Below are positions 1-64,000 of a DNA stretch of 64,000 bases, one piece after another; within the stretch, counting starts at the first letter, position 1, and every line of letters begins with the position of its first letter. The stretch spans positions 496,001 to 560,000 of the forward strand of contig NW_019028998.1 in assembly GCF_002105155.1 (NCBI RefSeq). Reading direction: 5' to 3'. The notes beneath the pieces were generated by a model that did not search any database, was not told where the DNA came from, and saw only the letters and a list, made by a program, of their open reading frames with translations. The position numbers were made by a program, and so were the translations under genes. Source of the stretch: Lobosporangium transversale. Taxonomy: Eukaryota; Mortierellomycota; Mortierellomycetes; Mortierellales; Mortierellaceae.

Positions 1-2920
1 GCTTTGATCAACTCATCAGTAGGGGCATTTAGTGAAGGTAGTTTTACGGATTCAAGCAAGCCTTCCACTGCTACTTCATCCTCCTCAGTAACATAGTGGT
101 TCCATCCCTTTGCATCCTTTTCTCCAAAACGCGGTAACTCAGAATCCCAAAATTCTTCTAGGCTCCTGATCTGAACTCGCCATGATTCTGTCGCCAGACT
201 GGGCGGCATATTGAATAAAAATTCTATCTGGCCTTGAATGATGCCTTGAGCTCGCTCAACATATCCTACAGGTCAAGGAGAAGGAGAATCATCCTTTAAC
301 AATGGATATGAAATGTCAATAAAGTATGACGGCAAACCTCTGAAAAATTTAAACCCTTACCTGCTTCTTTTAAGAATGTCCATGCTCGAGCCATGATATG
401 AACCATGACCGACTCAACCTTAACAAGCTGTATTCCTAGTTCTGCATTCTCTTCAGGCGACCGCTGTATAGCCATCCAAGTCGATCTCGCTAGTTGCCCT
501 AAACGCTCCAATCCTTCCCCCAAAACGCGCACAAAACTCTTGACTGAGAAACTCAAGAAATGTCGCTGTCGATAATCCAGATATTCAATCCACAGGCCTG
601 GCCAAGCTGTTTGGATCTGATTTGACTGCAAGAGCTCATCCCATTTTGACAGGACTTTGGCAGATTCCCAGCATTGTCGACACGTGTTCATGTATTCCAA
701 TAACAAACGCTCGTTTGTTGGATTGGACAGCAAAGCACGTTCAAAAATACTAAGCTTTACCTCAAAATGACTGGTGGAATGGGCTCCAACTTTGGCTGTT
801 GAACGCCGATTCGAGACTAGGTCGATTTCATCCTCGAGGGCAATAAACTCTAGCCATTTGCTGGGTTGTTTTGGATCTTTGCGCAACTCTGCGTCAACCA
901 TCATCCTGCGTCTTCTGAGTACGTCCAGCGCGCTCTCTGCGCCTTCTTCTTCCTGGTCACTTGTAGTCTGCATTAAGTCCTCATCCTCTTCCTTGTAAAC
1001 AGATTTACCATGGATATCTCTGTAATCAACCTTTTTTTTCCCTGAAATTCCTAGTTCATTGTCACTATCGATCTCGCCGCTTGTATTCTCACTATCGCTC
1101 CGATCTGATGAATGCAACCTCTTACTGCTCCTCGACCGAATATCAAGCGATATGAATGATGAATCTTCGCACACTATGTTTGATAACTTCGCCAGCTCTT
1201 CAGCCTTTGCTCGTGAAATTCTTTTGTATTCCTTACTCTGATCGCGCCACGTCGCATGGGGATCAACATAGCGCTTAGTTTTAGTGCTCTTTTTCTTCGT
1301 TTTAAAAACAATGAATTTCCCGCCTTGCGCTTTAGTCTTCTCGTAATCTATCAGTATATCTGATGGCATTCCTAATACTCGACCACCTGCATATTGGATA
1401 AATTTGTAGATTACGTCCCTATTGATTAATGCGCTATTATAATAAACAAGTGCATTTTTTTTGTCTGCATATGCCACAATGATATATGATGGCCTACCTC
1501 CTGCACGGTTGTATTTTGGTATTGTCCGGGGGTTGATGCCACCATAACGAAAGAAATCCTGGTCACCACGAACATCTATAACCCATGTACCTGGTTTGTT
1601 CTTTTCTTCAGAAGTGCCGCTACGCTGCCATGTCGAAGAGGATGGGTATACTGAGATCGGTATTTCACTGCCTGTTCCTTGTTCTAGCCGACGATCTCGC
1701 TTACTGCGGCTAGTCCACGAATTGTCATAATCATCCTTCGCTTCTTCCTCCTCACACCGTCTTCTTTTATGATCAAGGTTCTTACGCAAAGGTTCGTCTG
1801 ATCTGTGCATAGTAGAATGCTGCTTTGTACGGTGGCGGTCCTGTTCCCAATATTGGTCCCAAACTTGCGTAATATTACGGTCATCGCCATGGTGTTTTTT
1901 CAATTGGCTCCCACTATGTCGATCATTATATCGGTCCCTAGAGCTGTCTCTTCTGCGATCATTGCGATTACTACTCCTCTTTTGCTCGCGACTATCATGA
2001 TGATCATGTTCCTTCTGGGTATTGTGGTCCCTATCCCTCCGAGAAGATCTTTCTCTACTCTTACTTCTACTTCTGCTTCTACTGGGTTTTCCTTCTTTCC
2101 GCCGCTCTCGATCAATATGGGAGTCACCACGACTCAGTCGTTCGCTTCTATCGCGGTGACTCTCAAGCAGCCTATCGGGACTCTTGCTTTCGCTAAGTCG
2201 TTTTCCTTTTTTCGGTCGTTCCCGTCTCCGCTCATGTTCCCAATTAGCATCTTGCTTTATATGGTCGTCATGAGCTGGTAGCTTTCTATGATCTTTGTCT
2301 CTTGATCTGTCATTATCCTGTTTACTAGCTCTATAGGCATCACTACTGCCAAGTCGACGATGATCGTAAATGCGACCATGTTCCTTTTCTTCTTTCTTTG
2401 CTCTTTTCTTATCTTTAGATTTAAGTTCATTGGAGCCTTTGTATTCGTAGTTCCTGTCACTGTTTGATGAAAACTGAATAGCTTCGCTAACTAAGGGAGG
2501 AGCACGAAGGAGCGGCAAGCTCTCAACCGGGAAAGACGCAAATGTTGGGATACTCCATGATGAAGTTGATGCCGGGGGAATAGGTATTTCCGGAAAACTA
2601 TCAAATGTGGGTGGTTGCGTCGAATTAGGTTTTTGTGCTTGGATTGATGCCTGTGTCTTTTCTACTGCATTCTAAGATTATTATTATTATTATCATTGTT
2701 GTTATTTCCATAAGCGACCATGGATTAGTCATCTCCCGAGAATTCTTTTCGGTGTATAATACCATACATCTTTTTCATATATCTGGCAAGCATTGCTTTC
2801 ACTAAAAAAAAAAAAAAAAAACGGAAACAAGGTATCACTTACTTTGTGCCCACTCAAATCGAGTTTGTCGAGCACCTCTGCAGAAAACCGTGCATCAGGA
2901 TCAGCAGTATTGTCTGACAT
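1..2920 (-). CDS. NRDE2: NRDE2 family protein (nuclear RNAi / RNA-surveillance factor), 3' end off the window
   Basis: NRDE2 proteins are nuclear factors of RNA silencing and exosome-linked RNA surveillance. I model exons 2920..2843, 2671..361 and 265..1 (continuing left), giving about 884 visible residues. Exon 1 encodes 26 aa starting MSDNTADP and ends at a GTAAGT donor in phase 0. Its acceptor TTAG at 2672 is also phase 0 and has a CTAAT branch-point-like site about 50 nt upstream. The N-terminus has a Phe/Pro-rich stretch (PTFDSFPEIPIPP), then a long Arg/Ser/Asp/Lys-rich low-complexity region with RSRSRSKSRERS. The family hallmark follows: LRKDPKQPSKWLEFIALEDE and the start of the HAT-repeat region. 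The last visible exon continues the HAT region (GYVERAQGIIQGQIEF). The family assignment is secure. The first exon is inferred; translation could start elsewhere. Confidence 0.85.
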
Positions 2921-3291
2921 GACGCCCTCTATTCCTAGTTCCAATTGTGAATGAGTATGTGTTACAAAATGCCAACAGTCGCCTAATACTATAGGTTGAC
3001 CCAATCACGTGCACCTCAGCCCTTAATAGATACGGAATAGTCTCAGAAAGGAAAAAAATACATCCGACCAACGCCATTTCTTTCCGACAAAAGTCTGTGC
3101 GGATGTTGAAAAAAAGAAGAGGCCTCCATACAAAAATATAGACAAAAATAAAAAAATAAACAAATGTACCCGTCTAATCTTTGATATCTCTATGCATTTC
3201 GATTTATTCTTTATAATAGAGTGTGTTTGTGAAGGTAATAATGATGAATGATGGGAGAATGAAAATGAAGAGGAATGAATAATCAGGACAT
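2921..3291. other. Intergenic region between NRDE2 promoter and phosphate carrier 3' end
   Basis: AT-rich DNA. It should hold the NRDE2 5' flank and the phosphate carrier 3' UTR. I see no gene, tRNA or repeat unit here. Confidence 0.5.
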
Positions 3292-4647
3292 TTAAGCCTT
3301 GCGAATCTCAATACCGCCAGTGGCGCCGAGAGCCTTCTTGATGTCATTATAGATGGCGAACTGGAAGGCAGTGAGAGTACCGACCATGACAATACGAGGA
3401 CCCAATCCCAAGAAGAGACCACGAGGGCCGAGCTCGGCGGCCAAGGCAGCGAGACGGGACATGACGGAGCCAGTGCCAGATGTCTTGTTAATCTTGGAAA
3501 GAAGGGTATCAGCCGGTTGTGAGACAACGGCAGCAGCAGCACCAGCAATGAGACCAGAGGCCAAGTTAATGCTGGTCAAGGTACCAGCAGAAAGCTTCTC
3601 CTTGGGACCAACAGAATCGAGGATTGCCTCAGAGGCACGCTCGAAGACGACGAACTTGGCCATGGTGTATGGGATCTGCTTAAGCAAGATAGGGCCGAAT
3701 CCAGAGTAGAAGCCACGGATGGCACCCTCCTCCTTCAAGATGCGAGTGAAACCGGAGACAAGACCGGTGGCGAAGGTAGGCTGGGAAACGAGACGAATAC
3801 GGGTGGCCTCAAGAGGGCAGAGGGCAACATCAGCAAAGAACTCAGCAATACCAGACGAAACTAAGTAGATGGCAGTGCGGTTGTTGACAGCGTTCTCAAG
3901 TCCAACGTAATCAATGAAGGTCTTCTTCCAGAACTCATAACCTCCAAACTTGAAGGCACCCTGCAAGAAGTAACCAGCGAAAGTAGGACCGAATCCGGTC
4001 AAGAGAGCACCAGCACCCTCGCTCTTGACGACCTGACGGAAAGAGGCGGCCATACCCTAAAATCGAAAACCCCGAAAAGATAATACAGAAATGATGTGAG
4101 CGATACAATAGATGGACGTAAATCACTTTGAACAAAAGAGATAGCGACGACCAAAAATCATGAAGAGCATTCGACTACTCTATTAATTGGATGTGCTGTC
4201 ATGATCCAATAAATTCTTCGCTCAAGCTCCTCTTCAAGGCATGGATAAATGGATAGTATTGATGTGATGAAGCTCCTTTAGGTTCTTCGATGCTCGGAAT
4301 TGATGAATTGATGAGATGGATGCTATACTGAAAACACTGCGTTACCTTGTTGTAAACAGTGGGCTCGAGCTGGATGCGAGTCTTAACGACATCTGAACGG
4401 GTAGCAAGAAATTAAGATTTTTAGTTCATCTCTGACGCCAATGGAAAGAAAAATGTAGGTAACTGATTCTGGTTGTCACATTAAGATCGGATCAGATCTA
4501 AATCTGAGTTTGAGATCAATCTTGCTTACCGACAGGGGTGAGGGCACCGTGGGTGACACCACAGCAGATGGCACCAGCAAGGGCGAAGCGAGCATAGAGA
4601 GAAGCGCCGGTGGGGGCGACAGAGGCCTGATGTTGAATGGTGGACAT
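3292..4647 (-). CDS. MIR1: Mitochondrial phosphate carrier (SLC25A3 / Mir1 type)
   Basis: Inner-membrane carrier that imports phosphate with protons for ATP synthesis. Exons are 4647..4530, 4392..4346 and 4056..3292; the junctions are phase-consistent and give 309 aa, normal for the family. All three carrier signatures are visible: repeat 1 as [14 protein letters not shown] (split by intron 1), repeat 2 as [14 protein letters not shown], and repeat 3 as [12 protein letters not shown]. The phosphate-carrier-specific wording [21 protein letters not shown] follows repeat 1, and [20 protein letters not shown] is near the C-terminus. Intron 2 is 289 nt. Codon use in exon 3 is strongly biased to C-ending codons, as expected for a highly expressed gene. 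It is single copy here. Confidence 0.95.
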
Positions 4648-5332
4648 GATGAGAAATTTAAAGACAGAGTAAGAGTGGGGAGTAGATGAGGAGAAGAAGA
4701 AAAAATAAAAATAAAAATAAAAAAAAAACAAATATATATCGGGTGCGGAGTGGTCCCGGCGGCGGCTTATCTCAGGACTTACAGGCACACAATTGGCATG
4801 TTGAATATAGAAATATTTATTATCATTTGCAAATGTATCGTTAAAAAAGACTTGTTTCCCGGCCAATCATCCCACTACGTGCAAGACAAACGTCTGTGTA
4901 CTTTGATTCTTGTTATACACAATAATTTAAAATACGAGTTTAAGAGGCGGCAAGGATCACCTATCATTGAAAATATCTGCGCGCGCAGTTGCACCCTCTG
5001 ATTTAGAAGGGATTTAATTAAGAAAATCCGCATTGACCCCAGATGGTGTACAGTTCCGTGATTTAAAATACAGACACGATCATATGATCATATTCATTCG
5101 GAAGAGTCAAATAGGCCTATCCATTTATACCAACTCTTGAAAAGAATCAAGGTTTTGCAGCTGAATTTAGTTAATATATATATATATAATAAGGCTATCC
5201 GTGACGTGAATGAAAGCATAAGAATGCCGTCATTTATGTTATTATCCATCACGTTTTCTTCACCAATGCTTTTTCTAAACTTTCAAAAATAGACAAAAGC
5301 TTTTTATTTTCTCCTTTCACAGCATCAAAAAA
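4648..5332. other. Divergent promoter region of phosphate carrier and small ORF
   Basis: AT-rich intergenic DNA of 685 bp with A-rich runs at 4690-4730 and a short (AT)n run near 5175-5188. It should carry the promoters of both flanking genes. No coding signal is convincing on either strand. Confidence 0.4.
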
Positions 5333-5551
5333 ATGTCAGATACTTCACAAAAACCCGCTCATTCAACTCCGGAGCCCTTCACAGATCCCAACTCCAATAA
5401 GGAAGGTATTCCACAGAAGGCAGCCAAGACGGCATCTCTTCCCTTAGCCGCGGTCGGCGGTGCCCTCGCAGAGATGACTAGAAAGGCTGGCGAACTTCTC
5501 ACCGGCCATTCAACAAAAATTGATACCTCAAAGAAGGATGAACCGCGCTGA
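5333..5551 (+). CDS. Small uncharacterised protein, 72 aa
   Basis: A single uninterrupted reading frame starts at an ATG preceded by an A-rich leader (atcaaaaaa), a typical fungal context. The protein is hydrophilic and rich in Ser, Thr, Pro and Lys (MSDTSQKPAHSTPEPF). A short Ala/Gly/Leu stretch in the middle (ASLPLAAVGGALAEM) could form one amphipathic helix. I see no signal peptide, membrane span or known motif. The frame is GC-richer than its flanks, which suggests selection for coding. I do not recognise a family. Gene status is likely; function is unknown. Confidence 0.55.
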   Translation: MSDTSQKPAHSTPEPFTDPNSNKEGIPQKAAKTASLPLAAVGGALAEMTRKAGELLTGHSTKIDTSKKDEPR

Positions 5552-6495
5552 TGAACTGAGGGCAAACCAGAGTACCACAGGATCATTCGTCTCTTACAAT
5601 AATCCGTTCACATTTGTATATATTTTATATCAATAAACCATTTTTTAGCAATGGTGATGTGGTGACAACCAAGATGTTAACCATATTTTCAAATGTTTAA
5701 AAATTGCTATTACAAGATTTTTAAACCATCACAGTAAATAATATAACACTTTGCCCATGTTCAAAGAATGGATATAAATAATTGTCCTCATCTTTAGCCA
5801 CATCCTTCCTTTTAGGAATTCCAGATCCAACACCAAACCCCAAACGTCATCATTGTCGAACACAGCACATCTCAAACATCTCAGATCACTATCCAACCGA
5901 GTTCCCAACCAACCAAAATTGCTAATCGCACTTCAAACCCCATAGCAGAACCCTTATTGTCTCTCGAAAAATCCCAGCGAACTGAAAGAACTTCAGTTCT
6001 GTGAGCTTCCAAAAAACAGGTGGCCTCCTGGGTGAGAAATATAGATCAACAATAAGTCAGGGAAAACAGTAGATAGAAGGGAGAGATGAGATTGAGGGGC
6101 GGCAACGGATCAACTTGACACATGAGGTGATCGGATCGAAGAAGGATTTGGTACCAGACTTGAAGGAGAAATCGTTCAAGTTTTGGGACCACTAAGGCAA
6201 GGAATGAAGGGAGATTACTATAGCGTGCCAATGACTCATGCCTCAACCATTAAGCTCGGCGTGATTGTCGAGGGATTGCCTTGATGGACAATCCGGTAGA
6301 GAGATCTAAGGAAGCAACGCAGAGAAAGAACAAACTAAAGCTGCAACACCTGGAAAAATTTTATACTACCCAAAACAAGTCTCGTGAACAGTAGAGAACA
6401 TATTTCTTAAGGGTTAGATGCCTTTTTTCTTTTTGATGCAGAAGCCCTGCAAGTTTGTTGGATCCTCCTTTTCAAACCATTGCACACATTTAACA
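5552..6495. other. Intergenic region and 5' leader of eL36
   Basis: 944 bp. The stretch around 5810-6010 is rich in CA/AC and lacks a long ORF. The last ~100 bp are the T-rich leader of the ribosomal protein gene. No RNA gene or repeat could be supported. Confidence 0.4.
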
Positions 6496-7790
6496 ATGGC
6501 TGCTACTCAGAAGACCGGAATCCGATCTGGACAGAACCGCGGACACATCACAACTCTTCGTGAGTTGAAGACCCCCATCTCCTATAAGAAGGGTGTTGTA
6601 AGTGCAATGAGTCAAATGGATGCGCTGATCGATGGATACGAAAATAAAAGCATCACTTTGTATCAATGGATGCATATCGTGCTCACAAATTTGGGAAAAT
6701 AGCGGAGACAACATATTACATGTCCAGTATGACATACATTCATCGATTCAGTACCAAACGACAATGACATCGATTCACATGGAATACTTTGCTAAAACAA
6801 GACGTCGATAAGATGTCAGAGATATTTTGATCAACAGTTTTCTTCATTCAATCAGCAGTACAGATAGACAATGCGGTCCGCCATTTAAGAGAATAAACAT
6901 TAAAAACAGAAAATGGACCAGTTTTGTCGGAATCAGCGATCGATTAACTCGTCATCACTTTTATGAAGGCGCCTTGAGCATACTTTCTCTCATCAAAGTT
7001 TTAACACGAATTTTGAAAAGCAGGAAGGCCATAGAGACTAGTGACAGGACCCTGTCTTTTTTACCTTCAACGTCAAAAACTCTTCAACTCAATTTTTTTT
7101 TTTTTTTTTTGTTTGCTTGCTTGCTGGGTTTCTGATCAATATGACTAGGCTGGTAAGCGCGTCGTCTTTGTCCGTTCCATCATCCGTGAGGTTGCTGGCT
7201 TTGCTCCTTATGAGCGTCGCATCATGGAGTTGATCAAGAACTCCAAGGATAAGCGTGCCCGTAAGCTCGCCAAGAAGAGAGTACGTATTCGTTTTAAAAA
7301 CATTACGATTTAGTTTACCAGATACTAGTTTCGCTCTTTTGAGACAAGACTACGATGCTTTTGACGGAAAATTGCAGGATTAGTTCGAAACGAAAGGATT
7401 TATCATGGCGTTAGATCAAAGACTCCTTGATACTGATTTGCAAGATAACTACTGCATTGTGTTTGAGAAAATCGACAAAACTGGGTTATCAATTGAAAGG
7501 AGATACAAGTATTCAGAAAAAATGCAGCAATCATCGCTTAGTATATGGCATACAACAATGGATTTTGTTCGTACAATGATTCATACACTTTCCGCCACCA
7601 TTTTGATGGGGAAAAAAAAAGCTGTCCAACGCTTCTAGTCTATAGCTGAAAAACAAAATAGTAATTGATCTGACCATTTTCTTTTTTCTCTTTATTATTT
7701 TGTTTATTACAGCTCGGAACCTTCCTTCGCGCCAAGAAAAAGGTGGAGGAGATGACCAACGTCATTGCTGAGTCTCGTCGTGCCCATTAA
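6496..7790 (+). CDS. RPL36: 60S ribosomal protein L36 (eL36)
   Basis: Structural protein of the large ribosomal subunit. Exons 6496..6597, 7149..7280 and 7713..7790 join in phase 0 and give 103 aa, the normal eL36 length. The start [17 protein letters not shown] leads into [20 protein letters not shown], then [20 protein letters not shown], and [18 protein letters not shown] near the end. These match the conserved eL36 core ([22 protein letters not shown]). Both introns are long for this window (551 and 432 nt). Ribosomal protein introns often host snoRNAs; I looked for paired C/D boxes and could not support one. Splice sites: GTT|GTAAGT..CTAG|GCT and AGA|GTACGT..ACAG|CTC. Confidence 0.96.
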
Positions 7791-8318
7791 ATTGCTCATC
7801 ATTAGCAGTTTCTTCTTTGGATACAAACCGACAATAAATGACTTCATTTCTTCACTGTTGGATATCCAGAAGACCTCATAGATGTTTCCTTTTATTTTAA
7901 ACTCGTGCTATAGTTTTTTTTTAGTATGATATGGATCAATGATAGGTGATGGTTCAATGCACAAAAATAATTGCAGTTCAAAATGGAAGAGGAATCCTAG
8001 CCTTTGGAAAGAAGCAGAGTGCCTTTAAGCTGCACGTTCTGAGGATATAGTGCATCGAAACATTTGGATCCATAATGCGATCAACCTCAAACTCCATAAA
8101 CAGCCCAAGCTTATTTGAGTATCTAAATAGTGATGCTCTATTAGTAAAAAAAATTACTAAGCAAAGGCTTTCTTGCACCGAGTGCCACTATATACTTTTA
8201 ATATTTATTTTTAATTGTTTAAGAGTATGTGGTCTTAATTATGAAGGTGGAAAGAGTATATACACATAGATATTCCACTTTGAATGGTGTTAGATTTTTT
8301 TTTTTTTTTTCCCTAAAC
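7791..8318. other. Convergent 3' UTR space
   Basis: 528 bp between the 3' end of eL36 and the 3' end of the first BBE-type oxidoreductase. It is AT-rich with a T18 tract at about 8297-8314. No gene seen. Confidence 0.4.
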
Positions 8319-9965
8319 TTATTCCTCGGATTGGAGTTGAAGTTGCAAATGTGCCGAAGGAGCTTGATTGGCGAAAGCATCGCCCTGTTTGAACAGCGCC
8401 GCAGAGAACCCGAATTTGACGTGGCATGCCTCAGCAACACGCTCAGGAAGAGGACCGACCGCAAAGGCATTGGCAGTGAAAATAAGCTCAGGATCGTACT
8501 TCTGCTTGATTTCGCTGATACGGTCATACTTAGTAGGATGTTCATCATAGTATTGTTCACGATGCTCAGGTAGGTTCAAGTTGTGGGAACCCCACAACAA
8601 ACGACGGTCCTGTTCAGAAAACTTGGCATCGTGGTGGCCAACACTCTCCTGGTCGTTCTGGTTAACCCAGGCTTCCGCCGCAGCTTTGGAGGCTGGATAG
8701 TCTTTGTTGTAGAAAGCATCTAAGGTACAGCCAAAGGTCGAGTCGCGCCAGCTAAGAGATGAAAAACCATCCTTTCCATTGTTGCGGAAAGCTGAGAATT
8801 TGCCGCCGGAATACTGGAACTGGGCCGAGACAAAAATTTCGTTGTTAGGATCCTTCTCGAGGTCTTGGATGCGACCAGTCACCCAAGTAGTCCACCCGTT
8901 TTGCTTGTGATTTCTGGAATTAGAGATGTAGGTACGCTTGAAATAGGGAAGTTGGAATTCTCGAACTGTGGGGAAAATCCAATGAGAACAGAGAACTGAA
9001 AGAGGCGCCTTGTCATCATCCAAATAGATACCGTCGTGAGGCTTCATTACAGCAGAACCACCTCCAGCCTCACGGATCTTATTAAAAAAGCTGGGGTCAT
9101 ATGGCTGACCAGCTCCTTGGAGATTGGCCCATTGTGCAAAGACAACAATGCCTGGAAGTCTGTTTTCGGCAGGACGACCAGTGGTAAACGAGATACAGTA
9201 GTCATAGTCTCCAGCAGTAGACTCATCCTCATTGTCCATGTCAACCATGACATCCAAAAGGCGCTTGAGGGTCTCCGGAGTATATTTGAAGACAGCACGG
9301 AAGCCACGGGACTCAGGATAGTCTTCATCCTTGAGGAGATTAAGGGTGACATCAGTGATCACTCCAAAGTTGCCAGGACTGCCTCCGAGAATGCCATAGA
9401 GCAGGTCCTTGTCAGCCTCAACACCACGTACAACCCAGCGTGGATTACCATCAGCAGTAATGATGCGAACTTTCTGGACGTAGTCAGCAAGAAGACCGAA
9501 GCTGCGAATCAATTGGCCATATCCTCCAGTTTGGACATGCCCACCCAGGTTAACATAACTGCATTGACCAGTGGGGATAAAGCGATTTGCCTTCCTGAGT
9601 TTGCTCTGGAACTTGCCGAGGGTAATACTGATTCCGAGAGTGACCTGGGATTTGTCATCGTTCTCCCAAGTAAAGTCAGTATAGGTGTCGGAAACATCAA
9701 CTTGAATACTTTGGTCCCAGGCAGAAGATGCACCAGTGTAGTGATGGCCTCCGGTACGGATAGCAATACCGAACTTGTATTGCTTGGCGAGCTTAATAGC
9801 CAGTTGGACATCGCTATCGTCCAAAGCGTAGATGACAGCTGCAGGCTCGACAGTGCCCTTGTCTTCATAGGAGCTCCATGCGTATTGGTAGACGCTTTCT
9901 TCATAAGCTTCATCGCCGCGCTGAATGACTTTGCCCTGGAAACCGACTTGCGCGAAGTTAACCAT
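8319..9965 (-). CDS. FAD-linked oxidoreductase, berberine-bridge-enzyme type (copy A)
   Basis: Predicted flavoprotein oxidase of the PCMH/BBE family, 548 aa in one exon. The N-terminal FAD-binding domain (about residues 35-210) has RTGGHHYTGAS, where H74 fits the histidyl-flavin position. TGQCSYVNLGGHVQTGGYG follows, where C135 fits the second (cysteinyl) flavin bond, so FAD is probably bicovalently attached. GGSPGNFGVITDVTL is the next FAD motif. The C-terminal BBE segment is visible as KYDPELIFTANAFAVGPLP. I see no N-terminal signal peptide, unlike most secreted fungal BBE enzymes, so it may act inside the cell. The substrate cannot be told from sequence. It is a tandem paralogue of the gene at 10715-12487 in the same orientation, with patches of near-identical DNA. 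Confidence 0.88.
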   Translation of the reverse strand: MVNFAQVGFQGKVIQRGDEAYEESVYQYAWSSYEDKGTVEPAAVIYALDDSDVQLAIKLAKQYKFGIAIRTGGHHYTGASSAWDQSIQVDVSDTYTDFTWENDDKSQVTLGISITLGKFQSKLRKANRFIPTGQCSYVNLGGHVQTGGYGQLIRSFGLLADYVQKVRIITADGNPRWVVRGVEADKDLLYGILGGSPGNFGVITDVTLNLLKDEDYPESRGFRAVFKYTPETLKRLLDVMVDMDNEDESTAGDYDYCISFTTGRPAENRLPGIVVFAQWANLQGAGQPYDPSFFNKIREAGGGSAVMKPHDGIYLDDDKAPLSVLCSHWIFPTVREFQLPYFKRTYISNSRNHKQNGWTTWVTGRIQDLEKDPNNEIFVSAQFQYSGGKFSAFRNNGKDGFSSLSWRDSTFGCTLDAFYNKDYPASKAAAEAWVNQNDQESVGHHDAKFSEQDRRLLWGSHNLNLPEHREQYYDEHPTKYDRISEIKQKYDPELIFTANAFAVGPLPERVAEACHVKFGFSAALFKQGDAFANQAPSAHLQLQLQSEE

Positions 9966-10072
9966 GATGGAGTACGAGAGATGAAAGATAGAGTGAGTGA
10001 AAGGTGTATTTGTAAGTGAGCTGTTGGAAAGAAAGAAAGAGAGATGGAATAAAATTCGGGTACAAAACTTCT

Positions 10073-10080
10073 TTTAAATA
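10073..10080 (-). promoter_or_regulatory. TATA-like box of oxidoreductase copy A
   Basis: TATTTAAA on the minus strand, about 108 bp upstream of the copy A start codon at 9965. Confidence 0.45.
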
Positions 10081-10170
10081 GAGCCCGATCATATTTCATT
10101 TCCATGCACAGCCGTAAAGTGGATGTGTAGGGAGATTTTAAAGAGTGTATAACTATGGCTTGTTATTGGA

Positions 10171-10222
10171 GCTGTGTGAATAGGGCTGTGTGAATAGGGC
10201 TGTGTGAATGGCTATGTGAATA
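10171..10222. repeat. Short tandem repeat, 14-nt unit, 3-4 copies
   Basis: The unit GCTGTGTGAATAGG is repeated twice exactly, then decays (GCTGTGTGAATG, GCTATGTGAATA). It lies upstream of oxidoreductase copy A, between the tandem paralogues. Confidence 0.8.
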
Positions 10223-10714
10223 AAAAAAGCTTTAATTTATACTGTCTTAGATAAGCATTGCCACTTTATGCCTTAAAAGAGCAATTTTAACGATCTTTAA
10301 CGATCAATCGGTTTGATAAATGTAAATAATGAAACCATTAATTTGAGTATACTCGATAATGAAGCAGCTCTATCTCCTAGGGTCCTCATCAGAAAGTCGT
10401 CGACAAAGACAAATTGGATAAAATACCCTCCATTTAAGACAATCAGCCCATCGACCATGCGAACTTTATTTATGCTTCACAGCAAACTTTTGTGTCAATG
10501 TGATGAGATTAATACACATGAAATTAAGATTTCGCTATTCACGACTTCGGTTAATTGAACTTATTTACTTTTAATGTCAAGGATTCTTTTTTTTTTTTTT
10601 TTTTTTTTTTTTTTGGACAAAATGGAGGCGAGTGTGTCTTCCTGTTATTTTGAGAATAGTATATACACCAGAAGATCCTTCCTGATCTATGGTTTCTACA
10701 TTATATTTACGGAT

Positions 10715-12487
10715 TTATTCCTCAGACCTAATCCTCTCACGCTTAATATCGTCGAGCTTAGATCCCACAGCGTGGAGACACATTGGCTTGTGAGAGGGCT
10801 TTGATTCGGCATCTTCATCACACAGCAGTGTGTGGGCGGAGGGCATATTGTCACCTGCCTTATCGCCCTGATGGTGCAGCGCCAGAGAGAATCCATATTT
10901 GTGTTCACATAACTGAGCCTTATGAAGAGCCTTAGTAACACGGTCAGGGAGAGGACCAACCGCAAAGGCATTGGAAGTGAAAATAAGCTCAGGATCATTC
11001 TTTAGTTTGATCGCACTGAGGCGGTCATACTTAGTAGGATGCTCATCATAGTACTCCAGACGGCGGTCAGGAAGGTTCAAATCGAACGAACCCCACAACA
11101 AACGGCGGTCCTGTTCAGAAAACTTGGCTCCCTGGTGACCAGTGCCCTCTTGGTCGTTCTTGGTGACCCAGTCAAGGGCCAAAGTCTTTGCATTCGTGAC
11201 TTTCTCGTCATAGAAGGCGTCCAATGTACAGCCGAATGTCGAATCGCGCCAGCTGTATGACGAGTAACCATCAGTACCATTTTTGCGGTAGGTAGAGTCT
11301 CTGCCACCAGCGTACTGGAATTGACATGACACGAAGACGCCGTTTTTGTTATCTGTGTAATGATCCCCCTCAAGGCTTTGAATGCGATCAGTAACCCAGG
11401 TAGTCCAGCCAGTTTGCTTGAGTCTTTCGGCCCTAGAGTTGGAAAGGTAGGTACGCTTGTAATAGGGGAGCTGGTACTCACGAGCAATGGGGAAGAGCCA
11501 GTGAGAGCAGAGAACTGAAAGAGGCGCCTTGTCATCATCCATGTAAATACCATCGTGAGGCCTCATAACACCAGAGCCACCGCAAGCCGCACGGATCTTG
11601 TTGAAGAAGGTGGGATCATATAGCTGGCCAGCACCCTTCAGATTGGCCCACTGTGCAAAGACAACAATGCCTCCAACGGGCTTATGTTCTTCATCGCGGG
11701 CACTGTTGACAGAGACGCAGAAGTCATAATCTGGAGCGAAGGAATCATCATTGTCCATTTCGACCATAATATCCAAAAGAGCCTTGAGGGCAGTGATGTT
11801 ATAAGGCAGCTGGGCACGGAAACCACGGGATTCAGGGTGATCCTCATCTCTGTGAACCCTCAAAGTGACATCAGTGATCACTCCAAAGTTGCCAGGACTG
11901 CCTCCGAGAATGCCATAGAGCAGGTCCTTGTCAGCCTCAACACCACGTACAACCCAGCGTGGATTACCATCAGCAGTAATGATGCGGACCTTCTGGACAT
12001 GGTCAGCAAGAAGACCGAAGCTGCGAATCAATTGGCCATATCCTCCGGTCTGGAGGTGACCACCCAAGTGGACGTAACTGCATTGACCAGTGGGGATAAA
12101 GCGATTTGCCTTCCTGAGCCTGCTGTTGAGCTTGCTAAGAGCGACACTGATTCCAGTGGTTAACAAGGTCTTTTCAGAATTATCCCAGGTAAAGTCAGTA
12201 TAGGTGTCGGAAACATCAACTTGAATACTTTGGTCCCAGGTAGAAGATGCACCAGTGTAGTGATGGCCTCCGGTACGGATAGCAATACCGAACTTGTATT
12301 GCTTGGCGAGCTTAATAGCCAGTTGGACATCGCTATCGTCCAAAGCGTAGATGACAGCTGCAGGCTCGACAGTGCCCTTGTCTTCATAGGAGCTCCATGC
12401 GTATTGGTAGACGCTTTCTTCATAAGCTTCATCGCCGCGCTGAATGACTTTGCCCTGGAAACCAGCTTGATTGAAGTTAATAGACAT
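10715..12487 (-). CDS. FAD-linked oxidoreductase, berberine-bridge-enzyme type (copy B)
   Basis: Tandem paralogue of the 8319-9965 gene: single exon, 590 aa from the ATG at 12487 (MSINFNQAGFQGKVIQ). I chose this ATG because its start aligns with copy A; the frame stays open further upstream but passes the TATA region. The same flavin motifs are present: RTGGHHYTGAS with H75, TGQCSYVHLGGHLQTGGYG with C136, and the BBE segment KNDPELIFTSNAFAVGPLP. It is about 40 residues longer than copy A because of a hydrophilic C-terminal extension (HKYGFSLALHHQGDKAGDN onward). The N-terminal third is nearly identical to copy A at DNA level, while the C-terminal half has diverged. No signal peptide is evident. 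Substrate unknown. Confidence 0.88.
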   Translation of the reverse strand: MSINFNQAGFQGKVIQRGDEAYEESVYQYAWSSYEDKGTVEPAAVIYALDDSDVQLAIKLAKQYKFGIAIRTGGHHYTGASSTWDQSIQVDVSDTYTDFTWDNSEKTLLTTGISVALSKLNSRLRKANRFIPTGQCSYVHLGGHLQTGGYGQLIRSFGLLADHVQKVRIITADGNPRWVVRGVEADKDLLYGILGGSPGNFGVITDVTLRVHRDEDHPESRGFRAQLPYNITALKALLDIMVEMDNDDSFAPDYDFCVSVNSARDEEHKPVGGIVVFAQWANLKGAGQLYDPTFFNKIRAACGGSGVMRPHDGIYMDDDKAPLSVLCSHWLFPIAREYQLPYYKRTYLSNSRAERLKQTGWTTWVTDRIQSLEGDHYTDNKNGVFVSCQFQYAGGRDSTYRKNGTDGYSSYSWRDSTFGCTLDAFYDEKVTNAKTLALDWVTKNDQEGTGHQGAKFSEQDRRLLWGSFDLNLPDRRLEYYDEHPTKYDRLSAIKLKNDPELIFTSNAFAVGPLPDRVTKALHKAQLCEHKYGFSLALHHQGDKAGDNMPSAHTLLCDEDAESKPSHKPMCLHAVGSKLDDIKRERIRSEE

Positions 12488-12614
12488 GATAAGGGGAGAG
12501 AAGAAAAGTGTGTGGATCTGTGAATGAGTGAAGAAGGAAAGAAGTATGGATGAGTCGTACGCGAGTGAGTACTGTAGAAGAAAATGTAAACAGGACGTTA
12601 GTTGCATACTTGTC

Positions 12615-12623
12615 CTTTATATA
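12615..12623 (-). promoter_or_regulatory. TATA box of oxidoreductase copy B
   Basis: TATATAAAG on the minus strand, about 130 bp upstream of the start codon at 12487. Confidence 0.55.
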
Positions 12624-13088
12624 TGTCTTCGCCTTATAATGCACGCGTTATTATCTCTGCTTTAAAATGAATAGGAAATTGGCCTATGTGGTGTGAGAAA
12701 AATATGCACGCCACAAGGCCTGATGTTTGTGTGTGCGCGCATTTTTTTTTCTTTTTTTTTTTAGGCAGTGAAGAGATGCATGAATTGTTCGATTGGTAAC
12801 ACCAGGCACTATGGACAGCAAATCTGTAAAAAGTAAATAAAGTAATAACAACTAGAGTATAAGCATGCAGAACCTCTGCATGAACAAAACTATATATTTA
12901 CACATACCACGACTACGGGAAAAATGGCATATATTTTTATATGCAACGATTTTTATTTTATATTTGCCTTGTTTATTTTTAATTCTTGACTTCAAACAAG
13001 TCGCTAAATCATTACAACATCAGTGAAGGAAAGATAAATCGTGATCGAAAACCTGGTTTTCGGAGATATTGCATCTATACTCATTGAA

Positions 13089-13243
13089 GTATACTCCATC
13101 GCTTGATCAGTGGATTCATATATTTTTTTAATTCAAAAAACGATGGTTGAATTGATTTGATGGCTGGCTTCCAATTCAATTCAATCAAGGTTATTCAAAA
13201 GATATATGAAAATATTCAGCGAGTAAAGAACGTCGAAGGTGTA
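13089..13243 (+). mobile_element. MITE-like inverted-repeat element, copy 1
   Basis: An imperfect hairpin of about 155 bp starting GTATACTCCATCG. The left arm reads GGATTCATATATTTTTTTAA, TTCAAAAAACG, TTGAATTGATTTGATGGCTG. The right arm is its approximate reverse complement (TTCAATCAAGGTTATTCAAA, AGATATATGAA). The same arm words occur in the 15081-15270 element but in opposite orientation, which identifies a dispersed family. It is non-coding and too short to encode a transposase. Boundaries are approximate. Confidence 0.6.
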
Positions 13244-15080
13244 TAAAAATAATGTACATTTTTGTTTTATCTTTCCGCGGACAGATAGGAAAACAATCGG
13301 CGCATTGACCGCGCTTTGGTAAAAGTCCACAATCGACAACTCACACCACTGAATTGAACTTTATCGTCCATTTCGTTTACAACATTTCACACTAGTGATG
13401 AGCTTACAACAAGCAATTTATTCAACTGCTAATACACTCGAGACTATTCGAAAAAAGTACACCTGATATTAACCAAATAAACTGGGCTACATAATATTTT
13501 TTGTATACAATGGGCCTGTTTTTGTCTACTATAGCATTCTTGCGTAATCATAGATTAGCTACATGTCTGCAAGAATCTCAGGAGGTTATAAGAAAAAAGG
13601 CCCCGCGGGGTTTGGCCATTGGTAAAATCGATGGATTAAAGCATACACAAACCACACATGCATGATAAAAAAACGCGATGCTATTCGTGAGTGAGCTGCA
13701 CGTTATCCGCAAACAATACATTTCTGAAAGGTGTTTTAGCGTGTACGTGTATGATAATAACGCGCATGTCACCCACATGAACTTGAGGGATCTCATCTCT
13801 CCCCTTGAAAAAGACATGCATAAATCCTCCTTCTTTATAAACTCATGACAAGTGGTTCTTACATATTTTGTAACGGATTTAAATAAGCAAATAAAGCAGC
13901 GAGACCATTGCTCATGATAGCCCTAAACTTCGGGTCCAAGCTCTGTTTCCCTCCCCCAATCGCCATGCACTAACGCTCATTGGATAAGCTTTTTTTTTTT
14001 TTGGATTGTAAAATCGATGCGAGAAAAAGAAAATCCGTCCAGTTAAGACCAACGTTCCTGGCCATGTCGCGAACCAACTATAGACGAAGTTGCTTCATCT
14101 GCGCGAGTTGGAAGAAAAAGCCGCACGATCTGTACATTCATGTATCCATAAAATGCATACTTGATGTATATAGTACCAATGGCACCCATAGAAAAAAAAA
14201 AAAAAAGAAAAGAAAAAGCATTTCTCAGTATATTCATGAAGTAGTAAACAAAACGCGAAATGTTATGTCCTTTTTTTTTCCTTTCTTTCTTCTTTTGTCT
14301 TCTTCACTTTCTTCCCTATTGTTGCTTTCATACCAATAGACTCACACAAGACAACAGAGTGTGTCTTAATACTCAGTTGCCCCATGAGTAGATCAGGAAA
14401 GATGCCACCTAGAATCATATTAGCAGCAATGGGTTTGAGGGCAGATATGGCACGAAAGTTGGTAATTCAATACATTAGTTTCCAGAAAAAGAAAAAGAAA
14501 AACAGAAAGAAAGAATCGGCTCCATGGAGCTATCCCAAATATCCTCAGCGGGATCACCATTTAACGCCTTTCAAGAACGTTTTGTCAACCTATTTGCTCA
14601 CAATTGTACAATACTGTGGGAAGTAAACTAATGATTCCTTTTCCTTGAACCTACTCGTGGCTTTTAGGTCGATGCTTTTGACTATTTAAGTACTATGGTA
14701 GTCTAATTGGGCACTGTCATCCATGCACAGTTTTTCCACTTGTCTCTCTCCTTTACATTTGGAAGACAGGGAGGGCAATGCGAGATCTAGACTGGCCGAG
14801 GCTACGACTGCAACATGGATCAGATTATCAATCACGAATGCTCACTGCCCCCTTTTTTTGACCAACGTATTTTGTATAACAAGTATACATGTGCTGCTTA
14901 CGTGCCTTTTAAATCTCAGCTCCTGGTCACCCAAAGATGCCGCATGGGATATTTATGGTCTTAGTCTACCTCAAAAAAAAAAACCCCCCCTAATGAGTTT
15001 GATTTCGACATTAAAAGGCGTTAAAGTTTTGAGTGGACAGGAGATAAACATTGCGCAAATTGATATTCGGTTACTGAATT

Positions 15081-15270
15081 GTATACTCCGTCCCATTTGG
15101 TCAGTGATTCATATATTTTTTGAATAATCTTGATTGAATTGGGAGCCAATTATATTCCTTGGCACCAGTTCGTCACGGAGGGTGAAATGTCAAAATCAGC
15201 CACCAAATCAATTCAATCAACGTTTTTTGAATAGAAAATATATGAATCACTGACCAAACGAGTTGGAGGA
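15081..15270 (-). mobile_element. MITE-like inverted-repeat element, copy 2
   Basis: About 190 bp. The arms include a perfect 24-bp inverted repeat at 15096-15119 and 15235-15258 (starting TTTGGTCAGTGATTCATATA). The left end reads GTATACTCCGTCCC, similar in style to Stowaway/mariner-type MITE termini, which commonly insert at TA. The central ~60 bp loop is absent from copy 1. No ORF. Family assignment to mariner-type is an inference from the terminal sequence only. Confidence 0.65.
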
Positions 15271-15454
15271 AATATATGAAGCGTGCGAAAAATTTTTAAA
15301 AGAGAAGCCTTCCAGTTCAAACCACGAAAGACACAAATGTCGCATCAGCAGGTCATCTCTGAATAATATAATTTACTTTATTGACCATATAAAATACACA
15401 TTAGATGTCTATGGAGCTGTTACTATACAAAGTAGGATATAAGAATCTTTTGAT

Positions 15455-16333
15455 TTACACAATGGTTGAACGCCAATTGGGAGCACGCTCAAAGCCATTC
15501 TGTCCAAATTGGTAGTCTACAAACGTGTCATAGATCTCCTTTTGTGAGTTCATTACAAATGGTCCATGTTGAACAATGGGTTCCTTCAAAGGCTCGCCTG
15601 CAATCAACACAAAGTGGGCGTCCTCATCCTTGGTTGTGATCTTGACTGTTTCGGCTCCGTCCTCCGAGAACGTAAGGGTGTGGTGAGCCTCACCCTTGAA
15701 CTCCTTGTCACCTACATAAATGGTTCCCTTGAGTGTGTAGATGAATCCAGTGTAGTTGGCAGGGATGGATTGCTCAACTGCTTTGTTCTTGTCCATCTTG
15801 AAATCGAGATACATTGTTGGTGTGCGAGTGTAGACCTTGCTCTTGACTCCATGTGACTCGCCTGCAATCACCTTCACCACCACTCCTTCCTGTGGATTAG
15901 CACGAGGGATCTGGCCATCGAGCAGCTCCTGGTATTGAGGCTCACACATCTTGTGTTCCTTGGGCAAGTTGATCCAGAGCTGAAGTCCATGAGCACGGGT
16001 CTGGGACTTGACAGGCATCTCTGAATGGACAATACCACGTCCAGCAGTCATCCATTGCAAGTCTCCAGGTCCGATGGTCCCTTTGTGTCCTGCAAAGTCT
16101 TCATGCTGGAACTGACCCTCAAGCATATAAGTGACGGTCTCGAATCCACGGTGAGGGTGGTCAGGGAAGCCACCGTTCTTGTCAACATTGAACTCGTCGA
16201 GCATGAGGAAAGGATCGTGATTACGGAGTTCGGGCCGTCCAATAGATCGACGGACTCGGGCTCCAACACCCTCGGCCTGTTCCTTTGAGAGAACAGACTT
16301 AACAATAGAGCGAGATGTTCTTGCTGCAGTCAT
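15455..16333 (-). CDS. Pirin, copy 1
   Basis: Pirins are double-cupin iron proteins; known members act as nuclear redox-sensing transcription cofactors or as quercetinases. Single exon, 292 aa, the usual pirin length (about 290). The N-terminal cupin has the metal ligands: PDHPHRGFETVTYMLEGQ gives H59 and H61, and GRGIVHSEMP gives H103 and E105, matching the His-His-His-Glu site of human pirin. The C-terminal cupin follows from about residue 170. The coding sequence from 15460 to 16276 is identical to pirin copy 2. Only the first ~19 codons and the last codon (Val here, Ala in copy 2) differ. The 5' flank contains TATAAAG at 16417-16423. Confidence 0.93.
   Translation of the reverse strand: MTAARTSRSIVKSVLSKEQAEGVGARVRRSIGRPELRNHDPFLMLDEFNVDKNGGFPDHPHRGFETVTYMLEGQFQHEDFAGHKGTIGPGDLQWMTAGRGIVHSEMPVKSQTRAHGLQLWINLPKEHKMCEPQYQELLDGQIPRANPQEGVVVKVIAGESHGVKSKVYTRTPTMYLDFKMDKNKAVEQSIPANYTGFIYTLKGTIYVGDKEFKGEAHHTLTFSEDGAETVKITTKDEDAHFVLIAGEPLKEPIVQHGPFVMNSQKEIYDTFVDYQFGQNGFERAPNWRSTIV
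15460..16276 (-). repeat. 817-bp duplicated block, pirin copy 1 side
   Basis: Read by eye as identical, without indels, to 30227-31043 (constant offset 14767). Identity stops abruptly at both ends, inside the coding region. Confidence 0.9.
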
Positions 16334-16416
16334 TTTCCTGTGTACGTTGAGTAAAAAATTATGCTGTGATAAATATTGGTGGCTGAAGGACGAGAAATAT
16401 ATTTGTTGAACTTGCG

Positions 16417-16423
16417 CTTTATA
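16417..16423 (-). promoter_or_regulatory. TATA box of pirin copy 1
   Basis: TATAAAG on the minus strand about 85 bp upstream of the start codon. A second candidate, CTATAAAAG, is at 16465-16473. Confidence 0.5.
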
Positions 16424-17025
16424 TTTTTATTGAGAAAAAACGTGGAGATGGCGATCAAGTCCCTCTTTTATAGGTCTTGCTGACATAAACTATGTATATC
16501 AACGAAGCCACATATTGTGGCTTTTCCTACTATCTATTTTTGACTAATTTTTAGCCACTCACGATTGGAATATGCTTACAAATATGTTTAATAAATATAA
16601 TGGTATATGGAAATTGTAATCGACTTTCTGAAATTAGTAGTCAATCTACCATTATGTCTATTGTATCTCTCTTAATAGTCTCTAAATGGATGGAAAGCTG
16701 ATACTGTGGCTATCATTGATGAGCATAGAAGTTAGTCAATATTTTTATTGCTTTCATTAATGGAAAGCATATTGACACCTATAAGACTATGGCAACGTCC
16801 TAGTCTAGCGTGTTGATAAAGTCTGTTTGTTAGTTACATGTTTCGATGTCAATTAAAGAAGAGCAGTATAACCTTTTTAAGTCAAATGTATAAATTATGT
16901 AGTTGTAATTTAGACGCGTTGTAAAATGAACCGGACTGTTTATTTTAGGTCCAACATTCATAACTTTTTTTTTTGATCCTAATCACTTCATGAGAACCAT
17001 TCAATGCATATAAACTAATGAGCAA
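16424..17025. other. Divergent intergenic region between pirin 1 and the RING gene
   Basis: AT-rich DNA between two divergent genes. Apart from the second TATA candidate at 16465-16473, I see no gene or repeat. Confidence 0.4.
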
Positions 17026-18748
17026 ATGGACAATAATACGGATTCATTCACACACACAGAGCATTCTCGAAAGGACATCGATGATAAGCGTCAGAGAGAA
17101 GGAGAGCACAACAACGGCGATGAACATTTGGTAGAGGATGAAGATATCTCCATAGATGCAGAGGGGAATGACAGGGCTCCTGCGTCCATTTTTTCCATAC
17201 CTTCAACACCTGTCAAACGATCAAAGCGTAATCCGTCAGTCAAGTGCCCCATCTGCCACGAGATTGTAGTTCCAGGCCAGTATGAGCAGCACTACCGTAT
17301 GGAGCTCACACAATTGGAAGCATGCGCTTCGTATGAAATGTATGAACATTGGTAAAAAAAAAAAGGAAAAGAACCCAATCTCGACATTCTATTTGCTTTG
17401 CCATGGAATAGACTACAGTATTCTTATGTTGAGTTTTTTTTTTTAGACCTCGAGGGAAAAGAGGCGCCGCAATCGCAGCGACGAAACAGTTCACGAAAGG
17501 AAAGAGTCGTGGGTCAGCGGCCGATAATGAGAAGCGTGGAGTAAGACATTCTTATGACCAATACTATAAAATACATTACCATGGCTTTCTTCTTGTCTTT
17601 GTTTTTTGACCGATACTGCTACATTGTTTATACACATCTCTTGAATCCTATTTTGTCAGGTGTTGCGCGACATTCAAAAGCGAAGAGCTGCTCGACAAAA
17701 CAACAAGGAAGGGCCTTTTTTATCGTCAACAGGACATGGTCGTAGATTCTTAGATATAGACCTTGGATTAACAGGAGCACTAAACGATGTCCTCCTTTTA
17801 GGTCAGAGTGAAGATGCGCCAGCAACATGTTTCATCTGTAGTGAGCGCCTCTTTGGCTCACTTGACGACATTAACAATCATATCGATTCTTGTCTGACAA
17901 ACCCACAACTACCACCGCACTCCTCAGGAAGAGTAAATATATCCTCTGAAGCACATACACCAATCTCTGAAGAGGTTTCGATGAGAGGCTCTACGGTTAC
18001 GATGCCGAACGAACGAACAGCAGACTCCTTTGAAGAATACACTTGGGCGGGTCAGACAAGGATCCGAGCCACATCACTGTTTGAAGGAGGTATGGGAGCA
18101 TTAGGATCTGGGTCCCAACCGATAGCAGCTTCTGCTCAGGAAGATGTTGATGATGACTTGAATGTGGAAGACGATGAAGAGGATGAATATGGCGGGGCAC
18201 AGTTCACGGAGAGGGACGTGGTGATGGATAGTGCGGACCCGGATGCAGAAGAGCTGAGGGAAATTGTACTTGCGTCAAGTTCTACATTAACCGCTTCAAC
18301 TCAGAGAAGTAGCACATCGGGGATAACACGTCATAACAGGAGGAGCAGCGAAGTGGATATTATAGAAGAAAATGCATATCCAGACAAGATTGATGACGAA
18401 GTGAATGAGGATGAGGACATTGATCTAGAAGCCATTGATGATGAGAATGATGAAAAAGGGAAAGAAGAGTTTAAAATTAATGCCATGATTAGCAATGCAT
18501 TTGCGTCCGGAGATACGCGACTGGTGATTGAAGCGTTGCGATCCAAGATTAAGCACTTGGAATCTGCAAGTAAAAACGTGCCCTCATGTCTGATCTGTTT
18601 AGAGCCTTATACTGCTCCTCTAACGTCAATTGTCTGCTGGCATGTGCATTGCGAGGGATGCTGGATGAAAACTTTAGGCAGTAAGAAACTTTGTCCACAA
18701 TGTCAAAAAATCACACTCCCAAAAGATCTCCGGCGAATATATTTATGA
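17026..18748 (+). CDS. RNF220-like RING-finger E3 ubiquitin ligase
   Basis: Predicted E3 ubiquitin ligase. Exons 17026..17330, 17447..17540 and 17660..18748 join in frame to give 495 aa. The first exon ends at GTATGA within GCTTC|GTATGA; the next candidate donor would create a TGA. The N-terminal part has a CxxC-H-H zinc-finger-like motif (KCPICHEIVVPGQYEQHYRM), and TCFICSERLFGSLDDINNHI is a second one near residue 185. A long acidic, disordered region follows. The C-terminal RING reads CLICLEPYTAPLTSIVCWHV, HCEGCWMKTLGSKKLCPQCQ and ends DLRRIYL. This C-terminus is the signature of animal RNF220 (CWHVHCEECWLRTLGAKKLC...DLRRIYL, known family wording). Substrate unknown. Confidence 0.88.
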
Positions 18749-19478
18749 ATCTCTCTCAAAACAAGTACAGAGAATAATCTTTATAAATAAATAAAATAAT
18801 TTATATAAGAATTTTCGGGATGCACCTTTCAAAATGACTTTCACGTGGAATTGTTCAAAAGTATTTTCTCATTATCGTCATTGTTGACAGCCACCAAATA
18901 CGCATCACGTCTTTATGTGATCTAAATATAATACGTTTTGCTAAAGGTGGACCATAATTATTATACGTGATCTGCCTTGTTGATGACTCTTCGGATAGAA
19001 ATGATACCGATTTTTATATGGGAACTTTCTTTACACATGCTGTAAGAGCAATCAAGCTACGCAACTGAGTTTGAATGGTCATAGCGTAGAACGAATCAAA
19101 CGGCCATGGTGCATATAAACATATGACATGCCTGCCTAGGGATATGTTCGGGTGAGACTACCACTCATGTCCACCTCCACCATGGCCAGTGCTCATTTAG
19201 TTCTGTAACATCTATATAATATATATAAAAATATATCCGATTGCATAAAAATTCATCTTGACTTGATGCATGCGCGTGTAAAATGAGTGTCATTTTATTA
19301 CTAGGACTCAATATGTCACCCAAATAAAGCTGGAACTTTTTCATTTTTTTTTTTATTTCATATGATAATTTAAATCGGCGAAGTTATTACATTATATATA
19401 TATAATATGTATTCAGAACCAACCGCTTCCCTTTTAAGCACATGTGTAGTTTGTTACCCGGTTGGATATAGAGGTTCG

Positions 19479-19510
<32 letters not shown>

Positions 19511-21375
19511 TTGGGATCGAACTCAAACTTTGATTTTCCTCATCAAAAAAATAAAGAACACAGAGGATAACAATGAAATTAAATATATTTGTATTTATAC
19601 TATAGACCAGGGCAAATGGATCACGACAAAAAGAGGAAGAAAAAAGCAGGATTTTGTCCAATATGAAAGCATGTGTACACATTGCTGCACAGGTGCAGGT
19701 CCTTCTTGCAGGACATTGCCATACCCACGTTGACATATGACGTATGGTAGAATCAGTCCCCCTGTTTTTCAGTTGTGGTTATGATCGAAGAAATACACAT
19801 TTCATTCTTTCCTGTGGTTCAGATAGGGTCAAAACAAGGGAGTTCGTAAGGTTAAACACAAGGTTCTTTGCTTGCAATCTCACAATGAGACGCCTAAAAT
19901 GTCCAGCTTTTTTGAATATCAAAGAAAAAAGGGATATGCGAGAGCCACGCATGCCGTTGACCCATTTTATTTATTTATTTCTTGAGGGTACAGAAGCAAA
20001 ATAAAATGTGGGCGAACATCCAGGTTGAGATGAGAGCTGCACCAACCAATGGATAGCAGGCTTAAAGAAGCACTGCTATACCAATGAAGAAGCGAAAAGA
20101 ATATGCAGGCGGAAGAGATAATAAACAAGAGCCACAGTCTTTTCCCCACCGTTTACAATGCAACCTAACTTTATCAAACTTTTGTCGAGCCTCGTGGAGA
20201 TAGACAAGATCAAGAGTCGGGTGCGTGTGTACGTGCATATTAAGACAAAAGAAAAATAAAATGGCGCGATGAATGAGCACTTAAAAAAAGGTCGAAACAT
20301 CTTATTGGCAAAGTAGATGTGCTTTTTCTTTTTTCATGTGTCGAGTAACCTGTTCCAATGTTGTACAATGCATTCATCATCGTGGCTGTTCGAAGGGTGG
20401 CGATATGATACGAAGTGCAACCATTTAGTTTTTTTTTTTCTTCCAATGCATAAAAGCTAATACCACACATAAATATATATACACTGTATAAATATATTTG
20501 TTAATAAATGCAACACATGTTGGGACCATAGTCAAGACGAAGACAAAGCGGAAGGAGTACAACATAATCTTATCGTTCCCTTCTATGTATAATTTATATT
20601 TTATACTGGTTTCTTGCGCGATCAACGCAGCAATCGTATATATATATGTACACATTTATACGACTTATTTTATTGATGTTACTATTTATAATATAATAGA
20701 AGCTGTTAATCACATATAAAACCCCACCTGTTGCCACAAAAAGGCTTGCTGTCCGCCAAATCTCCCTCTGGGCCGCTCCGACTGCTCAATTCTCATACTG
20801 TAAATTGTTATCCACACCTCTCTTACACTCTTCCTTGTGTATTCTTAAAGATAAAAATGTCTGTGTGTATGCTTCGCTAAAAACTCCTTTTTCTTCCATT
20901 ACACGAAGAACAAGAACAGCGAAAACAAAACGGAACACAACACTACACAAGTCAAGAAATCAATCAAAAAAAAAAAAAAAAAAAAAACAGTTACAAAAAT
21001 CCGTTATTTTATCATAATTCATTTTCTGCTCAATAAGTAAAAGTAGTAGAGAGGACAGATCCATTAGTTCTTCCTTCTTTTTCTTACTTCTTTTTCTTCC
21101 ACTCTTTCGAGAGGAATAATGAACACTTTCTCGACTGTTATTGGATCTTTCTTCACTCCCCATCCTCTATTTCGAGAGCAATAACTCTACCACCAATCTT
21201 CATTCTTCTCCTTCCTTCGACCTCCAGCTACCCGTTCTTTCGAATCGAGGTCTAGGGACATTCTTCCCTGCTCGAATAGCAGCATTACACCACTACCACT
21301 TCAACTACTACAACTGCTTACTATAACCACCATTTCAGCTTCCTCTCTTTTCAACACCACAAATAAAATTGCATA
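18749..21375. other. Gene-poor 2.6 kb, probable long promoter/leader of the next gene
   Basis: AT-rich with a T23-class tract at about 19488-19510, an A22 tract at about 20966-20987, and (TA)n runs near 19213, 19394 and 20639. The last ~300 bp are pyrimidine-rich and look like a leader of the 21376 gene. No ORF shows coding character; no RNA gene recognised. Confidence 0.4.
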
Positions 21376-23632
21376 ATGTCTTCCTCAAAGATTGCTCCAG
21401 TACCTGTACCAAAAAACCCCATCCGTAGAAACAACTCTACCCCCTCAGTCCGTACTTCTGCATCCGACAACAGGGGCTCTGGCAGAGTTTCAATGGACAG
21501 TTGTGATCGTCCAAAGTACTTACGACCTACACTTGTAGACGTAATTTTCTCCTCCTCTGTACCCACCAAGACGTCTCTACCTACAAAATCAAGGCATAAG
21601 AAATCGTCATCGTCTCCATCATGGCTCGTCTCTCCTCCTCTAGCGCCAACGACCGTTCTCTCAACATCATCAGCAAATACTCCATCATTAGCATCGCTCA
21701 CCTCGGTCCCGACTGTACTTGAGGACGAGGTTGAACCCTTAGACTTGCAGGAATCAAAATCATTTGATCAGACATCCGAGGATGTTGCAGCAATGTCGGT
21801 ATTGTCTCCAATGTCCTCCCTGTTCTTTGGGAGAGGTTCTTCCACAACCTCTAGTACTCCTGCTGGCACACCGCCGGCATCACCAGCACTTCGTGCTACT
21901 TTCACAAATAATTCGTCAGTGAGCCCAAGTCCATCCACCACCCCGCCTCCTTCGCCATCGTTGTCCTTTTTAAACACGTGGCATGGTAGGCTTCCTTCAA
22001 TCCCAAGACCTTCGCCCATGATGCCATTTAGGGCAGCTAAAAAAGTAGTTACATCTGTTACATCCGTTGGGACGGGCCTTTTGCCTTCCAAGGAACAGCT
22101 CGGATCCATTCCCGTAGCTGGTCGGATCCTCACACATCCAGTGATGGATTCAACTCTAACATATATTGCCTCCAAGACAGGAGGCAGCAAGGGTTCAGGG
22201 AGCAAGGCTGTCACACCAGAGGATGTTCATTACCGTAAACTAAACAAAAAGCTGGTTGATCAATCAACTACTTTGTCAATGTTGGCTATGGAAAGAGAAG
22301 AGCAGTCAAAAACTATTGATGATGAAGCTGGTGATGATGCGTTCGAGCTCTATCTAGCCGCCATTATGACTTTGATGCACGCTCTACCATGTAAGAGAAA
22401 ATGCGCTTAATTCTGTTCTCTTGCCCTCATCTTACAAATTGGAATCAGAAAAATATTTAGGCTTATTTTGTTTTGTTATGTTCCTAATAGTTGAAACGTG
22501 CGACCCTCTACGTCGAGAGGCCTTCATATCTCAGTTGAAAAGCTTTTTAAAAGAGAATGAATTGGTTTGTACCGATGAGGATGTCGATACCAAGTTGCTT
22601 CGTCGTCGTAGACGCAGACGTCATCGCGAGCACCGTGGCCAAGCAACATCCTTGATCCATCAACACTCACTTGGTCAATCCAACAGTCCCCATACTCTTC
22701 ATACTCCACAGCAAATGCCTGATAAAATCAAAAAACAACAGCGCGATAAACCAGATCCTCATAGTGGTCACAGCACAAAACGAAGAAAGAAAAGAAATAA
22801 TGATAATCCATCCAAGTCAACATTAAGTGAGACCATTGTTTCCACAGCAGTTGAGTCAGCGATACGATTGAAGCAATCTCCTATCCCGGACGCGATCAAG
22901 ACTTGTATCCATGCCTCGCGAATAATACTTTCTAAAGTGGATGAAAAGTTTCGTCTACAGGAAAAGGCATGGAGGCTGTCAAAACATTCAATTGAGAAGG
23001 TGATCGAATTGGATGAACAGTATGCGATCCATGAGATCGTGACAGAGACTTTGTTTGCTACATTGACAGGCCTTGTCAAAGCAGGCATTGCATATAAGGA
23101 GACTCCAAGCTATTCTACTGTCAAGGCATTGACACAGCAACAAATACAGCAAAAGCAGCAACAACAGAAGCACAATCTAGCTCAAGGAGCGCCTTCTGTG
23201 CCATCAGAGACTGGGCGGTCGTATAATCCTCAAGCAATTTTAAATAAGAAACCCTACATACTGTCATTGTCTCCATCATCCTCAATGCGAAGACATTCCA
23301 TTATCGCAGAAGAGGATGAAGGAAACTTATTAATGAGTATGAATCGAGGCGGCTCAGATACATCCTCATCGTCATGCTTCACCAGTTCTGGAGATGAGGA
23401 TGACGAAGAAGGAGAAGGAGAAGAGGATAGTGATGATAATGTCAATGAAAATGATGATAATGAGATATTTGAGAATAGATCGACAAGGGGTCAGAACTTG
23501 TTCGCCACAGCATCTTCAGCTCTTCCTCCAGAATACCAAGAGCAAGCAAAGCAAAAGATTAACATGTTCATGGCCCTTAAAGGTGCCACATCACTCCTTC
23601 TTGGTCGTTCAGTAACATCAGGTGCACAATAA
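21376..23632 (+). CDS. Uncharacterised Ser/Pro-rich protein with a conserved-looking helical core, 718 aa
   Basis: Two exons, 21376..22390 and 22491..23632, join in phase 1 (CCA T|GTAAGA...AATAG|TT GAA). The N-terminal ~240 residues are low-complexity Ser/Thr/Pro (TPAGTPPASPALRAT, STTPPPSPSLSFL), typical of a phosphorylated disordered region. The middle (about 290-480) is more ordered: FELYLAAIMTLMHALPFETC, a basic run LLRRRRRRRHREHRG, then helices with KTCIHASRIILSKVDEKFRL and EIVTETLFATLTGLVKAGIA. A Gln-rich stretch (QQQIQQKQQQQKH) and an acidic run (DEDDEEGEGEEDSDDN) follow. The Arg-rich run could be a nuclear localisation signal. I do not recognise a family and assign no function. Confidence 0.8.
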
Positions 23633-24864
23633 AGGATCAATCTAATAGAGACAACTAATGTACCGTATTTGTATATTGATTTTCACCTGTGTTCAATTAT
23701 TGGTTCGATATAATAAATAAAAAAAAAGAAAAAAGAGAATTGAGCAATGTGGTTGATAGGCAAGTCAATTTCGATCAAGATAACTCGAATATCGACTATG
23801 CGAGGCGAACCGGGGGCAAGCCAGCTCGGAAGAAACGCTTCGATGCAGTTCTCAAAGCCTCCTCTTCTTTGATTTTGATGACCCAACGAAGTGGTACAGG
23901 GCATGTTTGCTCGACCATGGTTGAATGCAGGGGCTTTTGTACGATGCACTCTCCGTGTAACCAAAAATATATCATGAATGTTTTTTTTACTACTCGGGCG
24001 CCGCGCCGTCGTACTGTCACTGCACAAGGTCATATTCACAAACCAGGCCAGCATAGGCGTATGAGTGGTAACTCTTGATCCCTACGGGACTTATGACGGG
24101 CCTCGCTCACTCATATCCTGGTTATATGGATATGTGTCTCATCGTCCAGGCGGTGGCCATCAATATAGCGCCAACGGCAACGTGTACAAGATAACAAATG
24201 CGGCGGGAGGGATCCTCCAATCCGACGGGTTCAATTTAGCAGTGCCGCTATTGAACCATCATCACAATATCCATCGCCTATATCCACAGCTGCCCTTCAC
24301 ACACCATGATCACGTCTGGGCCAAATACAAGGAGGCGTTGACTGCTGTTGGTATAGAGGTTCTCTTTTTGTACTCATCTTAACAAGGGTGGGAATGGGAT
24401 GAAAGCCTTGATGATACCAGAAAGGATAAGAAGTAGAGATCTTACATATCATGTACCAACAGCAAAATATATTTTCGCTCCATAAAAAAATAAACTCTGA
24501 TGCAAAATGTCGCAGAGCCGATGGGAGGTTTTTTTTTTTTTTTTTTTTTTTTTCCCTCGAAACTGCGGCCGCAGTATAAAATCCAATGAGAGAGACGCCG
24601 ACTGTCCAACTGTCCAGTTGCATGTTTGGAATGTGAGGCAAATGCTATCTGTGTGCCCGAAATGAAGGGCAAGGACAATAAGCATATTTTCCAAGGACTC
24701 TTTTTTAAAGTTCTGGCTCTGTTTGGTAATGGCAATGCAATTAGGATTTGGGATAAATACTCCTCTTTCCCATGACCACGCTTGAGAAAAAAAATACAAA
24801 TCATTTCCTTCTGAAGGTCTTCTTCTTTCCTTTTTCCACCTTTTCTTTTTTTTTCTTTTCCGTC
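23633..24864. other. Intergenic 1.2 kb upstream of the ABC transporter
   Basis: Contains a locally GC-richer segment at about 23990-24350 with a 105-codon open frame (24065-24382) that I cannot tie to a family. A T tract lies at 24531-24553, next to a perfect 14-bp palindrome ACTGCGGCCGCAGT at about 24566. Probably promoter and leader sequence. Confidence 0.4.
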
Positions 24865-27800
24865 ATGGATGTATCAATAGTATCCTCGGAAAGTTCGTCC
24901 TGGTGTGGTCCCCAGGGATGGGTAAAGAAAACAAAGCATTATGACGCATCTTCATTACATCCAGAAAAGAAAAGTCAGTACACTAATACATGTTTCATAT
25001 TCATATAAATGAATATTTCATTTAACAGGGCCCATTGAACCATGATGGTGTCTCTCTCTCCCCTTGCTTCTGGCACACAGTCCTCTTGGGAATACCTGCA
25101 TTAGCGGCAACGGCTGTGTTCCTAATCAGAGCCATTTATCTACGTCATCATGGAGTTCCTCATGGGTTGGGTCATGTCTTTGTATACTGGCCTAGCCAAT
25201 TGGCGCTCTTCATCGCTGTCGGTGCGCTGGCCGCATATACGTTTGAGTTCTTCGGAAACCATGATGGCTATTATTCTGTGTTTGCTGCTGGGTCCTTAAT
25301 TATGTCATGGGTATGTCGGCAATCGCAAAAAAAAAAAAAAAAAAAAAAAGAAAGAATCACCATGCAATGCAAATTTGAATTTGAATGTCGAATCTAATTG
25401 TTAAATCTCGAAAAAATCACTACAAATGTAACAGATCCAAACCATTCGACTCAACGAACTTGAGTCCAGATATAACATTCGATCCTCCAGCTATGTTTTC
25501 CTGAATGAGTTGTATGCAGTGATTACTACTTTTGTATCTCTGTACTCGCTCTATGCACAAGGACAAACTATTTCCAAGTCTTTGTATCTTTACTTCTTTG
25601 CCATCTTGACCGCATTCTTCTTCGAGGCTTTACCGCGCGGCTATACCCATGTTCAAAAACAGAGCAATGCCAATCACCATGATAAAGCCAATTTGTTTAG
25701 TAGATGGACTTTCCATTACTTGCAGCCGATCGTCTCCTTGGGATACAGGCGGCCTTTAACTCTTGATGATATTGAGGATACGATGCCGAAACACATTGAG
25801 ACCAAGCAAGGGTATAGAGAGTTGACCAACAGTTGGGAGGAAGAGAAACGATGGGCTCATCAGAAGAGCCAAACTCAGATTGGACATGAGTGTGACAATG
25901 ACAAAAGTAACAGAAGTGGGCAGAATAAGAAAATGACACCTAGTCTGATGAAAGTTATTGTCAAGACCTTCTTTTGGCCCCTTATTTTCGTGAGTTTAGT
26001 TCAGCTGGCTTCATCCTCTCTTCAATTTGTCCTTCCTGTTTTGATCCATCATATTTTGGCCTATATCGAGTCTGAGGATGAAACTATACCACGATCGCGT
26101 GGTGTAATCTTGGCGTTGGGCATGTTTGTGGTCAACATCATGGTATCCTTCTTGTCGGGACAATTCAATAAGCAGATCACTGAGCTAGGCCTTGAAGTTC
26201 GAAGTGCGCTAATTTCCATGATCTATCGTAAGGCCTTGGTCTTGTCTCCCAAGAGTAGAAATAATAAGGGTTCTGCAGGTGAAATCACTAACCATATGTC
26301 GACTGACGCTGAGAAGTGGACCAAGGACCTTTTCTGGGTTATTTGTTGGGTCACCGTTCCATTTGAAATCCTGGTCGCTTCAGTCATGTGTAGGTTTTTG
26401 CATTCCTTGTTGATTGTCTAGCCGAGATACTTTTATAATGCTAACTTTTTTTTTTCTTCTTTTTTCTTACCAATCTTACTAGTATACAATGTCTTGGGGT
26501 GGTCAGTACTATGCGGTCTCTTTACCATCGTGGTGATTACTCCAATTCAAGGCAAAGCAGGCAGATTTTTCGATTCCGCAGGCGATGCTCGGTTGGAGGC
26601 CATGGATAGCCGTGTTCGCATCATGAGCGAGTTGTTGTCCCATATCAAAAACATCAAACTGTATGGCTATGAGCCTCACTTCAAGGACAAGGCTACATCT
26701 TACAGAGAGCAAGAGATCAATCTTTTGCGTCAGACAGGCAAGGTTATGTCTCTCTTGACGATTATTTTCACTTGCTTACCTTTATTCATGGCGTTTGTCT
26801 CGTTTGCGGTTTATGCCAGTGTCGGTGGCCCTGGTTTCACACAAGGTGATATGAATGCTCAGGTGATCTTTGTCAGCGTCTCGCTATTCTCGCTATTGTA
26901 CAGGCCTATCGGAATCATGTCGCGTCTGGCAGAATCGACCATTGGCCTTCGAGTGGCCACTCGTCGTGTTCAAAAATTTTTGCTCAAGGAAGAACAGGAC
27001 CCATTGGCGATTGAGCGTGATCCCAATGTGCCTAAGGACCCTAATGTACCTCTTATTCAGATCGAGAATGGAACCTTTGCTTGGGCGCCCGAACATGAAA
27101 ATCCCGCAGAGGAGGATAACGATGCTGGCGGTGGTGATAATGATGATGAGAGTAGTCAGGAGCAAATAACAGAAACAACAGCGCTCTTGACTGCAGAACA
27201 GAATAGCTCCAATGGCCCGGCGCTAGTGGGCATCAATGCTTCATTTGCTCGTGGATCTCTGACAGCAGTAGTAGGCCGAGTTGGGCAAGGCAAGTCATCG
27301 TTGCTGAGTGCAATGATTGGCGATATGTATAAGCGAGAAGGTCATGTCCGAATCTATGGATCGGTTGCCTATGTACCACAGCAAGCCTGGATTATCAATG
27401 CGACTGTCAGGGATAACATTGTTTTTGGAAAGCCATTTGATCAAGAAAGATACGGCCGCGTCTTATTTGCTTCAGGATTACTCCCAGATCTACAAGTCCT
27501 GGCTGCTGGAGATCAAACAGAGATTGGAGAGCGTGGCATCAATCTTTCTGGCGGCCAAAAGCAGCGTGTATCCTTGGCTCGTGCAGCTTACTTGAACGCG
27601 GATATTTATCTCTTGGATGATCCTCTCAGCGCTGTGGACGCTCATGTAGATCAACATCTATGGGAGCACTTGCTTGGTCCAACAGGTTTGCTCAAGGACA
27701 AGACTCGTGTCTTGGTTACACACGGAATCCACCATTTAGAGCAAGTTGACCATATTTTGCTGATCAGGGATGGCAGAATTAAGGAGGCTGGAGGCTATAC

Positions 27801-30060
27801 GCACTTAATGAAAGCCAACGATGTGTTTTACAACCTCATCAAGGAGTTCTCAATTGGAAGGAAGAAAAAAGTCAAGCATGCTTCTACCTCATCCAATACT
27901 ACCGGGGATGAAGATGAGTCTTCTACCATTGCCGATGAAGTCGATAGTGTCAAGGGTGGCGGAGAGCATGAAGCTGCTGATGGTGGGCTTGTGGATGAGG
28001 AAAATACCCAAGTCGGTATCGTTGGATGGAGTACGTTCAAGGCTTACTGTGAGGCGATGTAAGTGTCTTATGTGTTTGTGGGTGTTCACAATAATAACGT
28101 GTTGCTATAGCTGGCCCTAATTCCTCTATTATCAATGTTTTCAATGCTATTACCAAGGTCCTATTACTACTTTACAATCACCGTATTGCTGTACTTGGTT
28201 TGGGAAATATTCCAGCAGAGTGTACCTTTTTGGTTGGAATACTGGACTCGAGTGGCTAATACGACAACTCACACCGTGATCTACTTTTTATCGGTGTATG
28301 CAGCTTTGGTCATTGCCTACATTGCTGTGGATGTGTACCTGACTTACGTCTCCAATGTCCATGCCTGTTTGAGAGCCTCCATAGTTCTTCATGAAAACTT
28401 ACTTGCACGCGTCCTTCGCCTTCCTATGTGCTTCTTTGATGTCACTCCGTAAGTGTTCCGCTACCTCCCCTTCTTCTCCCTTATTTTTGTTTTTCTGCCG
28501 CAGGTACTCATCTTTTTTTTTTTTTTTGTTTACCAGTACTGCAGTTCACTGAGACTAATTTCAATTTATTTCCTCTTCCTGCTATGAACTAGTCAAGGAC
28601 GCGTATTGAACAGATTCTCATCCGATATCTCCTGCATTGATGAAACAGTGCCCGATAGTTTTCTTAGTCTTTTGACCTGTTTCTTCAACTTGTTGGGGAC
28701 ATTATTCATCCTTACTTTCGCCACACCAGCATTTATTGCAACTCTTCCTGTTATGGCTCTGATCATTCTTGTGATTCAACGGTACTATATTAAGACCTCG
28801 AGCATGCTTCGCCGACTGGAATCCATCTCAAAATCACCCCTCTATCAGCATTTTGACGAGACGTTAAACGGTGTCTCCTCAATTCGAGCAATGGGTATTC
28901 AAAGCCGATTCATTGACGAGAATGCAGCCCGATCGGACCGATTCGCGAATGCCTATTACTCGTCAATGATGATTAATCGATGGCTCAATGTTCGATTGGA
29001 GGCCCTCTCTACGTTATCAGTTCTGATTGTTGCCTTATTAGCGGTTGGGAATAAGGATTCATTGAGCCCCAGTATTGCAGGCCTTGCTCTTAGCAACTCT
29101 TTGAGCTTAACTTACAACGTGATCTGGACTTTGAGATCATACTGTGATCTAGCAGGAGATTTGGTAGCGGTGGAACGTGTTCATGAGTATTCTAACAAGC
29201 GTACAGAGGCACCCAACTCTATCGCGATTGAGTTGCCTCACAATTGGCCATCTCAAGGTCGAGTTAGCTTCAAGAATTATTCAGCAAGGTATCGTCAAGG
29301 GTTGGACTTAGTGATCAAAAATGTCTCGTTTGAAGTCAATCCAGGACAGCGAATTGGTATCGTAGGTCGAACAGGTGCAGGCAAGTCATCTCTGACATTG
29401 GCCTTGTTCCGTATTATTGAAGCCGCAGACTCTTACTGGGCTCGCGCAAGCGCTCAAGACGGACATTTTAATGATGGCACCAATGTTGAACCCTTAATTG
29501 ATGGTGGTCATATCGAGATTGATGAGGTTGATATTTCAACATTGGGACTGAAAGATTTGCGTCAACGTCTGTCAATCATCCCACAGGATCCCACGCTCTT
29601 TTCTGGCACCATCCGCGAAAACTTGGATCCATTTGATCAAGCGACCGATGCAGAGATCTGGGAAGCTTTGGATCGAGCTCATTTGAAGGACTATATTTCT
29701 TCATTGACGAATGGACTCTCGTTTGAAGTTGCACAGAATGGGGAGAACCTCTCAGTAGGACAGAGATCGCTATTGTGTTTAGCTCGTGCGCTGCTTCGCA
29801 AAAGCAAAGTACTAGTTTTGGACGAAGCAACTGCAGCTGTGGATGTGGAAACGGACGAGCTAATCCAGAAGACGATTCGAAAGGAGTTCCAGGATCGAAC
29901 AATTTTGACGATTGCTCACCGCATCAAGACTATTATGGATTACGACAAGATCCTAGTCTTAGAGAAGGGACAAGTCGAGGAGTATGATACCCCTGCCAAT
30001 TTATTGCGAAAGAAAGGACTGTTTTACAGCCTGGCTGAACAGGCTGGTGAGACTCATTAA
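24865..30060 (+). CDS. ABC transporter, ABCC/MRP subfamily, full length
   Basis: Predicted membrane exporter of conjugated organic anions or metal-thiol complexes (MRP/Ycf1/Bpt1-type), probably vacuolar or plasma membrane. Six exons (24865..24921, 25029..25310, 25435..26389, 26483..28058, 28158..28448, 28593..30060) close in frame to 1542 aa, normal for a TMD0-containing ABCC protein. The start WCGPQGW|GPLNHDG is the classic ABCC N-terminus. NBD1 has Walker A GRVGQGKSS, signature LSGGQKQR and Walker B YLLDDPLSAVDA, with Asp in place of the catalytic Glu (usual in ABCC). NBD2 has GRTGAGKSS, signature LSVGQRS and VLDEATAAVD with the Glu present. The linker is acidic. The exon 5 acceptor (CCAAG|GTCC) is the least certain junction. 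A truncated relative lies at 52543-53162. Confidence 0.93.
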
Positions 30061-30221
30061 ATAAGAGACGAATAGAAAAATAACAAATACTGAATAATAA
30101 TGATAGTAAATGTATATGTTTTTATTCAAGTTTTAATAGTGTATATTTTACAAATGAAGGAGATTTTGGTACGCACTTCTGTACTGTACAAGCTTTGCCT
30201 TTTTTGTTTACATTTTTCACT

Positions 30222-31106
30222 TTAAGCAATGGTTGAACGCCAATTGGGAGCACGCTCAAAGCCATTCTGTCCAAATTGGTAGTCTACAAACGTGTCATAG
30301 ATCTCCTTTTGTGAGTTCATTACAAATGGTCCATGTTGAACAATGGGTTCCTTCAAAGGCTCGCCTGCAATCAACACAAAGTGGGCGTCCTCATCCTTGG
30401 TTGTGATCTTGACTGTTTCGGCTCCGTCCTCCGAGAACGTAAGGGTGTGGTGAGCCTCACCCTTGAACTCCTTGTCACCTACATAAATGGTTCCCTTGAG
30501 TGTGTAGATGAATCCAGTGTAGTTGGCAGGGATGGATTGCTCAACTGCTTTGTTCTTGTCCATCTTGAAATCGAGATACATTGTTGGTGTGCGAGTGTAG
30601 ACCTTGCTCTTGACTCCATGTGACTCGCCTGCAATCACCTTCACCACCACTCCTTCCTGTGGATTAGCACGAGGGATCTGGCCATCGAGCAGCTCCTGGT
30701 ATTGAGGCTCACACATCTTGTGTTCCTTGGGCAAGTTGATCCAGAGCTGAAGTCCATGAGCACGGGTCTGGGACTTGACAGGCATCTCTGAATGGACAAT
30801 ACCACGTCCAGCAGTCATCCATTGCAAGTCTCCAGGTCCGATGGTCCCTTTGTGTCCTGCAAAGTCTTCATGCTGGAACTGACCCTCAAGCATATAAGTG
30901 ACGGTCTCGAATCCACGGTGAGGGTGGTCAGGGAAGCCACCGTTCTTGTCAACATTGAACTCGTCGAGCATGAGGAAAGGATCGTGATTACGGAGTTCGG
31001 GCCGTCCAATAGATCGACGGACTCGGGCTCCAACACCCTCGGCTTGTTCTCTAGAAAGAACAGCCTTGATAACTGATCGTGAAGCTCTGGCAAGTGAAGA
31101 AGTCAT
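30222..31106 (-). CDS. Pirin, copy 2
   Basis: Single exon, 294 aa. Same cupin metal-ligand set as copy 1 (PDHPHRGFE and GRGIVHSEMP). The sequence from 30227 to 31043 is identical to copy 1, so the mature proteins differ only in about the first 20 residues (MTSSLARASRSVIKAVLS here) and the last residue. The stop lies only 162 bp past the stop of the convergent ABC transporter. The 5' flank is unrelated to that of copy 1 and has its own TATA-like box, so expression could differ even though the proteins are nearly the same. Confidence 0.93.
   Translation of the reverse strand: MTSSLARASRSVIKAVLSREQAEGVGARVRRSIGRPELRNHDPFLMLDEFNVDKNGGFPDHPHRGFETVTYMLEGQFQHEDFAGHKGTIGPGDLQWMTAGRGIVHSEMPVKSQTRAHGLQLWINLPKEHKMCEPQYQELLDGQIPRANPQEGVVVKVIAGESHGVKSKVYTRTPTMYLDFKMDKNKAVEQSIPANYTGFIYTLKGTIYVGDKEFKGEAHHTLTFSEDGAETVKITTKDEDAHFVLIAGEPLKEPIVQHGPFVMNSQKEIYDTFVDYQFGQNGFERAPNWRSTIA
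30227..31043 (-). repeat. 817-bp duplicated block, pirin copy 2 side
   Basis: Partner of 15460-16276; see that entry. Both copies are in the same orientation 14.8 kb apart. Confidence 0.9.
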
Positions 31107-31829
31107 TGTAGTATATTGATGTTGCTGATTTAGCGTCGAATCTAGAGGAGAGAGAATATGTATTTGTGTATCTGTTTCTTTTATTCTGCGTGCTTTAGTT
31201 TTTGATGAAGAAAAATTTGGGGTCGAGTGATTAAGATATCTTTTTTATACTTTTTTTTGATATTTCTAAGAGTTTCATGGAATCAAAAAGCATGCTCACA
31301 TAATAAGGAAAAATGTGAGATAATAAGCCACATACAGTGGCGTAGCTACTTGGCTCTGCTAAAAAGTATAAACTAAGTCAGCATTTGCTGACCTATCGGA
31401 ATATTCCAGTAATCATTAGTAAATTTCTTCGTTGTTGCAAATGCATTATGATAAATTTAAAAAAATTTTAATAACAAAAACAAAAAAAAGCAAACACAAA
31501 TACAGTTTTGTTACAAGGGAATGAATCCTAACTAAAAATTGCATGGACAAAGGGCAATTATGGAAAATGCAGTTGGTGGGTCAGGAAGAGTAAGGGGGAA
31601 TAATGAGAAGGGAATAAAGGCAAAGGGTTGTTTCCAAAGCCCTTGGCCAGCAGACAAGCAGACGAGAAAAAAAAAATATTACACAAAAAAGAACAAGCTG
31701 GCCGCGTTTGGTTGGTTTACACTCATGCATCTAATGTCTTTTTTTTGTTATCCAGCGAGACCCATTTTCTGATTTTTGTTCGCTCTTCCCGAGAAAAAAA
31801 TGGCTCGTGAGATTCATGCCCTGACCAAC
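31107..31829. other. Intergenic region between pirin 2 and histone H1
   Basis: AT-rich. It contains the pirin 2 promoter and, on the left of the H1 stop, the H1 3' UTR. No gene seen. Confidence 0.4.
31242..31249 (-). promoter_or_regulatory. TATA-like box of pirin copy 2
   Basis: TATAAAAA on the minus strand about 136 bp upstream of the start codon at 31106. Confidence 0.45.
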
Positions 31830-32842
31830 TTAGGCCTTGGTAGCCTTAGGCTTCTTCTCCTTGGGAGCGGCAGCAACCTTGGTCTTCTTCTCTTTAGAGG
31901 CAGCGGCAGCAGCCTTCTTCTCCTTAGGGGCAGCAGCCTTCTTGGCAACGGGTTTCTTAGCCTCAGCCTTCTTGACAGCCTTCTTAACAGCAGTAGCCTT
32001 CTTTGGTGCAGTCTGCCATATCGATCAAAACAATACAAATGTAAACATATCAACAACACATCGATCAAAAGTGAATACAGTATTAAGATAAAACTTAGAC
32101 GACTATATCTAATAACAAAGTTACCTTGGTATCCTTCTTAGCACTATCCTTCTTAGGTACAGCCTTCTTAGGTGCGGCAGCCTTCTTGGTAGCGACAGCA
32201 GCGGCAGGCTTCTTGGCCTTCTTCTCCTTGGGCTCCTTCTTCTCCTTAGCCTCCTTCTTCTTAGGCTCCTTCTTAGCCAACTTGATGGGGCCAGACTTAC
32301 CCTTGGGCTGAAGGAAGTCACCAGACTCAACACCGCGCTTGATGGCAGCGTTCAAGTGGACATCGGAGCTATCGCCGACCTTGTAGTTCCCGCTAATATA
32401 TTTCTTTAAGGCTTGGCGGGAAGAGCCGTTGCGCTCCTTGAGGTGAACAAGGGCGGCAATTATCATTTCCTATTGAATCCAAATATCGAATGGAAAAGAA
32501 AAAGGAAAAAAATCATGCGACAATCTTAGTATACTTTCGTCATAATTTTTGCTCTTAATTCTTCATCAATTTTGAATATCCTGAATAAAACCAAAATATC
32601 TGTCGTAGATCTTAATAAATGGTTTTTTTTTGTTATGGTTGTTATGATCCTGGATAAGGCCTGTATACCTTGTAAGGAGGATGTTCAGATTCCTTCTTGG
32701 GAGTGGAGGTCTTGGCCTTCTTGGTAGTAGCGGCCTTAGCAGGGGCTTCAGCAGCGGGGGTGGCAGCGGTAGTGCCAGCAGCAGCAGTGGTACCAGCAGC
32801 AGCAGGGGCAGCATCCTCCTTCTTAGTGCGAGTAGTACCCAT
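31830..32842 (-). CDS. Linker histone H1
   Basis: Nucleosome linker histone. Exons 32842..32669, 32469..32125 and 32012..31830 join in phase 0 and give 233 aa. The N-terminal tail is Ala/Thr/Lys-rich. The globular winged-helix (H15) domain spans about residues 50-130: [37 protein letters not shown] and [18 protein letters not shown]. The C-terminal tail is a Lys/Ala/Pro tail with [11 protein letters not shown] and [10 protein letters not shown], as in canonical H1. The first intron falls inside helix 1 (PPYK|EMII). The histone H3 gene is about 27 kb away and not linked. Confidence 0.95.
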
Positions 32843-34048
32843 TGTTAATGTGTGTATTTAGTGAGAAAATCAATAAAAAAAAAATTAAAAAATGCGCTGG
32901 AAAGTGATTGAAGTGCAAAATATATGGCTTTTGACGTTATATGAGTATGAAGAATAAGCGAAAAGAGAGAAAACAGAAAAGAAAAAAAAAGAGAGGAAAA
33001 GGAAAAAAAAAAATGAGAGAAAACAATTCAGTCGAAATATTAAGGTGTTTTCTTCCTTTCTTTCTTTTTTTTAGACGCGTCGTTGAGTAAAAATTACATT
33101 AAAATTTTCTAAAAATTCAAATTTGTTTTTGGACTCAAAATAAATTTTAGGACGCGGCGAAGTGAATTGAGCAGATGCACAAAGTGAGCACAAAAATAAC
33201 AGACGCGTGTTTTAAGCTAAAGACTAGATTAATCACGTGTATTTCACAAATATTCATAAAATGAGCCAGTTTGTCCTTTTGTTCACAGAAGACAAATGAC
33301 ACATACTCAGTGGTTTGTGAAAAAAACCACTTTATCTTTATACATGGTATGATAAGAATGCATCAAGCCTTCAGTTTATCTTATCGTCACAATTAGGGAG
33401 TCTATTCATATGGACAATATATGCAGCCTTTTCCTATTGATCTTTGTCTTCGCCATTGTTTCAAGTAGTGAGTGTAGCGGGGACATCTTTTAAAGAATCT
33501 ACAAGTGCACATCAAGAACTGTAACCTGTAGACATGGTTCCCCATTAAGTGTTTGTAGTGTCATTTAAGTATATTTAGACGATAGAATTCATAAGGTTGG
33601 ATTCGATTGATAATCAGACTTTCTGATCCTTATGGACGTCACTCTTACCAAGCCAAACGGACACTCTGCTCCTCATTTGTGCTGAGTCTCCTAGTTGCTC
33701 CTTACTCTCTGGATCAACAGCAAATCCTGCATTGACCAATAACAATTATGATGAGACACAGAGAAAATTTTTTTTCCTGCGAGGAGCTGTGGGCTCGAGG
33801 GTAAAAAGGGCCAATTTTTTATATGACGACATGTACAGGCGCAACAGTGTGTGCCGCTACAGAACAAAGAAACGGAGAGAGTAAAGGTATGCTATTAGAC
33901 AGCTATATTAAATATTGTTTTTGCACAACAAAACTGTTCAACATTGCTGTTGATAGTTAGTTTAATTTATGATAAAAGAAAAGGTTACGTGGATCCAATG
34001 GTGTGGTTGAATACTTGTGCGGTACATGCCAAAAAGATAAGCAATTCC

Positions 34049-34072
34049 CTGTGATCATCGAATTGATCACAG
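34049..34072. repeat. Inverted repeat, 9-bp arms, 6-nt loop
   Basis: CTGTGATCA then TCGAAT then TGATCACAG. Perfect arms in gene-free DNA. Confidence 0.8.
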
Positions 34073-34399
34073 ATGCAGACACAGGACACAATAAAAGAAA
34101 GGGTCGATAGCAGCTGCACATAATATGGTTATGTCATGCGAAAGACTATCTGCTGGTAATGGTGTAATTAGAATCGACACGAGGTCGGTGAAGCCAGTTG
34201 ACAAAAAGGAAAGGGGTATGGACGACGTATGGGATGCTCTGGAGTAGCCCACGATGTATCTTCTGCAATCTACGCCTGTACCTGATTGCTGAGTGGGAAA
34301 GGAATTTTTAAGTTCATTATCCCTTCGTCCGTCACAAGGGCAAATTTGCCATTATAAATGGGCTTAAAACCCAGCAATCCATGGGCACTGTCTTGAAAT

Positions 34400-34421
34400 T
34401 TTATTTCGATGTCGAAATAAA
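34400..34421. repeat. Inverted repeat, 10-bp arms, 2-nt loop
   Basis: TTTATTTCGA, then TG, then TCGAAATAAA. Perfect arms. Confidence 0.8.
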
Positions 34422-36185
34422 TGGCCGAAAACTAAATTGTCATGGAGCTATCCTGGCTTCTTTATTTGTGCAAATAAAAAACTCATGAAGACTTTCGCAT
34501 GACCCTAGCATCCCCTTGGGAGTCCATTGTATCGTTTATTTATTGACTGATGTAATATAACAGCGATAATGTTCGCTGCCGTAGTATCGACTTGAAAGGA
34601 GGGCAATCTGAGTGGAACCATTCTTCCGCACCATGGAGCTTGACTAACTTGATCTTTTCTTGTACAGCTCGGCAAGACTTGATTTGTCACATCGTTCGCT
34701 TCCTCGTCTTCTTGCATTCCTTTGATATATCTGGCTTGGTAAACAGCTTATAGAGTTTGTTGGGCCTGTTGAAACCGGAGGGAACCACAGCAACATATCA
34801 TACCCAAGGTGATACAAATATCTCTGTTGGAGTGAGTGGTGAATTGTGTGTGGTTCAGATGTAGTGGACATAAACGGCGAAAGAATGCATCGAAAGGATG
34901 TGAGCGGTTATGAGAGCAAGGAAGAAGGGGCTGCTATGCCTGTTAAAGTCCTTGGCAAGAGAGCATGGGTAGCGGTTGTGATCAATGGTATAGTTTCTAG
35001 ACCCTATCTTCCACGTACAGCAATGCATTGTTGTTGTTTTCAGACTTGGCACCAATCATGCGAGGTATTTCTTTTTCTGAGGGTTCCTTGTGTTAAACGG
35101 CTAGACAGAAAGCTTAGAAGAGATACAGACACAACGGTGAAAAAAATGTATGTGAGCTGTGTTTATTTGTTGTCTGCACATGCCTTCTTTCATCGCGGGC
35201 TTTTTTTTTCCTTTTTTGTTCGTCAATCACTGTGTGCACGAATAAGCAGCTGAAGCATCTCTTAAGTTTCTGTACATGTATAAACACATTTTACATCGCG
35301 ACGTCTTTTTTTGTTCAAAACACAAGCGTTTTCCATTGGTGCCTCCAAACAAACTTTATTTTGGCGGCCACTCCACAATCATCCCATGGTTATAACAATC
35401 CCTAGGAAAGGATCAAACGCGTCGGTATCAATCTCGCTTCTGTATTTCTAGATGCATATGTTTTGGCGATTGATATCAACTATCAAATTCACACATACAC
35501 ACACCAAACGACCGCCAAAAACCACCACTCTCGCTTCTGCTCTCCCTCCATCCACAAGGCGCTGCGCAATATCACCATTAACAAGGCATCGTCCAGTAAG
35601 AAAGGGTGCTTAGATAGCTTTTACTCCAAGCAATAAGCGCATGCAACTACATCACTCCTATCTCCGCCATTGATGCCGGAATCTGAGAGTCAACGAATAT
35701 CTCTGCTTTAACGCAATAGTACTGGGGCTGTTGGAGCAAAGAGCATCATATGAAGCCATTCTCTGATAAAAAAGACTTTTTTTTCTTTAGTTGTTACCTT
35801 TGACAAGGATATAATCACCGAGGCATTTATTACCCCTGTTCAAAATTATAAATCTTCTTTTATTCATTAAATTCCTCACAAAGCACAAAGCAAGGGCCAG
35901 TGCAAACAAAAGAAACTGAAAAAAAAAAAAAAAAAAAAAAAAAAAATTATGTAACAAAGGATCGACATCGACACTGTATGCTGTATCTGGAGATGATTTT
36001 TTCGAATGCTCACTTCCAATCTGCCGTTCATGCGAGAGCTTGTATTTATTTGTCAATCTCTGCTATTGACTTGAACAAAACCCCAATCCAAACAAAGGAA
36101 CTGAATAAAGATTGATGTGGCCTGTGAAGCAAAGGATCGATATCAAAACTATATGAGACAATGATAAAACTCAATCAATCCAGGA

Positions 36186-36194
36186 TATAAAAAG
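36186..36194 (+). promoter_or_regulatory. TATA box of the XPG-Fanzor locus
   Basis: TATAAAAAG, about 208 bp upstream of the ATG at 36394. The leader between them is pyrimidine-rich and carries a T32 tract, which may be part of a leader or a leader intron. Confidence 0.5.
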
Positions 36195-36298
36195 GGATCA
36201 TTGTCTTCCCCCTTCAAAGTCCCATCCCTTTTACCACTGCCACTTGTTCCTGTATCTTTTCCTCAATATAAAAAAGCTCATCCTTTTATACCTTTGTC

Positions 36299-36333
<35 letters not shown>

Positions 36334-36393
36334 CATTTCTTTTCATCGCCACCATTTTTCCTTTTTTCTTTCTCTTTCGCTTAGATATTGGCC

Positions 36394-37923
36394 ATGGGGT
36401 TGAAATCCTTCTTCAAACTGGTTGCGGATCGCGGGGTTTTACCTTCGGAAACTGACGTGGGCACTTTCTTGGCGGCAAATCCTGACCATTCTGTTCATGT
36501 AGATCTCCTCGGTGCGTTCTATTACGACATCCTCCGCGGAGTCGGCCATGCAAAGATGAAAAACGAATCCATCATTGATGTAGGAAGGTCCCTGGCTCTC
36601 GTGATAAAGGATCTTTTCATAACAGACAATCTGATTATACATATTGATGGGGAACCTTGTACTGAGAAAGAAAAAGCAAGGACAGAACGGCAAGCCATAA
36701 GAGAAAAAAATATGGATGCTTTGGAGAACGATATGAGCACCTTCGAGAGAAATTCTCGGAGTGGGGTATGGACTCGTCCTCAAGTCATGAGGCGCATCCA
36801 GAAGGGTCTTCGAGAAGTCCACACCCTGAGCGTCCAGGACAAGGATCAGCTGGCAACAGGCCTTAGCTCTGTCTTCGATGTCTGTCTGTGTGCATATGAA
36901 GCGGACCCATGCATAGGGTGCCATAATGAGGATAATGATAGGATCGTAATATCCCAAGACTCTGATTTTTTTGCGTACGAACGAGTCTACTTCCTAGTGC
37001 GACCCCTTCCGCACCGTAGACGGAAGTTAGGGGTTTACGATGTAGACAACGTTATCCAAGCACTAAGACTGCCATCACACGCGCATCTGGTGTTATTCTG
37101 TGCCATCGCAGGCAATGACTACTCAAGGAACCTCGAGACGTTAGGCCCGGTTAATAATCTTCGATTAATTCGAAAGGTTGCGTGGAACGAGAACTACAAT
37201 AAAATGCTTCGGGACTACCTAAGGGAAGCTAGTAAGGTGTTGGGAAGGAACGCAGCCTCTGAAGAAGGCCGTTTCAGAGTAGCTCTCCGCGTTTTTACTT
37301 CCGGCCATCAAACGTCGGCCCAAGCATTACCATTGAACAATGAGTTCGATAACTTCAAGCAGCGTCTACTCAATGGAAAGGATCTTCGTCATAGAATGGC
37401 TCAGCAAAGGCGAGCCATCTTTTCTGACAAGGCGAGCATATTGAATGGGCGCACAGTTGATATCAGTAACTGCCGTCAGCACGATAGGCCGGGCCTTAAG
37501 CATCCACCACGTCGGAAAAAGGCAAAAAAGAAGCAACAGAAAAAACAAAAGCGGAAGCACAAAGGCAAGAAGCCCCACAGGGCTAAAAAAGAAGGTGCAC
37601 TAATTAGGAACTTGAAGGATGCTACGAGGGTTGATCACAGCTACAGCAGTAAGCACCCTATCAAGGCCTTAACAATTGGGTCTCTTAAGGCCTCCATGGC
37701 AAGGAAAGGCGGACTGGACGCAGATGAAAGGGATAGTATTGCAGGCCAGATCCGAGGGACAGTTGTTGTCCTCAACCGACTACGCCGATATGCATACTGG
37801 GCGATTGCCTTGGACATTGAGAGGATCATGCGGTTACCAGGGGCAGCAAGGTCGAGGAAAAGGCACTGGACGAGGTCTTGGATAGCAATGATTATTCCTT
37901 CCGTCTCGCCACCCTTCTTTTAA
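36394..37923 (+). CDS. XPG/FEN1-like nuclease domain (N-terminal part of XPG-Fanzor locus)
   Basis: Intact frame of 509 codons from the ATG at 36394 (MGLKSFFKLVADRGV). It resembles FEN1/XPG 5'-flap nucleases, and the full acidic set is recognisable: D37 in HVDLLGAFY, D85 in HIDGEPCTEK, E169 and D171 in YEADPCIG, D189 and D191 in VISQDSDFF, and D242 in IAGNDYSRN. In human FEN1 the equivalents are D34, D86, E158, E160, D179, D181 and D233. LETLGPVNNLRLIRK matches the helix-hairpin region. A very basic linker (PPRRKKAKKKQQKKQKRKHK) near residues 370-395 could be a nuclear signal. The true frame probably leaves this ORF at the G-run 37840-37843, so the last ~27 codons are likely out of frame. Downstream lies a Fanzor-type domain. 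Confidence 0.75.
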   Translation: MGLKSFFKLVADRGVLPSETDVGTFLAANPDHSVHVDLLGAFYYDILRGVGHAKMKNESIIDVGRSLALVIKDLFITDNLIIHIDGEPCTEKEKARTERQAIREKNMDALENDMSTFERNSRSGVWTRPQVMRRIQKGLREVHTLSVQDKDQLATGLSSVFDVCLCAYEADPCIGCHNEDNDRIVISQDSDFFAYERVYFLVRPLPHRRRKLGVYDVDNVIQALRLPSHAHLVLFCAIAGNDYSRNLETLGPVNNLRLIRKVAWNENYNKMLRDYLREASKVLGRNAASEEGRFRVALRVFTSGHQTSAQALPLNNEFDNFKQRLLNGKDLRHRMAQQRRAIFSDKASILNGRTVDISNCRQHDRPGLKHPPRRKKAKKKQQKKQKRKHKGKKPHRAKKEGALIRNLKDATRVDHSYSSKHPIKALTIGSLKASMARKGGLDADERDSIAGQIRGTVVVLNRLRRYAYWAIALDIERIMRLPGAARSRKRHWTRSWIAMIIPSVSPPFF

Positions 37924-39738
37924 GTGGTCAAGGTGGCCCCAATTCAGCTTACGCGAGGGCAAAAAAACAAGGAAAGGCGGTAGAAGCGCCCCATTATCTC
38001 CTCGCCTATGAACATTTCAAGGCCACCACCGAACTTTCCCCAATAAAGGAAATAGACATCACATTGGGGGACGTGCAAGGCTTTGATCCCAAAAAGATCT
38101 CATTTCCAGAGCGTCAGAGCTACTAATGGGCCAAGTACAGACATCATTAAGGCAGCACTACAGAACGCAATGGTATAGCTTGTGTAAGATATTTTCATGC
38201 ATATTCTGCAATCAAATGCTCTTTATTCAGACTCTTTTTTTTTTTTTTTTTTTTCTAGTTTGATGTCGAGAAAACAAACGAAGATATGAGCGACATTGAG
38301 TTTTTATTGCGGGAGAACAAAAAAGTGAAAAAAAATACTCAGACTTTCCTACGTCCCCCTGGTCACCCGGGTATGTGTATCTGTCTGAACACGCCCTAGT
38401 TGACATCCTCTGGGCGAACGAAGATACCAAGCAGCTACTAGAGCGTATTCTGCCTCTCGACAATCCTTCCAAGACTGCAATGTTTGAGTGTGTACAGGGA
38501 ACAAAAGGGGTTTTGATTCAGGCTCTCTTTTGTGACATTGGAGGCGATCGCATGGTTCTTGGATATCGAGACAAAGTATCCCTGCAGTCACAGGACAAGG
38601 ATCTAACTCGGTTCAAACTCAAAGGAACGATTTCTACCAACGGTCTAGTTCTGAATCTACTTGCCTATGACACAACCCAGACGAAGAGACAGCAGCAGTC
38701 TGACGTAGATGAAGAAGACCCCAGCCAAGAACTGGAGCTTTCTCAGGGATTTCTCAACACGACGTGTTCAAAGGCAGCCGGTGAAGACCTGGCAGATGAA
38801 GACTATGCTAACATAAACTGGAAGAGGAGCTCCAAACTGCTTGAAAACGTTGAGTTCACATTCAACAAACCAGGGCGGTGCCCATCCGCAAACCCCACAA
38901 CTATCGTCGGATGCGATCCTGGTATTGTTAACGCCCTTACGCTTTCCTCCCTGGATCCTCACAACCCTAACTTGCGGCAAACGGTAAAGGTGAGAAGCAG
39001 GTTCTTGTACCTCCCCGTCCTCCGCTTCAATCACCTGTTGAACAAAAGGAAGCGTGAAAAAGGAATGATTGAGGTTGAGAGCGCCATCCCTGTGTTTGGA
39101 AGGGGTACGTACAATGAGTACTTTCAATGGATGAGCGAGGAGTCCCAGACACAGATAGGATCAAAGAATTTGGATGTGCTTCAAGAGTTCTACGAGTCCA
39201 GATGGCACCAGAAAAAAAATGGGACCTACGAAAGGCTCAATGAGCTACGTTCGACTACGCGGTACAGCGAGTGTTGAAGATGCTCGGGGAAAAAGGAGTG
39301 TTTGTCGTCGGCCTAGGGTCCTTTGAAAGTAGTAAAGGAGTTCCCAGCAAGCACACTGCTATAACGAGACACCTTGTCACACAGGTATGGCTTTTATTAA
39401 AAAAAGTAAGAAAAGCTGGAGCGCCATAGAACCCTTGCTAATAAACGACTGCCATTTGAAACGCTTAGGTCAAAGCACGAGGACACTTCGCTGTAGGGGC
39501 GCACGAATTTTACACCAGCGCCCGTTGTCCCCGACCCCTCTGCGATAGCTTTTTAGAGACGGTGTACCCTCGCTCTAAATATTGCCGGACATGTAAGGTA
39601 TTCTTCGACCGTGACGCAGTAGGGGCGGAAAACATCGCAAGAATCGGTCTTGCTCAAATTGAGAGGCAAGAGAGGCCTGCAAAGTACAAGCCCACGGAAG
39701 AGTCGCCTGCTCCGGCTGCAAAGCGCGCACGACGCTAG
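37840..39738 (+). pseudogene. Fanzor (eukaryotic TnpB/OrfB-like) RuvC nuclease domain, frame-disrupted
   Basis: Fanzors are transposon-linked, RNA-guided DNA nucleases of eukaryotes. Coding continues across four frames. A shift at G4 (37840-37843) is followed by VEEKALDEVLDSNDYSFRLA. A compensating shift at A5 (38091-38095) leads to ATNGPSTDIIKAALQNAM, then an intron at 38173..38258. A shift in A8 (38328-38335) opens the main frame, with RuvC-I TIVGCDPGIVNALTL (Asp codon 38915-38917). A shift in A8 (39212-39219) restores WDLRKAQ, then TGA (39241-39243), then FDYAVQRVLKML. A second intron is 39385..39468. The last exon has AHEFYTSARCPRPLC and YCRTCKVFFDRDAVGAENIA (zinc finger plus RuvC-III), then a basic tail. 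The usual RuvC-II Glu is not obvious at VVGLGSF; E in AHEFYTS may be the relocated Glu. Likely a decayed copy; assembly error is possible. Confidence 0.72.
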
Positions 39739-40250
39739 ACACAAGTATTTGGGTGCCGGCACACCCACAAAAAATTTGTAAGTTCTGTTTATTTTCGTCT
39801 CCTGTATCCTCTCAATCTTTTGCCCCTGAATTTCTGGACTAACTTTAAAAACCGTACAGATCAACAGATAAGACGAATTATGACCTCATTTACAACAACT
39901 TATCTTTTCACCGTGCGCAGGAAGTGTACCTGTGCTATTCCAATGCAAAGGCATGTCTAAGTAGTTTACAAAGCAAACTAATCTTCCTTTTATTGCATGA
40001 CATTGTATTGCATTGCATTTCTTTCCCCTATCTCTTTCCCTTTCTCATTTCATTCCTTTCGTCTCCTCCATTTCCTCACCATACCTTTCCACACTGGAAA
40101 TCCTATTCAAACCCTTGTGGAAGACTCTTTTATTTTTTTTATTGTCCTTCTACTCCCCCTTCACGCATACACTGACACTCTCTCGTTGTTTTCTAGAACT
40201 CCTTTATTTTCATCTTCGATCGTACAGCCGTAAAAAAAGAAGACGAGAGT
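39739..40250. other. Intergenic region between Fanzor 3' end and TPS2
   Basis: 512 bp. A palindromic hairpin-prone sequence lies 12 nt past the Fanzor stop. The rest is pyrimidine-rich TPS2 leader/promoter. Confidence 0.4.
39751..39766. repeat. Palindrome just after the Fanzor stop codon
   Basis: GGGTGCCGGCACACCC with a perfect 10-bp palindromic core GTGCCGGCAC at 39753-39762, followed by an A6 run. It could be a hairpin of the element end or guide-RNA region, or a terminator-like structure. Confidence 0.5.
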
Positions 40251-43200
40251 ATGACTTCCTTAACTCATTCGACATCCTCAACAAGCTCTTTGGATGTCCC
40301 AATGCTTGTGCCGCTGACCGAATTGCCCGAGACCGCGCAGATCACGCTCAGCGAGAAACCGAGGCTCATCAACGTCACTCACCAGATTCCTTACGCATGC
40401 ACTATCATCGATCGATCCAATGCTTCGTCGGGGACTACAACTATGGGCACCAGCATTGGCTCACCCACCAACAGGCGCGCCTCCATGGCAATCCCTCGCC
40501 ATCCCGCCGCGTCTTCTCCCCTTGAAATTGAAGGCCATTCATCGCCTGGGCTTCTGAACGCATCCGGAAGCCATTCATCCCAAGCTGGTGTTGGCGGCAC
40601 CGCAGGAGGAGAGCCCATTTTACTGGCAGACGGAGACTGTATCCTTGATCCAAGGAGGGGCCATTCGGCCATGTATTCTGGAATCAAGTCACTAGAGAAG
40701 GATCTCGAGACTATCCAGATTGGATGGGTGGGTGAACTAGCAGATCAGGACGGATATGTGGTTCCATGCAAGAGCCTAAGTGAAAAGCACAAGCAAAATA
40801 TTAAAGAGAAATTGTGGCAAAAAGAGAAGGTTGTCCCCATTTTCTTGGACGACAGCCGCGCGGCTGGTCATTATGAAGGATTCTGCAAGACTGGTGAGTG
40901 AACCATGGACCAATGATAAAGACAGCATGCACCATTAATGGGCGCCCAGGCACCGAGACACTGGGCAATGTCTCATACAGAGATGTGTAATTATAATTTG
41001 TGACAACACTATGTCATTTTGTGCTCATTGCAAAAACTTTTTTTTTTTTTTTTTTTTTTTTTTGGGGGGCTATTGCTCTTTCATGATCAGTTCTCTGGCC
41101 ATTATTCCATTACATCCTTTGGGAGAAGGCGACGGATGGTCGTGTCGAGAAGAAAAATTGGGACGACTATGTCTTTGTGAACCAGCAGTTCGCAGATGCA
41201 ATTGTTGAACAGTATCAGCCAGGTGACATTGGTAAGTAAGCACTGTGCCATTTAAGCAGTTATACACACATCGATGCTCCCTTTATGTGTGTATGTGGGC
41301 CGGTTTTATTACTTGTTTAATAGGTTGGCATTATAAGTTCCTCTTGTTTCTTTTGATGATTTTCTCACGACCCTTTTTTTCCTTCCTTTTTTCTGAATGT
41401 TCATTAGTTTGGATTCATGACTATCATTTATTGCTTGTGCCACATCTATTGCGTCAGAAGTTGCCAGGGGCTGCTATTGGTGTCTTTATTCATGCGCCTT
41501 TCCCTTCATCAGAAATTTTCAGATGCCTTCCCAGTAAGTTATTGTTCAATGGTTCAGCTTAAAGAACGAATGAAACAAACGGAATGCTAGGCGCAATTTG
41601 GGGTATTAATTTTTACCTTTTCATATGTTTCATTATCCTGCCCAATTACCATTAATAAGAGCGTGTCGAGGTCTTGAACGGTCTTTTAGGTGCAAATCAG
41701 ATCGGATTTCAGGTAATTCATCTATTTTATTATTATTATTATCATTTTGCTCTAAAACGGATTATAGTTTTTGAAGGACCATTCCCTAACAAGCTAACTG
41801 CCTCCATTAGACATATTCATATGCACGTCATTTTATCAGCTGCTGCACTCGCGTTAATGGCTATGAGTCTACGCCACGTGGCGTAGATGCTATGGGATCA
41901 ACGGTTTGGGTAGGAACATTCCCCATTGGAATCGATGCGGAGCGAGTTGAACGCCAACGCAAGGCTCCTGGTGTTTTGCCGAAGATAGAGGCTCTTCGTA
42001 AGACATATAAAGGAAAGCGCATTATTGTAGGCCGCGACAAGCTGGATTTAGTCAAGGGTGTCCAACAAAAGCTTCATGCATTTGAAAAATTCTTGAATGA
42101 TTATCCTGAGATGCAAGGCGAAGTTGTCTTGATCCAAGTTACTTCGCCACCTTTGGTCGAGAACCCTAAATTGGAAGCCAAGATTGCGGAATTGGTTGCT
42201 CACATCAATGGAACGTATGGTTCGCTTAACTTCACGCCCGTCCATCATTATCACCAGCACATCGATCGTGATGAGTATTATGCTCTCTTGTCAGTTGCCG
42301 ATATTGGTTTAATCACTTCGGTCAGGGACGGCATGAACACAACTTCGCTGGAATACATCATGTGCCAGAAGGAGAACCATGGTCCTCTCATTTTGAGCGA
42401 GTTTACGGGAACTGCAGGAAGTCTGGGTGGAGCATTGATGGTCAACCCGTGGGACTATCAGGGTGTTGCTCGCGTCATCTATGATGCTCTGCATCTCAGT
42501 GAGGAAGACAAACGTGCTCGCCATAGTGTAAGTGAATGGAACGCGTGTAAAAAAAGCATAGTGAGGACCCCTGATTAACGCCTCTTGTCTCTTTAATATT
42601 AATGATGATATTGCTTTTATTTATGCCGTCATCAATATTAGCAACTCCATAACCATGTCCTTTCTCACACGGCTCAATACTGGGCTAAGAATTTCATTTC
42701 GGAGCTTATTCTGAATGCCAGCACCTGGGATCAATCGACTCCTACACCTTATCTTGATCTTAACATTATTACTGACAAGTATCGCAGTGCCAAAAAGCGT
42801 CTGCTTATGTTTGATTATGATGGTACACTGACCCCCATCCGCAAGACTCCCGGTGCGGCAGTTCCTCAGGAACATATGCTCAAGGCTCTGCAAGCTTTGG
42901 CAAGCGACCCTAACAACGTAGTGTGGGTAATTTCTGGGCGTGATCAAAAGGTGTTGGAGGAATGGTTGGGTGAAGTTGAGAACTTGGGCTTTAGTGCTGA
43001 GCATGGTTCCTTTATGAGACAGCCCCGTAGTAAGAAATGGGTCAACCTGACCGAGTCCCTCGATATGAGTTGGAAGAATGATGTCATTGAGATTTTTACT
43101 TACTATACCGAACGTACCCAAGGTAAATGCCAGGGTCAAGGAAAATGGCAGTAAGCTTAGAAGCCGTGTCACACGTTTCACAAGTAAATTCAACACTTTC

Positions 43201-44013
43201 TTTCTTTTTCTATTCTATTCCATTCCCTTAATAGGATCATTCATTGAGCACAAGAGATCATCACTCACATGGCACTACCGCATGGCTGACCCTGAGTTTG
43301 GTGCATTCCAGGCCAAAGAATGCCAGAATCATCTTGAGAACGCTGTACTGTCCAAGCTCCCCGTGGAGATCCTAGTTGGCAAGAAGAATTTGGAAGTGCG
43401 TCCCACAATTGTAAACAAGGGTGAGATCGTCAAGCGTTTATTAAATCAGCATCCTGAAGCTGAGTTCGTCCTGTGTGCCGGTGATGACAAGACAGACGAG
43501 GATATGTTTAGAGCATTGGCTGGTAGCGGAAATAGTGGTGGTGGCAACAACCGTCGTGAATCTCTCAAGAACAGAGCCATCATCGAGCCTTATAACGATG
43601 CGTTGGTCGCTGCAACGGCTGCCAAGATTGCAGAAGCGACACGTCAACAATCGCGAGAACTTGCTCCACCCATTCCTCATCGTCAGGACAGTTCAGGCCC
43701 CCATGGCATAGCAAAGGCTCCAAATGGCGCGCATTTGAGACCTCCAGCGCCTTTCACGACCAAAATCAACAGTGCCAACAACGACAGCAATGCTGCTACT
43801 ACACCTATTTCACCTTCAGGACCTGCGACACCAGGGTCAATCACTAGTTTGACATCAATCAGCTCCCAGGGATCGAACTCTAACCTGACCAATGAACACT
43901 TTTCAATCACGATCGGCCATGCCCTCAAAAAGACACTTGCTAACTGGCATGTTACCAGTCCTGAAGAGCTGATTCGTGTCCTTGGTATCCTCTCCGGCAC
44001 CATCGATGCATAA
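40251..44013 (+). CDS. TPS2: Trehalose-6-phosphate phosphatase (Tps2-type; GT20 plus HAD domains)
   Basis: Second step of trehalose synthesis: removes phosphate from trehalose-6-phosphate. Seven exons (40251..40893, 41091..41231, 41408..41533, 41660..41712, 41811..42527, 42642..43122, 43235..44013) close in frame to 979 aa. After a ~150-residue Ser-rich N-terminus, a TPS-like GT20 domain has WVGELADQDGYVVP, VWIHDYHLLLVPHLLR, GVFIHAPFPSSEIFRCLP and GTFPIGIDAERV. The HAD phosphatase domain starts LLMFDYDGTLTPIRKTP with the nucleophile Asp intact. It continues VVWVISGRDQKVLEEWLG and ends with the Mg-binding motif CAGDDKTDEDMF, so the phosphatase should be active. A Ser/Thr/Pro-rich insert and a short C-terminal helix follow. 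Exon 5 contains an 18-bp perfect palindrome with a CACGTG core. Its 3' end is convergent with the next gene, 183 bp away. Confidence 0.95.
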
Positions 44014-44196
44014 ATAGATGGCAAAGAAAAGAAATAAAAATGATAAAAAAATATAATACCTCCAACTCTGTACATACTAGACATTAAGAGATACAGCTAT
44101 ATGCATTCAATTGCATCTTATTTGTAACTTTTAGTTTTGTAATCAAATAAATAATTAGCTTTTTTTATGTAAGTTCATTTTGTACAGAATACGGTC

Positions 44197-46786
44197 TTAT
44201 CTAGAGGTGCGGCCGGATGGAGCGAAGGAGAGAGTTCTTGGAGAATGAATATATGGTTGGTGCTCTGTCGTTTCGCCTTCATCTCCAGCTAGATCTATCA
44301 ATCGAGGGCTTTGTGGGACTGACTGCTGGTGCTGTTGGTATGGATTAAGCTGTAGTCCCGGACGAAGTGGAGGTGGTATCTGCTCAGAGGTTGCTGTTTG
44401 GAGGTCATCCTCATCACTTTCGTACATTTCAAATCCATGGATCAAATTTCTAGCATCAATAGAAGAATCTTGCTGAGGATGTCCATATCCGTGTCCTGGT
44501 CCACCACCAGGACTACAAACGCCACTGTTGCTGTTTCGACTACCAAGCTCACTTAAGACACTCTTGAACGAAAACATTCTACTATGTCTTGGCGTTCCAG
44601 GCCGAGATCCATTGGGAAGCAACAAAGTAGCCTCATTAGTGCCATTATCATTGTCAAAGCTATCGTCGTCATAATCGTCTCCTGTAGCGTTTGGTCGCCA
44701 TGCCAGGACCAGAACCCCGATGAGCACCTGGCTAATCCCAAAGAGGACCAACAAGATCTGCCACCAGTACAGGCGTCCCCACTGATCGTAGTAGACGAGC
44801 CCGTTGAATAGACACGAGACATTGTACGCGCAAAAAGACAGAGGAACCAACAGCACTGTGTCACATAATCGGAGCCCTTTGTTCAAGTAATATAACTATA
44901 TTTGATTTAAGAATTTCAAAAAGAATTAGAAAAAAAAAAAAAAAAGAGCAGCCTGAGAGCTTCAAATGATAAACTCTTTGTCCGATATGGGGTGTTGCTA
45001 AAAAACGATTCCCAGCTTTTCTTCTTTTCTGAGCACCATTATGGGTCTTACCTGAAGAAGCGCGGCTGCAATCAAAGCAATGACCAAGAACCAGCTCAAG
45101 GGGTTCTCAAACTGATTCTTGCCATCTAAAATGGTCAACATCAAGAGTTCGATGGCACTTTTGGCAAAAAGCAACGCTTGACTCGACAGCATTCCACTCA
45201 CACATCCATATGAGATCCCAAGCATTGTCTTAATCTTTGATGGACTCCATTTTTTCAATAAACGCCCTGGAACTGTACTCTCACCTAACAAGTACTTATT
45301 ATTATGATAGGAATTATTTGCGCCATTATGACTCAAGTTGGGATTGACGCTGCTAGCTGCCGAGTTAGATCGTAAATAGCGTTGACGATGCTGATACAGC
45401 CGATTAGTCTTATTGACTTTCGCTTCTCGTTCCATCATCTGTTCTACTATCCTGTTTCCAACCAATAGACTAATCACTATGAATTCTATCAAAGAGAAAT
45501 AAATCACGAATGCTGGGCGTTTCCAAAGATGAATCAAATCTTCGAGTGAATGACTTGGCTCAGGTACAATGCCAAACAATCCAATCATAATGGCGCCTAA
45601 CAGGATTAAAAATGTACCTATAATGTTCATAATAAATTTCAAAATGATTAGGAAGTGTCGTGCTAGGGCTTACGCGAAAGCATACGTAGCTGTCTCACTG
45701 GCATCACTCAAAATGAGACGATGACTATGCATGCACACATTCATGGTCATATGTCAATATGGTACGGGTTGGGCCATCGTTTTTTGGATCCATCAATCGC
45801 ATTGGCTGCTCAATGCACGCACTCACACATGCCACGCACACACACAAATGTTGCTCTCCCTTGCCCTTGATAAAATTGTCTTGAGGGATGTAATGATACA
45901 ACAACCTCAGACCAAGATGTAACGCCAATTTTTTTAAGTAATGACCAGCCCAAAAAATATCTTAAGACTTGTTCAAATGAATACTTTTTTTTTCTTTTTT
46001 CTTTTTGCTCTTTTATGCACCTAAAATAATAAAAACATGTGTATGCATGATATTCGCATAAGGATGAACATGAATAATGACAACAATGATAATGATGATA
46101 ACAGCGATTCTAATGATCCCCAAAAGAGAACATCCTCTTCCTGATCTCGTTTATAGCGCCGACGAGATGCAATAGAAAAAATAACAATAAAATCATGGCG
46201 AAATGGGATGTGAGAATTTGCGACAACAATAAAAAGAGAGAAAAAAAAAGTAGTAGCAAGCGAAATAGGGAAGAGATTCGTTACCGATTGCACTTTGCCG
46301 TGAGAAGACATCGTCCAATAACAACTTCGCAAACAAAGCATTGAAGACCAAAGTAACGGCGCTTAAAGGAGCCAAGATAATGACTGGCAAGTATCCGATC
46401 GAAAAAATGGTCCCTGTGAGGTTTGACAGAATATAGGTATGGAAACCTAGATGCCACAATGGCCGCCGACAAGCTTGTCGACGTAATTCTTTGGGGTGAA
46501 TAGCCTCATTGAGTACATGAGACTTGCGTTGGATGGTTAATCCAAGAGACTGGATGAATGATGTTGCCACTGCTATAGAAATGCCAAGGACAAAGTTATG
46601 TTGTGATGGAGGGTCACCATTCGTAGTGTTGTTCAGAAAGAAATAACTACTACTGCCTCCCATGCCGTATAATGGTGTAGACGAAGATAAAGAGTAGTTA
46701 CTATTGTTATAATAACCAAAGAGCTCAAAGAGGCTGGCGCCGCCAGAAGTAGACCAAAGAACCTCAGAGAGGTTCTCCAATGACAT
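44197..46786 (-). CDS. NIPA-type magnesium transporter family protein
   Basis: Multi-pass membrane protein of the NIPA/DUF803 family; characterised members transport Mg2+. Exons 46786..46285, 45617..45052 and 44895..44197 join in frame to give 588 aa. An N-terminal ~65-residue non-conserved segment precedes LGISIAVATSFIQSLGLTIQ (TM1), SIGYLPVIILAPLSAVTLVF and NALFAKLLLDDVF, then TFLILLGAIMIGLFGIV. These are family hallmarks. A hydrophilic loop of ~100 residues separates the halves. TM segments resume at GISYGCVSGMLSSQALLFAK and continue to WWQILLVLFGISQVLIGVLV. The C-terminal ~150 residues are disordered and cytosolic-looking. Intron 1 is long (667 nt) with CA-rich runs. The substrate is inferred from the family only. 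Confidence 0.88.
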
Positions 46787-47571
46787 TGGAATTCACCTCT
46801 GGTATTGTTTTTCTCTATTTCTTCTAGTTCAATAAAAAAAAAATCTGTTGTAATGAAAAAAATCAATCCAATTGGGTTCAAGGAAGAAAAAAAAAGTAAA
46901 GATGAAAAGGGAAAAAAGGCTGGGGATGCTGATTCCGCGCGGAAAACAAGCCAAGGGCAATGAACAATGGTGGAAAGTAAGGGAACGAATGTGCGCAAGG
47001 AAACAATGAAAAGATGAGTGAAGGGATCAAAGTGAGGTTGAAAAGGGTGTAGTAGAGGCACAGAAGAGGTGATACAAAAGGACTAATCCTGTAAGATTTG
47101 GTGTATATTATTACATGAAACTATCACGTGTAGACTTCTATCTTACTACACCAGGGTTGCCAGACTGGCAACCCTCAGAGGAAGAGGGAGCCCCCTCTGT
47201 CGATGCCTTGCTTGAGACTAGCAAAAACTAGCAAAAATAAAATATGATGTTACTGGCTGCTAAAAGGCCATTTATTTCTTCCTATACAGATCAGCATCTC
47301 TGCATACTGCACTCACCAAAAAGGTCGCGTCTACAATGCACGATGCGAGATTATGTATTGTGGGTTTTGTGGACCTGACCTTTACTGCCGTAATTCCTCA
47401 ACATATCTCGTTACTTTGAGCTTTCACTTTTATTTTCACTTTTCTCGATTTTCAATATTATGGTTACCACACGTTCATCTGGCACATGCTTGTCGCCTGC
47501 TCCATTCTCACTTTCCGCAGGTACCTCCTCTAAACGTTATCGCTATATTTATGGCAGTTCAAGTCATTTGA
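46787..47571. other. Intergenic region right of the NIPA gene
   Basis: Contains the NIPA promoter (A-rich 46830-46920) and a perfect hairpin at 47153-47175. Short open stretches at 47336-47540 include a hydrophobic translation (IWHMLVACSILTF), but no gene model closes. It may be a gene relic. Confidence 0.35.
47153..47175. repeat. Perfect inverted repeat, 11-bp arms, 1-nt loop
   Basis: AGGGTTGCCAG, A, CTGGCAACCCT. The arms match exactly. The outer CAGGGTTGCC resembles hAT-type transposon tips, but no transposase or second end is visible. Confidence 0.85.
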
Positions 47572-47823
47572 AGCCTGTTTCCCAACCGGGAGGATCCACG
47601 TGTACAGTGGGTCATTAAAGCACAACGTGCTCGGCAAGCTATGGAGATTGAAGAAAAGTTGCGAGCACAACGTGTTGAGGAAGCTGAAAAAGAGGTATAT
47701 GACTGGGCCTATAGCTCTATAGACTCTGCCCTGCTTGCATTGCTCGAACGGGAGAGGGAAGAAGAGAAAGAGGAGGAAGCAAACTTGAAACTGCAACCGA
47801 GCTTGGATGTAGTGTTTACTTGA
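47572..47823 (+). CDS. Possible exon of an uncharacterised coiled-coil protein
   Basis: Open frame ending at TGA 47821-47823 without an obvious start. It encodes EDPRVQWVIKAQRARQAMEI, then a charged helix (RAQRVEEAEKEVYDWAYSS and LLALLEREREEEKEEEA). The amino-acid make-up looks like a real coiled coil rather than random sequence. Upstream there is an acceptor-like CGCAG at 47520, but its phase does not fit cleanly. Could be a 3' exon of a small gene or a relic. Function unknown. Confidence 0.3.
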   Translation, partial: SLFPNREDPRVQWVIKAQRARQAMEIEEKLRAQRVEEAEKEVYDWAYSSIDSALLALLEREREEEKEEEANLKLQPSLDVVFT

Positions 47824-50793
47824 ACAAAGGTTACTCTTCTCGACAAGAGTGCATTTGCCCTACTTCAAGGACAGCTAAGCCTAGGCCCTCGATCGAGCAG
47901 AGTTACTCCACCGAGCTGCCGCCGAGTAACCGCCCCGCATACCTCGACATAAACAACCTCTCACTCCTTCAACCACCAGCCTACGAAGGATTACAATCTC
48001 TCTCAGAAAAAAAAGAGTAAGCTTACGTACCATGCTAAGATCACACCCGAAGCTGCTGTACACATCAATTGCCCCGGTTGTTTGACAGAGTGGCGATTGG
48101 ACATCAAACCTTTGATGTAGTAGAAACTGCAAGAGAGCCAAGCGTTGATCATGAATAAATACCTTCCTACCCGCCAAAATCTTAAATGCTTCTTAACTTG
48201 TAAATCACCAGATCAGATTTAGTTGTCAGAAAGGAGAGCTTGCATTGGGTAAAAAAAAAAAACGATAATTTATCCAGAGTGCTTTCAGCAAGAATAAATA
48301 AGTAGGGCTTGGGTGAAGGTGAAGGGCTCAAATGTTATTCACCCATATCCGCTGTTCTCGTCTGTCACTATCTTTCATCCATACAATTTTTCGTTCCCAT
48401 TATCTTAATAGGGAATTCCTCTCAACGCTAGACTCACATTACCCACATTGCAATACCATAAAGCCATGGCCCGTGTCTGTAGTCTGTACAAAGTGACAAG
48501 ACTCTGCCCTCAAAACATAAGGTATGTGGACGGACCCAAGGAATTTTTCTTCTCGTACCACGGATCATGGAAGGCTTTATCGATCTTTTGTAGAAGGGCA
48601 CTAGTGTACCCATGCATAAAAGGCTCAAGAGACTGAAGGTATTACAGACCGAAAGCTGGAGAGGCAATCCGGCACTGTGCACAAAGAGAAGTTACACTTT
48701 CGAGTATTGATAAGGATTGTTACAACTCAATTATAAATGGCAAAATAGTTTATGAGAGCAAAAAGAGAACAGAGTGATAAACGTACTCAACTCTTATGGG
48801 GACTCTTGTTGTGGGCTGGGGCTGGGTTTTCGTGGCCATTGGGGTCAAGGGGTTGGTAGGTGGCGGCGTCCTTGGGGTAGTCAGTTGTCACTAAGATCTA
48901 TGAGAAAAAAGAAACCATTCAACGGTCAGATCAGGTTATTTTTCTCTGGCTTTCATGAAAATGAAAGAGAGTTATTTTCATTTGCCTCTCGAATCGTGTC
49001 TTTATCGGCCACAGAGACAAAATGTGGTGCGATCCTGGTCACCTTTCCACATTTCTTACGAAGCAGAGGGAAAACGTAATGATCCCTGCCAGATGATAAA
49101 ACCAATCTTTCAAACAAGCGAGTAGTTTGTTTCCTGGGATAGGGGACAAGAGATGGGAGAACGCATCCGATACTATCTAAACCAGACCAGATGAGAAAAG
49201 ATATGAAAATAAAAATAAAAGTAGACTTTACACCCTTTATGCCCTTCACGATCCATAGTGTGAGAACAATCCAGAGCAAGCTTGTTGGTATAGGAGGGCT
49301 TTGGTAATTGTGGAGTATATGGTAAAGGGTTTACGAAGGGACTTGCCAATGCGCTGGTAGAGGGTGGTAGCCATGTTAATAAATGTGGTCTTGTAACCCC
49401 ATGGATGAAGCAAGTAGTTGACCCAAACTACCAAGAGTGGAGTTGAGTACTGAAGTCGAAAATTTTTACTCATGAACAAACATGCACTAATACAAACACA
49501 AGAAACCAACATTCACAGATAAACATGCACCGATACTAACGCAAAAACTGGCCCGCAAAAAGCCTATCTTAAGTGAAACTAAATCGTTTTCATAATAATA
49601 AAAGAAATGAAGAAGTGGAAAAAAGGAAGAAGTGAGTAAGCAGAAGTCTCAGTTGAGGCAGGAAGACATGCTTGCTTACATCTTGTATCACCTCAGACCT
49701 GCTTTTCCAACTTTAAATTTAGTATCATGAAAATAAGATTTTAATATTCTCTCCATGGGATTTGTGCGGGTTAGTTTTGTATTATTATCACTTGCATCTT
49801 TACTTATGAATGTCTAGTGTCCCTTGCAGCTTTATTTGTGAATGTCAATTCTTATGTTAGTGTCAGAAAAAAAGGAAAAGGCTTCTATCTATTACATGTG
49901 TTCTACTAATTCTTGTTATTTTAGTAAGCACATCACACATACAGGTACATACTCATGTCAGGTGGAGATAGCAATGTAAGGCAAAATGGTCATACGTTTT
50001 TCTCCGTTTTCAAGTGAAAAAAAAGCTAAAAACTGGAACACGAAGTCATGACCGAACCAAAAAACAAAAAAAACAAAAAAAAAAGGCTGGCTGGAATGCA
50101 TCCTATTTGAGTTAGTAGAATGTCGTTACCTCGACTGATTCTTAAAACCGCAAACGTAACTCCTCTGTCAACGCTCTTGAAGTTTCAACCTTAATCACGA
50201 ATGCTTCGTGGAACAACCTCTGGATGCTCTTTTCGCTTTTGTTTCCGCTTTTATTTCTACTGCTGCTGCTGTTGCTGTTGCTCTGCTCAAGGAGCTCTGT
50301 CCTGGAAACTCAATTGTAACCCCTGGGGCGGGCATGGCGGCGACGAGACTTGAATGTTCATTCATCAAACTTCTTCTGTTGGTAACACTTTTACCACTAC
50401 CATTTTTGATCGAGGAATGATCGTCCGCGATGCCTGGAGAAGACTATCGAAGATATTTGCAGCTATGATCAGAATAGCGAAACGCGTAGTTGCTTTAGTC
50501 CTCGAAGTAAAAGGGCTAGATACCGGAAATAATCGACTGGGAGATTTGGAATAGCTCATTGTCCAGTATGGTGAGGGACCAAACTTCCTCGAGTTATTGC
50601 TGACGATAGACATTGAGTGATGGCCACTTGATTAAGGAGAAGCATAATGTATCTCATTTATTTCAATGTACGTATATTACAACAAGGGGATGTCACACCT
50701 TGGTTTTATTACAAGTGTTTATATTAAGAGTAATAATGGGTCCAACTTTACGATAACTGTTTCAAATACTACAAAGGATAATTGGGATGTTGA
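47824..50793. other. Gene-poor 3 kb
   Basis: Several short ORFs (for example 48448-48636 plus, 48953-49279 minus, 49246-49512 minus, 50208-50420 plus) have no convincing coding signal, recognised domain or consistent splice model. They may include relics. No tRNA, rRNA or CRISPR-like array seen. Confidence 0.4.
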
Positions 50794-51447
50794 CTATTCC
50801 CACCACCAACCCTTAATAGCGTTCCTTCGAGGTATGGACCGATCAGTTAATGATGAGCCTCGGTGTCGCTGGTAGCGCTGCGTATGATTGCCAACGACTG
50901 TGATATCAATGCCCAAGCCCTCCTCAGCCAGCCTATGTATGGACTTCTCTTCTTTCTTTTTCAAGGACGCATCATTATTTCCTTTAGATGAAACAATGGT
51001 ATTGTGATATTGATATTGATGTTGCAAAGTAGCATCGAGAGGTTCGTCACCAGGCCGCACCATGGCCTTTGATAAAGAAGATGCAATAGGCGATATGCAT
51101 ATGTTCTGTGCACTTTGTGGAGCACGCGTATTCATATGCGATGAAGGAGTGTTACAATAATAAGTAAACCTTTTTGATGATCGTGAATGAGGTTCTATCC
51201 TTGTCTCAAGAGCATATTGGTTTGGTGTACTTGTTGTTGAGGATTGGAATGATGATGTCGGGGACGTAGGTGAGCAAGTGAAAGTGGTGGGCATGGTGGG
51301 CAACAAGATAAAGTTATCTGAATGGGACTTAGTGGATTTATCGCACCTGCATTTGCTCTTGTACGGTCGGCTTTTGATCCAGCCCCAAAGGCCTCCATCC
51401 TTTCGTCTCCGGCCATCAGTGCCAAACAATTGATCAAGAAACGACAT
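50794..51447 (-). CDS. Uncharacterised protein, about 217 aa
   Basis: Open frame on the minus strand that stays open up to 51687. I prefer the ATG at 51447 (MSFLDQLFGTDGRRRKDGGL) because the upstream extension is hydrophobic and less protein-like; ATG 51564 is an alternative. The protein is rich in Ser, Thr and basic residues (TCSPTSPTSSFQSSTTSTPN), with a C-terminal KKKEEKSIHRLAEEGLGI. I see no domain, and no membrane span in the preferred form. It could be a real small disordered protein or a chance ORF. Function unknown. Confidence 0.4.
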   Translation of the reverse strand: MSFLDQLFGTDGRRRKDGGLWGWIKSRPYKSKCRCDKSTKSHSDNFILLPTMPTTFTCSPTSPTSSFQSSTTSTPNQYALETRIEPHSRSSKRFTYYCNTPSSHMNTRAPQSAQNICISPIASSLSKAMVRPGDEPLDATLQHQYQYHNTIVSSKGNNDASLKKKEEKSIHRLAEEGLGIDITVVGNHTQRYQRHRGSSLTDRSIPRRNAIKGWWWE

Positions 51448-51695
51448 GCTACGACTATAAGCAAGATAGGCGAGGGTTAGAAGGATACTGGGATTGAAGA
51501 GGGCATGATCTGAAGTTTCGATCAAGACAATCTTATACCTTCGAGGGGAATGAGAGATTTGCATCAATAATATAGCCTTGATGTTGAGAATGGATGCGAA
51601 AGGGTAGTGCGTGATGGGCGCTGAAAGGAAGGAGGGAGAGAATGCAGTTCTGAGGAAGGATGAGAACAAGAGGATGTTTACGTTCATGAATTCTT

Positions 51696-51722
51696 ATATA
51701 CATATATATATATATATATATA

Positions 51723-51755
<33 letters not shown>

Positions 51756-51757
51756 AG
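51696..51757. repeat. AT microsatellite followed by T and A homopolymers
   Basis: (TA)n run, then T13 and A21-22 back to back (T tract directly followed by A tract), which could fold as a hairpin. Upstream of the 50794-51447 ORF. Confidence 0.8.
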
Positions 51758-51759
51758 CA

Positions 51760-52542
51760 CTTTCATATCCTTGGCATTGGGCATGTTACATCAATGATCA
51801 ACGGCTCTCTAATTGTTCAGCCTTGCTGTGGCCAGACTATTTGTCCAGAAATAGCTCCTCCAATCCTAAAGTCCTAAAATCTATTAATTTTTCTTTGGCT
51901 GTTGGCTTTTTGATGTGACTCTTGGCTAACAAGAATGAACGAAACCAAGATCATGTACCCTATTGCAGGTATTAGAGTACAAAGCTGGAGGAGGACAGTA
52001 TTCTTTTTGCTACATAGATCAAGTCATCAAGAAATGCCACAACAAGTCCATTATCTATCAAGAATTGCTAAAATAATAATAAAAGGTACGGAATAAAAGG
52101 AGGTTATGACTGTAATCAGGAACGAGGAATAAAGGCTAGTTATTAGTTAACAAGGGGGCGTAACATTGGCCCCAGTAGACCCGTTTCAGTGGAATTGATA
52201 AGGGATTTGTGGATAAATTAGAGTCGGATTCGAGGGATACGGGGCTCGAGGAAGGATTGATTACGACGATAGGAATACTAAACATGTCCTAATTGGACCT
52301 TTCACTGCCAACGGACACGGGCTCAAAGTTTTGACATATTCACTTTCATGCCTCAAGCGAAAACACGGTACGGGCTTACTGATACGAAGGAAATACGGTT
52401 GGTTGAGACCGATCAGTAGAATAAGATGCTATAAAGTCCAAGATAACATCCAAGAGAATTGGCTGTATGAATCTCAGAATGGACTCTAGCAGTGCAAGCC
52501 CAACCACCGATAACCAAGCCAACCATTAGCTCTGAAGATCAC
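51760..52542. other. Intergenic region
   Basis: No gene seen. It lies downstream of the truncated ABCC relic, where an intact gene would have the rest of its transmembrane and ATP-binding domains; those are absent. Confidence 0.4.
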
Positions 52543-53162
52543 CTAGAGCAGTGAAGGCGTCTTCTTGGAAGCATTGCGGCGCTTTTGCAGATGGCGGTCC
52601 CAGGCTGCCGAGATGAGGGCATAGCTGTAGACAGTTCTAATGCGCCGGGGCATTATATTGGTAATATCGGCATCTACCAAGGGCCGGCCAAAGCCCTTCA
52701 TGATGATAGGATCCAAAAATGCAGAACAGAGACGAGGCAGTAGGTTGGCTTGACCATAAGCCGTAGGCTTCTCCCATTCCTTTTCCTCAATATTAGCATC
52801 AAAATAAAATGTATTTGAAGAGGTAGAAGTAGGCCGTCCAACACAAAGGGCAGTCAAGTAAACACAGAATGAAATAAACTGAGGCTGTCCATTCAAATGC
52901 CTGATTGATCGCCGCAGCAACAATGGAGATAGCATAGAAACCGTAGATCTAATCTGACTCTCGATGTAATTGAGACTATTGCACATGTCTACCATAGAAA
53001 GTAAAGATTTTAAAGTTGTCTTGATCGCATGTTTTACACGACAGACCCATTACCCACGCCAGAAGCAAAGCCGCAGTTGCAAACAAAGTTGAAGTTGATT
53101 TTATCCTTAAGTGTGAGCTGAATCAGGCGAGTCAAAAGTGCTGCGCAGGTTGTCGTCAACAT
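52543..53162 (-). pseudogene. Truncated ABCC-type ABC transporter relic
   Basis: The 150-codon frame 52995..52543 aligns by eye to the start of the first core membrane domain of the intact ABCC gene at 24865-30060. LLPRLCSAFLDPIIMKGFGR corresponds to LFSRWTFHYLQPIVSLGYRR, PLVDADITNIMPRR to PLTLDDIEDTMPKH, and KKTPSLL to KKMTPSLM. It ends at a stop directly after that motif. A possible upstream exon starts at ATG 53162 (MLTTTCAALLTRLIQ). No Walker A, signature or Walker B motif follows within the next 1.7 kb, so no functional transporter can be made. It is divergent from the intact gene, so not a recent copy. Confidence 0.65.
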
Positions 53163-53791
53163 GCTATCGAGCGAGGCTCAATAAAGAGGTTGGTGTAGCA
53201 GAGTCGAAGAAAGCAGGCTTGCGCCCTTATCTTTGTTCTTGAGAAAGAGAAGGCCATGAGCACGTACTGCAAATACTACAATTGCTAGAAGCGATGGTAA
53301 AGCGAGCAATATCCTTTTTTTTTGTTAGACATGGAAACGTGCATTTGATGTAGGGTCCTATTAACGTGTACGAGAGTTAGAGAGTTAGAATGTACCCCCC
53401 TTCAGAGCTCCTGCAATATGTAATGTTTAAAAGAATAAAAAACGTTTTTCTAGGACAAAATAATCTTAAAGAAGAGGAAATAAGAAATAAAAGAAGGACC
53501 ATCCTTTTTTTATGTCATATTCATATAGCCCAGCACTAAAATTGGTTCCAACGGATACAACCAAGCTTTGTTATTTGTATACAAAACCTGTCATCACAGA
53601 AATATGAGCGACGTCAAAAAAAAAAAAAAAAAAAAAAAAGTATTCCTTTGGGAGAAACAGTAATCAAGTTCAAGTCTACGAGAATTCCTTTTATTTTCTT
53701 ACACACTAGAGACTATATTTACATGAGAGAGTCAGAACTTTTATAATAGAGAAAAAGAAACTACTGTGTCTTAAAGTACTTGGTTGCTTTT
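53163..53791. other. Intergenic region
   Basis: AT-rich, with an A23 tract at about 53617-53639. No gene recognised. Confidence 0.4.
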
Positions 53792-54613
53792 TTAAGCAGT
53801 ACCAATTAGATGAAGGACACATGAAAGGAAGACAGTCGAGAAGAAAGCTGTCAAGTACCGAATCAACTGTATATCCGACTCACGTTTCTCCCACATGGTC
53901 TCCGAGGTCACCAAAGGAACTGTAACTCCTACAAACAAGAATGCGCCCAATTGAGCAGCTTGAGATATTGTCTGGGCTTGCGTCAAGTTGAGAAGAAGTC
54001 CGGTGATCCATGTCTATTAACAAAAAAAAAAAATAAAAATGATAAAAAGGTTGCGTCAATTATGTTGGTCATTTTTATAAAGTAGGCTAATTCGCCCAAT
54101 ACCTGAAATCATGACGAATACGAGGGTTATAGAGTAAAAAGGCTTTCATGTACTTACCCTAATCAAGTTGAGAATCATCTCATAAAGAAAAAATGACCAG
54201 AATTCCGCCGATTCTTCTTTGTCCTTTTTCATCCAGCTGTCACCATTCCTTTCCTGATCATATGAAGAGGGGAAGAAATTAGATCACTTAAAATGGGTGT
54301 GTATGGAACAAAAAAAATAGCATTGCAGCTTCATTATTGGATTGCACATTGTAGAATAGGTAACACTTTACTCTTTTCATTGCAGCGACCCACATCTGAT
54401 TAAAGAGTACATTATATGCGATGCCTTGAACGAATTGACAGAACAGAGTACCAACAGCTTTTTTTTTTTTTTTTTTTTTTTTGAGATAATAGTGTTAAAG
54501 CTATGCGGCTTTCAAGATGTAACGCGTATGTGTTTCTTCAGGCTTTGAGATTGACAGGTGTGTAGAGTATGCTTACCAACAGCGGTAAAAGCGACGTGAG
54601 GAATGTGAATCAT
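53792..54613 (-). CDS. Small DUF1761-like membrane protein, 146 aa
   Basis: Four exons (54613..54577, 54457..54372, 54253..54158, 54013..53792) join in frame. The start is MIHIPHVAFTAV. Four hydrophobic segments are visible: AVGTLFCQFVQGIAYNVLF, YEMILNLIRTWITGLLLNL, AAQLGAFLFVGVTVPLVTS and YLTAFFSTVFLSCVLHLIG. The order of spans and the short polar loop with ...NQMWVAAMKR match the layout of DUF1761 proteins, whose function is unknown. The exon 2 acceptor is odd: on the coding strand it follows a run of about 22 A rather than a pyrimidine tract. The promoter is shared with the divergent F-box-type gene (286 bp between starts). Confidence 0.65.
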
Positions 54614-54899
54614 GGTTGTAAGATAGGTATGTAGAAGAGAAGTTCGATAAAGAGTAAAGAGAAGCGAGAGAGGGGTTGTGTCAAGAAAAAAGTGCGAAGT
54701 TAAGTTTGATTGATTAAAGGCTTTTATAGGCTTTCTTCGCTTGTCTTTTTTAAAAGTTGTACCGTCAGAATGATGCACAAGCGTAGAATATTTGTATGCT
54801 TCGTTAAGTAGCATCATTTGAAATTTAATCTTGCTCTCGCCCAATTTTCATTTCTCATCTCCACATTTCTGTTTTCTATATTTTTATTTTTTTTTGGCC

Positions 54900-56270
54900 A
54901 TGAATAAAAACCCATTAGACATTCCTGAAATCCGCAGTCGAATAGCTCTCTTTGTCACCCTCAAGGACGCCTTGTCTTGTGTTCTGCTCTCCAAAGGTTT
55001 CTCCCAAGACTTCGTGTACCCAGTTTGGCATACGATAGACTTGGCCATCCACCCTGGGTTTCTTCAGATGGATCGAAGTACTCTTTTTAAACTGGGCCAT
55101 CACATTCGTACGATCAAGAATGTTTCTACTCTTAAACAGCTGAAGTTCTTACAATCATTTAAAGCCTGCAATCTATCCACTTTGGAAGTTGAAATGACAG
55201 AAAGTTTCCTTTACCATACGAGATGTTATAGTCTCATCCGTCGAACCCATGGAAACCTTACTAATCTCATACTGAGACGCCGCCGTGAGCCTTCTTTTCG
55301 ATCATCACCACGTTTTTTATTGGACTCACTTATGACAATAACACAGCCAACTCAACCTCCAAAACTTACAAGTATTTCTATTACTTCTCTACACCTCACA
55401 AGAACATCATTTGTGGCTCTCCTTCGAGCTTGTCCAGCTCTCACAAATGTTGATGTCTGGGAGACGGTCTTTACGCTAGACCAAGCTCTGGATACCTTCC
55501 AACACACAGGCGTAACATCCATCAAAGCATTGATGAAAGTCGTTGTGATGCCAAACCAACCATCGATATTTATCCACTTTCCAAATTTGCGACAGTGGGA
55601 TACTGCGAGCAGCCAAACACCAGACTCATTTCCTACCCAGCTTGTTAAAGACACCTTTTCCATATGGTGCCCCAAATTAATAGAAATCAAATCAAATTTC
55701 ACTTCTAGCAATCTATTGGTCCATCTTTTGGTCAAAGATGTTTTTATCAACCTCACAGCTTTAACATTTAGATACGAATGTATGTCAGAGGATCTGGTCC
55801 AAACAATTGCATGCTATCCAACTAAATGGACAAAAATTTGTTGTTACCCACCATCATCTAATTCGGGGGAGAAAGAAGATGATATACTTCAGAGGCAGGA
55901 TCAATTCCAGAGTTCAGGACGGATACTTCAACTTTGGCCACGATTACTTGAAAAATTGGTGACTCTCGATATCATTGAGCATAAGATGAATATCGATGAG
56001 GTTGAAAAAGCATCTTGGTCTTGTAATGATCTCGAAACCCTTTTTGTTAGGATCCAAGGGCTCAGCACCAAAGAGAAAATAGACAGTGTGCTGATGCGTT
56101 TGAAAGAAATGAAGGCGTTGCAAAGGAGAAAGTCGGGTACACCAGTCATTGCTGTTCGCATGGATGACCACGATCGCGAAATGTCAATAGAGGCGCGCGT
56201 TCTGAACCATCTACTCAAATTTAAGAAGTTGAAATATGTTTCGCTCGGCTCTACAGCTTGGACAGTGTAG
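54900..56270 (+). CDS. F-box/LRR-like protein of the Mortierella type, 456 aa
   Basis: Single exon from the ATG at 54900. It begins NKNPLDIPEIRSRIALFVTL, KDALSCVLLSKGFSQDFVYP and VWHTIDL, the degenerate F-box-like opening common in large gene families of Mortierellomycota (known style; no search run). The rest has irregular leucine-rich spacing (NLTNLILRRRREPSF, LTSISITSLHLTRTSFVALL, LLEKLVTLDIIEH) consistent with LRR-like repeats. F-box proteins link substrates to SCF ubiquitin ligases; the target here is unknown. No signal peptide. Confidence 0.75.
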   Translation: MNKNPLDIPEIRSRIALFVTLKDALSCVLLSKGFSQDFVYPVWHTIDLAIHPGFLQMDRSTLFKLGHHIRTIKNVSTLKQLKFLQSFKACNLSTLEVEMTESFLYHTRCYSLIRRTHGNLTNLILRRRREPSFRSSPRFLLDSLMTITQPTQPPKLTSISITSLHLTRTSFVALLRACPALTNVDVWETVFTLDQALDTFQHTGVTSIKALMKVVVMPNQPSIFIHFPNLRQWDTASSQTPDSFPTQLVKDTFSIWCPKLIEIKSNFTSSNLLVHLLVKDVFINLTALTFRYECMSEDLVQTIACYPTKWTKICCYPPSSNSGEKEDDILQRQDQFQSSGRILQLWPRLLEKLVTLDIIEHKMNIDEVEKASWSCNDLETLFVRIQGLSTKEKIDSVLMRLKEMKALQRRKSGTPVIAVRMDDHDREMSIEARVLNHLLKFKKLKYVSLGSTAWTV

Positions 56271-56485
56271 TTGACTTACACCTTTGTTATAAATAAAATA
56301 TGTATGATACAAATCGCTATGAATACAACCAGGGCTGTTGAAGAAATTATTCATTATTAACAACACTGGAAGGCAAGTCCGACAGTACAACGCACTCTTG
56401 CAGAACAAATAGGATAAACCTCTAACTGCCGCAATAGCACTACTTTCCTTGCATTTTATTTTATAGTTTTTTTTTTCTCTTTTAC

Positions 56486-58247
56486 TCAGTGATGAAAATG
56501 GTCCTTCTTGTCAGGTCTGACAGAAAATGCGGTATAAATGGTCACCCCTTCTTCCGATAACGCTTCGATCGAGAATGGCGTGTTGGCCCCAACAAAGAAA
56601 ACATTTCCAGCCTCAACACTCAACTCCACTACATCTGGATCAGTTTCGTGGTTCTTCTCCGACCGGATAACCCCTTTACCCCTGGTAACAATCACCATAC
56701 TCGGGCCCTCAGCTCCACGAAGACGCTCTTTCTCCTTGGCATGGTCTAGTGTTGTCAAAATGATCGAGAACTCTTCAATAGGAGGATCATACATCAAAGA
56801 GTGGCCCGTAGGTGTACAAAGAACGCCTGACAGTAGCTGATCCGTACTGGATTTGGTCTGGTAAGTCAGCATCTGGGTCAGGACCTCAACGTCCTTAAAC
56901 TTTGGTGTCAATCCTGCGCGAACGACGTTATCGCTAGCTGCCATGCATTCCACACAATCTATTGATTATAAAAATAAAAAATAAAAATAAAAATAAAAAA
57001 AGAAATGGCTCGAGTTAGCGTTCCCATTTCAAGAAATTTAAAAATAAAAAATGAAAAATGAAGTACGATCGAGAACATTGTAAAAAAGAGTTCATGAACC
57101 GAAGCTGAATCATAAAATACGGTTTACTCACCTCCACTCAAATACGCATGGGGTTCATTAGCTGCTAAAAAGATAGCCTGGCCAGGCCGCAAAACAATAT
57201 AGTTGAGGAAAAACAATGAGAATAACCCCACGTCGCCTGGGAACTGTGAATGGATCCTCAACAGGAGCTCTTCGATCGATTGTGATGGGTAAGCTGCGCC
57301 ATTGGTATTCAAGCGACTGATCAAGCGATCTAATTCGAGCTTGACTTTCGACGCTTCTGCTGTCATAACGGCTGTGTACAATATCCTTAATGCTTGACGT
57401 CCTTCTTTGATACCTTTGATACCCTCGATGGTTTGGGTTCGCGCCACTGCATCCTGAAAATCCTTTGCTTCCTTGTCTCCAACCAGAGCCCATAATTCAG
57501 GCCATTGGTCCAATGCTGCCGAAATCTGTTGTAACGGCCTGAATCCGCATAAGGCCTCGAACTCTGTTAATGCGATGGCCATTTCAGGCTTGTGATTATC
57601 ATCCTTGTAGATATCAGGTCGTTCCTTGAAGAGTCTCTCTGCAAGTTCCTTATCCGGATGTGCCTGGATAGATAGGGCTTTGTTGATAGACAAGACCTTG
57701 AACAAGAAAGGGAGATGGCCATGGTATTTTCCGTAGAAATAAGGCGTCAACAGATGGGGATAGGTCTTCAGCACAGACTCTAGCGTTTTATCTGACTGAT
57801 ACAAAGTCGATGGACCACTGGGATGAGTACCCATCCACAGCTATGTTGTGTTAAAAAAAGATATGGTAAGATATTGTTAGTCTGATTCATTGCACCTTAT
57901 CGCTCTTTTTCTTGCTTCACACAAGCGTGAGAAAAAAAAGAAAAAAAGAAAATAAAAAGAAAAAAAGAAAATAAAAAGAAAAAAAGAAAATAAAAAGAAA
58001 AAAAGAAAAAAAAGATAAAAAAAGAAACTGGTCCATTGGCAACTCCCAATGGATTTAGATCCTCTGAAAAACTATGAGACGCATTAAAGGCCGTAGCAAT
58101 TTTTACCTCTGCATAAGGACGACTCTCATCGACAGTGAAGCCGGGCGAAGTGGCAGCAAACCTTGCAACCTTGGAGGAGGAGCCAATCTTTCCCCAGTCG
58201 TACGACTGGGCTTTACAATCAAGACGGAAGATAGTAGGATGGGTCAT
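56486..58247 (-). CDS. PMI40: Mannose-6-phosphate isomerase (type I)
   Basis: Interconverts fructose-6-phosphate and mannose-6-phosphate, the entry to GDP-mannose for glycoproteins and cell wall. Exons 58247..58107, 57840..57132 and 56958..56486 join in frame to give 440 aa, normal for the family. Motifs: QSYDWGKIGSSSKVARF, LWMGTHPSGPS, FLFKVLSINKALSIQAHPDK with the zinc-binding Gln/His, and [20 protein letters not shown] followed by VVRAGLTPKFKDV with the catalytic Arg. Intron 1 holds a 19-nt A-rich tandem repeat. Exon 1 contains an 18-bp perfect palindrome over the QSYDWG codons. The active-site residues I can see are intact. Confidence 0.96.
57941..57997. repeat. 19-nt A-rich tandem repeat, three exact copies, in PMI intron 1
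   Basis: The unit AAAAAAAGAAAATAAAAAG is repeated three times exactly and then decays into further A/G runs. Confidence 0.85.
58193..58210. repeat. 18-bp perfect palindrome in PMI exon 1
   Basis: CCCAGTCGTACGACTGGG, lying on the codons of the conserved QSYDWG motif. Confidence 0.85.
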
Positions 58248-58641
58248 TGGTGAGGGTAAAATGGTCTCAATTAAAGAGGGTAGAGCTGTGTGGAAAAAGG
58301 GCCTTGGGGTCCACTGAGTGTGAGAGAGAAATGCGAGAAAAGAACAGGAAGGACGAGTTGATGAAGAATGAACGGATGAAAAGAAGAAAGAAAGAAAAGA
58401 AAGCGAGATGAAGTGTTAATTCCTGTCTACTACGGTGTCTTCTGGGAAGTGACTGTGTCCACCTGCAACGTGGAATGAGAATCTGCCCATCATTCAAATC
58501 ATCACTCGTTCTCTACGCACTCACATCATTTTTTTTTTTTTTTTTTTTTTTATTTAAAGGCGCGCCAATTTCATACTTCATCCCATCCAACTCAAACGAC
58601 AGATACTCATTCCTATACATATATCTATACGATATTCATCA
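58248..58641. other. Divergent promoter region of PMI and the Chs5-like gene
   Basis: 394 bp with a T21-class tract near 58530-58551 and an AT-rich stretch. No gene seen. Confidence 0.4.
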
Positions 58642-59505
58642 ATGATGACTTCAGAAGACATTCACGCAGCGGTCCCATCCTCAAAACAAAACTCGTCCAT
58701 CCGTTTTACGGTTGGCAAGGTTGACGCGGGCATGACTATCCTCTTGACTGAAGACCATCACCTTATCGAGTTTCCTTCCTTGTTGTTACCCAAAGGGGTC
58801 TCTGCTGGCTCGGTAGTCAACATCTCGGTGAATCGTGATTTGGAAGAAGAGCAACGTCGTCGGGATGAATTCTGGGCCCTTCAGGATGAGATCTTGGACC
58901 AGTTTGGCAAGAACCCACCTAAGACTCCCACTTTACGTGTTTTGTCCCTCACTCAATCTACCTGCATACTTGAATGGGACCCTTTAGTCTTGAACCAGGC
59001 CAGCCTCCGTTCCTTGGACGTTTACAAGAATGGTGTTAAGCAAGGACACTCGATTGCAAACCCCTTCCACACGACCAAATACAAGCTACAGGGACTGGAA
59101 ATTGATCATGAATATTCGTTCCAAATCGGGATCAAAACCTCTGCAGGAGCACTTTGGAGCAATGAAGTCAAGGCTAGGACTCACACACTCGAGAATCTGA
59201 CAGGAACCAACATTTGCTTCGGCGTCTTTGAATCCGAAGCAGCTCTGGAAGAATGTAAAAGATTGATCGTTGAAATCGGAGGCAAATGGACCGAAGAAGT
59301 TGGCGTTGAGACAACACATTTGTTGTGCCATGTTCAAGGTGGAAACGAATATGAAGCGGCATTGCAGCAGTCTATTCCCATTGTCAAACCCGAATGGCTG
59401 AAGGCTTGTGTCGAACACAAAAAGCTCCAGGCTGCACTTCCATATTATTTAGATCAGCCTGCGAGCAATGGTATCTCCAATACCTCTGACGCTGCACAAC
59501 ATTAA
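58642..59505 (+). CDS. CHS5: Chs5-like exomer component (FN3 plus BRCT domains)
   Basis: Chs5 forms the scaffold of the exomer coat that carries chitin synthase III and other cargo from the trans-Golgi to the plasma membrane. Single exon, 287 aa. The N-terminal dimerisation segment runs SIRFTVGKVDAGMTILLTED to DLEEEQRRRDEFWALQDEIL. An FN3 domain follows at about residues 95-180 (PPKTPTLRVLSLTQSTCILE, YSFQIGIKTSAGALWSNEV). A BRCT domain spans about 190-270 (TGTNICFGVFESEAALEECK, VKPEWLKACVEHKK). It lacks the long Lys-rich C-terminal tail of yeast Chs5 and ends soon after the BRCT. The core is complete, so I regard it as functional. Confidence 0.9.
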   Translation: MMTSEDIHAAVPSSKQNSSIRFTVGKVDAGMTILLTEDHHLIEFPSLLLPKGVSAGSVVNISVNRDLEEEQRRRDEFWALQDEILDQFGKNPPKTPTLRVLSLTQSTCILEWDPLVLNQASLRSLDVYKNGVKQGHSIANPFHTTKYKLQGLEIDHEYSFQIGIKTSAGALWSNEVKARTHTLENLTGTNICFGVFESEAALEECKRLIVEIGGKWTEEVGVETTHLLCHVQGGNEYEAALQQSIPIVKPEWLKACVEHKKLQAALPYYLDQPASNGISNTSDAAQH

Positions 59506-59994
59506 CGATAATAGCAAAGCACTCGTCTGATTAGTATTGATAAAAGAAAGAAAGAAAACCAACATCGCCATCATGTGATCAAATGACCTGAAGATCTTGA
59601 GGCCGTCAACTGAAATTGATTGTGGCCCAGCGCCACTGTTGAATTGTTCTAGATAGGAGCAGCAACACCAGGCTATTTTTTACACTTTTTCGTCATCATT
59701 GTGCTCTTTTTTTCTTTCTTTTTTTTTTTTTTTTTTTTTTACTTTTTCTTTTATTGAGGAATAGAAAAGCGCTAAAGAAAAGGTTTCTATTGTATCAAGG
59801 AAGCGAGTGGATTGATCCTGGGATGGGAGTAAATACAAATGGCAGAAAAAAATACATATATGGATACGATGCCAAACATTCACCCAAAAGATAGCAATTA
59901 TAAGGGTTGATTGAAACAAGACCGCCAAGTTTAAAAGTCATCCTATCCATTCTGCTTTTATTGTATTTTGTGGGTACAGAGTAGTACGTCTTTT
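59506..59994. other. Convergent 3' region between Chs5-like gene and histone H3
   Basis: 489 bp with a pyrimidine/T tract at about 59708-59740. No gene seen. Confidence 0.4.
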
Positions 59995-61850
<1,856 letters not shown>

Positions 61851-64000
61851 ATGGAGGAAGTCTCTGAAGTTGAAGTCATTCAAATGGAAGATAGCCAGAT
61901 TGTCGTTCCTGCTTCCTCAACGACTCTCATTGACACTGAGGACAATACTAATGCACCCGTTGCTACTACTACGGCTAACAACCAAGACGAACCGAGTCCT
62001 ATTCGGGACTCTGCTCAGTTGGTCTCCACGAACACCAGTACAGCTAGCTCTGATAGCAGCGCCAGTACTAACACGCCTGAGGCTACGATTTCTCGCTCCA
62101 ATGATGTAGATATTACCTTTCGTAAGGTAGGCAGTTGATGAAAGAAATATTATTTTTAATTGTTGATAAAAACGCGTTTACATACACACTTGCTTGTGTA
62201 CCCTTCACATAAAACTCATATCGGATTTAATTCGTCATTTTAGGCTTTAAAAAATGCCATCTCAACAGAAATTCCTAAGAGACTTACAGTACAAGGAACA
62301 ATCCCCGAGTGGTTGACAGGATTCCATTACACATTGAGTCCTGGTATTTTTGAAATCAAGTACCCAAAAATGGTTGTCGTCAATGGAGATCTCCAGCAAG
62401 AGACTCGATCTTTTAGTTTTGGTCATTGGTTTGACAAGTAAGCCGTGGAACCCCCTTGTCTTTTTTTTTGCCTTTTTTTTTAATATACCACTTCTTTCAG
62501 AGTAAAGCGCCGAAGTATAAAACCTTAACATTGCCTTTTTATATTTATATATAAAAGCATCCCACAAGTCAACCAGTTTGCGTTCTCAGGCTCTGACAAT
62601 ACGATCATGTATAGATCTACAAAACCCGCGCATCGTGCTGAAATGAAAATCCGTGAACATCAAGGATATTTGCCTAACCAGCCATCGAGTCTTTTCCAGA
62701 CAGGCACCAACCAGAGTGTCTTTGCAAGGCTTTTGTCTACGAATCAATCCCAAGGAAAGCCCAGTCTGGAACCATGTGGAGCCTCCATTGAAGTTTTCCC
62801 GCCTTTTAATGCTGATGGCCGTCGTACCATTTATTGCCAAAATTTTGCTAACCATGTAAGCTTAAAAAAACCAACTCGGGATCAATGACCTAGGATACAT
62901 AAGCAATGGAGCGTATAAATTCTACGGCCTGGAATATTTCAAGAAGGAAAAGAAAAAAAAGAATTTAATGTACTCTTGACAATAAGATGATTAACCTCGA
63001 TAATATCCTTCATGTCCTATTCATAATCATATTCAGGTTCTTGAGTTAAACACGGATAATTTGGAGAAATGTGGCATTTTGGCTTGGGACGAAGTCAATC
63101 CTCAATTCAAAGGATCACAAGCCTCGCCCCACAGCCATTTTGACCCAGTTACGAAGGAGCTAATCAACTTTACGATGGAGCACGGGTTTCATAACACACA
63201 GTATCATTTCTTTTCTATAACGGAGAAGGAACCACATGGGACACTAATTGCCTCCGTCAACGCAAAGTTAAGCCATGTACATTCGTTCGCAGTTACACCT
63301 CGATATATCATCTTAGTAGTTAGCCCCCTGAATCCATCTGATGGTGGTGTCAAATACTCGTGGGGTGCCTCAATCCTGGACGCATTCTCGTTTAAACGAA
63401 CAGAGCCGACCTATTTCTATATCATATCACGAGTCAAGAGGAGACACATTGCAACCTTCAAGTCTGAGGCATTCTTCTTGTAATACGTGTATTCTATTTC
63501 CCCTGACTATTTATTTTGTTGCTGTATGATTCTTGATTGAAATTTAATGCTGTCTCTCTCTCTCTCTTTTTTTTTTTTTTTTTTTTTTTTAGCCTTCATC
63601 ACGTTAATGCATTTGAAGATGAGGCAGACAATGTCTATCTAGATTTTTCAATGTATGCAGATGATGCAATTGCTCATCAGCTTAGCCTTTCAGCCCTTTT
63701 TAATCCCTCGTCCCCTGCTTTGATCAGACCGGAGCTTTGTCGATTTGAGCTCGCAAATGTGCAAGCAGAGGCGCAGCGACTAGAGGATTATAATGCTGCC
63801 ACAGCAAATACTGGACCTGTTGATAAACTGCGTGGATTCATGCGTCGAGTGAGTATTGGAGGAGCAAACATTAATTATGCCGTACCTGAAAAGAATTCTG
63901 GCGATATACCTCTTGCAACAAGGATTCGGAGCACGCCTGGTGTAGAGTTGCCAAGGATTAACCCTATCTACCATGGATTGGATTACAAGTATACCTGGGG
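61851..64000 (+). CDS. Carotenoid cleavage oxygenase (RPE65/CCD family), 3' end off the window
   Basis: Iron(II) dioxygenase family that cleaves carotenoids or related polyenes; in Mucoromycota such enzymes make apocarotenoid signals. Exons 61851..62126, 62244..62437, 62558..62855, 63037..63479 and 63593..>64000 join in frame. A Ser/Thr/acidic N-terminus of ~90 residues precedes VQGTIPEWLTGFHYTLSPGI, the family start. Three of the four iron-binding histidines are seen in context: SPHSHFDPVTKELINF, KLSHVHSFAVTPRYIIL and LHHVNAFEDE. The fourth should lie beyond the right edge. The substrate and the cleaved bond cannot be decided. Exon 5 is preceded by a long T tract ending in AG. Confidence 0.9.

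Follow-up and report, generated by a model that had tools for sequence, protein, structure and literature searches.

XPG-type nucleases are carried within DNA transposons of the AcademX type, which to our knowledge have another transposase and no Fanzor. Fanzors cut double-stranded DNA with a RuvC site and most Fanzor1s are 600–700 aa long, according to the available text of a study that mentions no preceding nuclease (PMC11423790). The available part of a second paper gives DPG at RuvC-I as a Fanzor1 trait and reports that Fanzors use a right-end RNA extending beyond the target-site duplication (PMC10711439). In Tc/mariner elements with a Fanzor1 (Bao and Jurka, 2013; PMC3627910), TA sites and inverted ends surround a Fanzor with or without a transposase, and the accessible text describes no XPG domain; in PGv-1, from the same source, a separate GIY-YIG nuclease adjoins the Fanzor. 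A preprint refers to 'Fanzor flap endonuclease homologs (Fendons)' in viral contigs, a phrase naming both nuclease kinds, in a single sentence of the available text that gives no architecture (PMC11071296). Our literature search, with subscription papers mostly outside it, returned no paper pairing a Fanzor with XPG or with Mortierella, and we found no earlier description of a natural protein with both nucleases in the literature searched.

In Lobosporangium transversale, a member of the Mortierellomycota, the two nucleases almost certainly belong to one protein, an N-terminal nuclease of the FEN1/EXO1/XPG family followed by a C-terminal Fanzor1, predicted to be transposon cargo. Like Fanzor1 (SpuFz1, GtFz1, PpFz1), the C-terminal half has a Glu placed six residues ahead of the zinc finger, an RD after the finger and the PpFz fold, the T[DN]G motif being a partial likeness; fusions like our families A and B also have DPG. 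It differs in following another nuclease, and its match to PpFz starts at residue 103. The N-terminal half shares fold and acidic residues with FEN1/EXO1/XPG (Rad2) enzymes but differs from them in its low identity (~15%), in having Asp for the second Glu, in being joined to a Fanzor and in being transposon-borne. Sequence comparison shows the fusion and how widely it is spread, where the element ends, and that a transposase accompanies it in one long copy, together with signs of selection on both halves. We regard the account as a whole, a decayed copy of a Tc1/mariner-like element whose fused cargo would cut and resect, as evenly balanced between right and wrong, with the fusion and the carrier weighing most in it.

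The XPG–Fanzor gene and its relatives

The gene copy in the window (the whole 64,000-nucleotide stretch of DNA that was analysed) has the following features:

36186..36194, + strand: putative TATA-like box, from the sequence only
36394..37414, + strand: exon 1, coding for the XPG/FEN1-type nuclease, whose acidic codons lie at 36502, 36646, 36898, 36904, 36958, 36964 and 37117
37414..37415, + strand: point of an in-frame deletion of ~152 bp, with intron 1 and short exon ends gone, by comparison with other copies
37415..38172, + strand: exon 2, coding for the basic linker and the N-terminal part of the Fanzor; contains frame slips
38173..38258, + strand: intron 2 (GT...AG), from relatives' introns and the sequence
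38259..39384, + strand: exon 3, coding for the middle of the Fanzor and its RuvC part, with the RuvC-I Asp codon at 38915; contains frame slips
39385..39468, + strand: intron 3 (GT...AG), from relatives' introns and the sequence
39469..39738, + strand: exon 4, coding for the zinc finger and RuvC-III, with the alternative Glu codon at 39505 and the RuvC-III Asp codon at 39613

The protein start, MGLKSFF at 36394, lies inside an open frame at 36385–37923. The preliminary description had proposed an XPG/FEN1-like nuclease fused to a Fanzor, and profile searches agree: the N-terminal part matches yeast Rad2 (phmmer, 2.7e-5) and the last exon matches Pfam TNB (Cas12f1-like) at 2.7e-6, over its cut-off. 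The Pfam XPG_I match (0.033, 15 bits) is below its cut-off of 24.9. All seven FEN1/XPG acidic positions that had been read from the frame are present, the second Glu being replaced by Asp, and so are the RuvC-I motif (GCDPG), the C-x4-C/C-x2-C finger and the RuvC-III motif DRDAVGAENIA. HEFYTSARC places a Glu six residues ahead of the zinc finger, DRD follows the finger, and TNG occupies the TDG-motif site of the WED domain. The proposed single locus at 36394–39738 does correspond to the fusion gene, but this copy is a decayed pseudogene with frame slips near 37.8, 38.1, 38.3 and 39.2 kb (located by eye), and it is part of a larger element at 34320–39868. Likewise, the two introns described earlier are present as introns 2 and 3, but relatives have three and the window copy has lost the first.

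A search of the 42.7-Mb genome with exon 3 gave at least 149 matches. At least 19 of these, among them the window copy, are 87–100% identical over about 300 or more of the 325 residues. Our family A sample (L009–L028) consists of the other 18 near-full matches and two shorter ones. All 18 of these 20 fetched copies that cover window position 37415 have about 150 bp extra there, consisting of a GTAAG...TACTAAT...TAG intron and short exon ends in the eight copies printed; exon 1 ends and exon 2 starts match in 11 of the 20. In L014 no stop interrupts the reading from the XPG start through exon 1 (1037 nt) and exon 2 to late exon 3, where there is one slip. In family B (L029–L032), exon 1 is 1022 nt long and also ends in phase 2; both remaining introns lie in phase 0, again at places matching family A. 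Identity between the families is 31–32% in XPG (full-length B copies) and mostly 36–43% in Fanzor pieces. With phases and intron places matching in the two families, the fusion predates the A/B split. Family C (L037, L038) has the same domain order, and one family C place on C13 passes both the XPG_I and TNB cut-offs, 2.8 kb apart on the same strand; its XPG_I match, at C13:672316, reaches 25.9 bits, above the curated cut-off. No end-to-end intact copy was found among the 20 A and four B copies, each having a slip, a stop or a missing piece; single exons are open in copies of both families.

Pairing was assessed genome-wide with 69 of 69 TNB matches and 90 of at least 124 XPG matches, smaller fragments having been removed by hand. 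An XPG match lies within 5 kb upstream of 38 of the 69 TNB matches, compared with 1 and 1 in the controls. The other 31 have no nearby XPG; some are truncated copies, and Fanzors without XPG are perhaps among them. One of the 31, L040, has no XPG piece in the 3.3 kb inspected by eye.

Relatives in other fungi carry both domains in one gene, the arrangement that the preliminary description had wanted checked against separate genes. Public-protein searches, each scoring ~8,000 candidates, returned eight relatives at first, seven of them from Mortierella or Lobosporangium; P0003 (Mortierella alpina, 1,121 aa) aligned to 100% of the query at 34% identity. A second search gave nine, including six not among the first eight, for example P0009 (1,502 aa). 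A family C query gave 49, one of them P0062 in Umbelopsis (Mucoromycota), the other 48 being from genera that we take to be Mortierellomycota. P0062 is a 791-aa model starting just ahead of the linker motif; it may lack XPG or be cut short. Two of the 22 public proteins scanned, P0029 and P0040, scored above the curated cut-off of XPG_I as well as that of TNB. P0007, from L. transversale, aligns with family B in two stretches, one of 210 residues at 89% identity and one of 134 at 93%. Among viral contigs, 15 pattern matches gave no confirmed relative.

The carrier element

The gene lies between inverted ends and TA target sites:

34318..34319, no strand: left target-site TA, with TATCCCTT at the same point in 5/5 other readable copies and in L035
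34320..34332, + strand: left imperfect inverted end; 34318–34332 matches the reverse complement of 39856–39870 at 10/15 positions, TA included
34320..39868, + strand: complete 5.55-kb copy of the element, derived by internal deletion from the 7.88-kb form L035
35124..35128, no strand: junction at which the long form's transposase region (about L035 917–3190) is absent
39739..39868, + strand: 3' non-coding end and right inverted end, the expected place of the Fanzor guide RNA
39869..39870, no strand: right target-site TA, from the window sequence and other copies

Family A elements run from TCCCTT..., directly after one TA, to ...AACAGA, directly before another. The right end reads ...GATA in 19/19 printed copies, with L014 and L019 in one duplicated flank. 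At up to two mismatches the right-end motif occurs 41 times (control 0); the left-end pattern, at up to one mismatch, occurs 113 times against 33 in the control and is therefore less specific. Family B ends are 16 bp long and match at 14/16 positions, TA included, and their pattern occurs 152 times at up to one mismatch (control 3).

L034, a 7-kb element whose ends are nearly the same as these, contains a 621-aa open transposase that is present in five full copies across the genome; it matches IS630 (2.1e-11) and DDE_3 (0.0013), both below curated cut-offs. Between its left end and its XPG–Fanzor gene, L035 carries a broken transposase that is 39% identical to that of L034 and itself gives only weak HTH matches in Pfam. 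L035 is the one transposase-bearing A copy inspected; the window copy is without this stretch, and family B copy L029 has no transposase among its open frames. The carrier is very likely a Tc1/mariner-like DNA transposon. The joined flanks of two copies (nine were prepared) were searched and gave no empty site. L033, which is flanked by two A-like ends, was considered as a transposase source and rejected, as by eye it contains a helicase-like piece and no transposase.

Several other arrangements were seen. The A left-end pattern also occurs as facing pairs ~350–510 bases long (C24:586041-586465, C44:342431-342780, C57:20365-20877), which from their sequence look like small non-autonomous elements. 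Positions 1013–1563 of L029 are a piece of A Fanzor exon 3, upstream of and antisense to its own gene; this piece is 84.8% identical to L035, and many similar places in the genome have the same stop-codon counts. In L036 (C33:627750-636900), B-like ends surround two ORFs, one bearing a Crinkler N-terminal domain (PF20147, 3.8e-16), the other a weak P-loop match. Elsewhere in the window, 15454–16324 and 30221–31091 form a direct repeat of 871 bp that is 98% identical.

Conservation and joint history of the two halves

We aligned 35 proteins and kept the 26 fusions that had 200 or more XPG positions and 480 or more Fanzor positions (24 public proteins, A_L014 and B_L030). The XPG acidic columns 78, 163, 165 and 232 (P0015 numbering) are kept in 26/26. 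All seven acidic positions are found in 14, and five more are without the first column only; Asp replaces the second Glu in all 26. At SxDSD, the first Asp is N or G in 6/26 and the second is N in A_L014 alone. In the Fanzor half, the RuvC-I Asp is kept in 26/26. DPG is limited to the six A/B-like fusions, the rest of the clade deviating with DLG, DMG, DAG, DGG or a gap. The pattern of alternative Glu, finger and RD is present in 18/26, and some of the others look like cut-short models; the TDG motif reads TDG in 17 and TNG in nine.

Fold comparison places the XPG half with the FEN1/EXO1 fold over residues 2–297, EXO1 and FEN1 matching about equally. The Fanzor half matches PpFz across 482 residues, so that the C-terminal assignment proposed earlier holds by both profile and fold. 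A structure model of P0003 built from eight sequences had a pLDDT of 54.5 and was unusable.

Both halves show signs of selection, the constraint on XPG being the weaker. In 22 non-independent copies (window, L035 and L009–L028; gap and stop codons skipped), pN/pS is 0.60 for XPG (codon bootstrap 0.42–0.92) and 0.365 for Fanzor (0.28–0.48), compared with 1.02 for a control in which exon 1 was shifted one base out of frame. The junction stretch (codons 341–480) gives 0.995, with few changes in either class. XPG and Fanzor distances are correlated (r 0.895; 0/2000 permutations). Of the XPG-tree splits, 12/23 are common to the Fanzor tree and 11/23 are in conflict; at a support of 0.9 the shared splits number nine, and 5 of 15 XPG splits conflict. 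The distance correlation and partly shared splits suggest that the halves have mostly, but not strictly, travelled together.

The 3' end is the least variable part of the element: diversity in the same 22 copies is 0.016 over the last 135 bp, compared with 0.027–0.036 in exons and 0.031–0.067 in introns, a pattern compatible with a guide RNA and equally with a transposase site. The 3' ends of the window copy and L035 fold no better than shuffles (z 0.73 to 1.28), and that of L029 folds weakly better (z -1.31). Rfam gave nothing convincing for this region, returning two miRNA rows at chance level (E 0.6 and 0.95).

Possible roles of the fused nuclease

RNA-guided RuvC cutters of the Fanzor kind leave staggered ends, and the substrates of FEN1/EXO1 enzymes are 5' ends and flaps. 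We propose that the transposase would excise the element at TA and that the Fanzor half, guided by the right-end RNA, would then cut the empty site once it has been re-joined. The XPG half attached to it would digest or trim the 5' ends of this break, which could be repaired by recombination from a copy still carrying the element, so that the element is kept. Given the fusion, such a resection role for the XPG half is plausible, at a little under an even chance. We tentatively put forward a further reading, which we hold to be less likely than not: the fusion would be a natural cut-and-resect system, kept as a unit across Mortierellomycota, whose breaks end joining could not easily seal, so that element copying would be forced. 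The idea that eukaryotic transposons keep a Fanzor because it acts through break repair can be tested directly with such a fusion, which could also provide an editor with a built-in nuclease for processing the cuts it makes.

Other roles were weighed against resection. The XPG half might trim the guide RNA precursor or, while the target is being cut, clear away the R-loop's displaced strand or flap. R-loops offer the single/double-strand junctions at which XPG-family enzymes cleave, and the halves have mostly stayed together. SpuFz1 and GtFz1 are nevertheless reported, in the available text of PMC11423790, to cut without an XPG half, and we consider the role unlikely. The fold offers no choice between it and resection, since EXO1 and FEN1 match about equally. 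It seems quite improbable that the XPG half serves the transposase by trimming cut-and-paste ends or flaps, with the Fanzor half acting independently: although L035 holds both a transposase and the fusion, XPG is joined to the Fanzor and not to the transposase, L029 speaks against it through its open frames, and we know of no requirement of Tc1/mariner transposases for an XPG-type helper.

An XPG half retained as a structural or DNA-binding relic without catalysis would be in keeping with a pN/pS higher than that of the Fanzor half and with one SxDSD Asp missing in each of 7/26 fusions, but four invariant acidic columns and a pN/pS below 1 leave this a small chance. Gene prediction can also merge two adjacent genes, and some public models do begin within the gene (P0008, perhaps P0062). 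This artefact, to which we give almost no credence, is contradicted by introns, frame and junction motif: an intron common to the copies sits between the halves, a conserved motif closely follows this intron and is preceded by no Met within exon 2 of L014, and the first introns, at 84–100 bp, leave scant room for a promoter.

Four of the 26 fusions (P0033, P0035, P0036 and P0038) have DAG at RuvC-I and are without the alternative-Glu pattern, and Lys occupies the alternative-Glu column in four of the 26. From these residues, part of the fusion family may have lost Fanzor cutting and kept XPG.
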